Origin: Corallococcus macrosporus
GTDB taxonomy: Bacteria; Myxococcota; Myxococcia; Myxococcales; Myxococcaceae
DNA: 64,000 nucleotides
Assembly (NCBI RefSeq): GCF_017302985.1
Contig: NZ_JAFIMU010000006.1
Coordinates: 310,001 to 374,000 of the forward strand
Direction: 5' to 3'
The position numbers were made by a program, and so were the translations under genes. How positions within the stretch are numbered: the first letter of the stretch is position 1; every line of letters starts with the position of its first letter. Below, in pieces: positions 1 to 64,000 of this stretch. A model generated the notes under the pieces. The model made no database searches. It was not told where the DNA came from and saw only the letters and a list, made by a program, of their open reading frames with translations.

Positions 1-493
1 CCGGCCGCTGGTTCTTCGGGTCCCACTGGCCGAACTCGTCGCGGAAGGAATACACGCGCTCCTTCGCGCGGGCCTTCTCCTCGTCGCGCCGGGCGCCGCC
101 GAAGACGGCGTTGAAGCCGTTCTTCTCGATGGCCTCCAGCAGCGGCTGCGTCTGCAGGCGGTTGCGGGACGCGCGAGGACCCTTCTCCTCCGTCACCTTG
201 CCCGCGTCGATGGCCTCCTGCACGGACGCGACGATGAGCCGCGCGCCCAGCTCCGCCACCCGCTCATCGCGATACTGGATGACCTCCGGGAAGTTGTGCC
301 CCGTGTCCACGTGCATCAGCGGAAAGGGCAGCGGCGCCGGCCAGAAGGCCTTCACCGCCAGGTGCAACATCACCGCGGAGTCCTTGCCACCGGAGAAGAG
401 CAGCACCGGCCGGTCCAGCTCCGCCGCCACTTCCCGGATGATGAAGATGGACTCGGCTTCCAGCGCCTCAAGATGTGAAAGCTCGTAGCTCAC
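1..493 (-). CDS. cysD: Sulfate adenylyltransferase subunit 2 (CysD), N-terminal part
   Basis: Small subunit of ATP sulfurylase; with the GTPase CysN it activates sulfate to APS at the start of assimilatory sulfate reduction. The visible 164 residues start at a GTG (VSYELSHLEALEAESIFI) and carry the PP-loop motif LFSGGKDS, then FPLMHVDTGHNFPE and the GGARRDEEKAR segment typical of CysD in the PAPS reductase/ATP pyrophosphatase superfamily. The gene runs off the left edge, so the C-terminal half is not seen; cysN would be expected beyond the edge. It is read away from the thioesterase at 728, and the 234-bp gap between them holds repeats described separately. Identification is firm. Confidence 0.93.
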   Translation of the reverse strand, partial: MSYELSHLEALEAESIFIIREVAAELDRPVLLFSGGKDSAVMLHLAVKAFWPAPLPFPLMHVDTGHNFPEVIQYRDERVAELGARLIVASVQEAIDAGKVTEEKGPRASRNRLQTQPLLEAIEKNGFNAVFGGARRDEEKARAKERVYSFRDEFGQWDPKNQRP

Positions 494-566
494 GGCCAGG
501 CAAGCTACCACAACCCTCCCCGCGCCCAACCGTGGCCGTGAAAGTTTCCGGGTCTCCCGCCGTGAC

Positions 567-638
567 ACATGCGGGATGCGACATGCGGGAGGGGGCGGTG
601 AAACATGGCCGTCCGACCTGACAGGAAGGATGTTTCAC
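567..638. promoter_or_regulatory. Repeats in the cysD/thioesterase intergenic region
   Basis: Between two divergent genes. ACATGCGGGA occurs at 567-576 and again at 581-590, a 14-bp direct repeat. It is followed by a perfect 9-bp inverted repeat, GTGAAACAT (598-606) and ATGTTTCAC (630-638), with a 23-nt spacer. The placement suggests regulator binding sites for cysD or the thioesterase gene, but no known operator consensus is recognised. A hairpin in a 5' leader is the alternative. Confidence 0.4.
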
Positions 639-727
639 GGATCCACTGCCGGTGTGAGTCGCGAGGCCTCACGCGGCGTGCGGGAGGACGTTCCACGCGG
701 GGGGCGCATGGTATAGACGGCCGCGCC

Positions 728-1501
728 ATGGCAAGCGCCTCCTCTCCCGTCCTCGATCGCTGGTTCCCCTCCCGCAAGCCGCTTCCGGAGCCGCGCCTGC
801 GCCTGTTCTGCCTGCCCTTCGCCGGCGGCAGCGCGGCCATCTACACGCCGTGGAGCATGGCGCTGCCCACGGGGGTGGAGCTGTGCGCGGTGCAGTTGCC
901 CGGCCGCGAGCGGCGCCTGATGGAGCCCGCCATCAAGTCGCTGCCGGAGCTGCTGGACGTGCTGATGCCGGCGCTGACGCCGCTGATGGACCGGCCCTTC
1001 GCGCTGTTCGGTTACAGCATGGGGGCGCGCATCGGCCTGGAGGTGGCCCGCACGCTGAAGCGCCAGGGCGGCCCGAAGCCGCTGGGCTTCATTGCCGCTG
1101 CGGCGCCTCCGCCGTCGCACAACGAGCGGGAGCCCATCCACACGCTGGATGATGCGGGCTTCATCGCGAAGCTGCGCGAGTACGACGGCACGCCGGAGGA
1201 GGTCCTCCAGCACAAGGAGCTGCTGGAGCTCATCCTCCCCACGCTGCGCGCGGACTTCGGGCTGGCCTGGACGGAGAACGGCCAGCACACGGCCCCGCTG
1301 GACCTCCCGCTGTCCGTGTACGCGGGCAAGGGGGACAAGCACGTGGGCCTGGACCTGATGGAGCACTGGCGCGCGGAGTCCACCGCCGACGTGCGCATCC
1401 GGCACTTCGACGGCGGCCACTTCTTCATCCGCTCGCACGGGCCGCAGGTGCTGGCGGCGGTGCGTGAGGACCTGACGCGCTGGATGACGGCCGCGACCTA
1501 G
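728..1501 (+). CDS. Type II thioesterase (alpha/beta hydrolase, GrsT/RifR type)
   Basis: A 257-aa protein of the stand-alone thioesterase family that edits PKS/NRPS assembly lines by removing misprimed or stalled acyl groups from carrier proteins. The order of motifs fits: CLPFAGGSAA near residues 28-37, LPGRERR near 57-63, nucleophile elbow GYSMGA with Ser97, and a C-terminal DGGHFF segment with the catalytic His. The ATG at 728 gives the family's usual length and N-terminus. No megasynthase is adjacent, so it may act in trans, together with the PPTase at 3498-4280. A TATAGA hexamer ends only 10 nt before the ATG, which could mean a very short leader, but no good -35 goes with it. Confidence 0.88.
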   Translation: MASASSPVLDRWFPSRKPLPEPRLRLFCLPFAGGSAAIYTPWSMALPTGVELCAVQLPGRERRLMEPAIKSLPELLDVLMPALTPLMDRPFALFGYSMGARIGLEVARTLKRQGGPKPLGFIAAAAPPPSHNEREPIHTLDDAGFIAKLREYDGTPEEVLQHKELLELILPTLRADFGLAWTENGQHTAPLDLPLSVYAGKGDKHVGLDLMEHWRAESTADVRIRHFDGGHFFIRSHGPQVLAAVREDLTRWMTAAT

Positions 1502-1519
1502 TCCGCCCCCACCCCGCGG

Positions 1520-1972
1520 TCAGAGTGGCACCTGGCGGTCGCGGGCGACGTGCTTCATCACCAAGGTGGAACGCATTCGTTGGACGCCAGGTAGGGCGCC
1601 AAGGCGCTCGTCGTACAGCTTCTGGAATGCGGGCAGATCGGCCGTCACGATGCGCAGGAGGTAGTCGGGGTCGCCGAAGAGCCGCTCGGCCTGAAGCACG
1701 TGCGGAATGCTCGCGATGGCCCGCTCGAAGCGGGCCACTGTATCGGCGTCACCCCGCTGCATGGTCACGAAGACGAGCGTCTCGAATGTCAGGCCGACCG
1801 CAGCGGGGTCGACCAGGGCAAGGTAGCCGCGGATCGCGCCACTCCGCTCCAGCGCCCGCACCCGGCGATGACACGGGGAGACACTCAGGTGCACCCGAGC
1901 GGCCAGCTCCGTGATGCTCAGGCGACCGTCCTTCTGGAGCTGAGCAAGAATCTTCCGATCCATGGCGTCCAT
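1520..1972 (-). CDS. Lrp/AsnC family transcriptional regulator
   Basis: A 150-aa regulator with an N-terminal winged helix-turn-helix (MDRKILAQLQKDGRLSITELA, then VHLSVSPCHRRVRALE, about residues 4-45) and a C-terminal RAM/AsnC ligand-binding domain (FVTMQRGDADTV... LFGDPDYLLRIVTADL). Such proteins sense amino acids and often control adjacent amino-acid exporters. It is divergent from the LysE-type exporter at 2083 across about 110 bp that carry repeated AAGA-N-TCTT palindromes, so autoregulation and control of the exporter are the natural inference. Length is normal for the family. Confidence 0.92.
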   Translation of the reverse strand: MDAMDRKILAQLQKDGRLSITELAARVHLSVSPCHRRVRALERSGAIRGYLALVDPAAVGLTFETLVFVTMQRGDADTVARFERAIASIPHVLQAERLFGDPDYLLRIVTADLPAFQKLYDERLGALPGVQRMRSTLVMKHVARDRQVPL

Positions 1973-2067
1973 GAGGTGGAATCTACCTCGGCACCGGACT
2001 TCTACGGGTCAACATTGGAAGAATCTTCGGCCCCCTCCAGCGCATTCTTCCTTCAAGAAACGATCTT
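1946..2067. promoter_or_regulatory. Candidate Lrp operator palindromes
   Basis: The 9-bp palindrome AAGAATCTT occurs at 1946-1954, just inside the regulator gene, and again at 2019-2027 within a larger GAAGAATCTTC (2018-2028). The two centres are 73 bp apart, close to seven helical turns. A third site, AAGA-N5-TCTT (2055-2067), lies just before the exporter start. The arrangement suits cooperative binding by an Lrp-family protein. Inference from spacing and symmetry only. Confidence 0.42.
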
Positions 2068-2082
2068 CAAGGAGATGCTGCG

Positions 2083-2706
2083 TTGCCTGCGAGTTTGATC
2101 GTCGCATTCTGGGGTGTGTCGCTCCTGTTCGTCATCACCCCGGGGGCGGACTGGGCCTTCGCGATCACCGCCGGCCTCCGTGACCGCTCGGTCGCGCCAG
2201 CGGTGGGAGGGCTCATGCTCGGCCACTTCGGAATGACACTCATCGTGGCTGCGGGCGTGGGGACGGTCGTGTCGGAGTACCCCGTCGTCCTCACCGTCCT
2301 GACAATGGTCGGTGCCGCGTACCTTGTGCGGTTGGGGCTCGCGGCACTGAAGAGCCCGGGCATCCCCGAGGAGTCCAAGGACGCTCCGCCGAGTGCTCCC
2401 TGGTGGGCTCGATTGCTCAAAGGCGCCGGCGTCAGTGGCACCAACCCCAAGGTGTTCCTTCTGTTTCTTGCACTGCTTCCGCAGTTCACGATCCCAGACG
2501 GGAACTGGTCCCTCTCGCGCCAGATGGCCGTGCTGGGACTGGTGCACACGCTCAGTTGCGGAGCGGTCTACCTCTGTGTGGGTGTTGCCGCGCGCGCCGT
2601 CCTGAAAGCGAGACCTGTCGTTGCGCGCGCCGTCACCCGCACCTCAGGGGTTGCCATGACCGTCATCGGCACGCTCATGCTCATTGAGCGTTTGGCGCAG
2701 CGCTGA
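2083..2706 (+). CDS. LysE/RhtB family amino-acid exporter
   Basis: A 207-aa polytopic inner-membrane protein with about six hydrophobic helices. The N-terminal LLFVITPGADWAFAI and the following GL-rich segment match the LysE/RhtB signature, and the central NPKVFLLFLALLPQF is the conserved NPK motif. It is expected to export an amino acid or homoserine-lactone-like solute. A TTG start is used at 2083, supported by GGAG at 2071-2074; the ATG at 2075 is in another frame and stops at once. It is divergent from an Lrp/AsnC regulator, a common pairing for this family. Confidence 0.88.
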   Translation: MPASLIVAFWGVSLLFVITPGADWAFAITAGLRDRSVAPAVGGLMLGHFGMTLIVAAGVGTVVSEYPVVLTVLTMVGAAYLVRLGLAALKSPGIPEESKDAPPSAPWWARLLKGAGVSGTNPKVFLLFLALLPQFTIPDGNWSLSRQMAVLGLVHTLSCGAVYLCVGVAARAVLKARPVVARAVTRTSGVAMTVIGTLMLIERLAQR

Positions 2707-2730
2707 CCAGGATGCGCGATAGTCCAGCGC

Positions 2731-3483
2731 ATGGCTCAACACCGCATCCACGCGGGGACGGACATCGCCTGCGTGGGGCTCTGGGACGCCGGACTCCCCT
2801 CCGCGGAGCGTTCCATCGAGGGAAAGGCGTTGGAAGCGAGCGCCGCGCGCGGTGAGGTGCTCGCCATCGACACCAGCGCGGATGGCGGCTACATCCTCCA
2901 GATCCACGTCGATGAGCCGTTCGTCCCAGCGCCCGGGCAGCGGTTCGACACGGTCGGGAACGAACTGGGACTCCACCTTGGCTCGGGAACCGCGATGGCC
3001 GGTGGGTGCGAGGACTTTCGCAATCCGCGCCCGCAGATCACGTCCGCCGGGGACCGGTTCCAGGTCGAGCCCTCCTGGTATCGCGTCCGTGTCCACCTCA
3101 ACCGGATGGAGGGCCCCGAAGAGGAGCAGCGCGCCCATGAGGAGGCAGCGCGGGCCCTCTCTTCCGAAGAACTGGCGAGGTACCACCGGCTGGGGAAGTC
3201 GCTCCGCACGGGCTGGTTGATCGCCGTGCTGTCGGTGGCCGCCCTCATGGCCTCCGTGTTCTTCCAGGCCGCGCGCGCCCTGGGCGTGCTCGGCGCGTTG
3301 GTAGCCGCCGCGGCGGGTTGGAGCCTCCTGCGCATCAAGCGGAGCGACTATGTCTCGCTCCACCTGCGCTACCAGCGCGCGCTTGATGCGGCCTACGCAC
3401 CGGACATCGTCCTGGAGCTGCACCAAACGACAGGCCCCCTTTCGGGGGGCACCGTGGCGCTGGACGACCCTCCCGGCGCCTGA
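2731..3483 (+). CDS. Hypothetical membrane protein with two C-terminal helices
   Basis: A 250-aa protein with no family I recognise. Residues 1-125 are soluble and beta-rich in character (repeated short hydrophobic strands such as GYILQIHVDEPF and WYRVRVHLNRM). A charged helix (EGPEEEQRAHEEAARALSSE) leads into two hydrophobic segments, near 160-180 and 183-200, separated by a short loop. A short basic patch (LRIKRSDY) and a cytoplasmic-looking tail follow. It converges on the PPTase gene, with 14 bp between stops. Codon use matches its neighbours. Function unknown. Confidence 0.72.
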   Translation: MAQHRIHAGTDIACVGLWDAGLPSAERSIEGKALEASAARGEVLAIDTSADGGYILQIHVDEPFVPAPGQRFDTVGNELGLHLGSGTAMAGGCEDFRNPRPQITSAGDRFQVEPSWYRVRVHLNRMEGPEEEQRAHEEAARALSSEELARYHRLGKSLRTGWLIAVLSVAALMASVFFQAARALGVLGALVAAAAGWSLLRIKRSDYVSLHLRYQRALDAAYAPDIVLELHQTTGPLSGGTVALDDPPGA

Positions 3484-3497
3484 CGTCAGCCGTCGGC

Positions 3498-4280
3498 TCA
3501 GGCCGTCTTGATGAGCGGGGCCATGTCTCCGGCGAGCGGCACGGTGTGCTGCCAGCGCACGGAGAGCGCCCCGCCCCGGGGCCTGCGGAAGGCAATCGCC
3601 GCCTGGTGCCGCGCGGACGGCTTGTGCTGCATGAACTGCCACACGTCCGGCAGGTCGTTCATCCGAGGGTCGAAGGCGATGCCGGGCATCTGGCCCGGCA
3701 CCAGGTCGAAGGCGAACTGATCCAACGGCAGGGACAGGCCCGCGCCGCGCGCCTTGATGTAGGCCTCCTTCAGGGTCCAGTACTCGAAGAAGCGCGCGCG
3801 CTGGAGCTCCTTCGGCAATGCGCGCAGGGCCTGCACCTCCGTCTTCGCGAAGTAGTGGTCGGCGATCTCCACCGTCTCGCCGGGCCGCTCCGCGTCCTCG
3901 ATGTCCGCGCCCAGGTCCACGTCCCGGCCCACCGCGACCAGGGCCATGCCGTCGGTGTGGCTCAGGTTGAAGCGCAGCCACTGGCCCACCGGCCCGACGA
4001 TTGCGGGACGGCCGTACTCGTTGGGGACGAAGCGCCAGGCCTCCGGCGCGACGGGCGCGTAGCGCGACAGCGTCAGGCGCACCAGCGCGTGCGACACGAG
4101 GTACTGCCGCTGGTGCCGCTCGAAGTGGAAGCGCCGCTGCCGCTCGCGCTCGCCGGGGTCCAGCAGGGCCTTGTAGGCCTCCAGGAGACGCGGGTCTTCA
4201 ATGCGCTCGGGTTCGACGAGCCAGACGTGGACCTCATCGGGGCGCAGGTCGAGGGGCATGGAGGGCGGGGGCGACGTCAT
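3498..4280 (-). CDS. 4'-phosphopantetheinyl transferase (Sfp type)
   Basis: A 260-aa enzyme that transfers phosphopantetheine from CoA to carrier-protein serines, activating PKS, NRPS and fatty-acid carrier domains. Visible motifs: RFNLSHTDGM (about 103-112), the Mg-binding GADIED with Asp126 and Glu128, and WTLKEAYIKARG with Lys171, Glu172 and Lys176. About 260 aa is usual for the Sfp/Gsp group rather than the shorter AcpS. The ATG at 4280 is preferred; a second in-frame ATG at 4259 is possible. A myxobacterium rich in assembly lines needs such an enzyme, and the biosynthetic cluster at the other end of this window could be served by it. Confidence 0.92.
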   Translation of the reverse strand: MTSPPPSMPLDLRPDEVHVWLVEPERIEDPRLLEAYKALLDPGERERQRRFHFERHQRQYLVSHALVRLTLSRYAPVAPEAWRFVPNEYGRPAIVGPVGQWLRFNLSHTDGMALVAVGRDVDLGADIEDAERPGETVEIADHYFAKTEVQALRALPKELQRARFFEYWTLKEAYIKARGAGLSLPLDQFAFDLVPGQMPGIAFDPRMNDLPDVWQFMQHKPSARHQAAIAFRRPRGGALSVRWQHTVPLAGDMAPLIKTA

Positions 4281-4382
4281 GTCCTGAAGGGAATCAGGAA
4301 CCGCCGCGCCTGTCACGGGGGCTGGTCCGGCCTGATGCCGGACGCATAGGCTGCCCGTCCCAACGGCAAGGGGGAGGAACGC

Positions 4383-5588
4383 ATGGACCTGTCCACCGCG
4401 ACGACGAAGCTCCAGGCGCTGCGCCGGGACATGACCGGCCACACGGACCGGAACGACGAGCGCCGCATCCTGGATCTGCTGGAGGGCGCCACCAGCGAGG
4501 AGCTGAACTTCCTCCTGTCCAACGTGGACCTGGTGCGGCTCCTGTCGGACCTGGACGACCGGCTCGTGGGCCCGGACCATCACACGGCGCTGCTGGACCT
4601 CCTGTGCAAGCGCCGCGCGGCGGAGCTGTCCCTGCCGGTGCGCGCGTCGCTGGCCACCGCGCTCCAGAAGGGCGCCACGCGCGGACAGGCGGAAGCAAGG
4701 CTGCGCGACCTGTTCCTCGGGTTGAAGGGCCGGGAGCTGACCGGGTTCAAGAACCTGCTGGAAGCAGGCGGCGAGTACCACGACCTGCACAAGCTGGTGT
4801 TCGACGACGTGGACGACGTCGCGGTGCGCACGGAATTGCTCGCCCACTTCCAGCGCGAGGCCCAGGCCTTCCCCAGCGGGGAGAACAAGGTCCTGAGCGA
4901 CATCGACGACACGTTCTTCGCCAACTGGGTGGACCCGCGCTACCCGAAGAAGACGGTGTACCCGGGCGTGCTCGCGTTCTACCAGGAGCTGGACCGGGGG
5001 CCGGGCATCATCCCGGGCCGCGCGGGCGACCTCGTCTTCGTGAGCGCCCGACCGCAGGATCCGCTGGGCCTCATCGAGAACGCCACGCTGGACTCGCTGA
5101 GCAAGCGCGGCGTGCCGCTGGCGGTGATGCTGTCCGGCAGCTTCTTCTACCTCCTGGGCAACACGCGCATCGCGCAGAAGAAGTTCGAGAACTTCGAGCA
5201 GTACGCGCGCCTCTTCCCCGAGTACGGCTTCGTCTTCGTGGGCGACAGCGGCCAGGGCGACGTGGAGTTCGGCGCGAGGATGCGCGCGGCCCTGCCCCAG
5301 GCTGTGCGCGCCGTGTTCATCCACGACGTGGTGGCGACGCCGCAGTCGAAGCGTGACGAGTGGCGGGCGCAGCACGTCTTCTTCTTCGACACGTACGTGG
5401 GCGCGGCGGTGGACGCGTTCCACGCGGGCGTCATCTCCCGTGACGGCGTGGACCGCATCGCCGCCGCCGCGACGGAGTCCCTCGCGGCCATCGCCTTCAC
5501 CACCCCCGCCCAGAGGCAGGAGCGCGAGGCGGAGCTGACGCGGGACCTGGCGCTGGCGAATTCCCTGCCCCGACCGCGGACCGTTTGA
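4383..5588 (+). CDS. App1-like phosphatase domain protein (HAD-type DxDxT)
   Basis: A 401-aa protein. Residues 1-160 are helical with no recognised domain. From about 168 there is a HAD-type phosphatase core: SDIDDTFF (Asp173, Asp175), then LVFVSARPQDPLG where motif II is expected, and FVGDSGQGDVEF as the acidic motif. DIDDT with GDSGQ(K/G)D is the pattern of the App1 family (yeast App1 is a Mg-dependent phosphatidate phosphatase) and of bacterial relatives. Substrate here is unproven. GGGAGGAA ahead of the ATG is a strong ribosome binding site. No signal peptide is visible, so it is probably cytoplasmic. Confidence 0.75.
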   Translation: MDLSTATTKLQALRRDMTGHTDRNDERRILDLLEGATSEELNFLLSNVDLVRLLSDLDDRLVGPDHHTALLDLLCKRRAAELSLPVRASLATALQKGATRGQAEARLRDLFLGLKGRELTGFKNLLEAGGEYHDLHKLVFDDVDDVAVRTELLAHFQREAQAFPSGENKVLSDIDDTFFANWVDPRYPKKTVYPGVLAFYQELDRGPGIIPGRAGDLVFVSARPQDPLGLIENATLDSLSKRGVPLAVMLSGSFFYLLGNTRIAQKKFENFEQYARLFPEYGFVFVGDSGQGDVEFGARMRAALPQAVRAVFIHDVVATPQSKRDEWRAQHVFFFDTYVGAAVDAFHAGVISRDGVDRIAAAATESLAAIAFTTPAQRQEREAELTRDLALANSLPRPRTV

Positions 5589-5654
5589 ATATCGGGCAGG
5601 CGACCACGTCTCCAGGCGGCCCTCGCGCATTTCCCTCCCGAAAAAGGCCACCCC

Positions 5655-6167
5655 ATGCGCCGCATTTTCGCCCTGACGTCCGCAGCCGCCCTTTCTCTCT
5701 TCTGCGCCGCGTGTGGTCCGGAGGGCCAGGACGACGACGCGCCGCTCCAGGACGCACGCTCCAGCGTCACGGGCACCCACCGCGTCATGATGACGGTGTC
5801 CGCTCCTGGCGTCCCCATCAACCCGGATCCGGCTCCGACCAACCTCACCCTGACGGAGGACCCGAACAGCCCCGACCGCATGAACCTGGAGATCATGTTC
5901 TGGGACTGCGACCTCTCCGCGACCATGTCGGGCGGCTCCACCTTCACGGTGAACCCGGGCACGTGTGGCCACCCCCTTCCCGAGGAGCTGAGGGACGAGA
6001 CGTCGGGGTGCTACTTCATGATGGAGTTCACCGGGGGCACGGGCGGGAAGGCCTCCGCGGACGGCAAGTTCGGGACGACCCTCGAAGGCTCCTACGTCAT
6101 GGACTGCGTCGAGGAGAGCGGTCCCCCGGTCAAATTCCCGCTCACCATCTCGCTGGTCGGCATCTGA
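5655..6167 (+). CDS. Small lipoprotein, unknown function
   Basis: A 170-aa predicted lipoprotein. The signal peptide MRRIFALTSAAALSLFCAAC ends in a good lipobox with the lipidated Cys near residue 20, followed by GPEGQDDD; acidic residues just after the Cys are common in exported myxobacterial lipoproteins. The mature part has several cysteines (in FWDCDLS, NPGTCGH, SGCYFMM and MDCVEE) that could form two disulfides and a beta-rich pattern. No family recognised. It stands alone, 66 bp after the phosphatase gene and before the polysaccharide gene set. Confidence 0.8.
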   Translation: MRRIFALTSAAALSLFCAACGPEGQDDDAPLQDARSSVTGTHRVMMTVSAPGVPINPDPAPTNLTLTEDPNSPDRMNLEIMFWDCDLSATMSGGSTFTVNPGTCGHPLPEELRDETSGCYFMMEFTGGTGGKASADGKFGTTLEGSYVMDCVEESGPPVKFPLTISLVGI

Positions 6168-6180
6168 GCCGCCACCGCGG

Positions 6181-6209
6181 TGTCAGGGCGCGATGAAGCA
6201 TCCCTGACA
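6181..6209. repeat. Perfect 8-bp inverted repeat after lipoprotein gene
   Basis: TGTCAGGG (6181-6188) and CCCTGACA (6202-6209) flank a 13-nt loop, 14 bp after the lipoprotein stop codon. There is no T-tract, so it is either a weak or Rho-assisted terminator or a protein-binding site for the downstream operon. The rest of the gap to 6367 also holds CCTTCCGT (6262-6269) paired with ACGGAAGG further on. Confidence 0.4.
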
Positions 6210-6366
6210 GCCCCCGGCCCACCGGTCCCGGACAGTTGGCGGGACGTGCGAGACACCCCAACCTTCCGTGCGCTTCACAGGGGTGGAGCGGCCGTCAGGG
6301 GACGGAAGGAAGGGCTCCGGGAGGTTCCCGGGGCCCTTCCGGGGCGTGAAGGGGCGCGCGGGGCCG

Positions 6367-7608
6367 ATGGAACTGTTTCCCATTCATTTGCTGTTCATCG
6401 TCGTGTTGATGAACCGCTATCTCCTCGGCCCCTTCTTGCGGCGGCTGAAGGGGCGGCGGTTCGAACGGGTGGATGACACCTACCGGCCGAAGGTCGCCAT
6501 CGTCATTCCGCTGTTCAACGAAGGCCAGGGCATCTACCACACCGTCCGGGCGCTGCTGGAGCAGGACTATCCCCGCGAGCTGACGGAGATCATCGTCGTG
6601 GATGACTGCTCGCGCGACGACAGCGTCGCGTGGGCCACCAAGGCCGCGGAAGGCCACCCCAACGTCCGGGTGATGCGCAACCCGGAGAACATGGGCAAGC
6701 GCAAGGGCATCAACCGGGGCGTCCGCGCCGCGGAGGACGCGGAGATCATCGTCTCCGTGGACTCCGACGTGGTGGTGGAGAAGAGCGCCGTGCGGCAGCT
6801 CATCCGCCGCTTCGTGCACCCGAACGTCGCCGCGGTGGGCGGACGCACCTTCGTCATCAACCGTCACCAGAACTGGCTGACGCGGATGATTGAAATCAAG
6901 TTCCACTTCGCCCAGAAGTGGCTGAAGGACCTGGAGCGCTCGTTCCGCCAGGTGATGTGCCTGTCCGGCTGCCTGACGGCATACCGCCGCTCGGTGCTGC
7001 TGGAGCTGGAGCCCATCCTGGAGGCGCGCGCCATCGCGGGCATCCCCATCAAGTACGGCGAGGACCGCTTCCTCACGCGGCAGATCGTCAAGCACGACTA
7101 CGAGACGGTCTACACGCTGGACGCGTACTGCTTCACCGCCGCGCCCTCCACGCTCGCGGGCTACTTCAGCCAGCAGCTGCGGTGGCGGCGCTCCAACCTG
7201 GTGGACCTCATCTGCGGCCTGTCACACGCGTGGCGGCTGCACCCGGTCATCACCGTGCACTACGTGTCGCAGCTGGCGCTGCTGCTCGCGTACCCGGTGG
7301 TCATCGTCCACAACATGCTCAACGGCGAGTTCTGGGACATCCTCGCGTTCCACTTCCTGGTGATTGGCCTCCTGGGCTTCATCTACCGGATGGAGACGCG
7401 CTACCTGCCCGAGGACCGGCGCGTGCCCGCGGTGAGCTTCCTGCCCATGGCGCTGCTCATGCCGGTGACGTACGCGCTCTTCACGCCGCTGGCCCTCCTG
7501 ACGCTCGACTCCGGGAGCTGGGAGACGCGCGGCAGCCCGACGCCCGCCCAGGCGCCCTCCCCCGCCCCGCTCACCTCCAACTCCGCAGGCGAGGGAACCC
7601 CGTCATGA
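6367..7608 (+). CDS. Membrane glycosyltransferase family 2 (hyaluronan synthase/NodC-like)
   Basis: A 413-aa processive-type beta-glycosyltransferase. Hydrophobic N-terminal segment (5-23), then the GT-A core: VAIVIPLFNEG, VVDDCSRDDS (around Asp79-Asp80), DSD at 132-134 for nucleotide-sugar/metal binding, GEDRFLT at 231-237 as the catalytic base region, and QQLRWRRS at 269-276, the Q(Q/R)xRW product-binding motif of cellulose, chitin and hyaluronan synthases. Several membrane helices follow from about 295 to 390. The ATG at 6367 starts right at the hydrophobic segment; an upstream GTG at 6268 would add an unlikely basic tail. Its stop overlaps the next start (ATGA). Product sugar unknown. Confidence 0.88.
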   Translation: MELFPIHLLFIVVLMNRYLLGPFLRRLKGRRFERVDDTYRPKVAIVIPLFNEGQGIYHTVRALLEQDYPRELTEIIVVDDCSRDDSVAWATKAAEGHPNVRVMRNPENMGKRKGINRGVRAAEDAEIIVSVDSDVVVEKSAVRQLIRRFVHPNVAAVGGRTFVINRHQNWLTRMIEIKFHFAQKWLKDLERSFRQVMCLSGCLTAYRRSVLLELEPILEARAIAGIPIKYGEDRFLTRQIVKHDYETVYTLDAYCFTAAPSTLAGYFSQQLRWRRSNLVDLICGLSHAWRLHPVITVHYVSQLALLLAYPVVIVHNMLNGEFWDILAFHFLVIGLLGFIYRMETRYLPEDRRVPAVSFLPMALLMPVTYALFTPLALLTLDSGSWETRGSPTPAQAPSPAPLTSNSAGEGTPS

Positions 7609-8705
7609 ACCAACAGGTCGCCAACCGGCTGAACTCCGTCGCGGTGTCCGCCTACAAGTTCATGGGCTCGGTGCTGCTGGCGCTGATCCTCCTGGGCCTG
7701 ATGTCGTTCCTCGCGGTGCAGGGCTTCTTCCTGGCGAACAGCAGCTGGGTGACGCCCACCATCCTGTCGCCCACCGACCCCAACGTGCTGGCGCTCAACG
7801 CGCAGGCGGCGCAGCAGGAGTCGGAGCGCGACGGGCTGCTGGCGAAGCGGCGCGAGGCCTCCGACCGCCTGCGCGAGGCCGAGCGCACCGTGGCCACGGA
7901 GCGGTCCTTCCAGCAGCGCTTCGTCGTGGCGCTGAAGGGCGAGAAGCGCTCCCGCGACCGGCTGGCGAAGCGGCTGTCCGCGCTGCGCCAGGAGTACCTG
8001 CGCGCGGGCGGGGAGATCGCCGAGTCCAACCGCGCCTTCAGCGGCCTCGCGCGCACGCGCACGAACGCGCTCTACGGCGCGAAGCTGATGGAGCGCGAGG
8101 ACGTGCTCACCACCAACCACCACCTGGCGCAGATGGCGCAGAGCAACCTGTCCCTGGCGCAGGAGACGGTGGACCTGGACATGCGCCTGGACACGCTCCG
8201 GCGCGAGAGCGAGGGCCTTACCGCCGCGGAGAACGGCCTGGGCCGCGACGACGCCGCCGAGGGCCTGACCACGGACACGCTGCTGCTGGAGCGTGAGTAC
8301 ACGCAGTCGGTGCTCGCGATGGCTCGCGCGGAGGAGCAGCGCAAGAGCCTGGAGGCGGACGTGCACGCGCTGGACGACCGCATCCGCCGCTTCAACCAGC
8401 TGCTCCTCGTGGTGCACGGCTCGCCGTACCTGAAGGCGCTGGAGCAGAACCTCACGGTGGCCTTCGTGCCCTACGAGAACCTGGCCAACGCCCGGACCGG
8501 CACCCCGCTCTACACCTGCGCGCTGAAGATCCTGTGGTGCCGCGCGGTGGGCGTGGTGGGGCCGGTGCTGGAGGGAGAGGTCTCCCAGCAGCACCCCATC
8601 CGCCAGTACCACTTGCGGGGCGTGATGGTGGAGATCCAGCTTCGGGACGCGCCCAGCGCGCGCGAGCCGCTGCTTCACCTGGGCCGGCCCCCGCTGATGC
8701 TGTGA
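7605..8705 (+). CDS. Membrane-anchored periplasmic coiled-coil protein (adaptor-like)
   Basis: A 366-aa protein with one N-terminal transmembrane helix (about 20-45), a long periplasmic coiled-coil rich in Arg, Glu, Leu and Ala (about 60-265), then a beta-rich C-terminal part with HGSPYLKALEQNLTVAFVPYENL. That layout resembles membrane-fusion/HlyD-like adaptors and Alg44-type periplasmic parts, although I see no clear lipoyl or beta-barrel signature and no PilZ domain. Its start overlaps the stop of the GT2 gene (ATGA) and it precedes a TolC-like gene, so a role linking the synthase to the outer membrane is inferred. Confidence 0.7.
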   Translation: MNQQVANRLNSVAVSAYKFMGSVLLALILLGLMSFLAVQGFFLANSSWVTPTILSPTDPNVLALNAQAAQQESERDGLLAKRREASDRLREAERTVATERSFQQRFVVALKGEKRSRDRLAKRLSALRQEYLRAGGEIAESNRAFSGLARTRTNALYGAKLMEREDVLTTNHHLAQMAQSNLSLAQETVDLDMRLDTLRRESEGLTAAENGLGRDDAAEGLTTDTLLLEREYTQSVLAMARAEEQRKSLEADVHALDDRIRRFNQLLLVVHGSPYLKALEQNLTVAFVPYENLANARTGTPLYTCALKILWCRAVGVVGPVLEGEVSQQHPIRQYHLRGVMVEIQLRDAPSAREPLLHLGRPPLML

Positions 8706-8737
8706 GCCCCGTCATGGAAAGGGAAAGGGAGCGGAGG

Positions 8738-9868
8738 ATGCGGACGAGCCTCGCGAGAGGAGCCCTGCTGGGGCTCGGGTTGTGGGCGGGCGTGGCCCCG
8801 GCGGCGGAAGAAGCGGGGGCGGTGCGAGCCCAGGCAGACCTCGCGAAGGGCTACTGCGAGCGCGTGCGCGGAACCTCGCGCGCGGAGGCCGCGCTGGAGC
8901 TGGCGCCGGAGGTGTTCGGCAGCGTGGGCGCGGTGAACGCGGGCGACGCCATGGGAGGCTCGGACGACACGCCGCTGGGCTCGCCCAAGCTGCGCGTCAC
9001 CGCGGGGCTGGGCTACGACTTCGTGGGCCTCTACCGGGGCCGCACGCTGCGCTCGCGCGCGGAGGCCGAGTGCCGGCGCTACCAGGCGCTCGCCGCGCTC
9101 CAGAGCGCCGTGGAGCACGGCTCCCGGTTGGGGGAAGCCGCGGCGCTGGACGCACGCGCCCGGGCGCTGGCCACCTCCCTGCCCCGCGCGGAGGAGCTGG
9201 TGGCCCAGCTGCGCGACGACCTGCGCGACGGCGGCGCGACGCTGGAGGAGCTCAACGCGGTGCAGGTGCGGTTGGATCACCTGCGCTCGCTGGCGCGCGA
9301 CACCGCCCAGGCCCGCGAGCAGCTGGCGCTCGAACCCGCTCCGCCGGAAGGACAGCCCCTGAGCACGCTGCTCAGCGCCTTCGAGGCCGCGGATGATCAG
9401 GTGGAGGTCCTGTCCGGCGGCCTGCGCACGGCGGGCGCGTGGCGGCTGAGCGTGCGCGGCGGCTACGACGAGGTCTTCGACGTCCAGCAGGACACGCCCC
9501 TCTTCGGGCAGCTCACGCTGGGCTACAACCTGGGCCACCTCTGGCAGGGCCGGGCCAACGCCCAGTCCCGCGAGGGCCGCCGCCAGGAGACGCGCGACGC
9601 GGTGGACGGTGCGCCGCGCAAGGTGCGCCAGTTGCTGGGCGAGCTGCGCATCACCGAGCGGAGCGAACAGCAGCGGCTGGGCGAGGTGTCCGCGCTGGTG
9701 TCGGACCTGCAAGGACAGCTGCGCGAGGTGGAGCAATTGCAGACGCGCCAGGTGCGCCGCTTCCGTGACTACCTGCTGCTGGAGCTGGCGCGGCTCCAGG
9801 CGGAGCAGGCCTACCTGGGCGCGCACCTGGAGACGCTCCGCTCGATGCTGGGAGGCACGGGGCCATGA
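8738..9868 (+). CDS. TolC-like outer-membrane efflux/export protein (short)
   Basis: A 376-aa exported protein with a clean signal peptide (MRTSLARGALLGLGLWAGVAPAAEE). The mature part alternates long helices with strand-like segments (LRVTAGLGYDFVGLYRGRTL and LSVRGGYDEVFDV...LFGQLTLGYNLGHLWQGRA), as in the repeat architecture of TolC/OEP proteins, but it is shorter than the usual 420-480 residues. The ATG at 8738 has a purine-rich GGGAAAGGGAG upstream; an in-frame ATG at 8714 would add MERERERR. It ends with an ATGA overlap into the next gene. Probably the outer-membrane exit of the polysaccharide unit. Confidence 0.68.
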   Translation: MRTSLARGALLGLGLWAGVAPAAEEAGAVRAQADLAKGYCERVRGTSRAEAALELAPEVFGSVGAVNAGDAMGGSDDTPLGSPKLRVTAGLGYDFVGLYRGRTLRSRAEAECRRYQALAALQSAVEHGSRLGEAAALDARARALATSLPRAEELVAQLRDDLRDGGATLEELNAVQVRLDHLRSLARDTAQAREQLALEPAPPEGQPLSTLLSAFEAADDQVEVLSGGLRTAGAWRLSVRGGYDEVFDVQQDTPLFGQLTLGYNLGHLWQGRANAQSREGRRQETRDAVDGAPRKVRQLLGELRITERSEQQRLGEVSALVSDLQGQLREVEQLQTRQVRRFRDYLLLELARLQAEQAYLGAHLETLRSMLGGTGP

Positions 9869-10638
9869 GCGACGTGTGGGAACGGCGGTGGGTGGCGTTC
9901 GGGACGTCGGTCATCTTGATGCTGTGGGCAGGCGGACTGCTCCTGAGCCACGGCGCCTGCAACGGCCCGAGGAAGCCCATGGAAACTCCCGCATCCTCCA
10001 GCACGCGCGCGCTCCGCGAGGATCCGCCGTCGTCAAAGGAAGGACTGGCCCCCGTCACGCGGCGGCAGCTGAACGTCACGGAGGGCCAGCTCGTGGCCCT
10101 CGCGGAGGACGGAACGCGGTTCGCCATCGACGGGCCCCGCCAGCGCGCGGTCGTCCCGGAGTCGACGGGCGACGAAGCGGAGCTGCGCTTCACCTGGCTG
10201 GGCGTCACCGACCCGGTGGTTCCGCTGGCGTCCGGTCAGCAGCGCGAACAGGTGGGCCTCAAGCTGCGCGCCCGGGATGGCTGCAACGTCATCTACGCCA
10301 TGTGGCGCATCGCTCCGTCCGCGGGCATCGTGGTCAACTACAAGCGCAACCCGGACGACCACGAGAGCGCCGAGTGCGGCAACACCGGCTACACCACCGT
10401 GCGGCCGCGCTTCATGGAGCCATTGGACCGGCTCGTTCCAGGGGAGCCGCACGTGCTGCGCGCCCGCATCGACGCGGACGTGCTGACCGTGTACGCGGAC
10501 GGCCAGCGCGTCTGGGAGGGCGTGCTGCCCGCGGACGCGCTCACGCTGGAAGGCCCCGCCGGGATGCGCACGGACAACGCCCGCGTGCGCTTCGAGCTGC
10601 GCGTGCCCCAGGCGGCCGGCCCCACCTCCCGCCGCTGA
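9865..10638 (+). CDS. Exported protein of the polysaccharide gene set
   Basis: A 257-aa protein with an N-terminal hydrophobic segment (12-32) ending in LLLSHGACNG, which could be an imperfect lipobox or an uncleaved anchor. A low-complexity linker (about 35-65) leads to a beta-rich domain from about 70 to 250 (QREQVGLKLRARDGCNVIYAMWRI, VVNYKRNPDDHESAECGNTGY, EPHVLRARIDADVLTVYADGQRVWEG). The last stretch has the feel of a concanavalin-type jelly roll that binds glycans. Translation is coupled to the TolC-like gene by a 4-bp overlap. Function unknown; carbohydrate binding or modification is a guess from context. Confidence 0.7.
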   Translation: MSDVWERRWVAFGTSVILMLWAGGLLLSHGACNGPRKPMETPASSSTRALREDPPSSKEGLAPVTRRQLNVTEGQLVALAEDGTRFAIDGPRQRAVVPESTGDEAELRFTWLGVTDPVVPLASGQQREQVGLKLRARDGCNVIYAMWRIAPSAGIVVNYKRNPDDHESAECGNTGYTTVRPRFMEPLDRLVPGEPHVLRARIDADVLTVYADGQRVWEGVLPADALTLEGPAGMRTDNARVRFELRVPQAAGPTSRR

Positions 10639-10715
10639 CGCCGCCGTCCGGAACCCGCCCCTGCCGCCGGGGCCCCCCTTGCATGAGGAATCCGGGCGTG
10701 GGTTGCTTCGGGTCG

Positions 10716-12158
10716 ATGCCCGACCGCGATCCGCTGGCCTCGCCATACCGTCCCCCGCAGGGCCTGGAGGCGCTGGAAGACGCCCTCCGGCGCGACCTGG
10801 ACATCCTGTCCTACCCGGCCCGGAGCTGGGTGCCCCCGCGCTCGACGCCGGACGGCCGCTCCATCCTGGACGTGCTCATCATCGGCGGAGGCCAGAGCGG
10901 GCTGGGCGCCGCGTTCGGGCTGATGCGCGAGCGGGTGACGAACGTGCTCGTGCTGGATGACGGCAGGGACGGCTTCCACGGGCCCTGGAAGACGTTCGCG
11001 CGGATGATCACCCTGCGCACGCCCAAGTACCTCACCGGTCCGGACTACAACATCCCCAACCTCTCCTTCCGCGCCTGGTACGAGGCGCAGCACGGCGCGG
11101 AGGGCTTCCAGCAGGTGGCCCTCATCCCGAAGGAGCTGTGGGCGGACTACCTCCTCTGGTACCGGCGCGTGCTGGCCATCCCCGTGCGGTGCGCCACCAA
11201 GGCGGGCGCGCTGCGCTGGCGCGCGGACCTGGACTGCTTCGAGGTCCCCGCCGCGCACAACGGCGAGACGGAGTTCCTGCTCGCCCGGAAGGTCGTGCTG
11301 GCCACCGGCATCGACGGCTCGGGACGCTGGGACGCGCCGCCGGAGGTGCAGCCGCTGCCGCGCGCGCTGTGGGCGCACACGCACGACCCCATCGACTTCG
11401 CCGCGCTGAAGGGCAAGCGCATTGGCGTGCTGGGCGCGGGGGCCTCCGCGTTCGACAACGCCTCCGTAGCGCTGGAGGCCGGCGCGGGCCAGGTGGACCT
11501 GTTCTACCGCCGCAAGAAGCTGCCCAACGTGAACCCCTACCGCTGGGCGGAGTTCGCGGGCTTCCTGCGCCACCACGGCGACCTGCCGGACGCGCAGCGC
11601 TGGCGCTTCATCCGGCAGATCATCGAGATGGGCCAACTGCCGCCGCGCGACACCTTCGAGCGCGCCCGCCGCCACCCGCACTTCCACCTGCACGCGGAGA
11701 GCCCCTGGGTGGAGGTGAAGCAGGAGGACGGCCAGGCCGTGGTGCGCACGCCGCACGCGACGCACACGTTCGACTTCCTCATCATCGCGTCCGGCTTCAC
11801 CACGGACCTGTCGCTGCGGCCGGAGCTGGCGGAGCTGCACCCGCACATCGCGCTGTGGAAGGACCGCTTCACGCCGCCGGAGAACGAGCGCCACGCGGAC
11901 CTCCTGCGCCACCCGTACCTGGGCCCCTCCTTCGAGTTCCAGGAGAAGCAGCCCGGCAGCGCGCCGTGGCTCCACGGCGTGTTCAACTACACCTTCGGGT
12001 GCCTGCTCTCACTGGGCTTCGGCGGCGCCAGCATCTCCGGCATGAAGTACAGCCTGCCCCGGCTGGTGGGCGGCATCACCCAACAGCTCTACCTGGACGA
12101 CAGCGAGCGCCACTTCCGCGCGCTCGCGGACTACGCGACGACGGAGTTCGAGACGTGA
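10716..12158 (+). CDS. FAD/NAD(P)-binding flavoprotein, monooxygenase-like, first gene of ureide operon
   Basis: A 480-aa protein with two Rossmann folds: VLIIGGGQSGLGAAFG near residue 50 for FAD and IGVLGAGASAFDNAS near 240 for NAD(P)H. The FMO-like segment GPWKTFARMITLRTPKYLTG lies between them. It is translationally coupled (GTGA overlap) to allantoinase and heads an operon with allantoicase, OHCU decarboxylase and HIU hydrolase. No urate oxidase is visible, so oxidation of urate is an attractive role, but the known flavin urate hydroxylase HpxO belongs to a different flavoprotein class. The start at 10716 avoids an odd Cys-containing extension from 10683, which is also possible. Confidence 0.82.
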   Translation: MPDRDPLASPYRPPQGLEALEDALRRDLDILSYPARSWVPPRSTPDGRSILDVLIIGGGQSGLGAAFGLMRERVTNVLVLDDGRDGFHGPWKTFARMITLRTPKYLTGPDYNIPNLSFRAWYEAQHGAEGFQQVALIPKELWADYLLWYRRVLAIPVRCATKAGALRWRADLDCFEVPAAHNGETEFLLARKVVLATGIDGSGRWDAPPEVQPLPRALWAHTHDPIDFAALKGKRIGVLGAGASAFDNASVALEAGAGQVDLFYRRKKLPNVNPYRWAEFAGFLRHHGDLPDAQRWRFIRQIIEMGQLPPRDTFERARRHPHFHLHAESPWVEVKQEDGQAVVRTPHATHTFDFLIIASGFTTDLSLRPELAELHPHIALWKDRFTPPENERHADLLRHPYLGPSFEFQEKQPGSAPWLHGVFNYTFGCLLSLGFGGASISGMKYSLPRLVGGITQQLYLDDSERHFRALADYATTEFET

Positions 12159-13501
12159 GTGCATCTGTAACCGTGTTTCGCAGTGAGCGCGTGGTGACGC
12201 CCGAGGGCACGCGCGCCGCGGCGGTGGTCGTGCGCGAGGGGCGCATCGAAGGCATCCACGCGACGGTGGACGTGCCCCAGGGCGCGAACGTGGTGGACCT
12301 GGGCCGCGACGCGCTGCTGCCCGGCATCGTGGACAGCCACGCGCACATCAACGAGCCCGGCCGCACGGATTGGGAGGGCTTCGCCACCGCGACGGCCGCG
12401 GCGGCGGCGGGCGGCATCACCACCGTGGTGGACATGCCGCTCAACTCCATCCCGGCCACCACGTCCCTGGCCGCGCTGCGCACCAAGGCGGAGGCCGCGT
12501 CGGGCCAGTGCGCCATCGACTACGGCCTGTGGGGCGGCGTCATCCCCGGCAACGCGGACGAGCTCCAGGCGATGGTCGACGCGGGCGCGCCGGGCTTCAA
12601 GTGCTTCCTCGTGCACTCGGGCGTGGACGAGTTCCCCGCCGCCACGCGCGAGGTGCTGGACCGGGCCATGCCCATCCTCGCGAAGGCGGGCGTGCCGCTG
12701 CTGGTCCACGCGGAGCTGACGGACCACGAGCCGCCCTTCGCGGGCGACGTGCGCGCGTACGCCAGCTACCTGGCGTCCCGTCCGGCCGCGTGGGAGGTGG
12801 ACGCCATCCGGATGATGATCGACCTGTGCCGCAAGCACCGCGGCCCCGTGCACATCGTCCACCTGTCCGCGGCGGACGCGCTGGACGACATCGCGAAGGC
12901 GAAGGCGGAGGGGCTGCCCTTCACGGTGGAGACCTGTCCGCACTACCTCACCTTCACCGCGGAGGAGATTGAAGCCGGCGCGACGCACTTCAAGTGCGCC
13001 CCGCCCATCCGCGAGGCGGCGAATCGGGAACTGCTGTGGGCCGCGGTGAAGAGCGGCCTCATCGACCTGGTGGTGTCGGACCACTCGCCCTGCACGCCCG
13101 CGCTCAAGAAGCTGGAGGCCGGGGACTTCTCCGGTGCGTGGGGCGGCATCGCCGGCCTGCAGCTCAGCGTGTCCGCGGTGTGGACGGGCATGCGCGCCCA
13201 CGGCCTGGGCCTGGACGCGCTGGTGGACCGCATGGCGCACCGCACCGCGAAGCTGGCTGGGCTGTCGGGACGCAAAGGGGCCATCCGGCCTGGGCTGGAC
13301 GCGGACTTCGTCGTCTTCGCCCCGGAGGCGCGCTTCAAGGTGGCCCCGGAGGACATCCGCCACCGGCACCGGCTGACGCCCTACGCGGGACGCGAGCTGG
13401 AAGGCCGGGTGTTGAGGACATACCTGCGCGGCCAGCGTATCTTCGACGCCACCGAGGGACTGACGGGCCCGCGCATCGGCCAGTGGCTGCCGCGCGGCTG
13501 A
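12155..13501 (+). CDS. allB: Allantoinase
   Basis: A 448-aa cyclic amidohydrolase that opens allantoin to allantoate. Metal-site motifs of the dihydroorotase/hydantoinase/allantoinase group are present: DSHAHINEPGR (His62, His64), GFKCF with the carboxylated Lys149, VHAELTD, HIVHLSA, and SDHSPC with the C-terminal catalytic Asp. ETCPHYLTF and KCAPPIR are characteristic of allantoinase. Starts at a GTG overlapping the flavoprotein stop, and is followed 28 bp later by allantoicase, matching the pathway order. Confidence 0.93.
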   Translation: MSASVTVFRSERVVTPEGTRAAAVVVREGRIEGIHATVDVPQGANVVDLGRDALLPGIVDSHAHINEPGRTDWEGFATATAAAAAGGITTVVDMPLNSIPATTSLAALRTKAEAASGQCAIDYGLWGGVIPGNADELQAMVDAGAPGFKCFLVHSGVDEFPAATREVLDRAMPILAKAGVPLLVHAELTDHEPPFAGDVRAYASYLASRPAAWEVDAIRMMIDLCRKHRGPVHIVHLSAADALDDIAKAKAEGLPFTVETCPHYLTFTAEEIEAGATHFKCAPPIREAANRELLWAAVKSGLIDLVVSDHSPCTPALKKLEAGDFSGAWGGIAGLQLSVSAVWTGMRAHGLGLDALVDRMAHRTAKLAGLSGRKGAIRPGLDADFVVFAPEARFKVAPEDIRHRHRLTPYAGRELEGRVLRTYLRGQRIFDATEGLTGPRIGQWLPRG

Positions 13502-13529
13502 ACCCCGGCGGTCCGGGAGAGGACAACCG

Positions 13530-14552
13530 ATGCAAGCCGAAGCACCCGGGACGATGCACGTCGCCTTCGCTGACCTGATTGACCTGGCCGCACGCAAGGT
13601 GGGCGGCAAGGCCCTGCTGGCCAACGACGAGTTCTTCGCGCCCAAGGAAGCGATGCTGGAGCCCGGGCGCGGCGTCTTCATCGCGGACAAGTACACGGAG
13701 CGCGGCAAGTGGATGGACGGCTGGGAGACGCGCCGCAAGCGCGTGCCCGGCTATGACTGGTGCATCGTGAAGCTGGGCCTGCCCGGCGCCATCCACGGCA
13801 TCGACGTGGACACCAACCACTTCATCGGCAACTTCCCCGAGTACGCCTCCCTGGACGCGTGCGAGGTGGACGGAGACCCGTCGCCGGAGTCGCTGGCGGA
13901 GGACGTGTCGCGCTGGACGGAGCTGGTCCCCAAGCAGCGCCTGCGCGGCGGCTCGCGCAACCTCTTCGCCGTGGCGAACGAGCGGCGCTTCACCCACGTG
14001 CGCCTCAACATCTATCCGGACGGCGGCGTCGCGCGCCTGCGCGTGCACGGGCAGGTGCTGCCGGACTGGCACGCCCTCAAGCAGGCGGGGCTCGTGGACC
14101 TGGCCGCGGCGGCCAACGGCGGCTCCGTCGTCACGTGCAATGATCAGTTCTTCGGCACGAAGGACAACCTCATCTTCCCGGGCCGAGCGGCGAACATGGG
14201 CGAGGGCTGGGAGACGCGCCGCAAGCGCGTGCCGGGCTTCGACTGGATCGTCGTGAAGCTGGCCACGGCGGGCACGCTGCGCCGCGCGGAGGTGGACACC
14301 CACTTCTTCAAGGGCAACTTCCCGGACCGCTGCTCGCTGGAGGGCATCTTCCTGGAGGAGCCGCTGCTGGACTTCGCCAACGCGACGCACCTGAAGTGGA
14401 AGGAGCTGCTGCCGCAGTCGAAGCTCCAGGCGGACCACTGCCACGTCTTCGAGAAGGAGCTGAAGGACGTGGGCCCCATCACCCACGTGCGCCTCAACAT
14501 CTTCCCGGATGGCGGCGTCAGCCGGCTGCGCCTCTTCGGAGAGCCGGCGTGA
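13530..14552 (+). CDS. alc: Allantoicase
   Basis: A 340-aa enzyme that hydrolyses allantoate to ureidoglycolate and urea. It has the family's internal duplication: two beta-sandwich repeats of about 160 residues, each with a FAPKE/FGTKD-like segment, GWETRRKRVPG(Y/F)DW, a VDT(N/H)xFxGNFP metal-loop motif and a closing THVRLNI(Y/F)PDGGV(A/S)RLR. The repeats at DNA level are diverged. The ATG at 13530 has GAGAGGACA upstream. The stop overlaps the GTG of the decarboxylase gene. Length and both repeats are complete. Confidence 0.95.
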   Translation: MQAEAPGTMHVAFADLIDLAARKVGGKALLANDEFFAPKEAMLEPGRGVFIADKYTERGKWMDGWETRRKRVPGYDWCIVKLGLPGAIHGIDVDTNHFIGNFPEYASLDACEVDGDPSPESLAEDVSRWTELVPKQRLRGGSRNLFAVANERRFTHVRLNIYPDGGVARLRVHGQVLPDWHALKQAGLVDLAAAANGGSVVTCNDQFFGTKDNLIFPGRAANMGEGWETRRKRVPGFDWIVVKLATAGTLRRAEVDTHFFKGNFPDRCSLEGIFLEEPLLDFANATHLKWKELLPQSKLQADHCHVFEKELKDVGPITHVRLNIFPDGGVSRLRLFGEPA

Positions 14553-15061
14553 CCACGCCGCTGGAGCGCCTGAACACGGCCACGACGGAGGAGGCCACCC
14601 AGGCCTTCACCCGCTGCTGCGGCAGCACGAAGTGGGTCCAGCGGATGCTGGCCGTCCGCCCGTTCCGCGACGCGGAGCACCTGTACGCGGAGGCCGCGGA
14701 CGCCTGGGCGCGCACGGGGCCGGAGGACTGGCTGGAGGCCTTCACGCACCACCCGCGCATCGGCGACGTGTCCAAGCTGCGGGAGAAGTTCGCCTCCACC
14801 GCGCAGTGGTCGTCACAGGAGCAGAAGGGCGTGGCCGGCGCGGATGAGAGCGTGTTGCAGGCGCTGGCCCAGGGCAACCGGGACTATGAGGCCCGCTACG
14901 GCTTCATCTTCCTCGTCTGCGCCACCGGAAAGACGGCGGCGGAGATGAACGAACTGCTCCAGGACCGCATGCACCACACCCCGGAGGAGGAGCTGAAGAT
15001 CGCCGCCGGGGAGCAGGCGAAAATCACCCGCATCCGACTGGAGAAGCTCCTCGCGTCATGA
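14549..15061 (+). CDS. uraD: OHCU decarboxylase
   Basis: A 170-aa 2-oxo-4-hydroxy-4-carboxy-5-ureidoimidazoline decarboxylase, the last step from urate to S-allantoin. Motifs: HPRIGD at 68-73 with the catalytic His, WSSQEQKGVAGA at about 87-98, and FIFLVCATGKTAAEM typical of the family C-terminal half. Uses a GTG start coupled to the allantoicase stop (GTGA). Its own stop overlaps the HIU hydrolase ATG. Size is normal for the bacterial stand-alone enzyme. Confidence 0.94.
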   Translation: MTTPLERLNTATTEEATQAFTRCCGSTKWVQRMLAVRPFRDAEHLYAEAADAWARTGPEDWLEAFTHHPRIGDVSKLREKFASTAQWSSQEQKGVAGADESVLQALAQGNRDYEARYGFIFLVCATGKTAAEMNELLQDRMHHTPEEELKIAAGEQAKITRIRLEKLLAS

Positions 15062-15399
15062 GCACCCTCAGCACGCATGTCCTGGACACGAGCACGGGCC
15101 GTCCCGCGGAAGGGCTGTCCCTCACGCTGGAGGCCCGCGCCGGTGAAGACTTCCGGGAGCTGGCCCGGGGCGTCACCAACGCGGATGGGCGGGTGAAGGA
15201 CCTGTCGGGCGCGAACACGAAGCTTGCGCCCGGCGTGTACCGCCTCACCTTCGACACCGGGGCCTGGTTCCAGGCCCGGGGGCAGCGGGGCTTCTACCCG
15301 TCCGTGCAGGTGCTCTTCGAAATCACCGCCACGGACGAGCACTACCACGTCCCGCTGCTGCTCAGCCCCTTCGGCTTCTCCACCTACCGGGGTAGCTGA
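15058..15399 (+). CDS. uraH: 5-hydroxyisourate hydrolase (transthyretin-like)
   Basis: A 113-aa HIU hydrolase with the conserved N-terminal STHVLDTSTGRPA (catalytic His) and the diagnostic C-terminal tetrapeptide YRGS. It hydrolyses the product of urate oxidation, so its presence implies a urate-oxidising enzyme somewhere in the genome. No periplasmic signal peptide, so it acts in the cytoplasm with UraD. Last gene of the operon; it converges on the metallo-beta-lactamase/Rieske gene with 2 bp between stops. Confidence 0.96.
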   Translation: MSTLSTHVLDTSTGRPAEGLSLTLEARAGEDFRELARGVTNADGRVKDLSGANTKLAPGVYRLTFDTGAWFQARGQRGFYPSVQVLFEITATDEHYHVPLLLSPFGFSTYRGS

Positions 15400-15401
15400 A
15401 G

Positions 15402-17021
15402 TCAGACGCGCGGCGGTTCGACGGGCGCCTTGTCGCCGCCGCGCTCCACCTTGCCGCCCTCCGGCTTGTCCGCGACGGGCTCCGCGCAGAGCGTGGAGTT
15501 GTTCGTCTTGCACGCGCCGCCGTTCTGCAGGTCGAACTGCCACCGGTGGCGCGGGCACACGACGTAGCGCCCCTCCTCCACCCACCCTTCCGCCAGGTCC
15601 GCGCCCTGGTGCGGGCAGAAGCGCTGGATGGTGAAGCGCTTGCCGCCGGCATCCACCGTGGTGCGCTCCTTCTGGGACTCCGTGGCGCGGATGCCGTCGC
15701 AGAACTCGCGGATGTCCTCCACCTCCACGCCCAGGAAGCCATGCAGCACGGGCTCGTAGACGTCCGGGTTGCGGGACAGGCGCAGGCGGAAGGACAGCAG
15801 GAAGTCCTCCCAGTTCAGCTTGCGGTCCAGCACGCGCACGATGTCGCTCGCGTTCACCTTCATCGCGTAGCGGCTCTTGTCGCGCATCTCCGTCACTTCA
15901 TCCACGCGGCGCTGCTTGAAGTCCACGCGCAACAGCCGCGTGGGGGCCTCCGTCAGCTCCACGTAGAGCGGCATGCCCACGCGGTCGTGCAGGTCCAGCA
16001 GGTCCAGCTTGCGCTGCAGCTCCACGCGCAGGCGGCCGTGGATCTCGTCCACCTCCTCGCGCATCAGGTTGCGGCGGCGCTCGCGGAAGACGTAGGCCAT
16101 GTCCTTCGCGTACGTCTGGAGGTAGTCCTTGAAGTTCTCCGTCGTCACGCGCTCCGGCACCTGGGACACGAACTCCAGCGAGCCCGCGTCCAGCACGTCC
16201 CCGGGCATCGGCTCCAGGTAGCGCGTGGGCAGCGTGGGCAGGCGCTTCTCCAGGTAGGAGAAGAGGGCCGGCGCGCGCGGGAAGATGTTCACGTCCTCGA
16301 AGTTCAGGCTGAAGAGGGCCGGGTCCAGGAAGGCCGCCGGGCCCGCCGCGGCGATGTACGCGCGGGGCTGCACCACGTCCAGCGCGCGCGCCACCGCCTC
16401 GAACTTGCTGTCGCGCTTCTTCAGGCTGATGGCCGAGTACGTCTCCTTCGGGTACTCGTAGCAGGTGGGGTGCCAGATGGCGCCGGAGAACTGGGCGGAG
16501 AAGACGTCGATGGGCCCCTCCTCCGCGATGACGCGCACCAGCCGGTCGTGCATCTTGCAGTCGTTGATGTTGAGGAAGCACTGCCCGTCCCCGCGCACCA
16601 TCACGCTGGAGTCGCGGTTGGTGCCCTGCTCGGACACGAAGAGCTTGATGTAGCCGCCCTTGATGGGAATCTCGCGCGAGTCCTCGCACGCGATGACGCG
16701 CTTGCAGCCGTACTTCTCGAAGATGTCCCGCAGCTCCGAGCGGCGGAACTTGGGCACCAGCACGGTGAAGTCCCGCCTGGCGATGGTGGCCAGGAACTCC
16801 GGGTCGAAGTGGTCCTTGTGCTCGTGGCTGATGTAGAGGAAGCGCTCCTTGCCCGGCGTCTCCAGCAGCTCCTTCACGCGCGGCGCCAGGTGGTGGTTGC
16901 GCGGCAGCTGCATCCACGCGGAGTCGAAGGCCCCCTGGGGCGTCAGCCACGGGTCCATGACGACGAGCGCTCCGGCGGTCTCCACCGCGAAGCCCGCATG
17001 ACCCAGGAAGGTGATCCGCAT
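15402..17021 (-). CDS. Metallo-beta-lactamase fold/Rieske [2Fe-2S] fusion protein
   Basis: A 539-aa cytoplasmic protein. Residues 1-290 are an UlaG-like metallo-hydrolase domain (FLGHAGF, MDPWL, and HEHKDH at 66-71). A helical middle follows. A C-terminal Rieske domain has CPHQ (Cys469, His471) and CPRHRWQFD (Cys489, His492), both complete for a [2Fe-2S] cluster. The pairing of these two domains is known in CMP-N-acetylneuraminate hydroxylase and in the mycobacterial UDP-MurNAc hydroxylase NamH, so a nucleotide-sugar N-acyl hydroxylase is the best guess. The tail after the Rieske domain is polar and low complexity. Monocistronic and convergent with uraH. Confidence 0.82.
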   Translation of the reverse strand: MRITFLGHAGFAVETAGALVVMDPWLTPQGAFDSAWMQLPRNHHLAPRVKELLETPGKERFLYISHEHKDHFDPEFLATIARRDFTVLVPKFRRSELRDIFEKYGCKRVIACEDSREIPIKGGYIKLFVSEQGTNRDSSVMVRGDGQCFLNINDCKMHDRLVRVIAEEGPIDVFSAQFSGAIWHPTCYEYPKETYSAISLKKRDSKFEAVARALDVVQPRAYIAAAGPAAFLDPALFSLNFEDVNIFPRAPALFSYLEKRLPTLPTRYLEPMPGDVLDAGSLEFVSQVPERVTTENFKDYLQTYAKDMAYVFRERRRNLMREEVDEIHGRLRVELQRKLDLLDLHDRVGMPLYVELTEAPTRLLRVDFKQRRVDEVTEMRDKSRYAMKVNASDIVRVLDRKLNWEDFLLSFRLRLSRNPDVYEPVLHGFLGVEVEDIREFCDGIRATESQKERTTVDAGGKRFTIQRFCPHQGADLAEGWVEEGRYVVCPRHRWQFDLQNGGACKTNNSTLCAEPVADKPEGGKVERGGDKAPVEPPRV

Positions 17022-17155
17022 GAACGTCGTCCCTCGAGTAAGGGGGCCCGTGGCCCCGGCGTCAGCAAGGCTGCGAAGCTAGGGAGTCCTTCGCCAGCGG
17101 CACCCCGGAGCGCCCCTCCTGTCGGAAAGCGCACGCGCCTCCCGTCCAGCCGCGA

Positions 17156-17194
17156 ACACAAAAAAGGGAGGAGGACCGTGCGGGTCCCCCTCCC
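17156..17194 (-). terminator. Rho-independent terminator of the 17229-18269 lipoprotein gene
   Basis: Read on the minus strand, a 12-bp stem with one mismatch (arms 17183-17194 and 17166-17177), a 5-nt loop and then TTTTTTGTGTTC. It lies 35 bp beyond the lipoprotein stop codon. Confidence 0.85.
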
Positions 17195-17228
17195 CTGATG
17201 CCTTCAGGACATGAAGCGTGCGGCCCGA

Positions 17229-18269
17229 CTAGGGCTGGATCTCCCGGACGCTCAGCCACTTGAAGTCCACGTCCGTGGCGTTGTCCCAGCGGAACGTGGC
17301 GATGGGCCCGCCCCACGTAATGGGCATGGCCGCCACGGAGCCGCCGCAGTGCTGGGCGTCGCCGCCCCAGGCCCCGTCGTCGGTCATGTCATAGACCTGG
17401 GTCCAGCTGACCTTGTCGGCGTTGTCGTTGAGGTACAGCTCCAGCTTCACGGCCTCCGGGTTCTTCGTGCCCGGCACGTTGCGCATGACGGCCTTGAAGC
17501 CCACCCAGCGGCCCTTCAGCGCGGAGGTGGCCGGCTTGTACGGCGCCTGGTCGTAGGACACGTGCCAGGTCTCCTTCTCCCAGCGCACGCGGCCGTCGTA
17601 GTGCAGGCCGCCCTTGTAGCTGCTGCCCTCGCAGCCGGCGTTGGTGTCGTTGTGCTTCCCGCCGCGCGCGTACCAGGCGAAGTTGTCCTGGGTGTTGTTC
17701 ACCGCGTTGACCTTCACGAAGCCGGTCATCTCGATGTTCTTCCAGTCGTTCGCGGCCTGCATGTAGCCGCGGCCCGCCAGCACGTCGCGGTCGTACGTGG
17801 GGATCTGCTTCGCGTCGTAGCCCGAGGCCGGGTAGGCGCTCATGCGGACCTTCGTGCTCTTCATCTTCCAGGAGCCGTCCGCGTTGCGCGTGATGGTGCC
17901 CTGCGGATCAAACCGCTTGTCCGCCGTGGCGTCGTCCGCGAGCGCCCACGCCTCACCGCCCGCCTTGGACGGGTACAGCATCGTCACGCCGAAGCCGTCC
18001 ACGCCCGAAGGCGCGGGAGCGGGGCTCGCCTCCGGAGGCGCGGTGGGCGCGGGCGTGGAGGGATCCGCCGGGGCCTCCGTCTCCGAAGGGACGGGCTCCA
18101 GGGTCCCTTCGGTTTCGGGCGTCGCCGGGACGCCGGGGGCGGGGCTGGGCGCGGGGGTGCTCACCTCGCCGGTCGGGCTCGTCGTGTCGCCCTCGGGGCT
18201 CGCGCCACAACCAAAGGCATGGAGCGCCAGCAGCAGCGCGCTGGACGTGAAGACAAATCGGTTCCGCAT
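17229..18269 (-). CDS. Lipoprotein with Pro/Thr/Glu-rich linker and C-terminal beta domain
   Basis: A 346-aa predicted lipoprotein. The signal peptide MRNRFVFTSSALLLALHAFGC has lipobox AFGC (Cys21). Residues 22-95 are a low-complexity linker rich in Pro, Thr, Glu and Ser. The remaining 250 residues are aromatic-rich with many strands (GSWKMKSTKVRM, MTGFVKVNAVNN, NFAWYARGGKHND, WVGFKAVMRNV, KLELYLNDNADK), a pattern seen in jelly-roll polysaccharide lyases and carbohydrate-binding proteins. I cannot name a lyase family or point to catalytic residues. Likely a surface-anchored glycan-binding or glycan-degrading protein. A good terminator follows. Confidence 0.8.
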   Translation of the reverse strand: MRNRFVFTSSALLLALHAFGCGASPEGDTTSPTGEVSTPAPSPAPGVPATPETEGTLEPVPSETEAPADPSTPAPTAPPEASPAPAPSGVDGFGVTMLYPSKAGGEAWALADDATADKRFDPQGTITRNADGSWKMKSTKVRMSAYPASGYDAKQIPTYDRDVLAGRGYMQAANDWKNIEMTGFVKVNAVNNTQDNFAWYARGGKHNDTNAGCEGSSYKGGLHYDGRVRWEKETWHVSYDQAPYKPATSALKGRWVGFKAVMRNVPGTKNPEAVKLELYLNDNADKVSWTQVYDMTDDGAWGGDAQHCGGSVAAMPITWGGPIATFRWDNATDVDFKWLSVREIQP

Positions 18270-18618
18270 CGGGCAGGGGGTATCCGTGCACGGGGGCCAC
18301 GCGACGGGCAGCGGCCGCGACGCCTTCGCCGGCGGCCCTCATCACCCACGCCAACGCCTCCGGGCTCACGTGCTACGGAAGGTTCGGGCGCTCGGCTGGT
18401 CTCGGTGGCCCGGTGAAAGCGTTCTCAGCCGGGGCCTTTGCAAACCCCGGCCGCCGTGAACACTTCCCATCGCGACAAGGGGCCCCAGAGCCCCTGTCCG
18501 TCCGGCCCCCCCCGGGCGATACTTCCGTTTTCCCGAAGCGTCGCGCACGGATTCTCTATTTGCCGAAGAGTGCCGGCGCTCCTATTTGAGAGGGGTTGGC
18601 TCCCCGTGCCTTCCCCAG
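18270..18618. other. 349-bp divergent intergenic region
   Basis: Lies between the lipoprotein gene and the TerC gene. GC-rich with C- and G-runs (for example the C-run near 18506-18515). I see no credible gene, no convincing -35/-10 pair and no yybP-ykoY-like manganese riboswitch, although that element often precedes TerC/Alx genes in other bacteria. Confidence 0.5.
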
Positions 18619-19623
18619 GTGAACGCCTTGGACTCCTTCCAAACCATCGGCAGCCCCGTCATGTGGGGCGGCTTCATCGCTTTCGTCTTCGCGATGCTCG
18701 CGCTGGACCTCGGTGTGTTCCACCGCAAGGCCCACACGGTGAGCTTCAAGGAGGCCGGGGCCTGGAGCGCGGTGTGGGTGAGCCTGTCGCTCGCCTTCAA
18801 CGCCTTCCTGTGGTGGCGCTACGGCTCCGGGCCGGGCATGGAGTTCCTCACCGGCTACCTCATCGAGAAGTCGCTCTCCGTCGACAACATCTTCGTCTTC
18901 GTCGTCATCTTCTCCACGATGAAGGTGCCGGCGCTCTACCAGCACCGGGTGCTCTTCTGGGGCATCCTGAGCGCGCTGGTGCTGCGCGCGGTGATGATCT
19001 TCGCGGGCGTGGCGATGCTGGAGCGCTTCCACTGGCTCATCTACGTCTTCGGCGCCTTCCTCATCATCACGGGCGTGAAGCTCTTCATCCAGCGCAACCA
19101 TGAGGAGCACCCGGAGGACGGCTGGCTGATGCGCACCGCCCGCCGCGTGATTCCCTCCACGCCGCACTTCCACGGGCAGCACTTCATCACGGTGGAGAAC
19201 GGCCGGCGGCTGGCGACCCCGCTGCTCATGGCGCTGATGCTGGTGGAGGCATCCGACGTGCTCTTCGCGCTGGACTCCATCCCCGCCATCTTCGCGGTGA
19301 CGCGCGATCCGTTCATCGTCTTCACGTCGAACATCTTCGCCATCCTGGGCCTGCGCTCGCTGTTCTTCCTGATGGCCGGCGCGATGGAGAAGTTCACCTA
19401 CCTGAAGGTCGGCCTGTCCGGCGTGCTCGTCTTCGTGGGCGCGAAGATGGCGCTGGTGGACGTGGTGCACCTGTCCCCGGCCATCTCCCTGAGCGTCATC
19501 GCGCTGGTGCTGGGCGCCAGCATCGTGGCCTCGCTGGTGAAGGCGAAGAACACGCCGCCGCACGCGCCCAAGGGCGACTCGTCGCCCGACGCGCCGGGCA
19601 CGGCGGCTCCCGCGAAGAGCTGA
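18619..19623 (+). CDS. TerC/Alx family integral membrane protein
   Basis: A 334-aa inner-membrane protein with about eight or nine hydrophobic helices. Motifs of the TerC/Alx family are present: ALDLGVFHRKAH near the N-terminus, IEKSLSVDNIFVFVVIF, and VEASDVLFALDSIPAIFAVTRDPFIVFTSNIFAILGLRSLFF. The acidic residues in SVDN and EASD are expected to bind metal; E. coli Alx and related proteins export Mn(II). GTG at 18619 is chosen because it removes a non-hydrophobic leader; a TTG at 18586 is also in frame. A strong terminator follows. Probably monocistronic. Confidence 0.92.
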   Translation: MNALDSFQTIGSPVMWGGFIAFVFAMLALDLGVFHRKAHTVSFKEAGAWSAVWVSLSLAFNAFLWWRYGSGPGMEFLTGYLIEKSLSVDNIFVFVVIFSTMKVPALYQHRVLFWGILSALVLRAVMIFAGVAMLERFHWLIYVFGAFLIITGVKLFIQRNHEEHPEDGWLMRTARRVIPSTPHFHGQHFITVENGRRLATPLLMALMLVEASDVLFALDSIPAIFAVTRDPFIVFTSNIFAILGLRSLFFLMAGAMEKFTYLKVGLSGVLVFVGAKMALVDVVHLSPAISLSVIALVLGASIVASLVKAKNTPPHAPKGDSSPDAPGTAAPAKS

Positions 19624-19682
19624 CGCCTTCCGCGGCACACACACTTTTTCCGGCTGTGGGTCCCATGGGGTGTGGGGCTCCG

Positions 19683-19725
19683 GGCCCGGGCCCTCGAAGC
19701 GCATGAGGGCTCGGGCCTCTTTTTT
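19683..19725 (+). terminator. Strong Rho-independent terminator after terC
   Basis: 13-bp stem, 19683-19695 with 19705-19717 (one G-T pair), 9-nt loop, followed by TCTTTTTTC. It lies about 60 bp after the terC stop. The hypothetical gene on the opposite strand ends at its foot. Confidence 0.92.
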
Positions 19726-20063
19726 CAAAGGGCCCGCGACAGCTCCATGAACTCCGCCCACGAGCGGATGGCGTCCTCGAACTCCTCCAGGGGCAGGTCC
19801 TGGGAGCGTCCGGGGATGGCCACCTCGCTGTGGATGGAGGCCCGGGCCCGGTTGAGCTCCAGGCTCCAGGTGTCGCCGGTGACGTCCCAGCGGTCGCGCC
19901 GTCCCTGGCGGAGGGCCGCCAGCACGCGCAACATCCCCTGCGCCCGGTTCAAGTCCGGCCGCAGCTCCTGGGCGAGGTAGTCCGCCAGCACGTCGTCGGG
20001 CGGCAGGCCACTCACGACCGCCCGTCCCTGCTGATCCCACGTGAATCGCAATGTCCTGGGCAC
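19725..20063 (-). CDS. Small protein, possibly UPF0231/YacL-like
   Basis: A 112-aa cytoplasmic protein starting at a GTG (VPRTLRFTWDQQGRAVV). The N-terminal strand pattern, the central DVLADYLAQELRPDLNRAQGML helix, the WDVTGDTWSLELNRARASIHSE strand pair and the closing EEFEDAIRSWAEFMEL helix follow the general layout of the E. coli YacL (UPF0231) family. This is a weak, pattern-level match. An upstream extension to 20159 is open but looks non-coding (Pro/Arg-rich). Function unknown. Confidence 0.68.
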   Translation of the reverse strand: MPRTLRFTWDQQGRAVVSGLPPDDVLADYLAQELRPDLNRAQGMLRVLAALRQGRRDRWDVTGDTWSLELNRARASIHSEVAIPGRSQDLPLEEFEDAIRSWAEFMELSRAL

Positions 20064-20206
20064 GGCCGTGAAGGTCGCACAGTCCGTGGATCGCGAGCCA
20101 CGCCCCGCCCCCGCCGATTCCACCGGAACCCGACACTGCGGCCCCGCCGCGTGCGGCACCGAACGGGCATCTCCGTCCGGGGGGAACAGCGGTCTGTTGG
20201 GAGGTG

Positions 20207-20245
20207 GAAAAGCAAAAGGCCGTGAGCCCCTGGGGACTCACGGCC
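20207..20245 (-). terminator. Terminator of tRNA-Val
   Basis: On the minus strand just after the tRNA 3' end: stem of 9 bp (20237-20245 with 20218-20226), 10-nt loop, then TTTTGCTTTT. Good distance and orientation for the tRNA transcript. Confidence 0.85.
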
Positions 20246-20257
20246 TCTTGTTTGAAG

Positions 20258-20329
20258 TGGGCGCGGCAGGTTTCGAACCTGCGACCCCTGCCGTGTGAAG
20301 GCAGTGCTCTACCGCTGAGCTACGCGCCC
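20258..20329 (-). tRNA. tRNA-Val (CAC)
   Basis: 72 nt on the minus strand. 7-bp acceptor stem GGGCGCG/CGCGCCC, D arm GCTC...GAGC, anticodon stem CTGCC/GGCAG with loop TTCACAC giving anticodon CAC, T arm GCAGG-TTCGAAA-CCTGC, discriminator A. CCA is not encoded. It decodes GTG, one of the commonest codons in this GC-rich genome. The cloverleaf closes completely. Confidence 0.96.
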
Positions 20330-20375
20330 TGCTGTCTGCCGCCCGCCGCGCCACCGCTGCGCAACGAACGCGGCG

Positions 20376-20405
20376 ATAAGTGCCATTCGCCTGCGCGAGT
20401 GTCAA
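20376..20405 (-). promoter_or_regulatory. Candidate promoter of tRNA-Val
   Basis: A perfect TTGACA (complement of 20400-20405) and, 18 nt on, ACTTAT (complement of 20376-20381). The -35 overlaps the stop of the 98-aa protein gene. The tRNA would start about 45 nt downstream. Confidence 0.5.
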
Positions 20406-20698
20406 CGCATTTTCGAGGAGGATTCTTCCGACAGCGCCTCCAGCTTTTCATCCAGCTCGCGCAGGCGGCGCTTGAGGCCCGCGAGCTGCTTCCCCACGGC
20501 CTTGAAGTCCCCCTTCGGCGCGAAGTGCAGGGCCTTCATGACCTCTTCCTGGCCGCGGTCCAGGGCCTGCTTGCCGCGCTGGACCCGGCCAATGGCCCCG
20601 GCCACGGCCAGGGCGCGCTTCTCGTCGGCCATGAGCTTCTCCATGGCCATGCTGGAGAGCCCCAGCGCCTGCTTCTTCAAGTCGTCCCGGATGCCCAT
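20402..20698 (-). CDS. Small coiled-coil protein, unknown
   Basis: A 98-aa highly charged, almost entirely helical protein with no Cys and few aromatics. Heptad-like spacing is clear in KQLAGLKRRLRELDEKLEALSEE (about 68-92), suggesting a coiled coil. MGIRDDLKKQALGLSSMAMEKLMADEK forms an amphipathic N-terminal helix. It begins 20 bp after the SCP2 gene stop and is probably cotranscribed. No family recognised; a partner-binding or membrane-surface role is possible. Confidence 0.78.
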   Translation of the reverse strand: MGIRDDLKKQALGLSSMAMEKLMADEKRALAVAGAIGRVQRGKQALDRGQEEVMKALHFAPKGDFKAVGKQLAGLKRRLRELDEKLEALSEESSSKMR

Positions 20699-20718
20699 GG
20701 TGGCGGTCCTCTGGCCCC

Positions 20719-21144
20719 TCAGGGGCCGTCGGGGAACTCGGTCTTCAGCGCGGCGAAGACGCGGTCCGCGATGCCCTTGTAGCGCATGCGTTCAATGAGC
20801 GGCTGCAGGTCCCCCCGCATGGAGATGCGGCGCTTGAGCACGGCCTCCACGGGGTCCAGCGTGCCCAGCAGGAGCTGCTTCCAGACGGAATACGGCGCGC
20901 GGGCCAGGTACACCGGCTCCAGCTCTTCCAGGTCGTCGGGATCCGCCAGCACCCGGGCGCGCTTGATGTCGCACTCGCCGGGCTCCACGTGGATGACGAA
21001 GGGCTTGTCCAGCTTGCCCTTCTCCGCGTCGATGATGGCCCCGAAGTCGCCCTTCCACCCCTTGCCGGCGACGGCGCACTCCGGGTCTGCATTGGTGAGC
21101 CGGACGGCCTCGTCCAGCCACTCCTTCGACGGAAACTTCGGCAT
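20719..21144 (-). CDS. SCP-2 sterol transfer family protein
   Basis: A 141-aa protein resembling stand-alone bacterial SCP2 domains, which bind lipids or fatty acyl chains in a hydrophobic tunnel. Supporting features are the central strands FVIHVEPGECDIKRA, the acidic loop DPDDLEELEPVYLARAPYSVWKQLLLGTLDPVEAVLKRRISMRGDLQPL, where SVWKQLLLGxLDPxEAxxxRRIxxxGDL is the conserved C-terminal signature. Starts 9 bp after the Hsp70-type gene, which suggests an operon. Cytoplasmic; ligand unknown. Confidence 0.85.
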   Translation of the reverse strand: MPKFPSKEWLDEAVRLTNADPECAVAGKGWKGDFGAIIDAEKGKLDKPFVIHVEPGECDIKRARVLADPDDLEELEPVYLARAPYSVWKQLLLGTLDPVEAVLKRRISMRGDLQPLIERMRYKGIADRVFAALKTEFPDGP

Positions 21145-21153
21145 CGCGCCTCC

Positions 21154-22779
21154 CTACCCCCTACGGAAGATGCTCTTGATGCTGGAGAAGAGCCCCCGGT
21201 CGTCGTTGCTCGCCCCGCTGCTGCTCGACGGGGCGGCCTGCGCGTTGCGCGAGGCGACTTCCTGCAGGGCCTTCTTCAACTGCTCGGGCGTGTCGCGGGT
21301 GGCCAGGTCCACCTTGCGCGACATGCCGCTCGCGTCCTCCACCTGCACCTGGAGGAGACACTCCTCGGTGAGGCGGAAGTCGATTTTCCGGCCCGCGGCG
21401 GCCGCCGGCACCCGGACGGTGCCCAGGTACTCGTTGTCCACCATCAGGTCGCTGTCGCCCTGGTAGATGTCCAGCTCGATGAAGGGCGCGCCCGGCTGCT
21501 GCGGCGGCGGCAGGCGGAAGCTCTTCACCATCGGGATGAGCGAGTTCTTCTCGATGATGCGCTTCACGCGGCCGTTGGGCATCGCGTAGCCGATGGGCAT
21601 GGACAGCGCGTCCAGGAGCGTCACCGCGTCGATGCTGCCCAGCGAGTCACCCAGCAGCGCGGCGCCCAGGGCCACGCACTCGTCCGGGTGCACGCCCTTG
21701 CGCGGGGCCTTGCCGAAGTGGGCCTGGATCTTCTGCTGCACCAGCGGCATGCGGCTCTGGCCGCCCACCAGGATGATCTCGTCGATCTCCGAGCGGCTGA
21801 TGCCCTTCTCCGCGAGCACGCGGTCGCAGATGTCGAAGGTGCGGTCCACCAGGTCGCCGGTGAGGTTGTTCAGGTAGTCGCGGGTCAGCGGGATGCGCAG
21901 GTCCAGCGGCTTGCCCTTGCGCTCCTCGATGTACGGCAGGTCGATGACGACGTTGGGGATCAGCGTCAGGTCGATCTTCGCGGCTTCCGCGGCGTTCTTG
22001 ATGCGCTGGAGGGCGATGGGGCTTTCCGTGAGGTCGACCTTGGTCTCGTCGCGGAAGCGCTCCAGCACGTACTCCATGATGCGGTTGTCGAAGTCCGCGC
22101 CGCCCAGGAACGAGTCGCCGCCCGTGGCCAGCACCTCGAAGACGTTGCCGGCCAGGTGCAGCACGCTGACGTCGAAGGTGCCGCCGCCCAGGTCATAGAC
22201 GAGGACCTTCTGGTCCAGGCCCCGGTTGAAGCCGTAGGCCAGCGCCGCGGCGGTGGGCTCGTTGACGATGCGCTTGACGTCGAAGCCGGCCAGCCGCCCC
22301 GCTTCCTTCACCGCGTTGCGCTGGTTGTCGTTGTAGTAGGCCGGGACGGAGATGACGGCCGCGTCGATGGGGCCGCCCAGGAACTGCTCCGCGATCGTCT
22401 TCAGCTGCGACAGCACGAAGCTGGAGATCTGCGGCAGCGTGTAGAGCTTGCCGCCCATCGTCACGGCGGCATCCCCGTTGGGGTCCTCGACGATGTCGTA
22501 GGGGAAGTACCCCTTGAGGTCCTCCACCGCCTTCGAGTGGTACTTGCGGCCGATCAGCCGCTTGGTCCCCCAGAGCGTGTTCTTGGGGTTGGTGACCATC
22601 TGGTCCTTGGCCACGCCGCCGACCAGCAGGTCGTTCTTGGCGGACAGCGCGACCACGGAGGGCAGGATGAGGTTGCCGCGGTCCGTGGGGACGATCTTCG
22701 GGATGCGGTTGCGCACGGACGCCACCAGGGTGTTGGTGGTGCCCAGGTCAATCCCGACGATGCGAGGTCTGTCCGCCAT
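21154..22779 (-). CDS. Hsp70/DnaK-family chaperone (short C-terminus)
   Basis: A 541-aa Hsp70. The ATPase domain is complete: GIDLGTTNTLVA at the N-terminus, VISVPAYYNDNQRNAVKEAG, VNEPTAAALAYGF, LVYDLGGGTFDVSVL and ILVGGQSRMPLVQ. A substrate-binding beta domain follows, but the helical lid is short: DnaK is usually 610-640 aa and here the last part is low-complexity (PSSSSGASND). It is probably not the main DnaK, since no grpE or dnaJ adjoins. ATG at 22779 is preferred over a TTG at 22788. Encoded upstream of an SCP2 protein and a small coiled-coil protein. Confidence 0.92.
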   Translation of the reverse strand: MADRPRIVGIDLGTTNTLVASVRNRIPKIVPTDRGNLILPSVVALSAKNDLLVGGVAKDQMVTNPKNTLWGTKRLIGRKYHSKAVEDLKGYFPYDIVEDPNGDAAVTMGGKLYTLPQISSFVLSQLKTIAEQFLGGPIDAAVISVPAYYNDNQRNAVKEAGRLAGFDVKRIVNEPTAAALAYGFNRGLDQKVLVYDLGGGTFDVSVLHLAGNVFEVLATGGDSFLGGADFDNRIMEYVLERFRDETKVDLTESPIALQRIKNAAEAAKIDLTLIPNVVIDLPYIEERKGKPLDLRIPLTRDYLNNLTGDLVDRTFDICDRVLAEKGISRSEIDEIILVGGQSRMPLVQQKIQAHFGKAPRKGVHPDECVALGAALLGDSLGSIDAVTLLDALSMPIGYAMPNGRVKRIIEKNSLIPMVKSFRLPPPQQPGAPFIELDIYQGDSDLMVDNEYLGTVRVPAAAAGRKIDFRLTEECLLQVQVEDASGMSRKVDLATRDTPEQLKKALQEVASRNAQAAPSSSSGASNDDRGLFSSIKSIFRRG

Positions 22780-22932
22780 GAAGGTCAACGTGCGCAGCTC
22801 AGGGGGAGGCCGCGCCCGTCCTCACTCTCTAGCACGTCGAGCCGTCGCGTGCGCGTTTCTAGGCGGACGCTTCCTCCCTGACTGTAGTTCTGGCCCGGCT
22901 GCCGAGCCGGGGAGCGGATTCCAGCCAGGGCG

Positions 22933-24987
22933 CTACAGCTCGCGGTCGGGATCCGGCCCCAGGTCGCGCAGGCGGATGGGCCCGTCGGGCTCCGGGGGCG
23001 GGTGGGTTTCGCACACCGCGTCAGGACCGGACGGCAGCTCGGCCAGGAAGCGCGACGGGGTGAGCAGCAGCCGTCCGTCCTCCCGGGGCAGCGAGGTGTG
23101 GGGGTACACGAGCCACAGCGCCTCCCGGGCCCGGGTGACGGCGACGTAGAAGAGGCGGCGCTCCTCCTCCTCGTCCTCCGGGTCGCGCGTGGCCTGGGAC
23201 AGGGGGAATCGCCCGTCCACGAGCCCCAGCACGAAGACGGTCCCCCACTCCAGCCCCTTGGCCTGATGGACCGTGGTGAGGGTGAGCACGTCGTCGGGCG
23301 GCTCGCCGTCCATGGCGGCCTTCGCGGAGAACTCGGCCACCAGGGCGATGGCGGACAGGAAACGGGGCACGTCCTCGAAGCGGCCGGCGAACTCCTGGAG
23401 CTGGCGCAGGTCCTCCGCGCGGGGGTCCTCCCCGTCCGGGGTGGCCGGGGGCACGCGCGCCGCCAGCACATCCGCGAGCAGCGCGCCGGGGCCTCGGGAG
23501 CCATTGGCGGACAGCGTGGTCATCAGCGCCTGGAAGCGCTGGAAGCCCGTGCGCGCCTTGCCCGGGACCTGGGCCTGGACGTCCGGGTGGGCCAGCGCGT
23601 CGGCGAGGGACAGCTCCGGGGGCAGCGCGGCCAGGGCGGTCCACAGGTGCTCGGTGCTGGCGGTGCCCACGCCGGGCAGCTTCCGCGCGAGCCGCTTGAA
23701 GGCCATCTCGTCCGCGCGGTTGTGCGCCCATCTCAGGTGGGCGAGCGCGTCCTTGACGTGGGGCTGCTCGAAGAAGCGCACGCCGGAGCGCACGCGGAAC
23801 GGCAGTCCGTGGCGGGCCAGCTCCAGTTGGAGCTCCAGCGAGTGCAGGTGCGCGCGGTACAGCACCGCCATGGACTCCAGCCGGTGCCCCCGGGCGCGCA
23901 GCTCCAGGACGCGCTCGGCGACGAAGGCGGCCTGGGCCTTCACGTCGCGGGTGGGCACCACCTGGGGCACGGGGCCGGGCGCGCCGTCGGACACGAGCGC
24001 CTTGGGGAACTGGCGCGTGTTGTGCGCGATGACGGCGTTGGCCAGCCGCAGCACCTGGGGCGTGGAGCGGTAGTTGCGCGTGAGCGGGTAGATGCCGCAG
24101 CCGGGGTAGCGCTGGGGGAAGTCGATGATGTTGGTGAACTCCGCGCCCCGGAAGCTGTAGATGGACTGGCAGTCGTCGCCCACGACGGTGAGGTTCCTGC
24201 GCTCGCCCACGAGCAGGTCCACGAGGTCGCCCTGGAGGCGGTTGGTGTCCTGGTACTCGTCCACGAGCACGCCCTGGAAGCGCCCGGTGAGCTCCGCGCG
24301 GATGGACGGGTGGTCCTCCAGCAGCCGCTTCAGGTGCGCGAGCAGGTCGTCGTAGTCCATCAGGTGCAGCTGGGCCTTGCGCTGCTGGAAGCGGCGCGCG
24401 GTGGCGAAGATTTCGGGGGCCACGGGCAAGAGCTCCCGGCGCCGGTCCACCAGCACCTGCGACACGGGCTGCTGGAGGTTGGTGGCCAGTGACACGAGGT
24501 CCAGGAGCGCGTCCGGGCGCGGGAAGCGCTTGTCGCTGCGCAGCTTCCGCTCCGCCAGGCACGTGGCCATCAGGTCGCGCGCGTCCTCGCGGTCCAGCAC
24601 CGTGAAGCCGGTGGAGAAGCCCAGCGCCACCGCGTGCTGGCGCAACAGCACGTGCGCCGCGTGGTGGAAGGTGCCGCCCAGCAGGCTGCCCACGTCCGCG
24701 AAGCCGCCGGCCAGCTCCTCCACGCGGCGGATCATCTCGCGCGCGGCCTTGTTGGTGAACGTGAGCAGCAGCAGCGAGGACGGCGGGACGCCCCGCTCCA
24801 GCATGCGCGCCACGCGGTACGTGAGCGTGCGCGTCTTGCCGGAGCCCGCCCCGGCGATGACGAGCACGGGCCCCTCCCCTGCTTCCACCGCCGCGCGCTG
24901 CTCGTCGTTGAGCGCGCCGTCCAGGTCCAGGCGCCGCGAGGGCGCTCCGGAGGGGACGGCGTGGATCAGCGGCAGGGGGGCGGCCAT
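22933..24987 (-). CDS. UvrD/Rep/PcrA-type ATP-dependent DNA helicase (SF1A)
   Basis: A 684-aa 3'-5' helicase of superfamily 1. Motif Q region LNDEQRAAVE, Walker A AGAGSGKT at 45-52, Ia TFTNKAAREM, Walker B/motif II VDEYQDTN, motif III VGDDCQSIYSFRGA, motif IV NYRST, motif V LTTVHQAKGLEW and motif VI LFYVAVTRA are all present. The Ib motif reads TFHH rather than the usual TFHS. Roles in nucleotide-excision repair, mismatch repair or clearing replication forks are typical. Monocistronic or cotranscribed with the lipoprotein gene upstream; a 153-bp gap separates it from the Hsp70 gene. Confidence 0.95.
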   Translation of the reverse strand: MAAPLPLIHAVPSGAPSRRLDLDGALNDEQRAAVEAGEGPVLVIAGAGSGKTRTLTYRVARMLERGVPPSSLLLLTFTNKAAREMIRRVEELAGGFADVGSLLGGTFHHAAHVLLRQHAVALGFSTGFTVLDREDARDLMATCLAERKLRSDKRFPRPDALLDLVSLATNLQQPVSQVLVDRRRELLPVAPEIFATARRFQQRKAQLHLMDYDDLLAHLKRLLEDHPSIRAELTGRFQGVLVDEYQDTNRLQGDLVDLLVGERRNLTVVGDDCQSIYSFRGAEFTNIIDFPQRYPGCGIYPLTRNYRSTPQVLRLANAVIAHNTRQFPKALVSDGAPGPVPQVVPTRDVKAQAAFVAERVLELRARGHRLESMAVLYRAHLHSLELQLELARHGLPFRVRSGVRFFEQPHVKDALAHLRWAHNRADEMAFKRLARKLPGVGTASTEHLWTALAALPPELSLADALAHPDVQAQVPGKARTGFQRFQALMTTLSANGSRGPGALLADVLAARVPPATPDGEDPRAEDLRQLQEFAGRFEDVPRFLSAIALVAEFSAKAAMDGEPPDDVLTLTTVHQAKGLEWGTVFVLGLVDGRFPLSQATRDPEDEEEERRLFYVAVTRAREALWLVYPHTSLPREDGRLLLTPSRFLAELPSGPDAVCETHPPPEPDGPIRLRDLGPDPDREL

Positions 24988-25034
24988 GGGGGGGCTGGGA
25001 CTCTAACCGCCGCGGCCGGGTCCGCCAGTCCGTC

Positions 25035-26723
25035 TCAGGGAGGGGTGGATCCAGCCAACCGGGAGGCCGCCGCGGCGCGGACCTCCGGGGAGGGATCGCG
25101 CTCGCGGGCCAGCTCCAGGAGCAGCGTGCCCACGGGCTTGGGCAGCTTCGCGCTGGAGGCCTGCTGGAGCGCCTGGGTGCGCTCCTTCACGCCCTGAGAC
25201 AGGCGCTCGGCGACCTGCTGATCCGCGCAGGTGCGGACGCCAGGATGCTGCTGGCGCAGGAGCAGCTCCGCGTCCGCGAGCTTCGCCTCCGCGAGCCGCA
25301 CCGCGTCCTGGGCGGTCCGCTCGAAGGTGTCCAGGTCCTCGGGGAACTCCGTCTTCTGGCTGTGCACCCGGGCGATGGCCTGGGCCGCGAAGCGCGCGTC
25401 CACCACCGCCGCGCAGAGCTGCCGGGCCGATGCCAGGGGCACCCCACCCTCCGCCGACACGGTCTCCTCGCGCGCGGTCGTCTGCGCCCACACCGCGAGC
25501 TGCCGCGCGGCCACCGCGGAGGAGAACGCCTGATGGCGCTGCTCGCGCAACTGCACCCAGCGCCAGAGCACCAGCGGATCCGTGCCGCCGGATTCATAGA
25601 CGCGCTGGTACTGGCTCGCGGCCTGCTCCAGTTGGCCGCTCAGGTCCAGGAGCGCCGCGACGGTGATGTACAGCTCCGGGCTGCTGGCGCGCTCGCGCAG
25701 GGATTCCAGCCGCACCGCGACCTCGTAGGCGGCCACGGGGGCGGGCAGCGCGGAGAGCACCGAGCGCAGCGACGACAGCGCGTTCTGCCGGATCAGCGGA
25801 TTGCGCGCCGTGCGCAGCGCCTCCAGCAGCGGATCCATCGCGCGCACGGAGACGTGCTGGCCCAGCTCCTCCGCGGCCTGCCAGCGGTCCAGCGGATCCG
25901 GCGCCACCAGCGCGCGCTTCAGGTCCTCCAGGTCGCGCAGGTAGTGGCCCGCCTGCATCGCGCGGGCGGCGGGCTCGGTGCGGGACAGGGCGCCCTGCTC
26001 GGCGCGGGCGCGGGCCAGGCGCGCGGGGAAGCCCGTCAGCTTGGGCCCCAGCGGGTGGGTCTTCACCTTCGCCTCGGCCTCGTCCACCAGGCCGGAGACG
26101 AGCAGTCCCTCCACCTCCAGCTCCAGCAGCTTGACGCGGACCTCCTCGCGGTGCGCGCCCGCGGGGAACTCGCGCAGGTAGGCGAAGAGCTTCCCGGCGT
26201 CGCTCGCCTGGGCGAAGGACTCGTCGTCCAGCTTGCGCTCCAGCTCCTCGCGGCGGGCGCCCGCGACCTCGCCTTGGAGGAGCTGCGTCACGCGCTTCAG
26301 GTCGGTGGTCGTCTGGACGTCGCGCTCCTGGGCAGCCTGCATCCGGGCGCGCGCCTCGTCGCGGTGGGCGCCGTCGGGGTGCTCGGCGAGGAACTGCCGC
26401 CACCCGGCCTCCGTGTCCGCCTCCTTCGCCGCGTTGAAGCGCAGGCCCTCCAGCAGCGACTGCGCCCGCTGCCGCTGCGGCGCGTCCGGGTACGTCTCCA
26501 GGAAGCGCTTGTAGGCGAGGACCGAGTGCAGCCGCTTCGCCTCGTCGAACTCCAGTCCCTCGATGCGCCCCTGGGCCGTCAGGGCCTCGGGGTCATCCGG
26601 GTGCTCGCGCAGGAAGTCCTGGTAGGCCTGCACGGTGTCCTGCTCGCTGGCCCGTTCGAAGGACGTGTGCGAGCAACCGGTGGCCAGGAGCACGAGGGCG
26701 AGGGCGCGGCGGAAGGTGGGCAT
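25035..26723 (-). CDS. Lipoprotein with TPR-like and HEAT-like repeats
   Basis: A 562-aa predicted lipoprotein (MPTFRRALALVLLATGC, lipobox ATGC, Cys17). Residues 30-130 hold three or four degenerate TPR/Sel1-like units of the form AYQDFLREHPDDPEAL, AYKRFLETYPDAPQRQRA and GWRQFLAEHPDGAHRDEA. A central segment (DRWQAAEELGQHVSVRAMDPLLEALRTARNPLIRQNALSSLRSVL) is HEAT-like and the C-terminus (DPSPEVRAAAASRL) is too. The ATG at 26723 has GGAGGGGA ahead of it. Likely an outer-membrane or periplasmic scaffold. Function unknown. Confidence 0.85.
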   Translation of the reverse strand: MPTFRRALALVLLATGCSHTSFERASEQDTVQAYQDFLREHPDDPEALTAQGRIEGLEFDEAKRLHSVLAYKRFLETYPDAPQRQRAQSLLEGLRFNAAKEADTEAGWRQFLAEHPDGAHRDEARARMQAAQERDVQTTTDLKRVTQLLQGEVAGARREELERKLDDESFAQASDAGKLFAYLREFPAGAHREEVRVKLLELEVEGLLVSGLVDEAEAKVKTHPLGPKLTGFPARLARARAEQGALSRTEPAARAMQAGHYLRDLEDLKRALVAPDPLDRWQAAEELGQHVSVRAMDPLLEALRTARNPLIRQNALSSLRSVLSALPAPVAAYEVAVRLESLRERASSPELYITVAALLDLSGQLEQAASQYQRVYESGGTDPLVLWRWVQLREQRHQAFSSAVAARQLAVWAQTTAREETVSAEGGVPLASARQLCAAVVDARFAAQAIARVHSQKTEFPEDLDTFERTAQDAVRLAEAKLADAELLLRQQHPGVRTCADQQVAERLSQGVKERTQALQQASSAKLPKPVGTLLLELARERDPSPEVRAAAASRLAGSTPP

Positions 26724-26858
26724 TCCCCTCCAGCAATACCCCACCCGTCCCCTGTCGAAAACCGGAGCCGCCCCGCCCGGCTGCCTGGGTGGTTTTCTTG
26801 CCTACACGCACCAGCGGAGGGAGCCTTCCGTCCCAGGACGCTACAGGACGAGGTGGCC

Positions 26859-27719
26859 ATGAAGCTGGGCGCATGGATGGCGATGCTGGCGATGACGACG
26901 GGCTGTGCGACCGGATCCCCCGTGGGTGCCTGGGTGGCGTCGGATGCCGTGCGCTACCGCTCCGCCTCCCCGCCTGCCTTCCCGCGCGCCGCGCTGTCCT
27001 CGGAAGTGGCGGTCCGCGAGAGCCCCCGCGCTCCCGTGAAGGCCTCCACCCCTCGCAAGACTCCAGCGGTGGCGAAGGCCCCGGGCAAGGCCCCCGCGAA
27101 GCCGCGCCCCACCGTCACGCCCGCGAAGCAGACGCCCGTCAGCCCCGCCCCCACGGGCAACCCGCGCGAGCGCGTGCTGGCCACGGCGCGCGCCCTGGTG
27201 GGCCAGTCCTCGGTGCAGGTGAACGGCAAGCGCTACCCGGCGGACTGCACGGCGCTCATCGAGGCCACGTACGCGCAGGCGGGCGTGAAGTTCCGGGGCA
27301 CGCTGAAGGCCGGGGACAACGGCGTCACCGCGATGTACCGCTACGCCCGGGCGAACGGCCGCGTGTACACGGACGGGCGTCCCGTGCCGGGCGACCTGGT
27401 GTTCTTCCGCGAGACGTATGATCAGAACCGCGACGGCCGGCGCAACGACGGCCTCACCCATGTGGGGCTGGTGGACGGCGTGGACGCGGACGGCACCGTC
27501 ACCGTCATCCACCGCGTGAAGCGGGGCGTGGTGCGCTACCGGATGAACCTGGCGCGCCCCCACATGGCCCGTGACCCCAAGACGGGCGAGCTGCTCAACG
27601 ACATGCTGCGAAGCCCCGCTCCCGGCCAGCCGCACGTGCTCACCGGCCAGCTCTTCGCCGCGTTCGGCAGCGTGCTGCCCTCGGGCCCCGCGAAGCCCAT
27701 GGCGGTCGCGGCCCGGTAG
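26859..27719 (+). CDS. NlpC/P60-type cell-wall peptidase lipoprotein
   Basis: A 286-aa lipoprotein (lipobox near MTTGC, Cys16). A long Lys/Pro/Ala-rich linker (about 45-100) would span periplasm or peptidoglycan. The C-terminal domain has a likely catalytic Cys130 in YPADCTALIEATY, a GDLVFFRETYD strand and His201 in GLTHVGLVDGV, the order seen in NlpC/P60 and CHAP-like gamma-D-glutamyl endopeptidases. The residues just before Cys differ from the usual DCSG. Probably remodels peptidoglycan. Divergent from the TPR/HEAT lipoprotein gene. Confidence 0.82.
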   Translation: MKLGAWMAMLAMTTGCATGSPVGAWVASDAVRYRSASPPAFPRAALSSEVAVRESPRAPVKASTPRKTPAVAKAPGKAPAKPRPTVTPAKQTPVSPAPTGNPRERVLATARALVGQSSVQVNGKRYPADCTALIEATYAQAGVKFRGTLKAGDNGVTAMYRYARANGRVYTDGRPVPGDLVFFRETYDQNRDGRRNDGLTHVGLVDGVDADGTVTVIHRVKRGVVRYRMNLARPHMARDPKTGELLNDMLRSPAPGQPHVLTGQLFAAFGSVLPSGPAKPMAVAAR

Positions 27720-27734
27720 GGCTCAAGCCGTCGA

Positions 27735-27811
27735 GCCCAAAAGGAAAGCCCGTCGATTCCAGCCGTGCGCTTCCGGAACCAGCCGGAGCGCCGCGGGGAA
27801 CCGACGGGCTT
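27735..27811 (-). terminator. Candidate terminator of the GT2 gene at 27833
   Basis: Nested inverted repeats in the gap between two convergent genes: outer AAGCCCGTCG (27746-27755) with CGACGGGCTT (27802-27811), inner 27767-27776 with 27783-27791 (one bulge). On the minus strand the stem is followed by TTTCCTTTT, a moderate U-tract, so it best serves the glycosyltransferase transcript. Confidence 0.6.
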
Positions 27812-27832
27812 GCACTGCCAAAGGGTTGAAGG

Positions 27833-29032
27833 TCAGGTCGACGTGGTGGAGGTCGGCACGCGGGCGGTGCGGTCCCACGCGGCGCGCTGCGAGTTGCGCA
27901 GGAAGCGCCAGAAGCCCACGGCGATGGCCATGTTCATGGTCACGAAGTAGTACGCGATGGACGTGGCCTTCTTCGCGGCGCCGCTCTTGAAGATGCCGGA
28001 GCGGCCCAGGTACGCCAGGGCGTAGAAGCCCAGCTGCGCGCCCAGCGTGACGCGGTAGAACAGGCTGTCGAGCAGGAACAGGTTGGCCAGGAGCGCCGCC
28101 GCCATCAGCGCGGGAGCGCACCAGCGCAAGAGCTTGTGCGACCAGAAGGCGAACGCGGGGAAGCCCGCGGTGGGCAGAAGCAGCCCGGGCACGAGGCGCA
28201 GGCTCTGGAAGTTGCCCGCCGCGATGCGAGCGCGCCGGCCGAACTCCTTGCCGTAGTCCTCCGTCGTCTCCTCGTGGGCGACGGCGCCCGCCTCGTAGAC
28301 GACCTTGTAGCCGCTCTCCAGGATGCGCAGCGGAATCACGAAGTCATCCACGATGGTGGACGGCGGCAGCTGCGTGAACAGCGAGCGCCGGATGGCGTAG
28401 AGGCCGCCGTTGGCCCCCACCACCGCGCCGCGCTTGCCCTCGTACAGCTTGATGAGGGACTCGTAGTTCCAGTACGCGCTCTCCTCGTAGTCCTGCTTCG
28501 TGGGGTTGAAGAGGCGCAGCTTGCCGCAGACCGCGCCGACCTCCGGGTCCTCGAAGTGACGGACGATCTTCCGGACCGCGTCCGCGTCGATCATCGTGTT
28601 CGCGTCCGACAGGAGCACGATGTCGCCGTGCGCGGACGGGATGCAGCGGTTGAGCACCGTCGTCTTGCCGGCGCGGGGCGCGGGCGACAGCCGCACGCGG
28701 GGGTCGGTGCACTTCTGCACCAGCCCGTCCGTGCCGTCCGTGGAGCCGTCCGACCCGATGACGACCTCGAAGCGGTCCGCGGGGTAGTCCAGCGCCAGGC
28801 TGTTCTGCAGCTTGGACTCGATGCAGCTCGCCTCGTTGTAGGCGGCCACCACCAGGCTCACCGAAGGCAGCGGCCCGGCCCTGGCGCCCGTCCGGACGGC
28901 CTCACCCGAGCGCACCTTGCGCATGTTCTGGAAGACCTGGGCCGCGCCCTCCAGGGCGAACAGGCTCAAGGGATAGAGAAAATACGTGTGCACGAGCGCC
29001 AGCGCCGCGCACCAGAAGAAGACCTCCGCCAT
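27833..29032 (-). CDS. Glycosyltransferase family 2, membrane-bound
   Basis: A 399-aa GT-A enzyme with an N-terminal membrane helix (1-25). Motifs: VSLVVAAYNEASCIESKL, VVIGSDGSTDGT, VLLSDANTMIDADAV (the DxD equivalent reads SDAN), GANGGLYAIRRSLF and STIVDDFVIPLRI. Three or four helices close the protein (about 300-385). Start at 29032 is set by GGGAGG seven nt upstream; the longer frame to 29074 lacks this. Probably makes an exopolysaccharide or lipid-linked glycan. Acceptor unknown. Stands alone. Confidence 0.88.
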   Translation of the reverse strand: MAEVFFWCAALALVHTYFLYPLSLFALEGAAQVFQNMRKVRSGEAVRTGARAGPLPSVSLVVAAYNEASCIESKLQNSLALDYPADRFEVVIGSDGSTDGTDGLVQKCTDPRVRLSPAPRAGKTTVLNRCIPSAHGDIVLLSDANTMIDADAVRKIVRHFEDPEVGAVCGKLRLFNPTKQDYEESAYWNYESLIKLYEGKRGAVVGANGGLYAIRRSLFTQLPPSTIVDDFVIPLRILESGYKVVYEAGAVAHEETTEDYGKEFGRRARIAAGNFQSLRLVPGLLLPTAGFPAFAFWSHKLLRWCAPALMAAALLANLFLLDSLFYRVTLGAQLGFYALAYLGRSGIFKSGAAKKATSIAYYFVTMNMAIAVGFWRFLRNSQRAAWDRTARVPTSTTST

Positions 29033-29186
29033 CGACCACCCTCCCAACCCCGAGTCCTCGACGCCCGGGGACAAAGCAAGGCGCGTGCCTGGACGTTCAG
29101 AGGGACTTCAGGGCGAGAGAGCCGGCAAGCCCCTGGGGAGGACTGGAGTTTCTCCAGGGTGATCCGGAGGTGATCCTGTCAACGCT

Positions 29187-31295
29187 TCAGGGCGAGGCGG
29201 CGGTGGGGAGCTGGGCGAGCATGCGCTTCGCCAGCTCGTGCTTGGGATTGAGCGCCAGCAGCTCGTTCAGCAGGTTCCGGGCCGCGTCCGGGTCGTTCTG
29301 GCGGAGGGCCAGCCGGGCGCCCAGGAAGTAGGGGCGCAGGAAGGTCCGGTCCTGGCTGCGCAGCGTGGCCAGTTCCTCGGAGACGGCACGGAGGGTGGTG
29401 TCGGGAGAGCCGGAGCTGAGGGCGAACTCCGCGCGGGCCACGACGCTCCAGGACGGAGTGAGCTCCGCCTGACGCAGGCGTTCCGCGAGGCCCAGGGCGC
29501 TGGAGGCGCCCGTCACCGAGGCGTAGAGGGCCTGGGCCTTGAGGCGCGCGGCGACGGTGGCGGCGGGCTCCACGTCCGGGGCGACCCGGAGGTTCTCCAC
29601 CAGCGCGTTGAGCACCTTGCGCCGCTCGGCGATGTCCGTGCGCAGCGGATTCATGGCGCGCTCGGCCTCGCTCATCTCCGCGCGGATCGCGTTCGCCTGG
29701 GCCTGCCAACCGGGCGACGACCTGTCGCTGTTCACCTCGTCGAGCTGCCGCTTGAGCTGATCCGCGTGGAAGCGCAGCTGATCGAACTGCGCGTGCAGGT
29801 CGCTCAGCTGGAGGGTGGAGGCCACGGCCAGCTCGGCCTGGACTTCGGCGTACTTCGGATGGGCGGTGGCCAGGGCCTTGAGGTCCTGGATGGCCTGTTC
29901 GCGCGAGGCCGCGTCATCGCGACGCAGGGACTTCACGGCGGCATCCTTCTTGTCCACCGCCTCCGCTGGCATGGCCGAATTGCGGTCACGGAAGGCGGGA
30001 TACGCCAGGTACCCGGCCAGGACGATGCCCGCGAGCACCACGAGCACGAGCAGCACCCGGCTCAACGTGGAGGAGCGCCTGTCGCCGTCCTCGATCACGA
30101 TGGAGCCGCCGGTGCGGGACGCGGCCCCGAGCAGTTCCGGAGGAAGGTCGCTGGAGGGCTTCCGAGAAGGAAGGGGCCGGTCCAGGCCACCGCCGAGCAG
30201 CGATGCACCGCTGGAAGACGGCGCGGGCCTGGAAGGCTCGGTGCGAGCGAAGGGCGCGTCGTCGTCGGGCAGGGAGACGGTCGCGGTCGGAGCGGCCGTC
30301 GCCCAGGGCGCGTCGCCGTGGCCTTCCGGAACGAGCTTGGAGCGCGAGGCGCCAGCCGCGGACCAGGGCGGCTCTCCGGGCGCACCCGAGGGCGAGATGT
30401 CCTCGAAGGACCGGGACGTCGAGCCAACCGGTTCACCCCCACCCGTGGATCCGGGAACCGCGCCAAACGCCCGGGTGGAACCGCCCACCTCTGCCGCCGG
30501 TGAGCCCGAAGGCCCCTGCACCGCGCCGAACGCACGGGTGGAACCGCCCACCTCGGCTGCATGTGAACCCGAAGGCCCCTGCACCGCACCGAACGCACGC
30601 GTCGAAGCGCCCGCCTCGCCCCCCTGTACCCCTGAAGGGCCCGGCACCGCGCCGAACGCACGGGTCGAAACACCAGCCTCGGTGGCCTGCGGGCCTGAAG
30701 GCCCCGGCACCGCGCCGAACGCACGGGTCGAGTTCCCCGCCGCCGAAGCCCCCGGCTCCGCGAGACGGAACGAACCCGAGGACGACGCGGAGGCAGCGCC
30801 GAACGCGCGCGGGGCCGCGCCCTGCCCCGCTTCCGGCCCCGCCGGCACTCCAGGCCCCATCGCCCCGAAGACACGCTTGGGACCCGTCGCCGGAGGCTGC
30901 GTGCCGGACACCGCGGGCGCCACCGGAGGCCGGGGATGTGGCGCGACTGGAGCCACGGACGGCGGCGGAGGAACCACGCCCGACGAAGACAACGGCCCCG
31001 ACGGCGGCGTCGGCTGCGGGACGAAGGAACCGGACGCCGTGGTGGAACCCGCGAACAGGTTCGTGGACTTCAAGCCCACGCCGCTGTCACCGCCAAAGAT
31101 CTGCGTGGACGACGGCGCACCGGCCCGGTCTCCCCCACCCGCGGGAGGAATCTTCGGCGCGGGAGCCATGACACCAGCGGGTGAAGCCTTGAACACATGG
31201 CCACACCGCGTGCACTGCACCGACGCGCCGCCGGGCGGCAGGAGTCGGGCATCCAGCACGTACTGCATCGAGCATTGCGGGCAGGCGATCTGCAC
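29187..31295 (-). CDS. Zinc-ribbon protein with tandem repeats, TM helix and TPR-like C-terminus
   Basis: A 702-aa membrane protein. The N-terminus is an MJ0042-type zinc finger (Cys5, Cys8, Cys28, Cys31). Residues about 40-390 are low complexity and include about five copies of a 21-residue unit beginning STRAFGAV(P/Q)G. A single transmembrane helix (LLVLVVLAGIVLAGYLAYPAF, about 405-428) is followed by a helical region with coiled coil (QFDQLRFHADQLKRQLDEVN) and TPR-like C-terminal helices (ARNLLNELLALNPKHELAKRML). The topology puts the zinc finger in the cytoplasm. Such MJ0042 proteins are frequent in myxobacteria; role unknown. Confidence 0.82.
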   Translation of the reverse strand: MQIACPQCSMQYVLDARLLPPGGASVQCTRCGHVFKASPAGVMAPAPKIPPAGGGDRAGAPSSTQIFGGDSGVGLKSTNLFAGSTTASGSFVPQPTPPSGPLSSSGVVPPPPSVAPVAPHPRPPVAPAVSGTQPPATGPKRVFGAMGPGVPAGPEAGQGAAPRAFGAASASSSGSFRLAEPGASAAGNSTRAFGAVPGPSGPQATEAGVSTRAFGAVPGPSGVQGGEAGASTRAFGAVQGPSGSHAAEVGGSTRAFGAVQGPSGSPAAEVGGSTRAFGAVPGSTGGGEPVGSTSRSFEDISPSGAPGEPPWSAAGASRSKLVPEGHGDAPWATAAPTATVSLPDDDAPFARTEPSRPAPSSSGASLLGGGLDRPLPSRKPSSDLPPELLGAASRTGGSIVIEDGDRRSSTLSRVLLVLVVLAGIVLAGYLAYPAFRDRNSAMPAEAVDKKDAAVKSLRRDDAASREQAIQDLKALATAHPKYAEVQAELAVASTLQLSDLHAQFDQLRFHADQLKRQLDEVNSDRSSPGWQAQANAIRAEMSEAERAMNPLRTDIAERRKVLNALVENLRVAPDVEPAATVAARLKAQALYASVTGASSALGLAERLRQAELTPSWSVVARAEFALSSGSPDTTLRAVSEELATLRSQDRTFLRPYFLGARLALRQNDPDAARNLLNELLALNPKHELAKRMLAQLPTAASP
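30440..30740. repeat. 63-bp tandem repeat inside the zinc-ribbon gene
   Basis: About 4.7 copies of a 63-bp unit, seen on the plus strand as recurring (a)ccgcgccgaacgcacgggt-like blocks near 30461, 30524, 30587, 30650 and 30713. Each encodes 21 residues beginning STRAFGAV and ending in an acidic/Gly-rich segment. Copies differ by several bases, most in the spacer part. Confidence 0.85.
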
Positions 31296-31304
31296 CGGCC
31301 GTCC

Positions 31305-31723
31305 TTACCACACGCTCCCATTGGCCGCCGCCGAGTCCAGCACGGTGGCTGCCCGGAGGGTCTCCAACTTGGCAGCACCCACGCCCGGCACCGCGTCCAC
31401 GTCCTCCCAGCTCGCGAACCGGCCCAGCTCCTCGCGGGCGGTCACCAGCCGTCGGGCCAGGTCACGGCCTACACCGGGCAACAAGGCCAGCTCGGACTCG
31501 GAGGCCGCGTTCAGGTCCAGCTTGAGCCCCAGCGCGAGCGCCTGGCTCCCCGTGGGCACCGTCCCCGGGCCACACGTGGCAAGCCCCGCCGAATCCAGCC
31601 GCACGGCCTCCGGCGGGCAGTCGAGCGAGGGCCGCGAATCCGGCCACCGCGCCCGGGCCGTGAAGCCCAGGACGAGCAACCCCAAGGACAGCGCCGCGAG
31701 CGCGGACGTGCGCCCGAACGGCC

Positions 31724-31727
<4 letters not shown>
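31305..31727 (-). CDS. ComEA-like helix-hairpin-helix protein
   Basis: A protein of up to 140 aa with a C-terminal double HhH domain: [30 protein letters not shown] and [22 protein letters not shown], the ComEA signature of competence DNA-binding proteins. The N-terminus reads as a signal peptide ([25 protein letters not shown]) only if translation starts at a CTG at 31727 that overlaps the aspartokinase TGA; a TTG at 31685 is the alternative and would shorten the signal. Exported, probably periplasmic DNA binding. The [17 protein letters not shown] segment between has no recognised role. Confidence 0.75.
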
Positions 31728-33001
<1,274 letters not shown>

Positions 33002-33146
33002 GGGGCTTGCGACCTCCCTGCACGGACGGGCGCACGCTATATGGGCGCCAGGCCCCGGGTGTAAAGGGCCTCCACCCACCGCGCCACGAATCCGCTAGCG
33101 TTCGTGGCCCAACGACTTCAGCCCGCATTTCCGGAGTAGCCAGAAC

Positions 33147-34673
33147 ATGTCCCGCCCCCGCCTCCTCATCGATGGTGACACCCTGAAGCTGGAGGAGATC
33201 CTCCAGGTCTCCCGCCACGAAGTCACGGTGGAGCTCGCCCCTGAAGCCGCGCAGCGGGTGCAGGCCTCCCGGACGTTGGTGGACCGGGTGGCGGCGGGTG
33301 ACACGCCGTCGTACGGCATCAACACGGGCTTCGGCACGCTGGCGGAGGTGCGCATCGACCGGAAGGACCTGCGCGACCTGCAGCGGAACCTCATCCTGTC
33401 GCACGCCTGTGGCGTGGGAAATCCGCTGCCCCTGCCGGAAGCGCGGGTGCTCCTGCTGCTGAGGGCCAACGTGCTGGCGAAGGGCTTCAGCGGCATCCGG
33501 ATGGAGACGCTGAGCCTGGCCATCGACATGCTGAACCGGGACGTGGTGCCGGTGGTCCCCGAGCGGGGAAGCGTGGGCGCGTCCGGAGACCTGGCCCCGC
33601 TGGCGCACCTGGCGCTGGTGTTGATTGGCGAGGGCGAGGCGTTCTTCGAGGGCGTGCGGATGCCGTCGAAGCAGGCGCTGGAGAAGGCGGGCCTGAAGCC
33701 GGTGGTGCTGGAGGCGAAGGAAGGCCTGACGCTGATCAACGGCACGCAGGCGATGTGCGCGGTGGGCACGCTGACGCAGCTGCGAGCGGAGCTGCTGGCG
33801 GACGTGGCGGACATCGCGGGAGCGATGACGGTGGAGGGCCTGCTGGGAAGCCACAAGCCGTTCCTGCCGGAGATCCACGCGGTGCGTCCGCACGCGGGCC
33901 AGAAGGCGGTCGCCGAGCACCTGCGGCGCATCCTGAAGGGCAGCGAGCTGGTGGAGACGCACGTCAACTGCAGCAAGGTGCAGGACCCCTACAGCCTCCG
34001 GTGCATCCCGCAGGTGCACGGCTCCGCGCGAGAGGGTCTGGCCTTCGCAAGGCGCATCCTGGAGGTGGAGGTGAACAGCGGGACGGACAACCCGCTGGTG
34101 TTCCCGGACACGGGAAACATCATCTCCGGAGGCAACTTCCACGGTCAGCCCATCTCGCTGGCGATGGACGTGGTGGCCATGTCCCTGACGCAGCTGTCGA
34201 GCATCAGCGAGCGCCGCGTGGAGCAGATGGTGAACCCGAGCCTCTCAGGCCTGCCCGCGTTCCTGGCGAAGAACAGCGGGTTGAACAGCGGCTTCATGAT
34301 CGCCCAGGTGACCGCGGCCGCCCTGGTGGCCGAGTCGCGAATCCTGAGCCACCCGGCGTCGGTGGACAGCATCCCCTCCTCCGCGGGCCGAGAGGACCAC
34401 GTGTCCATGGGCATGACAGCAGCGCTCAAGGGCCGTCAGGTGTCTGAGTTCACGCGTTCGTGCCTGGCGATTGAGCTGCTGGTGGCGGCGCAGGCCCTGG
34501 ACTTCCGCCAGCCGGTGAAGCCCGGCAAGGGCGTCCTGGCGGCGTACGAACTGGTCCGCAGCAAGGTTCCGCACATGGACCGGGACCGCGAGCTGCACCA
34601 CGACATCACGGCGGTCACGGCCCTGGTGGAATCCGGGGCGATCCGTGAGGCTGTGAAGTCCGCCACGGCGTGA
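33147..34673 (+). CDS. hutH: Histidine ammonia-lyase
   Basis: A 508-aa MIO-dependent lyase that deaminates histidine to urocanate. The Ala145-Ser146-Gly147 triad in [14 protein letters not shown] forms the MIO cofactor; YGINTGFG (about 56-63) carries the catalytic Tyr. The DNPLVFP and SGGNFHGQP segments are characteristic of HutH rather than of phenylalanine/tyrosine lyases. About 508 aa is the usual length. GGAG eight nt before the ATG. No other hut genes adjoin, so either the pathway is scattered or it serves a special use. Confidence 0.95.
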
Positions 34674-34686
34674 CGACATTTGTAGA

Positions 34687-34761
34687 CACCCTCCGCAATG
34701 GAGGGTGATCCTCGACGTATCCGGGAGGCTGGCCCGCCTTGGGCCGGCCCCAACGTCGAGG
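34687..34761 (+). repeat. Two inverted repeats in the leader of the serine hydrolase gene
   Basis: CACCCTCC (34687-34694) with GGAGGGTG (34700-34707), 5-nt loop, is followed directly by CCTCGACGT (34710-34718) with ACGTCGAGG (34753-34761), which enclose a GGCCC/GGGCC stem. Neither has a T-tract. The second ends 6 nt before the hydrolase ATG and would cover its ribosome-binding region. Either a hutH terminator that needs no U-tract or a structured leader. Confidence 0.5.
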
Positions 34762-34767
34762 CACCCC

Positions 34768-35868
34768 ATGTTCGTGAGTCCCCTGAAGCGAATCTGCCTG
34801 GGGCTTTTGGCCGGCCTTTGCTGCGCGCTTCCAGCTCAAGCGGGTGAGCCAGGGACTCAGGAGCAGGTTCGGAAGTTCGCCGCGGATGCGCACTTCAACG
34901 GTGTCGTCCTGGTCGGCAAGGGTTCTCGCGCGGAGTACGTGGAGGCGTTCGGGGTCAAGAACGCCGAAGCGAAGGAGCTTCTCGCTCGGAACAGCCGGTT
35001 CTTCGTGGGCTCCGTAGGCAAGTGGCTCACGTCCATCGTGGTCCTGCGGCTGGTGGACGAGGGGAAGTTGGCGCTCGACGAGCCCATTCTCACCTACCTC
35101 CCGGAGTACCGCGCGGATACGGGGAAGCAGATCACCCTGCGCCACCTGATCAGCCACGGCAGCGGCCTGCCCAATGGGCTCATGGACGCGTTCAAGAAGG
35201 ACCCGAGCATCGAGAGTGAGACGCGTCCCCAGGCTGAAGCCGTGACGCGGTATGCGCGCGGCGACCTCGTGTTCACGCCGGGGACTCGCTTTGACTACAA
35301 CATCTCCAATTGGATTCTCGTGCAGGCCATCCTGGAGCGTGTCTCCGGGCAGTCCTACGCACAGCTCGCCCAGCGACTTGTGTTCAAGCCCCTGCGCATG
35401 GCGGACAGCGGCATCGCGGCGGGCGAAGCCGGAAACGTTCCGAACCTCGCTCTGGGCTACCGCTCGCTGGAGCCGAAGGTGGAGCGGCGCATCTACAACC
35501 TCCCGAACTATCTAGTGACCGGTGGCGGCTTCTACAGCACCGCCGACGACATGCTGCGCCTGAATCACGGAGTCCTTTCCGGCAAGCTCCTGTCGGCCGC
35601 ATCCAGGAAGGCCCTGCTGACCGTCGAACGCCCTGGGTCCGCCTATGCCCTGGGTGGCCGTGTCCGGACCTATGAGACGAAGGAACAGGCCGCCCAGACT
35701 GTCGCGACGAACGACGGAACGAGCGGCGCCTATCGCACAGTGTCCTGGCGTGTGCTCGATGATGGCCGCACCGTCATCATCCTGAGCAACTTGCGGCCGG
35801 ATGACTCGAAGCTCTTTGCCTTCACGGAATCGCTTCTCGGGCTTCAGAGCGCACCCAAAGAGAACTGA
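34768..35868 (+). CDS. Serine hydrolase, beta-lactamase/PBP4* family (class C-like), exported
   Basis: A 366-aa protein with signal peptide MFVSPLKRICLGLLAGLCCALPAQA. Catalytic pattern of the beta-lactamase/DD-peptidase fold: SVGK at 82-85 (Ser82, Lys85) and YNIS as the YxN motif; the KTG-like strand is probably GTSG in NDGTSGAYR. Periplasmic or extracellular esterase, peptidase or D-amino-acid amidase; substrate cannot be assigned. Two base pairs separate it from a second serine hydrolase, so the two form an operon. Base composition is a little lower in GC than the flanks. Confidence 0.85.
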   Translation: MFVSPLKRICLGLLAGLCCALPAQAGEPGTQEQVRKFAADAHFNGVVLVGKGSRAEYVEAFGVKNAEAKELLARNSRFFVGSVGKWLTSIVVLRLVDEGKLALDEPILTYLPEYRADTGKQITLRHLISHGSGLPNGLMDAFKKDPSIESETRPQAEAVTRYARGDLVFTPGTRFDYNISNWILVQAILERVSGQSYAQLAQRLVFKPLRMADSGIAAGEAGNVPNLALGYRSLEPKVERRIYNLPNYLVTGGGFYSTADDMLRLNHGVLSGKLLSAASRKALLTVERPGSAYALGGRVRTYETKEQAAQTVATNDGTSGAYRTVSWRVLDDGRTVIILSNLRPDDSKLFAFTESLLGLQSAPKEN

Positions 35869-35870
35869 TC

Positions 35871-37256
35871 ATGAACATTCAACGATGGAGCATGCTGCTT
35901 CTCCTGGGATCGACGCAGCTGGCCTGGGGCGCACCCGACAAGGTGGATGCATTCCTACGCGCGGAGATGGCTCGCAATCACATCCCTGGCGCGGCGGTCG
36001 CGGTGGTTCGTGACGGCAAGGTCATCAAGCTCGCGGCTTATGGCACGGCGAACCTGGAATGGAACGCGCCGACCAGCACCCGCACGGCGTTCCAGATCGC
36101 CTCCGGCACCAAGATGTTCACGGCAGTGCTGTTGATGGACCTCGTGGGCCAGGGGAAACTCAAGCTGGCTGACCGCGTCTGCCAGTACATCGCCGACTGC
36201 CCAGTTGCGTGGAAGGACATCACGGTTCATCAGCTTGCGAGCCACACGTCCGGGATGAAGCCCGGGCCGGTGAACCCCGACGTATCCAGCGTCGCTGTGG
36301 CGGTAGAGGCGGCGAAGAAGGTCCCACTTGCGGCAACCCCAGGTGAGAAGGCTGCCTATGGATCTGACGACTTCGTCCTCCTTGCCCACATCCTGGAGAA
36401 GGCGGGCGGTGCGCCCTATCAGCAACTCCTGCGCGACCGCGTCTTCACGCCCTTGCAGATGACGAACAGCGGATTTGATCAGGCCACGCTCACCGAGGGA
36501 CATGTCGTTCTGACCAGCGAGGTGGTCCGCGAGCGCTCGGCGACCTATCAGTGGAAGACCGACCACCAGCAGCAGTACTGGTTCGTGTATCCCCACTACA
36601 CGCTCGCGGCCGGGGGACTCTTCTCCAGCATCACAGACATGGCGAAGTTCGCCGCTGCGCTGATGACGGACACGCTCTTGAGCGCGGAGCTGCGCAAGGC
36701 CATGTGGACGCATCCCACGCTCAACAGCGGCAAGCCCGGCAGCTTCGCGGTGGGCTGGACTGTGGCCCGGTATCGCGGGCGTCCCGAGGTGGGCCACAGC
36801 GGCGGTCCGGCGCTCTCCGATACGGTCTACTACCCGGACGAAAAGCTCGCTGTGGTCGTCCTGACGAACCAGCGAAAGCTGGTCCCCAACCTCGCGCATG
36901 GAGTGGCGAACTTCTACCTGTCTCCCCCGCCCTTCCTGAATGCCCCCGGCATCACCGACGCCGTCCCCGAGCGGACTGAGACGTTGAACCAGCTCCTGCC
37001 CTCGCTGGTCCAGGGCAAGGCGGAGTCCCATTACTTCACCGGGTCCGCGAAGGACGCGCTCGCGGAGCTGAACGAGTGGCTGCCAATCCAGCTTGGTGGA
37101 ATGCCTCGGCTGAGCCGCCTGGTCCTCCTGGAGGATTCGGCGGACCACCTGTCTCGGACCTACCGCGCTGTGTATGGCAAGGACCAGACGCTGCGCTGGA
37201 AGGTCACGTTTGATGCGGCCGGGCTGATCTCGGAACTGGACGTCGCGGACGAGTAA
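35871..37256 (+). CDS. Serine hydrolase, beta-lactamase family, with extra C-terminal domain
   Basis: A 461-aa exported protein (MNIQRWSMLLLLGSTQLAWG). SxxK motif SGTK at 78-81, LASHTSGM, then YGSDDFVLL in the place of YxN, so the Asn is replaced by Ser, and HSGG near residue 313 as the third motif. Residues 360-461 form an extra C-terminal domain (LLPSLVQGKAESHYFTG...LRWKVTFDAAGLISELDV), as in many stand-alone myxobacterial and soil-bacterial hydrolases. Cotranscribed with the preceding hydrolase; likely tandem paralogs that have diverged widely. Confidence 0.85.
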   Translation: MNIQRWSMLLLLGSTQLAWGAPDKVDAFLRAEMARNHIPGAAVAVVRDGKVIKLAAYGTANLEWNAPTSTRTAFQIASGTKMFTAVLLMDLVGQGKLKLADRVCQYIADCPVAWKDITVHQLASHTSGMKPGPVNPDVSSVAVAVEAAKKVPLAATPGEKAAYGSDDFVLLAHILEKAGGAPYQQLLRDRVFTPLQMTNSGFDQATLTEGHVVLTSEVVRERSATYQWKTDHQQQYWFVYPHYTLAAGGLFSSITDMAKFAAALMTDTLLSAELRKAMWTHPTLNSGKPGSFAVGWTVARYRGRPEVGHSGGPALSDTVYYPDEKLAVVVLTNQRKLVPNLAHGVANFYLSPPPFLNAPGITDAVPERTETLNQLLPSLVQGKAESHYFTGSAKDALAELNEWLPIQLGGMPRLSRLVLLEDSADHLSRTYRAVYGKDQTLRWKVTFDAAGLISELDVADE

Positions 37257-37261
37257 CCTAC

Positions 37262-38434
37262 TCAGCGGTCCTCGCTCCGGATCCAGACGTGGTGTTCGAC
37301 CTTCGACCAGTTCTTCTTGGCCGCGGGTGACAGCGTGGCGTAGCCCGGCCGGGAGGTTTCATCCAGGTAGTGCTGGTAGGCCTCCTGGAGCGTGGAGCCG
37401 ATGCCCAGGACGTAGGCGTACAGGAAGAGCTCCGTGGAGTAGCCGTACTGGGCTGCGTTGTTCGGCTGCTCGTAGACGGTCGCGATCAGCACTCCGCCGT
37501 TCTTCGGCAGATGCGGCCCGACTCGCTCAAGGATCTTGTCCAGCTTCTCCTGGGTGCGCTTGTAGTTGGCGGCGGTGATCAGGCCGCTCATGAGCCACTC
37601 CACGACAGAGGCGGACCAGTTGTACGACTTCGTCCCTGTCACCACCTCGATCCCGTTCGAGGTCGGCACCCGGCGGAGTGTCACGGCCGTAACCTGGTAT
37701 TGACGCGCGGGCGGTGACGGCTTCAGGGGGACTGGCGTCAGCTGCGGCTTCACTGTCGCCGTTGTTGGTGGCGTGGTGCTCACCGGCGCCAGGGGCACGG
37801 TGACCTGCGGCCCCGACTGTGGGGTCAACCGCGTCGTCTTTCCGACCAGCCGCGAGCCCGACAGGATGGCCTGTCCCTGTCGCTGGAGGGGCGCGTAGCC
37901 CTCCTTGGGCTTGAAGGCGAGGTGCTTCAACTTCGCCTCCTGCACCGCGTCCGCGTAGCGGATCTCCTGCGCCTGCATCTGCTGCGTCCCGTGGAAGGCC
38001 TGGTTCGACTCGAACACCTTCCCCATCAGGGACTCGAACTCGCCGCTCCGCTGGTTGGCTTTCGAGTCCACCAGGGCGCAGCGCACGTACCCGTAGCCGT
38101 ACATCTTCCCGCGGTTCTTCGAGTAGATGTGGTCGACGTCGTGCCCTGAGACCACAGGTCCGAAGGCAGCGGCCCAGGCGTTGCGGTACCCGCCGTAATG
38201 CGGGCTGACCCACAGCTGCTTCTCCCCCGTGAAGCTCTCCACCACGAGGACGTCCTTGGACTGGTAGCGGGCCAGCGAGTAGCAGTGGCCCACGTACTTC
38301 TCCAGGGCCGCCTGATCCTTCGCGGCGACGGGAATCGGGGGATCGACGACGGGGGGCGGGCTCACGGGGAGTGCGGAGCCAAGCACGCCCCTCCACACCG
38401 GGGCAACACGGCCGACCGCCTGCGCTCCGAACAC
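37262..38434 (-). CDS. Unknown protein with HNH-like nuclease motif
   Basis: A 390-aa protein of no recognised family. The most informative stretch is SGHDVDHIYSKNRGK (His98, Asp101, His102) followed by ALVDSKANQRSGEFE (Asn127), spaced like the DH...N...(H/E) core of HNH/endonuclease-VII-type nucleases that occur in polymorphic toxins. A Pro/Thr linker (about 205-240) leads to a C-terminal domain that contains KSYNWSASVVEWLMSG and NNAAQYGYSTELFLYAYVLGIG. No signal peptide. It uses a GTG start inside the left 67-bp direct repeat, so the true start may lie a little downstream. A toxin or cargo role is possible. Confidence 0.6.
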   Translation of the reverse strand: MFGAQAVGRVAPVWRGVLGSALPVSPPPVVDPPIPVAAKDQAALEKYVGHCYSLARYQSKDVLVVESFTGEKQLWVSPHYGGYRNAWAAAFGPVVSGHDVDHIYSKNRGKMYGYGYVRCALVDSKANQRSGEFESLMGKVFESNQAFHGTQQMQAQEIRYADAVQEAKLKHLAFKPKEGYAPLQRQGQAILSGSRLVGKTTRLTPQSGPQVTVPLAPVSTTPPTTATVKPQLTPVPLKPSPPARQYQVTAVTLRRVPTSNGIEVVTGTKSYNWSASVVEWLMSGLITAANYKRTQEKLDKILERVGPHLPKNGGVLIATVYEQPNNAAQYGYSTELFLYAYVLGIGSTLQEAYQHYLDETSRPGYATLSPAAKKNWSKVEHHVWIRSEDR

Positions 38435-38500
38435 CTTTCCAGCGCCCGTCCGCCTACCTGCCTTGTACCCAAATCACCAGGGGAAACGGGGAGTTGAGGG
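38434..38500. repeat. Left copy of a diverged 67-bp direct repeat
   Basis: Aligns with 41891-41957 in the same orientation, roughly 80% identical by eye. Shared blocks include CCAGCGCC, GTCCGCCT, CAAATC and AGTTGAGGG. It overlaps the start of the HNH-like gene and abuts the IS5 remnant. The pair brackets the IS debris and the SIR2 gene, so it may mark the edges of an old insertion. Confidence 0.65.
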
Positions 38501-38504
38501 CCGG

Positions 38505-38680
38505 CGAGCATTGAGGGCTTTCCTTGGTAGCGCAGCCAAAGGACTATTGAAGCGACGTGCAGGACGGCGAGATAGCACTTCGCTGTTTTGTCGTAGCAAG
38601 TGGCCGCAGCGAGAAAGCGCTTGAGGTCAAGTAAGAAGGACTTCCACTCGGTAGCGCGTACCGTCCGGTCAATGCCGTAT
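38505..38680 (-). pseudogene. IS5-family transposase remnant (C-terminal end)
   Basis: On the minus strand the frame reads GIDRTVRATEWKSF then LDLKRFLAAATCYDKTAKCY followed by LAVLHVASIVLWLRYQG. This matches the ending of IS5-group transposases (RYDKTARNFLA...HLASIxLWLR), but no upstream catalytic part or terminal repeats remain. Decayed fragment. Confidence 0.65.
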
Positions 38681-38791
38681 TAGGGCGATTGAAGCCAAGC
38701 CCGGCCGTGAGCGGCGGGCACCGCGAGTTCCAGCGCAGAGAAGTGACGTGGTGAGCTGGCGTCAGGACGAGTCAGCAGCGCGAAGATGCTT

Positions 38792-38989
38792 CTATCCGTG
38801 CGGCAGCAACTCGCTGATGCGGGCGTTCAGGCGAGCTTGGACGCGCAGCAGTACGTCGACGAGGTAGGTCTCGGAATTGACGCCGTTGGCCTCGCAGGTG
38901 GCGACGAGAGCCTAAAGGCCGGCGAGGTTCTGCCCTGCGGCCTCGTGGCCGACGAAGGTAAGCGCCCGGTGGACGTCGTGCCGAGATGC
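38792..38989 (-). pseudogene. IS66-family transposase remnant with internal stop
   Basis: The minus-strand frame reads VHRALTFVGHEAAGQNLAGL, a TAG at 38912-38914, then ALVATCEANGVNSETYLVDV and LLRVQARLNARISELLPHG before a TAG at 38792-38794. This is the C-terminal end of IS66 TnpC, where the stop replaces the Tyr of the usual GLYALVATCEANGVNP. Non-functional. Confidence 0.78.
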
Positions 38990-39019
38990 TTGATGACAGA
39001 CGCGGACCGTGCTCGGCGA

Positions 39020-39164
39020 GCACCGCGAGGAGCGAACTGTTCGGTGACTGAGTTGGGGGCGACTCGGGCGCCGTGCGTCGCCGCATCCACTCGCGGGGTA
39101 GTAGCTCACCGATGCGCGAGTGGGGATGCGTCTGCACACGCAGCAGCACGTCGCGCGGTTCGTA
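39020..39164 (-). pseudogene. Second IS66-family transposase remnant
   Basis: Minus-strand frame YEPRDVLLRVQTHPHSRIGE, then LLPREWMRRRTAPESPPTQS. It repeats the C-terminal end of the neighbouring remnant (DVLLRVQ...RI.ELLP), so two IS66-type ends lie in tandem. Probably derived from separate or nested insertions. The rest of the 38501-39196 gap shows no intact gene. Confidence 0.68.
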
Positions 39165-39196
39165 ATTCTGACCAGCTCGGCCCGCTTTTCGTTAGG

Positions 39197-41470
39197 TTAC
39201 AGTCCAGCACCGTCGACAGCGATCATCCTATCAATAACAACAGCAGCGACCAAATCCTTCAACTCTTGCTCGCTCGAGCCAGCATAACGCTTGATAATTT
39301 CATCATAAACACCAATAGCCTCGGAACGCTTCCCCTCCCGCTGCAGGGCCTCACCTTTTCCATGCATAGCCCTGGCAACAGACATCCTCAAATACGAATC
39401 AGAAGCCTCTCCGAATCGCCTCTCAACCTCATCATAAACAACGAGGCTTTCCGCCCATCTACCTCCATCAGAAAGCGAGTTCGCCTTGCCGGTAAGCGCC
39501 AGCGCCAGCATCCCATCTGAACCAGCCTTCGGCGCACTCTCAATGCGACGAATTAATTCACTATACGCCTCAACGCTATCTACATACCTTCCAATGTCAT
39601 AACAACAACTACCTTTTCGAAACAAGGCAACAGCAACCATATCCCCCATCCCAGACTGTTCCTCGCCTCCGAAGCGCCTCACTATCTCCTCATACACTGC
39701 TACGCCGTCTGCGACCTTCCCCGCGCCCTCCAGCGACAAGCCCTTTCCAATAAGAGCTCCGGCAACTCGCTCCTTCAAAACGTCCTCGACGGCTTGGCCA
39801 AATCTCGTCAAGAAATCATCATATGCCGCGACAGCCTCGGAAAACCTTCCTGCATCTGAAAAAGCCTTGGCTTTATTGAACAACGCGTATGCAACACGCT
39901 CTTTTAGCCGAGCCTCCGAAACCCTGCCAAACCTTCGAACGACTTCATCATACACAACGACAGCACCATCAATATTGTTCATTGAAACCAGTGCCGCCCC
40001 CCGGCTATTGCTTGCCATTCCCCACCTGATGTTCCAGTGAGGATCACTTCCATCTGTGCGGTCTTGAGCAATCTCGCATAGGCGAATCCAGAGATTAGAA
40101 GCCTCAAGCCACATCGGAGCCCACTCGCGCTTCGCCTTGACGGTTTCGGATGCAATTCCACGACAAATCGCTTCAAGAGCACCATCTAAATCCGGAATCT
40201 GCGACTTAAGAAGCATTGTTAGATTGACACTCCTCGCAATCTCCAAAGCTTCCGGATACGCCGCCCTGCGAACAGCTCCATTCACCCCCATAAGAAACGC
40301 GGCCTGCATCGCCCTATCCGGACTTTGCTCGGCTTCCCGCCTAACCAAGTCTGCACCATCCTTGACGCGGCGAATCACGGACCTAATCAAGTACGTATCG
40401 TCATCATCCGGGACATCTGGAGCGACGAGACCCGAAAGAAATTTCTCAAAAAAATCCAAAGGGTCTCGAGTGAGCTCCGGCTCGTCAAGATTCAATTCTC
40501 GAACAAGTGCATCAAGAACCTGACGAGCTGGAAGAGTCGCGCTTGTTGTCTTCAAATCACCAGTTCCAACAGATGACGTAGTGCCTGTGCCAGCATCCTG
40601 TCTCATTCCGCCTGAACCAAGAATATCAGACGCTCCATCCTTACCTTGCAGTTGAATACTTGGGACAACGAGTCGAACATTGCCGTGCTCCACAAGCCAG
40701 CCTGGAAGTCTCTCGACCTCGGAGCGTTCAAAACAGAACCAGTAGAGATTGTGTCTCAGTGGCTCTTGTCGAAGTCGGCGCCGAAGGGCTCCCATGACGA
40801 CATCTTTTTCCCATCCAGAGTACCCAACAACCAGCGGAGAGCGATGTGAAAGAATGCGATCAAGCAAATGGCGCATCCCGTCATTTGCCTCAGGGTCATT
40901 GGCGGCTCGAAGCTCAATCTCACCATTCAAATTGCAGCAGTCATAAAACCAATGAGTCCCGTGAACATGAACAATTTGGGGGTCGTTTCTTTCGACATCA
41001 ATGCGACGCGTTGTTCCGGGATGATCGCAAACAATAACATCTAACCTAAAAAGCCGCAGTGCCTTTGCCAGCAACTCATCGAAATTTGTGGTGACTACAA
41101 TATTCGCTAGTCTTCCTGAGCTAACCAAGTGTGCCAAGCGCAGGTTTGCGGCAGAAATATGTGCAGACTTGATCTGGTGATGAAGGAAAGCTCGCCTTTG
41201 CTCGGCGTGCGGATAGGCGGCCTGAAATAGGGCGGCATACCTATCCATGGCGCTACCGTCGAGATTGGGAACTTGCTCGCCGCGCTCTCGAATCGCGGCC
41301 ATGCACTTCTCTTCGATTCCCCGCGCTAGCGGAATCGGCGGATATGAAATGCCAGCTCCGACAATAAAGAAGTAGGGTGCTGCTGGGCGCCCAGCGTGCC
41401 ACGGCAATGTCCTGGTCGCGTTCGCTATTTCGCGCACTGCCTCTGGTAGGGACAACAATCTTGGACTCAT
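39197..41470 (-). CDS. SIR2-domain protein with C-terminal TPR-like repeats (candidate anti-phage NADase)
   Basis: A 757-aa cytoplasmic protein. Residues 30-260 are a SIR2-like (SIR2_2) domain: FFIVGAGIS (GAG at 38-40), VVTTNFDELL with Asn129-Phe-Asp131, VHVHGTHW with His170, and VVGYSGWEKD at 215-223. The NAD-binding and catalytic Asn/His residues are retained, so NAD hydrolysis is plausible. From about 500 to 750 there are five or six helical repeats of about 45 residues of the form AVAxYDExxRRFG, TPR-like. SIR2 plus a repeat sensor is the plan of several abortive-infection proteins (ThsA, Dsr types). GC content is clearly below all neighbours and rare codons are common, indicating transfer. 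ATG at 41470; a GTG at 41482 is also possible. Confidence 0.85.
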   Translation of the reverse strand: MSPRLLSLPEAVREIANATRTLPWHAGRPAAPYFFIVGAGISYPPIPLARGIEEKCMAAIRERGEQVPNLDGSAMDRYAALFQAAYPHAEQRRAFLHHQIKSAHISAANLRLAHLVSSGRLANIVVTTNFDELLAKALRLFRLDVIVCDHPGTTRRIDVERNDPQIVHVHGTHWFYDCCNLNGEIELRAANDPEANDGMRHLLDRILSHRSPLVVGYSGWEKDVVMGALRRRLRQEPLRHNLYWFCFERSEVERLPGWLVEHGNVRLVVPSIQLQGKDGASDILGSGGMRQDAGTGTTSSVGTGDLKTTSATLPARQVLDALVRELNLDEPELTRDPLDFFEKFLSGLVAPDVPDDDDTYLIRSVIRRVKDGADLVRREAEQSPDRAMQAAFLMGVNGAVRRAAYPEALEIARSVNLTMLLKSQIPDLDGALEAICRGIASETVKAKREWAPMWLEASNLWIRLCEIAQDRTDGSDPHWNIRWGMASNSRGAALVSMNNIDGAVVVYDEVVRRFGRVSEARLKERVAYALFNKAKAFSDAGRFSEAVAAYDDFLTRFGQAVEDVLKERVAGALIGKGLSLEGAGKVADGVAVYEEIVRRFGGEEQSGMGDMVAVALFRKGSCCYDIGRYVDSVEAYSELIRRIESAPKAGSDGMLALALTGKANSLSDGGRWAESLVVYDEVERRFGEASDSYLRMSVARAMHGKGEALQREGKRSEAIGVYDEIIKRYAGSSEQELKDLVAAVVIDRMIAVDGAGL

Positions 41471-42031
41471 TTGGTGCGCCACCCGCAGTCAGTCAACAGC
41501 AAACACATGGGCAACATATGGATGTCGAACAATTGTCTTTTGGCTTTCAGCCTATTCTTGAAGACTCATCGCCATTGCATGCCGTCGACTCTCTTTGTGT
41601 TCTATTAAACAAGAATCGCCTAAATCCGCTGTCTCTATATAAAGGCAAGTATCAGTCGAAGGTACGATGGGTTTCCTGTGACGTGAAATGCCCTCCGTGA
41701 CGGTTTACTGCCAGTGCATCCTGACTTTGACGGCAGCAACATGGCTTTTGGTGCTGCTGTCCTTCCTCAAAGCAGTTTAGTACCTCGCGGCATCGAAGGC
41801 CGGAATCGCCGAGCAGTAAGGTCATCGACAAGGCGGCGCTAAACTCCCCTCCACGCGACTGCAGTAGAATGGTAGCCCGAGTCCCCAGTGCCTTCCCAGC
41901 GCCTGTCCGCCTGCCTCCCCTGCACTCAAATCGTCAGGAAAGTCGGGAAGTTGAGGGGCCAGCCGAGCGCGTGGTACGAACTCCCGTTCAGTCTCCCCCT
42001 CTCAATTTCAAAGTGCCTGGAGTCGGCTTCC
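41471..42031. other. 561-bp intergenic region upstream of the SIR2 gene and TPR gene
   Basis: AT-rich to about 41660 (with TATATA near 41635), probably carrying the SIR2 gene promoter, although no clear -35/-10 pair stands out. A short minus-strand frame near 41763-41835 reads MTLLLGDSGLRCREVLNCFE, faintly like a DDE-transposase (IS1380-type) segment and too short to name. The right 67-bp repeat lies at 41891-41957. No credible gene seen. Confidence 0.5.
41891..41957. repeat. Right copy of the diverged 67-bp direct repeat
   Basis: Matches 38434-38500 in direct orientation. It lies 74 bp before the ATG of the large TPR gene. GC content returns to the chromosomal level at about this point, which fits an island boundary. 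Confidence 0.65.
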
Positions 42032-45000
42032 ATGAGCGAGCGCAATGACGTCACGCGGCCTTCGTCCTCCGCATCGGTGCCTCCCCCCGGAGCCCCCGAA
42101 TCGACGGGCGCGGTCCAGGCATTGGCCCAGAACGTGACCACCCTCCCCGCTCCCGTCCCCACCGCCAGCGCCGAGGACGATGCCCGCGAGCGCATCGCTT
42201 CCATGGAGCGCGAGGCCAAGGCGCTCGCCACCACCGAGCCGCAGACCGCCGCCCTCCTCTTCCATGAGGTCGGTCTGCTCTGGGAAGAGCCGCTCAAGAA
42301 TCCTCGCAACGCCGCTGTCGCGTTCCAGAATGCGTACAAGCTGGCGCCGCGCTTCCTCGCGAACATCCGCGCCGCTCGCCGCCTCTTCGCCGACGTCGGC
42401 AACTGGCAGATGGTCGTGCAGCTCATCGACGCGGAGCTCATCGCGTCGGACGATCCCCGCCAGCAGGCCTCGCTCCTCTTCGAGAAGGGGCAGATCCTCG
42501 AGGAGCGCCTGTCCCGCGACAACGACGCCGCGGATGCGCTTCGCCAGGCCCTGGACCGCAAGCCCACGGACGTCACGCTCCTCACGCAGCTCGAGTCCGT
42601 CTACGCGTCACGCAACGACGCGGGCGCGCTGGTGGAGATCTACCGGCTGCTTGCCGCCGCCGTCGTTCCTCCGTCCCTTCGCGCCCACTACCTCACCTCC
42701 GCGGGCATGGTCCTGGAGGAGCGCCTCAAGCAGAAGGAGGCCGCTGCGGCGGCGTTCCGTGAGGCGTTCGCGCTCGACCGCTCCGACCCGCTGCTCCAGG
42801 CCGCCATCAAGCGCGTCGCCGAGCGCGAGGGCCGCACCGATGAGTTGCTCTCCGCCCTCCTCTCCGAGGCCGAGGGCCAGGGCTCCCAGGGCGCCCCCGC
42901 GTACCTCCACATCGCCAAGGCCCATGACCGCCTGGGCCGCAAGGACGATGCCCTGTCCGCGCTGCTCGCCGCCCGCCGCGTGAGCCCGCATGAGCCCCTG
43001 GTCCTCAGCGCGCTCGCCGGTATCTACGAGACGCAGGGCCGGTTCGAGGAGCTGGCCGACGTGCTGCTCGCGTGGGTGGGTTCCATCAACGACGAGAGCG
43101 AGCTCGTCGCCATCAACCTGCGCCTCGCCGCGCTGTACGAGGACGACCTCAAGCGCGACCAGGAGGCCGCCGCCCGCTACCAGGCCATCCTCTCCCGCAT
43201 CCCCAGCCATGCCGCCGCGCTCGCGGGCCTGGGCAAGCTGTCGTACCGGATGCAGAACTGGGAAGGCCTCGTCGCCGTCTTCGACGCGGAGGTCACCGCC
43301 GCCGAGGACGCCAAGGGCAAGGCCGCTCGCATGTACAAGGCGGCGGAGATCCTGGAAGAGCGTCTGGGCCGCCAGGAGGACGCGATTGCTCGCTACAACG
43401 CGTGCCTCCAGCTCCAGCCGGGATACCTCCCCGCGCAGAAGGCCCTCACCCGCCTCTACGAGCGCCAGGGCCGCTTCGCCGAGCTCGTGTCGATGTTCGA
43501 GCAGGACCTGCTCCAGACGTCCGACCGTGACCAGGTCATCACCACGCTCAACAAGATGGCGGTCATCTACGAGGACCGCCTGGGCGACCTCGACCACGCC
43601 ATCGAGTGCATGAAGCGCATCCTCGACCTGGCGTCGGATCACCTGCCCACGCTGCGCAACCTGGCCCGCCTCTACGAGCGCGCCGGGCGCTACCGCGAGC
43701 TGCTGGAGACCAACGACCTGGAGGCGTCCTTCGCCGGCGACACCAAGCAGGTGCTGTCGCTCCTCCACCGCAACGCGGAGATCCTCGACGAGCACCTGAA
43801 GGACCGCGTGGGCGCCATCACCGCGTATGAGCGCGTGCTCGCGCTGTCGCCCTCGTACCTGCCCGCGCTCAAGGCCCTGGGCCGGCTGTACGCGCAGGAC
43901 GGCCGCTGGGAGAAGCTCATCGACATGTACCGCGCGGAGTCCGAGATCTCGGCCTCCACCGACGCGGCCGCCGCGCTCATCTACAAGATTGGCGAGCTGT
44001 ACGAGCACCGCCTCAAGCAGGAGAACGAGGCGCTGGCGTCGTACCAGGAGGCGCTGATGCTGGCGCCCAGCTACTTCCCGGCACTGCGCGCGCTGGCCCG
44101 CATCCACCGGGCCCACGGCGCGTGGGAGAGCCTCGTGGAAGTGCTTCGCGCGGACGCCGCCAACCGCACCGACCCGCTGGAGCGCGCCAACGCGCTCTAC
44201 CAGGCCGCCGCCATCTGGGAGGATCAGCTCGGCCGTCCGGAGCTGGCCATCGACGGCTACCAGGAGGTGCTGCGTCTCACGCCGGGCCACGCAGCCACGC
44301 TGCGCGCACTGGAGCGCCTGTACGTCGCGCAGGACAACGTGAAGGAGCTGGTCTCCATCCTCGACCGCGAGACGCAGGTGGGCCAGACGCCCGCGGCCAA
44401 GGTGACCGCGTACCTCAAGCTCGCGCGGCTGTACCTGGACCGCTTCCAGGAGCCGTCCCGCGCCGCGCAGTGCTGCGAGTCCGTGCTGGGCCTGGAGCCC
44501 GGCAACCTCACCGCCCTGACGCTGCTGGAGCGCATCCGCGTTTCGGACCGCCCCCGCCGCGCGGAGCTGCGCACCCGCATCGCCGAGCGCGTCACCGACA
44601 CGCGCCTGTCCAGCGCCCTGCGCCTGCTGGCCGCCGCGGATCAGGAGAAGGGCCCGCCCACCGAGCGCACCCTGGAGGTCTACCAGCGCGCGTTCGACGC
44701 GGACCCGTCCGACGCGAGGCTCGCCTTCAGCCTGGAGCGCGTGCTGCGCCAGAGCGGGGACACCGCCGCCCTGTCGCGCATGTACGGCATGCGGCTGGCC
44801 GTCACCACCGACGCCACGGAGGCGCTGGAGCTGCTGCTGCGCGCCGCCGAGCTGGCGGAGAAGAACCCCGACCTGGAGCAGGCCGCCGCCCTCTACCGGC
44901 AGGCGCTGGAGCTCCAGTCGCAGTGCCTCCCCGCGCTCCAGGGTGCCCGCCGCGTGGCCCTGCGCCGCGGCGACTTCGCCACCGCCCGCACCATGATGGA

Positions 45001-47101
45001 GACCGAGGCCCGCGCGAGCCGCGACGCCAAGAGCGCCATCGAGGGCTTCGTCGCCGCCGCGAAGCTCGCGGCCCAGAAGCTCAATGATCCCGACGGCGCC
45101 GCGGCCCTGTACCGCCTGGCGCTGGAGCGCGACCCGCTGCACCCGGGCGCCGCCACCGGCCTGGAGGAGCTGCTCGCGCAGCGCGGCGGTTCCTCCGACC
45201 TCGCGGCCCTGCACGAGCGGCGCGCCGAGGCCCGGCTCGCGCAGCGTGACGTGGAAGCAGCGGCGGCGGCGTACGTCACCGCGGCCCGGCTGCACAACGT
45301 GGCCCTGGGCGACCGTGCCCGTGCGCTCGCGGTGCTGGAGAAGGCCCTGACGGCCCGCCCCGGCTTCCCCGACGCGCTGGAGACGCGCGGCCTGCTCCTG
45401 CTGGAGGCGCAGCAGTACGCGGAGGCCGCGCAGATGCTCGGCCAGCGCGTGCAGCAGGGCGGTGACCCTCGCGTGCTCGCGCAGCACCACCTGACGCTGG
45501 GCGCGCTCTACCAGCAGCACCTGGGCGACCCGGGCCGCGCGGCCGCGCACCTCCAGACGGCGCTGGCCACCCTGCCCCGCCACCCGGAGGCGCTGGAGCG
45601 GCTGGCCACGGTGTACGCGCAGGGCCGCAACTTCGGCGGCGCGGTGGACTGCCTGCGGCGCCTGTTGGATCAGGACCTGCCCAACGACGCTCGCGCGCGC
45701 TTCACCGTGGAGCTGGCGCGCATCCACGACGAGGGCCTGGGCGACGTCGCCTCCGCCACGGCGCTCTACAAGAAGGCGCTGGAGCTGACGCCGGGTGAGC
45801 CCACGCTGGTGGACCGGCTGGTGGTCCTCTACGAGCGCCAGCGCAACCTGCCGGAGCTGGCGCAGATGCTGGAGGCCCAGGCGGCCGCTACGGCGTCCTC
45901 GGACGTCAAGCGCGCGGTGGCCCTGCGCATCCGCGTGGCCAGCTTCTACGCGGGTCCGCTGGCGGAGCCTGCTCGCGCCACCGTCATCTACCGGCAACTC
46001 GTGGAGCAGGACGGCCAGAACCTCCAGGCCCGCGCCGCGCTGGCGGAGCTGTATGGCCGCGACATGGCCAGCTACCCGCTCGCCATCGAGGAGCACCGGC
46101 AGATCCTGCGCCAGGACCCCTCGCGAGTGGACAGCCTGCACGCGCTGTTCAAGCTGTGGGAAGCGCAGAAGCAACAGGACAAGGCCTTCGCCGTCGCCGC
46201 GGTGCTGACGTTCATGCGCGCCACCAACGAGGTGGAGCAGGCCTTCTACTCGGAGGCGCGCGTCCGGCAGCCGCAGGAGCCCCGCGAGGCGCTGCCCGCC
46301 ACGGACGTGGACACCGTCCTCATGCACCCGGCCGCGCGCGGCCCGCTGACGGAACTCTTGCGCGCCATGGGCGAGCACCTGGGCAAGGTGCACCCGCCGC
46401 AGTTCGAGATGCTCGGCGTCAATCCCAAGCAGGACAAGCTCAAGCCGGACTCGGCCGTGTTCAAGGCCGTGCGCGCGGTGGCGCAGACCTTCGGCGTGGA
46501 GGAGTTCGAGGTCTACCTCGCCCGGCGCGGCCTCTTGCAGTTGGAGACGACGGAGCCCCTGTCCCTGTGCGTGGGCCAGGACGTCGTGCGCCGCTTCAAC
46601 GCCCGTGAGCAGAAGTTCCTCATCGGCAAGGCGGTGCTGGGCCTGCTCAACAAGACGGCCGTCCTCTCCAAGCTGTCCCAGGGCGAGACGGTGGACCTGT
46701 TTGGCAACGCCATCCGCGTGCACGTGCAGCAGTTCAACGGCCTGGGCCGGCGCAACGACGAGACGACGAAGCAGCTCAAGAAGGCGTTCAGCCGCAAGGC
46801 GATGAAGGCCTCGGAAGGCCCCGCGCAGACGCTGTCGGAGCAGTCGAAGATCGACGTGGCGACGGTGGTGGACGCGCTCGGCTACTCGGCGGACCGCGCG
46901 GGCCTGCTGGTGTGCGGCGACCCGTCCGTGGGCCTCACCATGGTGCTGCGCGAGGATCCGAACGTGGTGGCCAACAAGCAGGAGGGCACCGACGCCATCC
47001 TCCAGGCCGTGCGCGAGCGCGCGGACCTGAAGGCCCTGCTGTCGTGGCTGCTCACGGACGACTTCTTCCGGCTGCGCCAGCGGCTCGGCCTGGCGCTGTA
47101 G
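42032..47101 (+). CDS. Very large tetratricopeptide-repeat protein
   Basis: A 1689-aa protein. Residues 1-55 are low complexity (Pro, Ser, Ala). From about 60 to 1400 it is an almost continuous TPR superhelix, with units such as ALAGLGKLSYRMQNWEGLV, AIARYNACLQLQPGYLPA, RYRELLETNDLEA and GDVASATALYKKALELTPGE. The last 270 residues are different: FEMLGVNPKQDKLKPDSAVF, EFEVYLARRGLL, LSLCVGQDVVRRFNAREQKF and a C-terminal helical bundle. No signal peptide or membrane helix. A cytoplasmic scaffold is likely; large TPR proteins are common in myxobacteria. The C-terminal domain has no name I recognise. Confidence 0.9.
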   Translation: MSERNDVTRPSSSASVPPPGAPESTGAVQALAQNVTTLPAPVPTASAEDDARERIASMEREAKALATTEPQTAALLFHEVGLLWEEPLKNPRNAAVAFQNAYKLAPRFLANIRAARRLFADVGNWQMVVQLIDAELIASDDPRQQASLLFEKGQILEERLSRDNDAADALRQALDRKPTDVTLLTQLESVYASRNDAGALVEIYRLLAAAVVPPSLRAHYLTSAGMVLEERLKQKEAAAAAFREAFALDRSDPLLQAAIKRVAEREGRTDELLSALLSEAEGQGSQGAPAYLHIAKAHDRLGRKDDALSALLAARRVSPHEPLVLSALAGIYETQGRFEELADVLLAWVGSINDESELVAINLRLAALYEDDLKRDQEAAARYQAILSRIPSHAAALAGLGKLSYRMQNWEGLVAVFDAEVTAAEDAKGKAARMYKAAEILEERLGRQEDAIARYNACLQLQPGYLPAQKALTRLYERQGRFAELVSMFEQDLLQTSDRDQVITTLNKMAVIYEDRLGDLDHAIECMKRILDLASDHLPTLRNLARLYERAGRYRELLETNDLEASFAGDTKQVLSLLHRNAEILDEHLKDRVGAITAYERVLALSPSYLPALKALGRLYAQDGRWEKLIDMYRAESEISASTDAAAALIYKIGELYEHRLKQENEALASYQEALMLAPSYFPALRALARIHRAHGAWESLVEVLRADAANRTDPLERANALYQAAAIWEDQLGRPELAIDGYQEVLRLTPGHAATLRALERLYVAQDNVKELVSILDRETQVGQTPAAKVTAYLKLARLYLDRFQEPSRAAQCCESVLGLEPGNLTALTLLERIRVSDRPRRAELRTRIAERVTDTRLSSALRLLAAADQEKGPPTERTLEVYQRAFDADPSDARLAFSLERVLRQSGDTAALSRMYGMRLAVTTDATEALELLLRAAELAEKNPDLEQAAALYRQALELQSQCLPALQGARRVALRRGDFATARTMMETEARASRDAKSAIEGFVAAAKLAAQKLNDPDGAAALYRLALERDPLHPGAATGLEELLAQRGGSSDLAALHERRAEARLAQRDVEAAAAAYVTAARLHNVALGDRARALAVLEKALTARPGFPDALETRGLLLLEAQQYAEAAQMLGQRVQQGGDPRVLAQHHLTLGALYQQHLGDPGRAAAHLQTALATLPRHPEALERLATVYAQGRNFGGAVDCLRRLLDQDLPNDARARFTVELARIHDEGLGDVASATALYKKALELTPGEPTLVDRLVVLYERQRNLPELAQMLEAQAAATASSDVKRAVALRIRVASFYAGPLAEPARATVIYRQLVEQDGQNLQARAALAELYGRDMASYPLAIEEHRQILRQDPSRVDSLHALFKLWEAQKQQDKAFAVAAVLTFMRATNEVEQAFYSEARVRQPQEPREALPATDVDTVLMHPAARGPLTELLRAMGEHLGKVHPPQFEMLGVNPKQDKLKPDSAVFKAVRAVAQTFGVEEFEVYLARRGLLQLETTEPLSLCVGQDVVRRFNAREQKFLIGKAVLGLLNKTAVLSKLSQGETVDLFGNAIRVHVQQFNGLGRRNDETTKQLKKAFSRKAMKASEGPAQTLSEQSKIDVATVVDALGYSADRAGLLVCGDPSVGLTMVLREDPNVVANKQEGTDAILQAVRERADLKALLSWLLTDDFFRLRQRLGLAL

Positions 47102-47119
47102 CCGTCTTCCGAGCCCTAC

Positions 47120-47857
47120 CTACTCCCGGCGGACCAGCGCGTCCGTCGGGAGCCCCGTCAAGAGCCGGCCCACGGCGTCGTCCACGTGGGCCCGGTCCAT
47201 GGCCTCCACCGTCACCTTCACGCGGTAGTCCATGGCCGCGTCGAAGACGGGATAGGAGCCGATGGCCACGTGGGGCATGTCCAGCGCCACGCGGTCCAGC
47301 ACGGCCGCCAGGGCGCTCTCGCCCAGGTTGAAGTACAGGTTGATCAGGTGCACCGGCGTGCCGCTCAGCCGTGAGAGCACCGTCTCCAGCTGCAGCCGGA
47401 AGAGCTGCGGCACTCCCGGCAGCAGGAAGAGGTCCCCCACCGTCAGCACCGGGAACCACATGCCCGGCTGGGCCAGGAGCACCGCGCCCTCGGGCGCATC
47501 CGCCAGGCGCAGCGACTCCGGCGTCACCGGCGACGTGCCCGCGCGGGCCTGGATGGCCGACACCATCTCGGGCAGGCGCACCACGGGCCGGCCCAGCGCG
47601 AGCGCCACCGCGCGCACCGTGACGTCGTCGTGGGTGGGGCCAATGCCTCCGCTGGTGAAGACGTAGCGGGCCTTGCGCCGGGCGCGGGCCACCGCGTCCA
47701 CGATGGCGTCCACGTCGTCCAGGATGGTCTCCACCGAGACCAGCGGGATGCCAAGCTCCCGCAGCCGCTGGATGAGGTGGGGGCCGTTCTCGTCCTTCAC
47801 CTTGGCGGTGAGGACCTCGTTGCCAATGATGATCGCCGCCGCGCCGGTGCGCTCCAT
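47120..47857 (-). CDS. CinA/MoaB-type molybdopterin-binding domain protein (no amidase domain)
   Basis: A 245-aa protein with the MoaB/Mog-like fold of CinA: AAIIIGNEVLTAKVKDENG at the N-terminus and FTSGGIGPTHDDVTVRAVA as the substrate-binding loop. CinA proteins are usually about 410 aa, with a C-terminal nicotinamide-nucleotide amidase; that domain is absent here, so this is the short form found in several lineages and perhaps an ADP-ribose pyrophosphatase/COG1058 type. Converges on the TPR gene, 18 bp between stops. ATG at 47857. Cytoplasmic. Confidence 0.85.
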   Translation of the reverse strand: MERTGAAAIIIGNEVLTAKVKDENGPHLIQRLRELGIPLVSVETILDDVDAIVDAVARARRKARYVFTSGGIGPTHDDVTVRAVALALGRPVVRLPEMVSAIQARAGTSPVTPESLRLADAPEGAVLLAQPGMWFPVLTVGDLFLLPGVPQLFRLQLETVLSRLSGTPVHLINLYFNLGESALAAVLDRVALDMPHVAIGSYPVFDAAMDYRVKVTVEAMDRAHVDDAVGRLLTGLPTDALVRRE

Positions 47858-47966
47858 GGGACCGCGGACTCTACTCCAACGGACCCCGGGGGTGGACTCG
47901 CGTGCTGCTGCCGCGCGGACCCGCCCTGTCCTGGAGTCAGCAGGAGCGGACGGACATCCTTCGCGC

Positions 47967-49121
47967 ATGGACTCCCATGAGACCCGGGACGCGATCCGCG
48001 CGTCCGTGCGTGCGCTGTGCAACCGCTTCCCCCCCAAGTACTGGCGGACCCTGGACGCGGAGCGTGAATACCCCCACGACTTCGTGAATGCCCTCACGGA
48101 GGCCGGCCTGCTGGCCGCACTGATTCCCACCGAGTACGGCGGCGCGGGGCTGGGGCTGCGCGAGGCGGCCGTCGTGCTGGGCGAAATCAACCACTTCGGC
48201 GGGAACGCGTCCGCCTGCCATGCGCAGATGTATGTGATGAACGTGCTGCTGCGTCACGGCTCCGTGGAGCAGAAGCAGCGGTACCTGCCGGAGATCGCGG
48301 CCGGGCGTCTGCGGCTCCAGGCCTTCGCGGTAACGGAGCCGAACTCCGGCTCGGACACCACCGCCATCGAGACGACGGCGGTGCGGCACGGCGACCGCTA
48401 CGTCGTGAACGGCCAGAAGATCTTCATCTCGCGCGTGCTCCAGTCCGACCTGATGCTCCTGCTCGCGCGGACGACGCCCCGGGCGGAGGTGCGCAAGAAG
48501 ACGGATGGGCTGAGCGTGTTCCTGCTCGACCTGCGCAAGACGCAGGGGCTGGAGGTCCGGCCCATCCGGACCATGCTCAACCACGCGACGAACGCGCTGT
48601 TCTTCGAGAACGTCGAAGTGCCCGCCGAGGGGCTGATTGGCGAGGAGGGCAAGGGCTTCTCGTACATCCTGGACGGCATGAACGCGGAGCGGGTGCTCGT
48701 CGCCTCGGAGGCCATCGGGGATGGCCGCTGGTTCATCGAGAAGGCCGTCGCGTATGCGCAGGAGCGCGTCGTGTTCGGCAAGCCCATTGGGGCAAACCAG
48801 GGCGTGCAGTTCCCCATCGCGAAGGCGCACACGGCGCTCACCGCCGCGTCGATGCTGACGGAGCAGGCGGCGACGCTCTTCGACAGCCATCAGTCCTGCG
48901 CGGCCGAAGCGAACATGGCGAAGTACCTGGCCGCGGAGGCCGCATGGGAGGCCGCCAACGCCTGCATGGACACCTACGGCGGCTATGGCTTCGCCGAGGA
49001 GTACGACGTGGAGCGCAAGTTCCGCGAGGTGCGCCTGTTCATCAACGCGCCCGTGAGCCGGAACATGGCCCTGTCGTACATCAGCCAGCACGTACTGGGG
49101 TTGCCCCGCTCGTTCACCTAG
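47967..49121 (+). CDS. Acyl-CoA dehydrogenase family protein
   Basis: A 384-aa flavoenzyme. N-terminal helices (ALIPTEYGGAGLGLREAAVVLGEI), the FAD/substrate segment FAVTEPNSGSDTTAIETTA, the strand YVVNGQKIFISRV, and the C-terminal domain NAERVLVASEAIGDGRWFIEKAVAYAQERVVFGKPIGANQGVQF with MDTYGGYGFAEEYDVERKFREVRL. The Glu in AEEYD is the likely catalytic base. It desaturates an acyl-CoA; which chain cannot be told. Monocistronic, followed by a gap with a hairpin before the aldo/keto reductase gene. Confidence 0.92.
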   Translation: MDSHETRDAIRASVRALCNRFPPKYWRTLDAEREYPHDFVNALTEAGLLAALIPTEYGGAGLGLREAAVVLGEINHFGGNASACHAQMYVMNVLLRHGSVEQKQRYLPEIAAGRLRLQAFAVTEPNSGSDTTAIETTAVRHGDRYVVNGQKIFISRVLQSDLMLLLARTTPRAEVRKKTDGLSVFLLDLRKTQGLEVRPIRTMLNHATNALFFENVEVPAEGLIGEEGKGFSYILDGMNAERVLVASEAIGDGRWFIEKAVAYAQERVVFGKPIGANQGVQFPIAKAHTALTAASMLTEQAATLFDSHQSCAAEANMAKYLAAEAAWEAANACMDTYGGYGFAEEYDVERKFREVRLFINAPVSRNMALSYISQHVLGLPRSFT

Positions 49122-49193
49122 AGCGCCTGACACGACTGGTGGTGGCAGTCCCAGGATAACTTCTCCCTCTGGCAGCCCTTCACGCCATCCGTA

Positions 49194-49246
49194 TCCTGAG
49201 CGCCATCAGAAGGCCCACCGGGGCGTCCGGTGGCCTGCGCTCAGGA
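49194..49246 (+). promoter_or_regulatory. Hairpin covering the ribosome binding site of the aldo/keto reductase gene
   Basis: Perfect 10-bp inverted repeat TCCTGAGCGC (49194-49203) and GCGCTCAGGA (49237-49246), with a 9-bp inner stem (49212-49221 and 49227-49235, one bulge). The right arm includes AGGA of the Shine-Dalgarno AGGAGAG (49243-49249), which sits 6 nt before the ATG at 49256. If transcribed it would mask initiation; if the start of transcription lies inside it, it may be an operator instead. Confidence 0.55.
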
Positions 49247-49255
49247 GAGTTTTGT

Positions 49256-50281
49256 ATGCGTTATCGGCTGTTCGGCCGTACAGGCCTCTACGTCTCGGAA
49301 CTCTGTTTCGGAGCGATGACATTCGGCGGGAAGGGCTTCTACGAGCCCATTGGCAGGACGGCCCAGGCAGAGGCCGACGAGCTCGTGTCCATCTCGCTCG
49401 AGAACGGCATCAACTTCTTCGACACCGCTGACGTCTACTCCGAGGGCGAGTCCGAGAAGATCCTCGGCAAGGCCCTCGGTGCGCGCCGCAAGGACGTCGT
49501 GCTCGCCACGAAGGTGCGCGGCAAGGTCGGCACGGGTCCAAACCAGCAGGGCCTCTCCCGCGCTCACATCATGAGCTCCATCGAGGGCAGCCTGAAGCGC
49601 CTCGGGACCGACTGGGTCGACCTCTACCAGATTCACGGCTTCGACCCGGTGACGCCCTTCGATGAGACACTGCGCGCACTCGACGACGTTGTCCGTTCCG
49701 GGAAGGTGCGTTACGTCGGCTGCTCGAATCTCGCGGCATGGCAGCTCGCCAAGGCCAATGGCATCGCGGCGCGCCAGGGTTGGGCTCGCTTTGAGTCATT
49801 GCAAGCCCACTACACGATCGCCACCCGCGACCTCGAACGCGAACTCGTGCCTCTGCTGAATGACTCGCAGATGGGGCTCATGGTCTGGAGCCCGCTCTCC
49901 GGGGGCCTGCTGTCCGGGAAATATGGTCGTGACGGCAAGGGCCCTGACGGCTCGCGCCGAGCCAGCTTCGACTTCCCGCCCGTCAACAAGGACCGCGCCT
50001 TCGACTGCATCGACGTGATGCGGAAGATTGGCGACGCCAAGGGTACGGGCGTCGCATGCGTCGCGCTTGCGTGGCTGCTCGCGAAGCCCCACGTCTCCGC
50101 GATCATTGTCGGCGCGAAGAACGAGGCGCAGCTCCGGGACAACCTGAAGGCGAGCGACTTCGTGCTCGACCCCGCCGAGGTCACCGAGCTCGACAAGGTG
50201 AGCGCACTGCCCGCCGAATACCCGGGCTGGATGATCGAGTTCCTGGGCAACCTCGGCAGAGCGCCGAAGAACGCTCGCTAA
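49256..50281 (+). CDS. Aldo/keto reductase
   Basis: A 341-aa NADPH-dependent oxidoreductase with the TIM-barrel tetrad: Asp/Tyr in FFDTADVYSEGESE, Lys in VVLATKVRGK and His in LYQIHGFDPV. The remaining signature MRYRLFGRTGLYVSELCFGAMTFGG is of the AKR11/12-like branch (YajO/Tas type). Cofactor loop IVGAKNEAQLRDNL near the C-terminus. ATG at 49256 has AGGAGA upstream; that site is inside a hairpin. Followed 10-20 bp later by a second AKR gene and an HTH regulator, so an operon of carbonyl-reducing enzymes is likely. Confidence 0.92.
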   Translation: MRYRLFGRTGLYVSELCFGAMTFGGKGFYEPIGRTAQAEADELVSISLENGINFFDTADVYSEGESEKILGKALGARRKDVVLATKVRGKVGTGPNQQGLSRAHIMSSIEGSLKRLGTDWVDLYQIHGFDPVTPFDETLRALDDVVRSGKVRYVGCSNLAAWQLAKANGIAARQGWARFESLQAHYTIATRDLERELVPLLNDSQMGLMVWSPLSGGLLSGKYGRDGKGPDGSRRASFDFPPVNKDRAFDCIDVMRKIGDAKGTGVACVALAWLLAKPHVSAIIVGAKNEAQLRDNLKASDFVLDPAEVTELDKVSALPAEYPGWMIEFLGNLGRAPKNAR

Positions 50282-51295
<1,014 letters not shown>

Positions 51296-51338
51296 CTCTC
51301 TGAGGGGCGCGAGCGACCGGGACGTTATACTGCGGCCC

Positions 51339-52166
51339 GTGACCGCCGCTTCCCTGTCGTCTCCGCGCTCCGAGCTTGGGCACTTTCTCCGGACCCGCCG
51401 GGCGCGGCTGCGACCGTCCGACGTGGGGCTGCCCGAGGGTGGGCGGCGGCGCACGCCGGGGCTGCGGCGCGAGGAGGTCGCGCAGCTCGCCGACGTGGGG
51501 GCGAGCTGGTACACGTGGCTCGAGCAGGGGCGCGACATCCAGGTTTCGGAAGCGGTGCTCGAGCGACTTTCGAGCGCGCTGCGCCTCGATGCGGCGGAAC
51601 GTTCGTACCTGTTCGAGCTTGCCCAAGGTCGCTCGCCCCGTCCGCTTGCCGCGACGCCGCCGATCGTGAGCCCCCTGCTCGCGGGCACGATCGAGGCGCA
51701 TCGTCATCCGGCGACTGTCTCGACCCTGCGCTGGGACGTCGTCGCGATGAACGGGCCCGCGCTGAAGCTCTGGGGTGATCTGCGTGGCACGAATGCCCTG
51801 CGGAATCTCTTCCTCGGCAAGGGACCGCCGCTCGTCACGGTGGAGCGCGAGGCACACGCACGAAACCTCGTTGCGCGCTTTCGCTCGGAAGCCGCACGCG
51901 CGAGTGCCCACGAGCAGTTCCAGGAGCTTGCGGACGAACTGCTGGCAAAGAGCCCCGAGTTCCGCCGGCTCTGGACGCAGCATGACCTGGATGCCGAGCC
52001 CGAGGGCACGAAGGTCGTCGACATCCCCGGAACCGGCCGCATCGAGCTCGCGCACGTGACGCTGATGCACATCGAGCCGGACGCACGTACGCTTCGAGTC
52101 CTCTTCTATTCTCCCGTCGGCCCCGAGAGCGCGCAGCGAATGGCGCGTGCTCTCGCGGAACGTTGA
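51339..52166 (+). CDS. Helix-turn-helix regulator with MmyB-like ligand-binding domain
   Basis: A 275-aa transcription factor. N-terminal XRE-type HTH with the family pattern LGHFLRTRRARLRP...RRRTPGLRREEVAQLADVGASWYTWLEQGRDIQVSEAVLERL (about 10-75). The remainder is the MmyB-like domain, which in known structures binds a fatty acid (WDVVAMNGPALKLWGDL, LFLGKGPPLVTVEREAHARNLVARFRSEAAR and IEPDARTLRVLFYSP). Such regulators are often beside short-chain or aldo/keto reductases, as here. GTG at 51339 is chosen; TTATACT at 51325-51331 could be a -10 element. Converges on the MDR gene. Confidence 0.88.
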   Translation: MTAASLSSPRSELGHFLRTRRARLRPSDVGLPEGGRRRTPGLRREEVAQLADVGASWYTWLEQGRDIQVSEAVLERLSSALRLDAAERSYLFELAQGRSPRPLAATPPIVSPLLAGTIEAHRHPATVSTLRWDVVAMNGPALKLWGDLRGTNALRNLFLGKGPPLVTVEREAHARNLVARFRSEAARASAHEQFQELADELLAKSPEFRRLWTQHDLDAEPEGTKVVDIPGTGRIELAHVTLMHIEPDARTLRVLFYSPVGPESAQRMARALAER

Positions 52167-52180
52167 AAGCAAGAAGACCG

Positions 52181-53191
52181 TCAGGCGCTCCTGGCTGCGG
52201 GCGGCGCCTCCCGGCCCTCGCGGACGTGGACCACCACCTTCCCAATGGCTCGCCGCTCCGCGAGGGTGCGCAGTCCTTCGGCGGTCGCTTCCAGGGGGAG
52301 CCGGAGGGTGATGCGCGGGAGGATGCGGCCCTGCGCGTACCAGGCGAAGAGCTGATCCATGGTTTCGCGCAGCGCGGCCGGGTCGTGGTAGCGGAAGTAG
52401 CGCAGCGACGAGCCCAGCACCGCGCGGTGCTTCACGAGCAGCCGGTGGGCGGGGATGCTCGGAGCCTGTCCCGCGGCGAAGCCCACGAGGACGTAGCGGC
52501 CCCCCCAGCCCAGCGTCGAGAGCGCCGGGTCGAAGAGCGGTCCGCCGACCGGATCCACGCAGACGTTCACGCCCGCTGAACCCGACTCAGAGAGGACCTG
52601 CTCCTTCCAGGCCGCGTCAGCGGAGCAGATGACCCGGTCCGCTCCGGCTTCGCGCGCGATGGCGAGCTTGTCCGGGGTGCTCGCGACCGCGATGACCGTG
52701 GCGCCCAGCGCCTTGCCCAGCTGCACCGCCGCGAGCCCCACGCCTCCGCTCGCTCCGAGCACGAGGAGCACCTCCGAAGGCTTCAGGTGGGCGACGCGGA
52801 TCAGTGCCAGCGCGGTGCTCACGTAGGCGCTGGTCAACGCCGCGGCGACGTCGAAGGAGACTCCCGCCGGCAGCAGGAACGTCTCCTGGGCGGAGGCCAC
52901 GGCCTGCTCGGCGTAGCCTCCGTGCCAGAGGATGGCCACGACCCGGTCCCCGGTCTTGAAGCCCGAGCCCTCCGGGGCGCTAGCGATGGTCCCCGCGGCC
53001 TCCAGCCCCGGAACGAAGGGCAGCTCGGGCCGGGTCTGATAGGTCCCGCCGATCATGAGGAGGTCGGCGAAGTTCACGCTGCACGCATGCACGTCGATGC
53101 TCACCTCGCCGGGCTTCGGAACAGGCTCGGGGACATTCGTGAGGGTGAGTTGCTCGGGTCCGCCCCACCTCCCACAGACCATTGCTCGCAC
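52181..53191 (-). CDS. MDR-family NADPH:quinone oxidoreductase/enoyl reductase
   Basis: A 336-aa medium-chain reductase without the zinc ligands of alcohol dehydrogenases. N-terminal MRAMVCGRWGGPEQLTLTNVPEPVPKPGEV, the NADPH-binding LVLGASGGVGLAAVQLGKALGA, and FVPGLEAAGTI are present. Quinone oxidoreductases and enoyl reductases of secondary metabolism share this layout. It is the last gene of the minus-strand operon after the AKR gene (1 bp between stop and GTG start), so reduction of a product of the cluster is inferred, for instance an enoyl intermediate. Converges on the HTH regulator. Confidence 0.9.
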   Translation of the reverse strand: MRAMVCGRWGGPEQLTLTNVPEPVPKPGEVSIDVHACSVNFADLLMIGGTYQTRPELPFVPGLEAAGTIASAPEGSGFKTGDRVVAILWHGGYAEQAVASAQETFLLPAGVSFDVAAALTSAYVSTALALIRVAHLKPSEVLLVLGASGGVGLAAVQLGKALGATVIAVASTPDKLAIAREAGADRVICSADAAWKEQVLSESGSAGVNVCVDPVGGPLFDPALSTLGWGGRYVLVGFAAGQAPSIPAHRLLVKHRAVLGSSLRYFRYHDPAALRETMDQLFAWYAQGRILPRITLRLPLEATAEGLRTLAERRAIGKVVVHVREGREAPPAARSA

Positions 53192-53192
53192 G

Positions 53193-54158
53193 TCATCGCT
53201 CCTGGGTGGAAGTGAGGCTTCGCCAGAGGTCTTCGTTCGCGGGCAGGCTCAGTGCCTCCGACACCAACTGCTCGAGCTGCTCCGGGCTGCGCGCGCCAAC
53301 GAGGATCGACGTCACGAAGGGGCAGTGCACCAGCCACCAGGTGGCGACGCCGGAGGGTGACAGCGCGTGGGCGGAGGCCAGGGCCTTCAAGTGTTCGACC
53401 CGGGCCGCGTTCTCCGGGGTCCAGGCCTTCGCGTAGAGGTCCCGGCGCTGTCCGATGCGCGTGCCCTCAGGAATCTCCCCCGCCATGGCGTACCTGCCGC
53501 TCAGCAGGCCGCCCGCCAGCGGTGAATAGGGCGTGTACTGAAGCCCCAGTTTCGCGCAGGCCTCCAGCACACCGTTCCGCGCGTCGTCCTGTTCGAGCAG
53601 GTTGAAGCGGTTCTGGACCCAGCCGAAGCCCACCGGGCCTCCAGCGCGTGGAGCTGCACAGCGCCAGAGGTCGCCTGCGGCGACGTTCGACAAGCCGAAA
53701 CGGCGGACCTTCCCTGCCCTCACGAGTGACTGGAAGGTTTCGAGGACATCGTCCCAAGGCGTCGCGGGATCGGGCACGTGCGACAGGTAGAAGTCGAGCG
53801 TGTCGATGCGAAGACGCGCGAGCGAGCGGTCCACCTCCGCGAACACATGCTTCCGTCCGAGCCCACCGCGAAGGCCCACCTTGGACGAGATGAGCACCCG
53901 GTCCCGCATCGCGGCGCCGCGCGAGGCCAACCAGGCGCCGATGATGGCTTCGCTGGCACCGTCCGCGTAGGTGCCTGCCGTGTCGATGATGTTGATCCCC
54001 AGCGCCACAGCGCGATCCAGGAGCGCATGGGCTTCGGCTTCGGTCTCTCCCTGGCCGAGCAGCTTCCGGGAGCTGCCGATGCCGCCGAAGTTCGCTGCCC
54101 CCAGGGCGAAGACCGACACGTTGATGCCACCAAGCTTGCGGTAGATCACGTCCGCCAC
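53193..54158 (-). CDS. Aldo/keto reductase of the biosynthetic cluster
   Basis: A 321-aa AKR. Tetrad residues in INIIDTAGTYADGASE (Asp, Tyr), VLISSKVGLRGG (Lys) and DFYLSHVPDP (His). NADP loop SILVGARSPEQLEQLV. The GTG at 54158 gives VADVIYRKLGGINVSVFALG, the normal N-terminus; the longer frame to 54194 adds a Pro/Gly leader. The start lies inside the last codons of the hotdog gene (13-nt overlap), which indicates translational coupling. A keto group on a polyketide-like chain is a plausible substrate, by context. Confidence 0.9.
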   Translation of the reverse strand: MADVIYRKLGGINVSVFALGAANFGGIGSSRKLLGQGETEAEAHALLDRAVALGINIIDTAGTYADGASEAIIGAWLASRGAAMRDRVLISSKVGLRGGLGRKHVFAEVDRSLARLRIDTLDFYLSHVPDPATPWDDVLETFQSLVRAGKVRRFGLSNVAAGDLWRCAAPRAGGPVGFGWVQNRFNLLEQDDARNGVLEACAKLGLQYTPYSPLAGGLLSGRYAMAGEIPEGTRIGQRRDLYAKAWTPENAARVEHLKALASAHALSPSGVATWWLVHCPFVTSILVGARSPEQLEQLVSEALSLPANEDLWRSLTSTQER

Positions 54159-54661
54159 GCCTCCGGGAACGGCAACGCAAGGTCGCCCTCCCATGCACCC
54201 GAGGAACCGATCAACGTGAAGTGCGCCGTGTAGGTCGCTGCGGGCTCGCCCTGGTCGATGAAGACCTGCGACGTGGCCGTGAGCCGCACCTTGCCTCCCT
54301 GGCGAAGCGTGTCGGCCTCCAGCGGGGGCAACGCGTCACACCTAGCCCGGTAGTCGCACGCGATGGGCCGGTGGATGGCGAACTCACAGCGACGCAGCAG
54401 GATCTGCACGGCGATTCGCTCTGCCCAAGCCGCTCGCACGAGCAGCAGCCAGGGAGCGAGCCCCGCCGAAGTGAACACACCCGGGCCGAACGCCGTCCCC
54501 CGGTGGTTCAAGGAAGGGCCCAGCGGCGCCACAAGCACGATGCGGCCGGGCTCGAACTCCTCGAAGCGGATCCCCAGGAACTTCGTCATGGGAATGCGTT
54601 CATGAAGATCCCTCGCCAGATGCGCGAGCACGTCCTCTCGGTCATCGGGTTGGATGTTCAT
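54146..54661 (-). CDS. Hotdog-fold thioesterase (YiiD C-terminal domain type)
   Basis: A 171-aa protein with the layout of the YiiD_C/PaaI-like hotdog fold: IPMTKFLGIRFEEFEPGRIVLVAPLGPSLNHRGTAFGPGVFTSAGLAPWLLLVRAAWAER, where NHxGTxFGxxxx is the conserved active-site segment, then strands KVRLTATSQVFIDQGEPAATYTAHFTLI. Stand-alone proteins of this class hydrolyse acyl thioesters. The ATG overlaps the stop of the ketosynthase gene (ATGA) and its end overlaps the AKR start. Likely releases or edits the acyl chain made by the KS protein. Confidence 0.85.
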   Translation of the reverse strand: MNIQPDDREDVLAHLARDLHERIPMTKFLGIRFEEFEPGRIVLVAPLGPSLNHRGTAFGPGVFTSAGLAPWLLLVRAAWAERIAVQILLRRCEFAIHRPIACDYRARCDALPPLEADTLRQGGKVRLTATSQVFIDQGEPAATYTAHFTLIGSSGAWEGDLALPFPEAWRT

Positions 54662-57435
54662 GGCGCCGCCACCTGAAGGTCGGGGCCGGCCTCGATCACG
54701 ACGTGGTAGTGGTTGCCTCCGCTTCCCGCCGCGTTGACTGCCGCGAAGCGCGCATCCTTCAGACCCTGCGACTCCATGATGACGCGCAGGTTGTCGGCTG
54801 CTCCTACGAGCGGTGCCGTCACGCCCACTGTCGCGGGGACCTCCTTCGCGGCCAATGTGAACAGTGCCTTCATCAGGCTCGCGGCTCCCGCTGCCGCTCC
54901 GGTGTGACCGATGTTCGGCATGACCGAGCCGATGGGGAGTGCCCGGGCTCTCGCGGTGGCGAGTGTCCTTCCCAGGGCGGCCAACTCTCCCTGGTCGCTG
55001 GCGGGATGGCCACTGCCGAAGCACTCCACGAAGGCGAGCGCGTCCGCGGGCACGTCACACCGTGACCATGCTCGCCGGATGGCCAGGCTCATCGCGGGTT
55101 CAGAGACGAGGCCGTGGTCCTGGGGCGTTCCGAACGCGCTCCCGATCGCTCGAATGATCCCGAGCACCGGCTCGCCACGCTCCTGTGCGTCCGACAGGCG
55201 CCGCAGCAGGCACACCGTGGCGCCTTCTCCGGGCAGATAGCCGTCAGAGGACGCGTCGAACGCGGTTGGCGTCTCCCGGCGGGACAGCAGCCCCAGCGTG
55301 CCTTCGTCCGCCATGCGCGTCACTCCGAGCCGCATGTCCGCCGTCGCCCAGAAGACCGCGTCGGCTTCTCTCGATGCCAGCCGGCCGCAGGCGACCTCCA
55401 GTCCTCCCATGGAGGCCGCCGCGCCTCCCGCCTCGATGGCGCAGGTCGGTCCGGTCAGATCGAAGGCCCGGGCGATCCTCGCCGCCATGAAGCTGGGCGA
55501 CAGGTTGAAGAGGCTTCCGGCCCACAGCTCCGGCAGGTCTCCAGACAGGCGCTTCACCGCCGCTCGCACCGTGCGGGCCACGCCCTTGGGGTCCTTGCCC
55601 GTCTCGCGCAGCACTCGCTGGAGGTGCTCTTCAATTTCCGGCAGTCGCGCCGCGGCGACCTGATGCAGGCCGTACTCGGTGCAGTGCTCCGCGGAGACAA
55701 CCACCGGGATGTTGCTTCCCCGTTCGATGGCGACCTTCGAGGCCGCGCTCCGCGCCAGGTCCACCAGCAGGTAGTGGAGCGGATCATGCCGGACGATGTC
55801 GGCGGGCCGCTCGTCGTACTGGCTGGCGCTTCCGGTGAACCGGTGTGCCTCCAGGTCCATCGGCGCTCCCAGCCCGAACGGCAACCTCCGGAACGCCCGG
55901 CGGCCCTGGAGCAGGTTCTTCCACAGCGTCCCGAGGTCCGGGGCGTCCGCGAACGCTCCCGCCATGCCCACGATGGCGATGGGCTCGTCCGTCCTCGCGG
56001 GGCACTTTCGCGCGCCTCGCAGCAGCGCCTGGGCCCGCGCGGGTGACGGCCGGTCCTCCACCACCGCGTGGTAGTTCTGGCCTCCGCTCGCGATGGCGCT
56101 GACGCCTCCGATGCGCGGCTGCTCGCCCGCCGGCCAGGACCGGGCCGTCTTCTCGACCTCGATGAGACCTCCGGGTTCGAGCAGGCTCCTCGGCTTGTCC
56201 CCGTGCACCGGTCCCGGAATGCCCCCGGACTCGAACATGGCGAGCAGCGCGATCAGGTTCGCCAGCCCCGACGCCTCCTTCGCATGTCCCAGGTTCCCCT
56301 TGATGGACATGACGGGCACCGGCGACCCGGGTTGGGCCGCTTCACCGTGCGCCTTCAGGGCCCGGTCGAAGACCTTCGCCTCCACCGCGTCACCCGCGCG
56401 TGTCCCCGTGCCATGCGCGATGATCACGCCCAGCTCCCGGGGCGCCACGCCTGCCTGCTCGAGCGCTCGCCGCACCGCCAGCTCGTGGCCGCGCGGGTTC
56501 GGGACCAGCATGTAGCCTTCGGCCGCGCCGTCGTTCGCTCCGCCGACGCCACGGATCACCCCGTGGATGGGAAGCCGCTCCTGGGTGGCCCGCTCCAGGC
56601 TCGTGAGCACCAGCAGCACCACGCCGTCGGAGATGACCGTCCCGTTGCCCTTCTGCGCGAACGGGAAGCAGCCCTCGGACGACAGGAGGCGTGAGTTCGA
56701 ATAGAGGACCTGGTTGACCGTGTCGACGTAGGACAGCGCGCCCGCGATGGCCCACGGGGCGCCCTTCGCCAGCTCCCGCGCCGCCAGTTCAATGGCGGCC
56801 AGACCGCCGGTGCAGTTCCCGTCCACCAGCATCGCCTTCTCCGTGGTCCCCAATGCCTCCGCGATGGCGCTTGCCAGGCGGTGCGTGGCGCGCTCCCTCG
56901 GGTCCTCCACGAAGTCCGGCCCGAACGACTCCCGGAGCGACTGGCGCACCTTCCGGGTGAGGTCCGTCAGCTCCTGATGGGAGAACTCGTTCGGATGCGC
57001 GCCGTGCACCAGGTACGGCTGGAGCTGCCCCGCCACCGCCAGCACCGCGGCGTCATAGAGCCCGTGCCCCCCCCCGCGTGAGTGCGCGAGGAAGACCGGA
57101 ACGGGCTGCCCGCCCAGCGCGCCGGGAGCCAGTCCCGCCGAGGCCAGGGCCCGGTGCGCAGTCTCCACCACCCACCCGTGTGGAACCTTCGCATCCGGCA
57201 GCTCGCGAGCGCCCACGACTCCACCCAGCAGCGTGGACGTCCGCGCCGCGCCCACGGCCGCAGAGGGGTCCAGATACAGGGCCCGGGAAATGCGCTCCTC
57301 GGGCCATTGGCCATACGTGGTCTTTCCCCCGTGCAGCACTTCCGCCAGTTCATCGAGTGTGCGAGCGCCCGGCAAGGCAAACGCAAAGCCAGAGATCGCA
57401 ACGGGCGCGATCCCATCCAGATGTCCCTTCAGCAT
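54658..57435 (-). CDS. Two-domain ketosynthase: active KS fused to a degenerate KS (KS-CLF-like)
   Basis: A 925-aa protein of two tandem beta-ketoacyl synthase domains with no AT, ACP or KR domain. KS1 (about 1-470): VDGNCTGG with Cys208, AHGTGTRAGD with His341, and KGNLGHAKEASG with His384, so Cys-His-His is complete. KS2 (about 480-925): the active-site position in GPTCAIEAGGAAAS is Gly671, the first His in ECFGSG is Phe806, and only His844 in NIGHT remains. A working KS next to a dead KS copy is the plan of KS-CLF units in type II PKS and in PUFA synthase PfaC. Chain extension with a carrier protein encoded elsewhere is inferred. Start ATG 57435; no strong ribosome site. Confidence 0.88.
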   Translation of the reverse strand: MLKGHLDGIAPVAISGFAFALPGARTLDELAEVLHGGKTTYGQWPEERISRALYLDPSAAVGAARTSTLLGGVVGARELPDAKVPHGWVVETAHRALASAGLAPGALGGQPVPVFLAHSRGGGHGLYDAAVLAVAGQLQPYLVHGAHPNEFSHQELTDLTRKVRQSLRESFGPDFVEDPRERATHRLASAIAEALGTTEKAMLVDGNCTGGLAAIELAARELAKGAPWAIAGALSYVDTVNQVLYSNSRLLSSEGCFPFAQKGNGTVISDGVVLLVLTSLERATQERLPIHGVIRGVGGANDGAAEGYMLVPNPRGHELAVRRALEQAGVAPRELGVIIAHGTGTRAGDAVEAKVFDRALKAHGEAAQPGSPVPVMSIKGNLGHAKEASGLANLIALLAMFESGGIPGPVHGDKPRSLLEPGGLIEVEKTARSWPAGEQPRIGGVSAIASGGQNYHAVVEDRPSPARAQALLRGARKCPARTDEPIAIVGMAGAFADAPDLGTLWKNLLQGRRAFRRLPFGLGAPMDLEAHRFTGSASQYDERPADIVRHDPLHYLLVDLARSAASKVAIERGSNIPVVVSAEHCTEYGLHQVAAARLPEIEEHLQRVLRETGKDPKGVARTVRAAVKRLSGDLPELWAGSLFNLSPSFMAARIARAFDLTGPTCAIEAGGAAASMGGLEVACGRLASREADAVFWATADMRLGVTRMADEGTLGLLSRRETPTAFDASSDGYLPGEGATVCLLRRLSDAQERGEPVLGIIRAIGSAFGTPQDHGLVSEPAMSLAIRRAWSRCDVPADALAFVECFGSGHPASDQGELAALGRTLATARARALPIGSVMPNIGHTGAAAGAASLMKALFTLAAKEVPATVGVTAPLVGAADNLRVIMESQGLKDARFAAVNAAGSGGNHYHVVIEAGPDLQVAAP

Positions 57436-57776
57436 TGCCAGACAAAATAGGGATCCGATCCGGACACGTCCACGACCAGCCAAATCACATACATCCCTGC
57501 CGACATGCGAAGGCGTCAGCAGGATCCTACCCGACGTATTCGAGGGGTTGCCCTCAAGGAGCCCCGTTGCCCTCCTGGGAGCGTCGTTCCAGGGCCTTGG
57601 GACGGGTGATAGGATTTCAAGCTGCGCGCTCCATCCCGAGTCCCAAAGGCTGTCTTTTCGATCAAAACCAGGGTGGATTGACGCCAGACTTTCCGATCAG
57701 TATATCAACACAGACATCGCGGCTTTGGCCTATCCACTGGCTGCCGCCCCATTCCCCCTCATCCCCTGGACAGCCC
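57436..57776. other. 341-bp divergent promoter region of the biosynthetic cluster
   Basis: Separates the two arms of the cluster. The right-facing promoter at 57678-57706 is described separately. I see no equally good promoter for the left arm and no operator-like palindrome. AT content rises here compared with the genes. Confidence 0.65.
57678..57706 (+). promoter_or_regulatory. Sigma-70-type promoter of the right arm
   Basis: TTGACG (57678-57683), 17-bp spacer, TATATC (57701-57706). Five of six and four to five of six positions match consensus and the spacing is optimal. It predicts a start of transcription near 57713 and a leader of about 64 nt before the ATG at 57777. Confidence 0.72.
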
Positions 57777-58691
57777 ATGAAAAGACTCGATCCGAGCCGT
57801 ATCAAGGATTCGTTCATCAACGTCTCCACCTTCCCGGCGGAGCTGGGTGAAGGCCGCTCGGCTGCTCCCGACGCCGCGCTGCTCGACGCCGTGGTGGAGG
57901 CCGTCGAGAAGAAGAACGGGTTCGCGGTGGTGTACGGCGTGAACAAGCTGCTCGCGGCGCGCGGGCTGGACCTCCATACGGAGTCCGGCGCCGCGCTGGC
58001 CCGGGACTACCTGGAGGGCATCTTCCGGGCCATCGCGCCGCGCTTCGACCTGAAGCGCTACAGCCCCACGCCCGTCGCCTACGACCGCGTCGCCAAGATG
58101 GACGTGGACGGCTTCAACAAGAACCGCAACTTCACGCCCAACAGCGACCACACGGAGAGCCGCGAGTTCGTCACCACGAAGTGCGTCCACTTCGACTCGG
58201 CGACGCCGTTCATCGCGAACCTCTACGGCCCCAACCAGAACATCAGCGGCGGCATGCCGATGATCTGCGACACGCGCCGGTTCTGCCAGGACAAGGGCCT
58301 GGATCCCCGAGAGCTCATCGAGAACATCCCCAACAACTACAACGTCGCGGTGAAGGCGGAGTTCTCCGAGGAGATCCTTCGCGACTACTCGTTCGCGCTG
58401 AAGCTCGACCTGGAGAACGACATCGTGATGATCGTCCTCCACAACGAGGTGGTGGGCGGACTCGCCCATGCCGCCACCCAGCCGTCCCTCACCGACGCGA
58501 GCAAGGCCGCGAAGCGCCCCATCCGCCACGTCGAGTACCAGGTCGCGGGCTCCGACGACCTCAAGCGCTGGTACGACTACTACGGCCTCTCCCTGGAGAA
58601 GGCGACGAACCACAAGGAGGACGCCAACATCACCCGCTTCGTCCGCGGCGAGCTCGCCCCCTACCCGAACATCATCGAGGTGCGGGCATGA
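57777..58691 (+). CDS. Possible Fe(II)/2OG-type oxygenase, first gene of right arm
   Basis: A 304-aa cytoplasmic protein not confidently assigned to a family. SDHTESREF (His125, Glu127) looks like the HxE metal motif of the clavaminate synthase/AsnO/VioC group of 2-oxoglutarate oxygenases, followed by GPNQNISGGMPMICD, a Gly-Gly strand region like theirs. LHNEVVGGLAH (His222, His231) and RPIRHVEYQV (His251) offer possible third ligands and an Arg for 2OG, in a plausible order. These oxygenases hydroxylate amino acids. The ATG lies 71 bp after the promoter -10, and the stop overlaps the next start (ATGA). Confidence 0.72.
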   Translation: MKRLDPSRIKDSFINVSTFPAELGEGRSAAPDAALLDAVVEAVEKKNGFAVVYGVNKLLAARGLDLHTESGAALARDYLEGIFRAIAPRFDLKRYSPTPVAYDRVAKMDVDGFNKNRNFTPNSDHTESREFVTTKCVHFDSATPFIANLYGPNQNISGGMPMICDTRRFCQDKGLDPRELIENIPNNYNVAVKAEFSEEILRDYSFALKLDLENDIVMIVLHNEVVGGLAHAATQPSLTDASKAAKRPIRHVEYQVAGSDDLKRWYDYYGLSLEKATNHKEDANITRFVRGELAPYPNIIEVRA

Positions 58692-59599
58692 CCACGCGAC
58701 AGCACGCGGAGCGCAACGCGGCGGAGATGAAGGACCTGCTCGCGTACCTGGACGCCCGGCCCTGGCCGGACGGCTACGAGGCGGCGCGGGTCCACTACGA
58801 TTCGCTCGGGCTGCCCATCGCCAGGGACATCGGCGTGGAGCCCGTCAACGTGAACGGCGTCCGCGCCCAGTGGCTCACGCCGCCGGAGTGCGAGCAGGAC
58901 CGCGCCCTGCTCTTCCTGCACGGCGGCGGGTTCGTCTTCGGCTCGCTGGTGAGCCACGGCCACATGGCCGCGGAGATGGCGCGGCAGGCGCGCTGCCGGG
59001 TGCTCCAGCTCGACTACCGCCGGGCCCCGGAGCACCCCTACCCGGCCGCGCTGGACGACGCGACCACCGCGTACCGCTGGCTGCTGGAGCGCGGGTTCGC
59101 GCCCGGCCGCATCTCCATCGCGGGTGACTCGGCGGGCGGCGGCCTGGTGGTCTCCATGCAGGTCAACGCCCGGGCCAAGGGGCTGCCGCTCGCGGGCGCC
59201 CTGGTGTGCATCTCGTCGTGGTTCAACCTGGGCATCCAGGGGGAGAGCTACCAGTCGCGTGAGAAGGCAGACGCGCTGGTGCAGCGCAAGGTGGTGGAGG
59301 AGGTCGCGCGGCACTACCTCAACGGGCAGGACCCGCGGCAGCCCACCATCTCTCCCATCCACGCGGACCTCACCGGCCTGCCGCCCCTGCTCATCCAGGT
59401 GGGCGAGCGGGAGCTGCTCTTCAGCGACTCGCAGGCGATGGCGAAGAAGGCCCAGGCCCAGGGCGTGGACGTCACGTTCGAGGAGTGGCCCGACATGGTC
59501 CACGTCTGGCACCTGCACTTCAACCGACTGTCCAGCGGCCGTGAGGCCCTGCAGCGCATTGGCCAGTTCGTGATGGACAAGACAGGAGCGCGGAAGTGA
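58688..59599 (+). CDS. HSL-family alpha/beta hydrolase
   Basis: A 303-aa esterase/amidase of the hormone-sensitive-lipase group. HGGGFVFGS at 78-86 forms the oxyanion hole, GDSAGGG at 146-152 holds the nucleophile Ser148, and MVHVWHLHF near the C-terminus has the catalytic His. The acid in the VGERELLFSDS region appears as Glu or the following Asp, so it should be checked. It hydrolyses esters or amides of a small substrate, or removes a protecting acyl group. Coupled to the flanking genes: ATGA overlap upstream and GTGA overlap downstream. Confidence 0.88.
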   Translation: MTTRQHAERNAAEMKDLLAYLDARPWPDGYEAARVHYDSLGLPIARDIGVEPVNVNGVRAQWLTPPECEQDRALLFLHGGGFVFGSLVSHGHMAAEMARQARCRVLQLDYRRAPEHPYPAALDDATTAYRWLLERGFAPGRISIAGDSAGGGLVVSMQVNARAKGLPLAGALVCISSWFNLGIQGESYQSREKADALVQRKVVEEVARHYLNGQDPRQPTISPIHADLTGLPPLLIQVGERELLFSDSQAMAKKAQAQGVDVTFEEWPDMVHVWHLHFNRLSSGREALQRIGQFVMDKTGARK

Positions 59600-60825
59600 C
59601 GACGCCCAGCGACGCGGTGATGGGTCCCCACCTGCACCGCAACAACCAGAAGATGATCCCCGCCAGCGAGAGCGCCTGGGCCGTGGCCCGCGACTCGCAC
59701 ATGCTCAACATCCGCGTGGAGGCCGTGCGCGGCCAGAACCACTTTCGCGAGGTGGACACCGGGCACGAGTTCGCCAACCTGTGCTCCTGCTCCTACCTGG
59801 GGCTCAACAGCCACCCGGACGTCATCCAGGGCGGCATCGACGCGCTCAGGAACGCGGGCATCACCGGCCTGTCCATGGCGGAGTTCCGCATCCGGCTGGG
59901 CCTGATGGAGCAACTGGAGGAGCAGCTGGCGGACCTCTTCGGTGGGCCCGTGCTGCCCGCCGTCACGTCCAGCGCGCTCACGGCCGCCATCCTCCCGGTG
60001 CTGGGGTCCGGCCACCTGACGGACAGCGGGCCGCTGGCGATGGTGTTCGACAAGTTCGCGCACTTCTCCATGGCGTTCGTGAAGCCCATCGTCGCCGACG
60101 AGACGCTGGTGCTGAACGCTCCGCACAACGACATGAACTACCTGGAGGACGTCTGCCGGAAGTACCCGCGCGTGGCGTACGTCTGCGACGGCGTCTACTC
60201 CACCGGCGGCGCGACGGACCTCCCCGCGCTGCTCACGCTCCAGGAGAAGTACGGCCTCTTCCTCTACATCGACGACTCGCACTCGCTCTCCACGCAGGGC
60301 AGGAACGGCGAGGGCTACATCCGCTCGCGGCTGCGCGAGATGAACGACCGGACAGTCATCATCGCCTCCATCGCCAAGGCGTTCGGCAGCACGGGCGGCA
60401 TCGCGATGTTCGGGTCGCGCAAGCACTACGACTTCCTCTACCGGACGGGCCCCATGGGCTGGTCCCAGAGCCTGCGGACGGCGGCCATCGGCACCTCCAT
60501 GGGGAGCATCAAGGTGCACCGCAGCCCGGAGCTGGCGAAGCGGCAGGAACAGCTGCGCCGGAACATCGCGCTGTTCGATGAGCACATCCAGACCGCGCAG
60601 CGCGGCGACGGGCTGCACATCAAGGTCGTGGAGGTGGGCGAACAGGAAAAGGCCGTGAAGCTGTCGCGCGAGCTCTACAAGCGCGGCTTCTACACCTCCG
60701 CGGTCTTCTTCCCCATCGTGCCGGTGGGCAAGGCGGGCATCCGGCTCATGCTGCGCGGCGACCTGCCCACGGAGATGGTGCAGGCGTTCATCGGCCACCT
60801 GAAGGAAGTCCTCCCGACGCTGTAG
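59596..60825 (+). CDS. Alpha-oxoamine synthase (PLP-dependent, AONS/SPT-like)
   Basis: A 409-aa enzyme of fold-type I that joins an acyl-CoA or acyl-ACP to an amino acid with loss of CO2. SCSYLGLNSHPDV near 64-76, GLSMAEFRIR, DGVYSTGG at 198-205, IDDSHS at 225-230 with Asp226 and His229, and SIAKAFGSTGG with the PLP Lys261 fit the family. The family normally has a Gly-rich acyl loop near residue 85-100. It also resembles CqsA-type and prodiginine enzymes. GTG start overlapping the hydrolase stop. Inside the cluster it is the logical bridge between the KS-made acyl chain and an amino acid. Confidence 0.87.
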   Translation: MTTPSDAVMGPHLHRNNQKMIPASESAWAVARDSHMLNIRVEAVRGQNHFREVDTGHEFANLCSCSYLGLNSHPDVIQGGIDALRNAGITGLSMAEFRIRLGLMEQLEEQLADLFGGPVLPAVTSSALTAAILPVLGSGHLTDSGPLAMVFDKFAHFSMAFVKPIVADETLVLNAPHNDMNYLEDVCRKYPRVAYVCDGVYSTGGATDLPALLTLQEKYGLFLYIDDSHSLSTQGRNGEGYIRSRLREMNDRTVIIASIAKAFGSTGGIAMFGSRKHYDFLYRTGPMGWSQSLRTAAIGTSMGSIKVHRSPELAKRQEQLRRNIALFDEHIQTAQRGDGLHIKVVEVGEQEKAVKLSRELYKRGFYTSAVFFPIVPVGKAGIRLMLRGDLPTEMVQAFIGHLKEVLPTL

Positions 60826-60840
60826 CTGGAGGAGCGCGCG

Positions 60841-61767
60841 ATGGCTGCCTTCCTGCCCCACGACGTCGTCTCCGCGCACGGGAACCTGCAACGGCTCGTG
60901 CGCGAGCTGGAGGCGGCGCTCACGGAGGGCCTGCATGAGCGCGTGCAGGTCCCGCTGCGCGTCGCCGTCCCCTCCGCCACCCGGCACGCCGCGTTCGTGT
61001 CGATGCCGGCCGTGTCGGAGCACCTGGGCCTCTACATCAACAAGGTCGCGACCCTGTTCGAGCGGGCCGCGACGGAGCCGCTGCCCACCATGAACGGCGT
61101 GGTGGCGGCGTTCTCCACGCGCACGGGGGAGCTGCTCGCGCTGCTGGATGGCGCGGCGGTGACGGAGCTCAAGTGCGCCGCCGTGTCCGCGCTCGTCACC
61201 GACCTCTGCGCGCGCACGGATGCGCGGACGCTGGCGGTGGCGGGGGCTGGCGCGCAGGCCCGTCAGCAGGTGGCGGCGGTCCGCGCGGTCCGCCCCATCC
61301 AGGAGGTGCGGGTCTGGGCGCGCAACACGGCCCGGCGCGGCGCGTTCGCGGCGGAGCTGCGCGCATCGCTGGGCGTGGCGGTGCACGTCGTCGCCTGCGC
61401 CTCGCTGGATGAAGCCATCCGGGGCGCGGACGTGATTGGCACCGCCACGTCATCGAAGAAACCGCTGGGGAGCTTCGAGGGCCTTACCCCCAGCGTGCAC
61501 ATCAACTGCATGGGTGGACACACCGTGGAGACGCGGGAGGTGCCGCTCGAACTGCTGCGCTCATCGACGGTCATCGTCGAGGACCTGGCCACGGCGCTCG
61601 CGGAGGCCGGGCCGGTCCACGAGAGCGCCATCACCCTGGGGCAGCTCGTGCGCAGGGACAGCGGCCCCCTGCGTGCGGGCCGCACCGTCTTCAGCTCCAC
61701 GGGCCATGCGTTCCTCGACGTCCTCACGGTCGCGCACGTGCTGCGCGAGCTGGAACTGATTCATTGA
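60841..61767 (+). CDS. Ornithine cyclodeaminase/mu-crystallin family protein
   Basis: A 308-aa NAD(P)-dependent enzyme. The mu-crystallin pattern is visible: an N-terminal substrate domain with LYINKVATLFERAATEPLPTMNG and LLALLDGAAVTELKCAAVSALVTDLCARTD, and the Rossmann segment LAVAGAGAQARQQVAAVRAV. VIGTATSSKKP is the usual end of the fold. Members deaminate ornithine to proline or reduce imines (for example in N-alkyl amino acid or diaminopropionate synthesis). Here an imine reductase acting after the oxoamine synthase is possible. GGAGGAG lies 9 nt ahead of the ATG. Confidence 0.88.
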   Translation: MAAFLPHDVVSAHGNLQRLVRELEAALTEGLHERVQVPLRVAVPSATRHAAFVSMPAVSEHLGLYINKVATLFERAATEPLPTMNGVVAAFSTRTGELLALLDGAAVTELKCAAVSALVTDLCARTDARTLAVAGAGAQARQQVAAVRAVRPIQEVRVWARNTARRGAFAAELRASLGVAVHVVACASLDEAIRGADVIGTATSSKKPLGSFEGLTPSVHINCMGGHTVETREVPLELLRSSTVIVEDLATALAEAGPVHESAITLGQLVRRDSGPLRAGRTVFSSTGHAFLDVLTVAHVLRELELIH

Positions 61768-61781
61768 ACCTGGAGGAGCAC

Positions 61782-62753
61782 ATGATGAAGGAGTTGCCCC
61801 GAATCGATTTGACGTCCGCGACGCCAGGGTCCGAAGCCGAGCGCCGGGCGGCGTTCGAGATCGACCGGGCCTGCAAGCAGGTGGGCTTCTTCACCCTGAG
61901 CGGCCACGGCATCGCGCCGGCCGTCTTCGAAGACGTCTATGCCCTGTCACGGGCCTTCTTCCGCCAGCCGCTGGAGGCGAAGAACCGCTGCCGGTTGCAG
62001 TCCGGCTTCACCATGGCCGCGGACGACTACACGCCCTACGGCTACAGCGGCATGCTGGAGGAGAACGCCTTCGCGTACATGGGCCGCAAGGGGTTGCCCA
62101 GCGACTACGTGGAGAAGTTCAGCGTGGGCCGGCTCATCGAGGACGACAGTGCGAGCCTGCCGTTCAGCGCGGACGCGGAAGGACAGAGGCTGCGCTCGGC
62201 GCTCAAGGCGTACTTCCGCGAGTGCGAGGCGCTGACGTCCCGGCTCACGGAGCTGTTCAGCATCGCGCTGGACCTGCCCCGGGACTTCTTCGCGAAGAAG
62301 ACGTCCGCGTCCAACGACTCGCTCCGCTCCCTGCTCTATCCCCAGCTCAGCCCGGAGCTCGTCAACGATCAGGGCATGGGCGAGCACACGGACGGGACGC
62401 TGCTGACGGTCCTGGCGCAGACAGGCCCCGGCATCCAGGTGAAGGAGCGCGGGGGCACGTGGATCACCCCCACGCTGGAGCGGCGCGACCACCTCATCGT
62501 CAACATCGGAGACCTGATGGCCCGGTGGGCCAACGACGAATACGTCTCCACCCCGCACCGGGTCGTGCTGCACGGTGGCGAGCGCCAGTCCCTGGCGTTC
62601 TTCAAGCTCGCCAACGACGACGCGCTCATCGAGTGCTTCCCCAAGTTCTGCAAGGACACGCCCGCGAAGTACGAGCCCGTCGTCTACAAGGCCTTCTCCC
62701 TCCAGAAGATGAACGCGCTGTTCGGTGTCGGCGGCGACGCCGGACGCTCCTGA
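61782..62753 (+). CDS. Isopenicillin-N-synthase-like Fe(II) dioxygenase
   Basis: A 323-aa protein of the 2OG/Fe(II) superfamily, DIOX_N plus 2OG-FeII_Oxy domains. N-terminal DIOX_N segment: RACKQVGFFTLSGHGIAP. Metal ligands: MGEHTDGTLLTVL with His202 and Asp204, and TPHRV with His259; GERQSLAFF with Arg268 and Ser270 is the 2OG-binding RxS motif. All four are intact. These enzymes hydroxylate, desaturate or cyclise. GGAGGAG at 61772-61778 sets the start at 61782 or 61785; a TTG at 61764 is also open. Directly between the OCD-like gene and the ATP-grasp-like gene. Confidence 0.9.
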   Translation: MMKELPRIDLTSATPGSEAERRAAFEIDRACKQVGFFTLSGHGIAPAVFEDVYALSRAFFRQPLEAKNRCRLQSGFTMAADDYTPYGYSGMLEENAFAYMGRKGLPSDYVEKFSVGRLIEDDSASLPFSADAEGQRLRSALKAYFRECEALTSRLTELFSIALDLPRDFFAKKTSASNDSLRSLLYPQLSPELVNDQGMGEHTDGTLLTVLAQTGPGIQVKERGGTWITPTLERRDHLIVNIGDLMARWANDEYVSTPHRVVLHGGERQSLAFFKLANDDALIECFPKFCKDTPAKYEPVVYKAFSLQKMNALFGVGGDAGRS

Positions 62754-62761
62754 GGCCACCC

Positions 62762-64000
62762 ATGATCGGTGAATTCAACGAAGCGTTCCTCGCCGCCCTG
62801 GAAGAGGGGTGGACGCCCGCGCGTGACGCCACGGCGCAGGCGAGCACGATCGCGGCGATCCACGACCTGGACTCGCCCATGTACGAGAAGAGCCAGTTCG
62901 CGCACCCGCTCCTCTTCAGCCAGGCGGAGTTCGTGGAGCTGAGCCAGGCGTGCCGCGCCCTGCTCTCCGCGCAGCTGAAGCTGATCCACCACCTCATCGG
63001 CACGCGTTCGCGGGAGGGGCTGCTCGACCTGCTGCGGATGCCCCGGCACCTCGCGCGCTTCATCCACTGGGACAACCTTCGCCACGGCGACGCGACGATT
63101 GGCCGCATGGACATCGTGCCCACGCGGCAGGGGTACTTCTTCTGCGAGTTCAACATCTTCCCCGGCGTGGGCGGCGGTGAAGCCTACGAAGGCTCGCGCG
63201 CGGCCACCGAGGCGCTGGGTTTTCCCCGCGCCGGGTTGATGGGCAGTCCCCTGCGGGACCTCGCGCTGCTGTACGCGGAGGAGTGCCGGAAGCGGGAGCT
63301 GCGCCGGGTGGTGATCCTCGATTCGCGGGGGCACTCGGGCCTGGGCTACCCGCGCCAGGAGTACCTGAAGCGTTACCTCGAGGAGCTGAACCCGGGCGTG
63401 CCGGTCCACATCCTCGACGAGGTGAGCTACCCGGAGGCCTGGCTGAAGCGGGATGAGGCGGAGCGCACGCTCATCCACCGCATGTTCACCTACGAGGAGG
63501 TCACGGATCACTTCGTGTTCCTGGAGAAGCTCTGGGCGAGCGGCGCGGTGCTCACCAACGGCTTCGAACCGGAGCTGCGGATGAGCAAGCGATTCCTCGC
63601 GCTGCTGTGCGAGCCGGGCCATCAGGCGCTGTTCAGCGAGGACGAGGTGTCCGCCATCCGGAAGTACCTTCCGCCTGCCTTCTCGCTGTCGGAGGAGAAC
63701 CTGGCGGGCGCGCTGCGCGACAAGGCCGGGCTCGTCTTCAAGATCGACGACAGCAGCTCCTACGGCGGCAGCGGTGTGCTGATGGGGACGGACTGGTCCC
63801 CAGAGGAGCTGGAGCGGAAGCTGCGCGAGCCGGGCGTCGAGCGGTGGATCTGCCAGCGCGTCGTGGAGGCGGAGACCGTCCGGCTGCGCGCGGGCGGTGA
63901 CTCAGCCCCGGAGGAGTACCGGCTGGTGCTGGGCTTCTACTCCTACGGCGGCAGGACGAACGGCTTCCTGGTGCGCGGCAGCCGCACTTCCAAGGTGGTG
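62762..64000 (+). CDS. Possible circularly permuted ATP-grasp ligase, partial
   Basis: 413 residues are visible and the gene runs off the right edge. No family is certain. FFCEFNIFPGVGGGEAYEGSR (about 129-149) looks like the metal-binding strand of ATP-grasp enzymes, and VFKIDDSSSYGGSGVLMG (about 324-341) like a flexible Gly-rich ATP loop; ERWICQRVVEAETV (about 360-373) and RLVLGFYSYGGRTNGFLVRGSRTSK follow. These resemble circularly permuted ATP-grasp proteins such as glutathionylspermidine-synthase-like ligases, which make amide bonds. In the cluster it would attach an amino acid or amine to the acyl product. The start ATG at 62762 is 9 bp after the dioxygenase stop. Confidence 0.72.
   Translation, partial: MIGEFNEAFLAALEEGWTPARDATAQASTIAAIHDLDSPMYEKSQFAHPLLFSQAEFVELSQACRALLSAQLKLIHHLIGTRSREGLLDLLRMPRHLARFIHWDNLRHGDATIGRMDIVPTRQGYFFCEFNIFPGVGGGEAYEGSRAATEALGFPRAGLMGSPLRDLALLYAEECRKRELRRVVILDSRGHSGLGYPRQEYLKRYLEELNPGVPVHILDEVSYPEAWLKRDEAERTLIHRMFTYEEVTDHFVFLEKLWASGAVLTNGFEPELRMSKRFLALLCEPGHQALFSEDEVSAIRKYLPPAFSLSEENLAGALRDKAGLVFKIDDSSSYGGSGVLMGTDWSPEELERKLREPGVERWICQRVVEAETVRLRAGGDSAPEEYRLVLGFYSYGGRTNGFLVRGSRTSKVV

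Follow-up and report, generated by a model that had tools for sequence, protein, structure and literature searches.

The eleven genes that diverge from a single intergenic region of this Corallococcus DNA appear to represent a variant of NRPS-independent pseudopeptide biosynthesis, and one that is larger than first described. We think it probable that they encode a natural-product pathway that works without an NRPS and centers on the formation of a C-C bond, in which a ketosynthase (KS) arm feeds an alpha-oxoamine synthase (AOS). The window, i.e., the whole stretch of 64,000 bases that was analyzed, lies on contig C6 of a genome of 9.8 Mb (G000), where it spans bases 310001-374000. The region was read beyond the window on the same contig, up to window coordinate 82000, and the cluster extends from 52181 to 65302, running past the window end at 64000. 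Its left arm, on the minus strand, consists of 4 genes (MDR, AKR, TE and the tandem ketosynthase KS-CLF), and its right arm, on the plus strand, of 7 (Ox1, HSL, AOS, OCD, Ox2, ATPg1 and LAL):

52181-53191, minus strand: MDR, PIG3-like medium-chain enoyl/quinone reductase (Pfam ADH_N/ADH_zinc_N; TIGR02824 below cutoff)
53193-54194, minus strand: AKR, aldo/keto reductase (Pfam Aldo_ket_red, 5e-56)
54146-54661, minus strand: TE, hotdog thioesterase of the YiiD_C family (Pfam YiiD_C, 6e-19)
54658-57435, minus strand: KS-CLF fusion (Cys-His-His present in the first ketosynthase; Cys absent from the second)
57436-57776, no strand: divergent intergenic promoter region, conserved only partly among strains
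57777-58691, plus strand: Ox1, orphan; its motif (H138-x-D140, H231, R247) alone suggests a 2OG-Fe(II) oxygenase
58688-59599, plus strand: HSL, hormone-sensitive-lipase-type alpha/beta hydrolase (Pfam Abhydrolase_3, 1e-58; GDSAGG, HGGG)
59596-60825, plus strand: AOS, PLP-dependent alpha-oxoamine synthase (NF005697/PRK07505 subfamily)
60841-61767, plus strand: OCD, ornithine cyclodeaminase/mu-crystallin family NAD(P)H enzyme (Pfam, 6e-45)
61764-62753, plus strand: Ox2, IPNS-like 2OG-Fe(II) oxygenase (Pfam DIOX_N, 2OG-FeII_Oxy)
62762-64117 (past 64000), plus strand: ATPg1, probable ATP-grasp enzyme, possibly circularly permuted (weak homologue matches)
64121-65302, plus strand: LAL, ATP-grasp L-amino-acid ligase, the last cluster gene (Pfam ATP-grasp_4 and LAL_C2, above cutoff)

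The sequence-only reading had proposed two operons diverging from 57436-57776, and this layout was borne out: all nine fully visible genes are present, and the left-arm genes are spaced as claimed, with KS-CLF and TE overlapping and AKR and MDR 1 bp apart. The visible end at 64000 proved not to be the end of the cluster, as ATPg1 stops at 64117 and is followed by LAL. In G000, TE overlaps the KS stop codon; the gap between the two genes reaches about 400 bp in some relatives and is repeat-bearing in one. In three relatives a stop lies just upstream of the ATG at 57435, which makes this the best choice for the KS start. Nine relatives share with G000 the stretch between MDR and the stop codon of LAL. 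In each of them the similarity to G000 breaks off at approximately 65295-65367; in two it picks up again beyond a gap, at a thymidylate kinase gene. MDR forms the left boundary, where synteny to the relatives resumes at 52198-52218. The AKR-AKR-Xre trio to the left of MDR (49256-52166) occupies the same place only in relative G020, and in the other relatives an acyl-CoA dehydrogenase gene is joined directly to MDR. This adjacent gene has the same distribution as the cluster (10/16 Corallococcus genomes) and may be a twelfth member or just a linked neighbor.

For the right arm, the families assigned from the sequence to HSL, AOS, OCD and Ox2 were all recovered with Pfam or NCBIfam models. The AOS scores 477 bits against the curated NF005697 model (cutoff 342), carries the PLP-lysine motif SIAKAFGSTGG, and has Alb29 (PDB 8xha, 286 bits) as its best match among proteins of known structure. 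The catalytic motifs of AOS, HSL (GDSAGG and HGGG) and Ox2 (a complete HxD...H...RxS) are kept across the three lineages in which the core of this arm was found (see below). The OCD loop reads DGAAVTELKC in place of the DGAHLTAVRT form of the Rhizobium copy, and this K-C variant, DGAAxTxxKC, is likewise common to the three core lineages. The suggestion of a 2OG oxygenase for Ox1 comes down to a motif: its HxD...H...R pattern is invariant in three lineages, but searches of Pfam, NCBIfam and PDB all came back without a match, as did a profile comparison with 20 TauD proteins. ATPg1, proposed as a possible ATP-grasp ligase, also lacks a Pfam family at the usual threshold, and searches via its distant Rhizobium homologue returned ATP-grasp families only, all of them sub-threshold (E 0.02-0.23). 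Structure predictions from shallow alignments reached a pLDDT of 46 for Ox1 and 43 for ATPg1. While the matches for ATPg1 itself are weak, the gene directly after it is an unambiguous second ATP-grasp gene, LAL, which has relatives among the structurally characterized dipeptide ligases (PDB 3vot, BacD).

For the left arm, the double ketosynthase had been read correctly as KS-CLF-like. Across the ten aligned genomes, the Cys-His-His triad is intact in the first KS domain, whereas the second always lacks the Cys; we therefore assign the protein as a fused KS-CLF. Its nearest relatives are the tandem-KS parts of multidomain synthases that contain an AT and, in most cases, also ACP, KR or DH domains. 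With the KS-CLF(-AT-ACP-KR-DH) synthases of other Myxococcota it has the tandem KS architecture in common, at 31-34% identity, but unlike them it stands alone, without AT, ACP, KR or DH. Given these relatives, the Corallococcus KS-CLF would be a stripped version whose carrier protein has to be borrowed. In line with the earlier reading, which saw neither a carrier protein nor an AT, our Pfam scan of the cluster genes found no PP-binding or AT domain, and no ACP motif was found in a 37 kb region around the cluster. As the cluster genes also include no dehydratase or starter ligase, the KS arm would depend on partners encoded elsewhere.

We then considered how the cluster is distributed. Of 16 Corallococcus genomes, 10 carry all eleven genes, with the gene order unchanged. 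At an E value below 1e-100, KS-CLF was found in 10 of 96 Myxococcaceae genomes, all of them Corallococcus, and these same ten contain a close AOS (87-100% identity). Ox1 is present in 10 of 195 Myxococcota genomes, the same ten again (its relatives by name being from Corallococcus exercitus, interemptor, carmarthensis and sicarius), and no orthologue of KS-CLF or Ox1 was found in any other Myxococcota genome searched. Plasmid searches with two Ox1 copies as queries returned nothing. Across every cluster gene, dN/dS was 0.07-0.49 for the orthologues compared, in which the genes are, by this measure, under purifying selection. Co-conservation of the two arms among relatives had been set beforehand as a check, and both arms are present in all ten carriers; they are never apart, even across a deep split at about 75% identity, and the trees of the left-arm and right-arm genes give similar strain groupings. 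An empty-site comparison yielded no readable site, as the cluster-free genomes are also without the left flank. Since this flank is missing from them, co-conservation is partly explained by linkage. Shared inheritance of the arms is thus supported, though linkage alone could produce the pattern. The arms also differ in composition, with a GC3 of 0.82-0.89 in the left arm and 0.91-0.97 in the right, and synonymous divergence is about twice as high in the left arm, with a step at the divergent promoter; the two arms may have joined at different times.

Outside Myxococcota, the right-arm core (Ox1, HSL, AOS, OCD and Ox2) was found in two Pseudomonadota genomes. In both, KS-CLF is absent from the set, and genes for an HpcH/HpaI aldolase and for a MaoC dehydratase are present. 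In one of them, a Burkholderiales MAG, the order is Ox2-HpcH-MaoC-Ox1-AOS-HSL-OCD-MFS, with 46% identity to Corallococcus for Ox1 and 71% for AOS. The other has the order AOS-Ox1-desaturase-ATPg1-MatE-MaoC-M24-Ox2-HpcH-HMGL-HSL-OCD-MFS, with identities of 42% for Ox1 and 34% for ATPg1. Rhizobium lusitanum carries AOS-HpcH-MaoC-OCD, and its ATPg1 homologue lies about 13 kb off. In the AOS tree, the Corallococcus enzyme pairs with the Burkholderiales MAG copy as its sister (support 0.995), and the next relatives (support 0.999) are a group of Myxococcus/Archangium/Corallococcus-type enzymes (putative genera), in which HpcH, MaoC and MDR lie beside every AOS whose neighborhood was examined. A search of G000 and G018 (10,080,619 bp) for HpcH/HpaI (PF03328) gave no match above cutoff, the sole match in G000 scoring 21 bits against a cutoff of 25, and no MaoC homologue was found in the 37 kb region with three MaoC queries. 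The aldolase/dehydratase supply of the sister AOS is missing here, a gap that the KS arm would fill. On this sequence evidence, the KS-CLF arm appears to replace the aldolase and dehydratase as acyl source: Corallococcus would have kept the AOS core, with the aldolase route absent and the KS-CLF arm in its place.

From the enzyme families, the catalytic motifs, the gene order and its conservation, the kinship of the AOS and the missing above-cutoff HpcH/HpaI gene, we infer the substrates, the order of steps, the supply from the KS arm to the AOS and the class of product as follows. KS-CLF, working with malonyl-ACP borrowed from fatty-acid synthesis and together with AKR, MDR and TE, would make an acyl chain of short or medium length, as the thioester or the acid. 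A decarboxylative condensation of the acyl thioester with an alpha-amino acid, catalyzed by the AOS, would then give an alpha-aminoketone, the type of carbon-linked unit found in ketomethylene pseudopeptides. An imine or ketone of this unit would be reduced by the OCD-family enzyme, Ox2 and probably Ox1 would carry out oxidation, and HSL would hydrolyze an ester or amide. Finally, LAL and probably ATPg1 would add amino acids through amide bonds. The logic of chain building, condensation, reduction, oxidation and ligation proposed earlier fits these genes, and LAL strengthens its last step; as a unit, the cluster is a composite and not wholly unprecedented, given that the right-arm core occurs without the KS arm in two Pseudomonadota and that the AOS belongs to an aldolase-linked lineage. 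Nothing was found in favor of a "lipid-like" product, and a peptide-like one is at least as likely.

The most serious alternative is that two independent pathways happen to be neighbors: the product of the KS operon would be some unrelated acid or polyketide, while the AOS would draw on an acyl-CoA from primary metabolism. Two other lineages have the right-arm core and no KS arm, as this would predict, the step in base composition and synonymous divergence at the divergent promoter is in keeping with it, and the left arm also adjoins the conserved acyl-CoA dehydrogenase gene of identical distribution. Yet the arms never separate in ten genomes, including across the split at about 75% identity, their strain groupings are similar, and the aldolase/dehydratase supply that lies beside the sister AOS is absent here, leaving a place for the KS arm, so that we regard independent pathways as unlikely, though deserving of real weight. 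Another possibility is a true ketomemicin/arphamenine-type cluster for a ketomethylene pseudopeptide, whose aldolase and dehydratase would be encoded at another site in the genome. The ketomemicin genes encode an aldolase, an AOS, a dehydratase, an ATP-grasp ligase, an amidinotransferase and a dehydrogenase (PMC11943689), and the chemistry proposed here resembles theirs: as in ketomemicin (ktmA-F) and arphamenine biosynthesis, a stand-alone PLP acyltransferase (the AOS) would give a pseudopeptide joined by a C-C bond, and an ATP-grasp enzyme, in place of any NRPS, would carry out the ligation. The aldolase-linked clade of the AOS fits, as do LAL, an ATP-grasp peptide ligase, and MDR, which may be compared with the ktm ligase and dehydrogenase; in our test for a KtmB-kind AOS, the Corallococcus enzyme nested among aldolase-linked AOSs, in a comparison without KtmB itself. 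Against this, neither G000 nor G018 has an above-cutoff aldolase (KtmA), the Pfam scan of the cluster genes found no amidinotransferase (KtmE), the 37 kb region has no MaoC-like dehydratase (KtmC), and OCD, HSL, the two putative oxygenases and the KS-CLF arm are extra to ktm. Judged by gene content, the cluster is not a member of the ketomemicin family, and a true ktm pathway is improbable.

The same enzymes could also be read as a route to other products. AOS enzymes of the CAI-1/LAI-1 and sphingolipid pathways take acyl thioesters, and a KS-derived thioester could serve for an aminoketone signal or a sphingolipid-like lipid; but for this AOS the match to Alb29 stands at 286 bits, as compared with 46 for CqsA and about 50 for serine palmitoyltransferase, and the ligases, OCD and oxygenases are a poor fit to such lipids, making this reading highly improbable. 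A cyclopentanoid beta-amino-acid pathway of the cispentacin type is hardly credible: it derives from a match of the KS to the AmcF model (NF058662, 3.6e-53), which at 181 bits falls well short of the cutoff of 325, and the family-defining ACP (AmcB) and adenylating 2-oxoglutarate ligase (AmcH) are absent from the cluster. The KS-CYF systems of cispentacin and coronafacic acid do pair a KS with a catalytically inactive partner, as here, but in Corallococcus the two are fused. These last three readings were rejected, on the missing aldolase, the AOS scores, and the AmcF score with its missing genes, respectively. In favoring a single C-C-bond-forming pathway fed by the KS arm, we also compared it with two further systems. 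Alb29 of the albogrisin pathway, which is reported to accept L-glutamate and several acyl-CoAs (PMC11906848), is the AOS of known structure closest to the Corallococcus enzyme, a comparison of enzymes and not of gene neighborhoods. DynZ/DynY of dynaplanin represent a KtmB-like AOS at work in building a peptide-like product; in the part of that report available to us, only two genes are described as essential in a heterologous host, one of them for a GNAT acetyltransferase, and that part describes no KS-CLF, OCD or 2OG oxygenases, unlike the Corallococcus cluster (PMC9239090).

As to novelty, no paper on the eleven-gene cluster was found in the open-access literature, an absence that does not equate to its being unpublished, and a keyword search of Corallococcus genome papers found the cluster unmentioned. 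The earlier description of an undescribed pathway holds to that extent, with the qualification that the AOS comes from a lineage tied to ketomemicin-type acyl supply. The recurrence of the core in two unrelated Proteobacteria suggests an undescribed natural-product family. A fuller version, which we offer tentatively and would not yet bet on, is a new NRPS-independent pseudopeptide family with a five-gene core (AOS/OCD/Ox1/Ox2/HSL) and acyl-supply modules that can be swapped (aldolase plus MaoC in Proteobacteria, the stripped KS-CLF in Corallococcus), with Ox1 as a new enzyme family and with Proteobacterial products possibly directed against M24 peptidases. Arphamenines are inhibitors of aminopeptidase B (PMC11943689), and, as a hint, the Proteobacterial products may target the aminopeptidase P-like M24 peptidases. 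If this holds, the same AOS chemistry would recur in both Myxococcota and Pseudomonadota, combined with a different set of tailoring enzymes, the acyl-building module would be exchangeable, and the orphan enzyme Ox1 would await a function; KS-derived and aldolase-derived acyl donors would be directly comparable in one AOS assay.

A side observation concerns the peptidase genes themselves. The Corallococcus cluster genes include no M24 gene; M24 peptidase genes adjoin both Proteobacterial clusters, and the two larger of their M24 peptidases are 26% identical over 590 residues.

The genes for the fused ketosynthase (KS-CLF) and the hotdog thioesterase (TE) overlap in the window, whereas they are separated by a gap in some relatives. 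In one relative, G019, this spacer (L032:14381-14797) is a 101-bp tandem repeat of about 4 copies, and in other relatives the gap varies in length. Two features lie to the left of the MDR reductase gene that bounds the cluster:

window 48117-49121, acyl-CoA dehydrogenase
window 49256-52166, inserted trio of two additional aldo/keto reductase (AKR) genes and an Xre-family regulator

Among the relatives compared, G020 alone shares the insertion with the window genome at the same position. The acyl-CoA dehydrogenase is distributed over exactly the same ten Corallococcus genomes as the cluster, and in the relatives read it adjoins either the MDR gene or the inserted trio.

Within the Myxococcaceae, cores that combine an alpha-oxoamine synthase (AOS) with the HpcH and MaoC genes of ketomemicin-type acyl supply are widespread (L042, L047 and L050, with relatives L040-L046 and L048). 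MDR accompanies most of these cores, several are adjoined by NRPS, KS and ACP genes, and they look like undescribed ketomethylene-type clusters. A comparable arrangement, which also includes an ornithine cyclodeaminase family enzyme (OCD), is found on a 2.4 Mb symbiont plasmid:

L081:8811-19249, AOS-HpcH-MaoC-OCD cluster, Rhizobium lusitanum plasmid p_1

It also holds a carbamoyltransferase, an HMGL-like aldolase and an acetaldehyde dehydrogenase. Conjugative plasmids of Agrobacterium and Rhizobium (L088, L089, L090) carry a related AOS gene (40-43%), and the response-regulator or autoinducer-binding genes near it suggest a signalling role. M24 peptidase genes adjoin or fall within both Proteobacterial clusters related to the right-arm core, a hint that these peptidases may possibly be a target or serve in self-resistance:

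L066:15824-17608, M24 peptidase
L087:10882-12720, M24 peptidase
L086:4204-5442, M24 peptidase

Follow-up and report, generated by a model that had tools for sequence, protein, structure and literature searches.

Pairs of an active and a catalytically dead ketosynthase (KS) are known from several condensing systems. In type II KS-CLF systems such as those of actinorhodin and ishigamide, the two are separate proteins and an ACP lies adjacent. PfaC carries an active KS followed by a dead KS in one chain, together with AT, DH and DH domains, and the KS-CLF didomain of Moritella marina is available as structure 6RIW (PMC9138089). In the cispentacin pathway, AmcF and AmcG form a small dedicated KS system of separate proteins with an ACP of its own, AmcB, for which a single elongation and cyclization are reported (PMC10698177). 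Here, we describe a protein from Corallococcus macrosporus that shares features with each of these systems. Like PfaC, it consists of an active KS and then a dead KS on one chain, but the AT/DH/DH domains are lacking by Pfam analysis. It pairs an active with a dead KS as the type II enzymes do, although in a single chain and with no ACP found in its gene island, and it is a small dedicated system like AmcF-AmcG, but again in one chain. In the open literature, we recognized no paper on this protein by title or abstract, which is no proof of absence, and a description of the 12-gene cluster around it was not found in the literature searched.

Domain structure and catalytic residues of KS-KS

The window, the 64,000-nucleotide stretch of DNA analyzed here, contains on its minus strand an uninterrupted frame (54658..57435) for a 925-aa protein, which we call KS-KS. 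Pfam recognized two ketoacyl-synthase units and no other domain type on the chain, neither an AT nor an ACP domain among them. The first half (KS1, about residues 9-468) retains the active set Cys208/His341/Lys379/His384, while the second half (KS2, about residues 481-923) is dead. When KS2 was aligned with 36 other KS domains (37 in all), its nucleophile column fell on Gly671/Ala672, spanning two residues since the elbow (IEAGGAAAS) has an insertion of one residue. The first-His column fell on Phe806 and the active-site Lys column on Met839, and His844 alone remains. The original prediction of a fusion between an active and a dead, CLF-like KS had named C208, H341 and H384 in the first half and G671, F806 and H844 in the second, all exactly as found here; the minus strand and the loss of the Lys in KS2 were not part of it.

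Residues and alignment agree on this fusion in all ten Corallococcus proteins, the window protein included. The Cys/His/Lys/His set of KS1 is invariant in 10/10; position 671 of KS2 is Gly or Ala in every one, and position 806 is Phe in nine and Ser in one (L021). His844 and Cys665 of KS2 are likewise invariant (10/10), as would be expected if KS2 were catalytic in another manner, acting as a decarboxylase or acyl transferase through His844 or the nearby Cys so that both halves act. KSQ-type domains decarboxylate without the Cys, which is a point in favor of such a role. However, the Cys, the first His and the Lys are all lost from KS2, no Gln replaces the Cys, and Cys665 lies six residues ahead of the nucleophile column, and we therefore regard a catalytic KS2 as highly improbable. 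The dead half also differs in detail from known CLFs: the Streptomyces CLF has Gln at the nucleophile site where KS2 has Gly/Ala, and the four catalytic positions read Gly/Ala-Phe-Met-His in KS-KS against Glu-Ala-Lys-His in the Persicobacter PfaC.

In KS1, Ser450 is invariant in all ten Corallococcus proteins. Residue 450 occupies the position of the gating Phe of FabF, where KS1 of the three tabulated Corallococcus proteins has Ser and F, I, L, V or M is found in the other intact KSs of the same table. Because Ser450 is unlike the residue in the other intact KSs compared, KS1 may differ from an ordinary elongating KS, and as far as this residue is a guide it may act on an unusual substrate.

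Relatives and phylogeny

We searched 195 Myxococcota genomes, among them that of the window, for homologues of KS-KS at an E-value of 1e-55 or better; 17 had a match, namely 10 Corallococcus genomes at 76-100% identity and seven others at 29-34%. A KS followed by a dead KS without further domains occurred solely in the 10 Corallococcus genomes. The closest co-linear relatives are two synthases that begin with a KS-KS region, one in a 2888-aa frame (L095:383-9049; 32% identity over the didomain) and one in a 2753-aa frame (L096:3516-11777). Both halves of these didomains have the full catalytic residues, whereas KS-KS is a 925-aa protein with a dead KS2. For L095, the one covered by the Pfam table, AT, ACP, KR and DH follow downstream of the KS-KS region. 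Tandem KS proteins with the reverse order, dead half first and active half second, were found at L094:8265-12458, L037:11068-16446 and L038:7912-12132, and as free-standing proteins of 943 aa (L092:9324-12155) and 1059 aa (L093:8040-11219); at the latter two loci AT, ACP, KR and DH are on other proteins. The original prediction had called the free-standing format uncommon. This holds for the active-then-dead order without extra domains (10/195 genomes), but not for free-standing tandem KSs as such, since L092 and L093 also encode them. No match to KS-KS was obtained in viral contigs, and six rows of 98% cover in a plasmid search all came from a single stretch of 525 aa that had been matched as two pieces.

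We constructed a tree of 37 KS domains, from which one domain (the first KS of a 1154-aa frame in L092) had been dropped as too short. KS1 of the window grouped with KS1 of L095/L096 (support 99/99) and KS2 with KS2 of L095/L096 (support 95/97), and both clades lay apart from FabF, type II KS and CLF. Placing KS2 with the type II CLF, represented by one Streptomyces reference, gave a p-AU of 3.6e-6, and a type II CLF origin of KS2 was rejected. That KS2 arose from KS1 by a recent duplication within the protein was also rejected (p-AU 0.014 for KS1 with KS2). Against a single PfaC reference from Persicobacter, on long branches, p-AU was 0.019 for KS1 with the PfaC KS, a weak result as one of four tests, and 0.318 for KS2 with the PfaC CLF. 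Of the groupings that the original prediction had suggested for a phylogeny, the type II origin was thus excluded and that of KS2 with the PfaC CLF was not rejected. Because of the long branches and the one PfaC reference, the tree does not prove that KS2 lost its residues independently of the PfaC CLF.

Selection and predicted structure

Across 12 pairs, the Nei-Gojobori method gave dN/dS values of 0.06-0.22 for KS1 and 0.12-0.19 for KS2. Both halves are under purifying selection; in close pairs KS2 evolves somewhat faster than KS1, still far below neutral. KS2 is therefore kept and is not a decaying remnant, which its dN/dS rules out.

The whole KS-KS chain was modeled with AlphaFold2 from an input alignment of 18 sequences (the 10 Corallococcus proteins and 8 myxobacterial relatives), giving a predicted pseudo-dimer with a pLDDT of 88.8 and a pTM of 0.92. 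The top Foldseek match of the model was 6riw (E 5.3e-55), with a TM of 0.77 whichever length is used and an alignment of 981 columns, while the second match had an E-value of 2e-45 and a TM of 0.40, and all 49 lower matches listed, the second included, had a TM of ≤0.41 by query length. The KS1 half alone superposed on numerous solved KSs, among them the actinorhodin and ishigamide KS-CLFs (1tqy and 6kxf). The VIA rows mostly span the KS1 half only, and the absence of other families there is uninformative. A superposition of the full-length model, which had been proposed with the original prediction, thus points to the PfaC KS-CLF didomain as the best fit to the predicted whole chain.

This predicted fold, the order of the halves, which in the Persicobacter PfaC (L098) is likewise active then dead (CHKH then EAKH), and the grouping of KS2 with the PfaC CLF, which the tree test did not reject, would all suit a displaced PfaC-type KS-CLF of a PUFA (secondary lipid) synthase that makes a long acyl chain for lipid. 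Identity to the Persicobacter PfaC is, however, 25% over the best stretch, and FabA-type dehydratase domains, present in that protein, are absent from KS-KS by Pfam, as are AT and ACP domains; the original prediction had correctly set KS-KS apart from PfaC on the dehydratases. Furthermore, the genome of the window has no PfaA match that exceeds the TIGR02813 cut-off, KS1 tends to separate from the PfaC KS in the weak test above, and the neighboring genes encode an oxoamine synthase, an ornithine cyclodeaminase family protein and an amino acid ligase rather than lipid genes. Membership in a PUFA synthase was rejected on the missing DH domains and PfaA, and we consider a displaced PfaC-type enzyme quite improbable. 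KS-KS is a real, conserved variation on the KS-CLF didomain.

A conserved 12-gene island

KS-KS belongs to an island of 12 genes. At its left end, an acyl-CoA dehydrogenase (ACAD) family protein is encoded on the plus strand (47967..49121; PF00441, PF02771, PF02770). On the minus strand, KS-KS is followed by a YiiD_C putative thioesterase, a hotdog protein by family (54146..54661; PF09500, 5.8e-19), an aldo/keto reductase (AKR) that is a candidate trans-acting ketoreductase (53193..54194; PF00248, 5.2e-56; in 10/10 islands), and a PIG3-like MDR oxidoreductase, a candidate enoyl reductase (52181..53191; PF00107, 6.3e-27), which scored 236 bits against TIGR02824, below the cut-off of 296.8. The hotdog neighbor of the original prediction does adjoin KS-KS; it is, however, of a putative thioesterase and not a dehydratase family, and is one of 12 conserved genes. 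In the window its start overlaps the KS-KS stop codon, and in most other genomes there is a gap between the two genes. This gap varies up to about 400 bases (L020:12776-13178, with matching gaps in L022, L027 and L030), and in L020 and L030 it is built of repeated short units.

The remaining genes run divergently on the plus strand. The first encodes an orphan protein of 304 aa without a family (57777..58691), found solely in the 10 island genomes (10/195 Myxococcota); it gave no match in a PDB profile search or in plasmids, and its fold was poorly predicted by an AlphaFold-type model (pLDDT 41). Its HFD motif (residues 138-140) is reminiscent of non-haem iron enzymes. Then follow an alpha/beta hydrolase of the hormone-sensitive-lipase type (58688..59599; PF07859, 1.1e-58), a PLP-dependent alpha-oxoamine synthase (59596..60825; PRK07505, 477 bits, cut-off 342), an ornithine cyclodeaminase/mu-crystallin (OCD) family protein that is a candidate imine reductase (60841..61767; PF02423, 5.8e-45), and a Fe(II)/2OG oxygenase family protein (61764..62753; PF14226, PF03171), the nearest solved structure of which is an ethylene/succinate-forming enzyme (9ovh, 8e-32). 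The next protein, starting at 62750 on the plus strand and continuing past the window's end at 64000 to about 64117, matched no family, although we suspect that it too is an ATP-grasp. An ATP-grasp of the L-amino-acid-ligase type comes next beyond the window (64121-65302 in joined coordinates).

All 12 genes are present in each of 10 genomes, the window's and nine others (in G009 over two adjoining loci), and the island is whole in 10/16 Corallococcus genomes, ACAD occurring in the same 10 as KS-KS. In the other six, a TPR gene and cinA mark the left border of the site and tmk its right border, with no island genes between them. One genome lacking the island (G013) retains a broken ATP-grasp copy (L064:2275-3448), which is a sign of loss. 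The island has a G+C content of 68.4% and its flanks have 66.5% and 70.7%, so that recent import is not indicated by composition. Between ACAD and MDR, two further genes for AKRs and one for an MmyB-like regulator occur in the window genome and in G007 but in none of the other eight island genomes, and are therefore not core. The two divergent operons, although linked in all island genomes, could serve two functions.

The oxoamine synthase and the search for a carrier

The best matches of the oxoamine synthase among solved structures were 8xha (3.2e-84) and three like entries (3e-84 to 5e-84), against 1.6e-22 at best for the classical solved enzymes; it is thus closest to enzymes of the Alb29 type. 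Matches at 1e-60 or better were found in 44/195 Myxococcota genomes. We compared seven of these loci outside the island: an MDR lay near the oxoamine synthase in 7/7 and a KS in 5/7. Two of the five KS loci (L127 and L129) were annotated, and in both AmcC, AmcF and AmcG scored over the NCBIfam cut-offs, with AmcH over its cut-off in L127. These clusters (L127:8465-17965 and L129:8399-16955) are of the cispentacin type. Each has an oxoamine synthase related to that of the window at 54-56%, together with a RipB/MaoC-like hydratase, a RipC/HpcH-like lyase and an MDR. At L130:9265-12917, an oxoamine synthase, a RipC-like lyase, a RipB-like hydratase and an MDR stand in a row; the three frames after the MDR had no NCBIfam match at 1e-20, and no Amc gene was seen there.

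These neighborhoods suggest that this oxoamine synthase family repeatedly accompanies a small KS system, and that the island may be a second such pairing with KS-KS in the place of AmcF-AmcG. KS-KS could then carry out one C2 extension and ring closure, as reported for AmcF-AmcG, the KS with cyclization factor of cispentacin biosynthesis, with KS2 shaping a ring-closing pocket. The shared oxoamine synthase family and the reported chemistry speak for this. On the other side, KS-KS scored 181 bits against AmcF (NF058662), where the curated cut-off is 325, KS2 is a full-size KS while the AmcG model is much shorter at 157 positions, and AmcC, AmcG and AmcH were unmatched among the ten window proteins scanned. 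The AmcF score and the size of KS2 rule out that KS-KS is an AmcF-AmcG fusion, and an AmcF-AmcG-like ring closure appears unlikely to us.

We also searched for a carrier. No ACP was found in the island: of 203 candidate PP-binding places in the genome, 150 were scored and listed, and all of these 150 lie outside it. The eight KS-KS/hotdog gaps of other genomes, read by eye in six frames, contained repeated short peptides and stops and no recognizable ACP, and an ACP within the gap was rejected. That no ACP was found in the island is consistent with a borrowed carrier, such as the housekeeping ACP of the iterative system that the original prediction had put forward as a possibility, but is no demonstration of it.

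Proposed role of KS-KS

We consider it likely, with high confidence, that KS-KS is a single-chain condensing enzyme of the KS-CLF type. KS1, through Cys208, His341 and His384, would perform a decarboxylative Claisen condensation, and KS2, without nucleophile, first His and Lys, would have a structural part, completing the pseudo-dimer and forming walls of the acyl pocket, like the chain-length factor of PfaC. A housekeeping ACP or CoA would be supplied from outside the island as the carrier, and AKR, MDR, hotdog and ACAD would act as separate beta-carbon and release enzymes. The Alb29-like oxoamine synthase would condense the short acyl thioester with an amino acid, and its product would then be reduced and oxidized before the ATP-grasp joins it to a further amino acid. 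The chemistry, the carrier, the number of rounds and the product are all what we infer. To this explanation as a whole, in which a single-chain KS-CLF works in the 12-gene cluster with an outside carrier and the oxoamine synthase receives the acyl thioester, we assign a probability of about 0.6. The conserved cluster probably makes a small molecule, and the pathway given for it is an informed guess at roughly even odds. A broader scenario is put forward tentatively and seems rather doubtful: the CLF-like dead half would have arisen anew in Myxococcota from a didomain with both halves active that was cut free of its megasynthase, leaving a one-chain KS-CLF that uses borrowed carriers and feeds an oxoamine synthase; the pathway, so far undescribed, would lead to a product derived from an amino ketone and ligated to an amino acid.

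The role of the dead KS half is difficult to establish where the halves are separate subunits or parts of a megasynthase. If the single-chain KS-CLF reading is true, a free-standing 925-aa enzyme with small separate partners would be a convenient test bed for that role. The cluster also offers a definite starting point for finding a Corallococcus metabolite, for which the strains with and without the island form a natural set.
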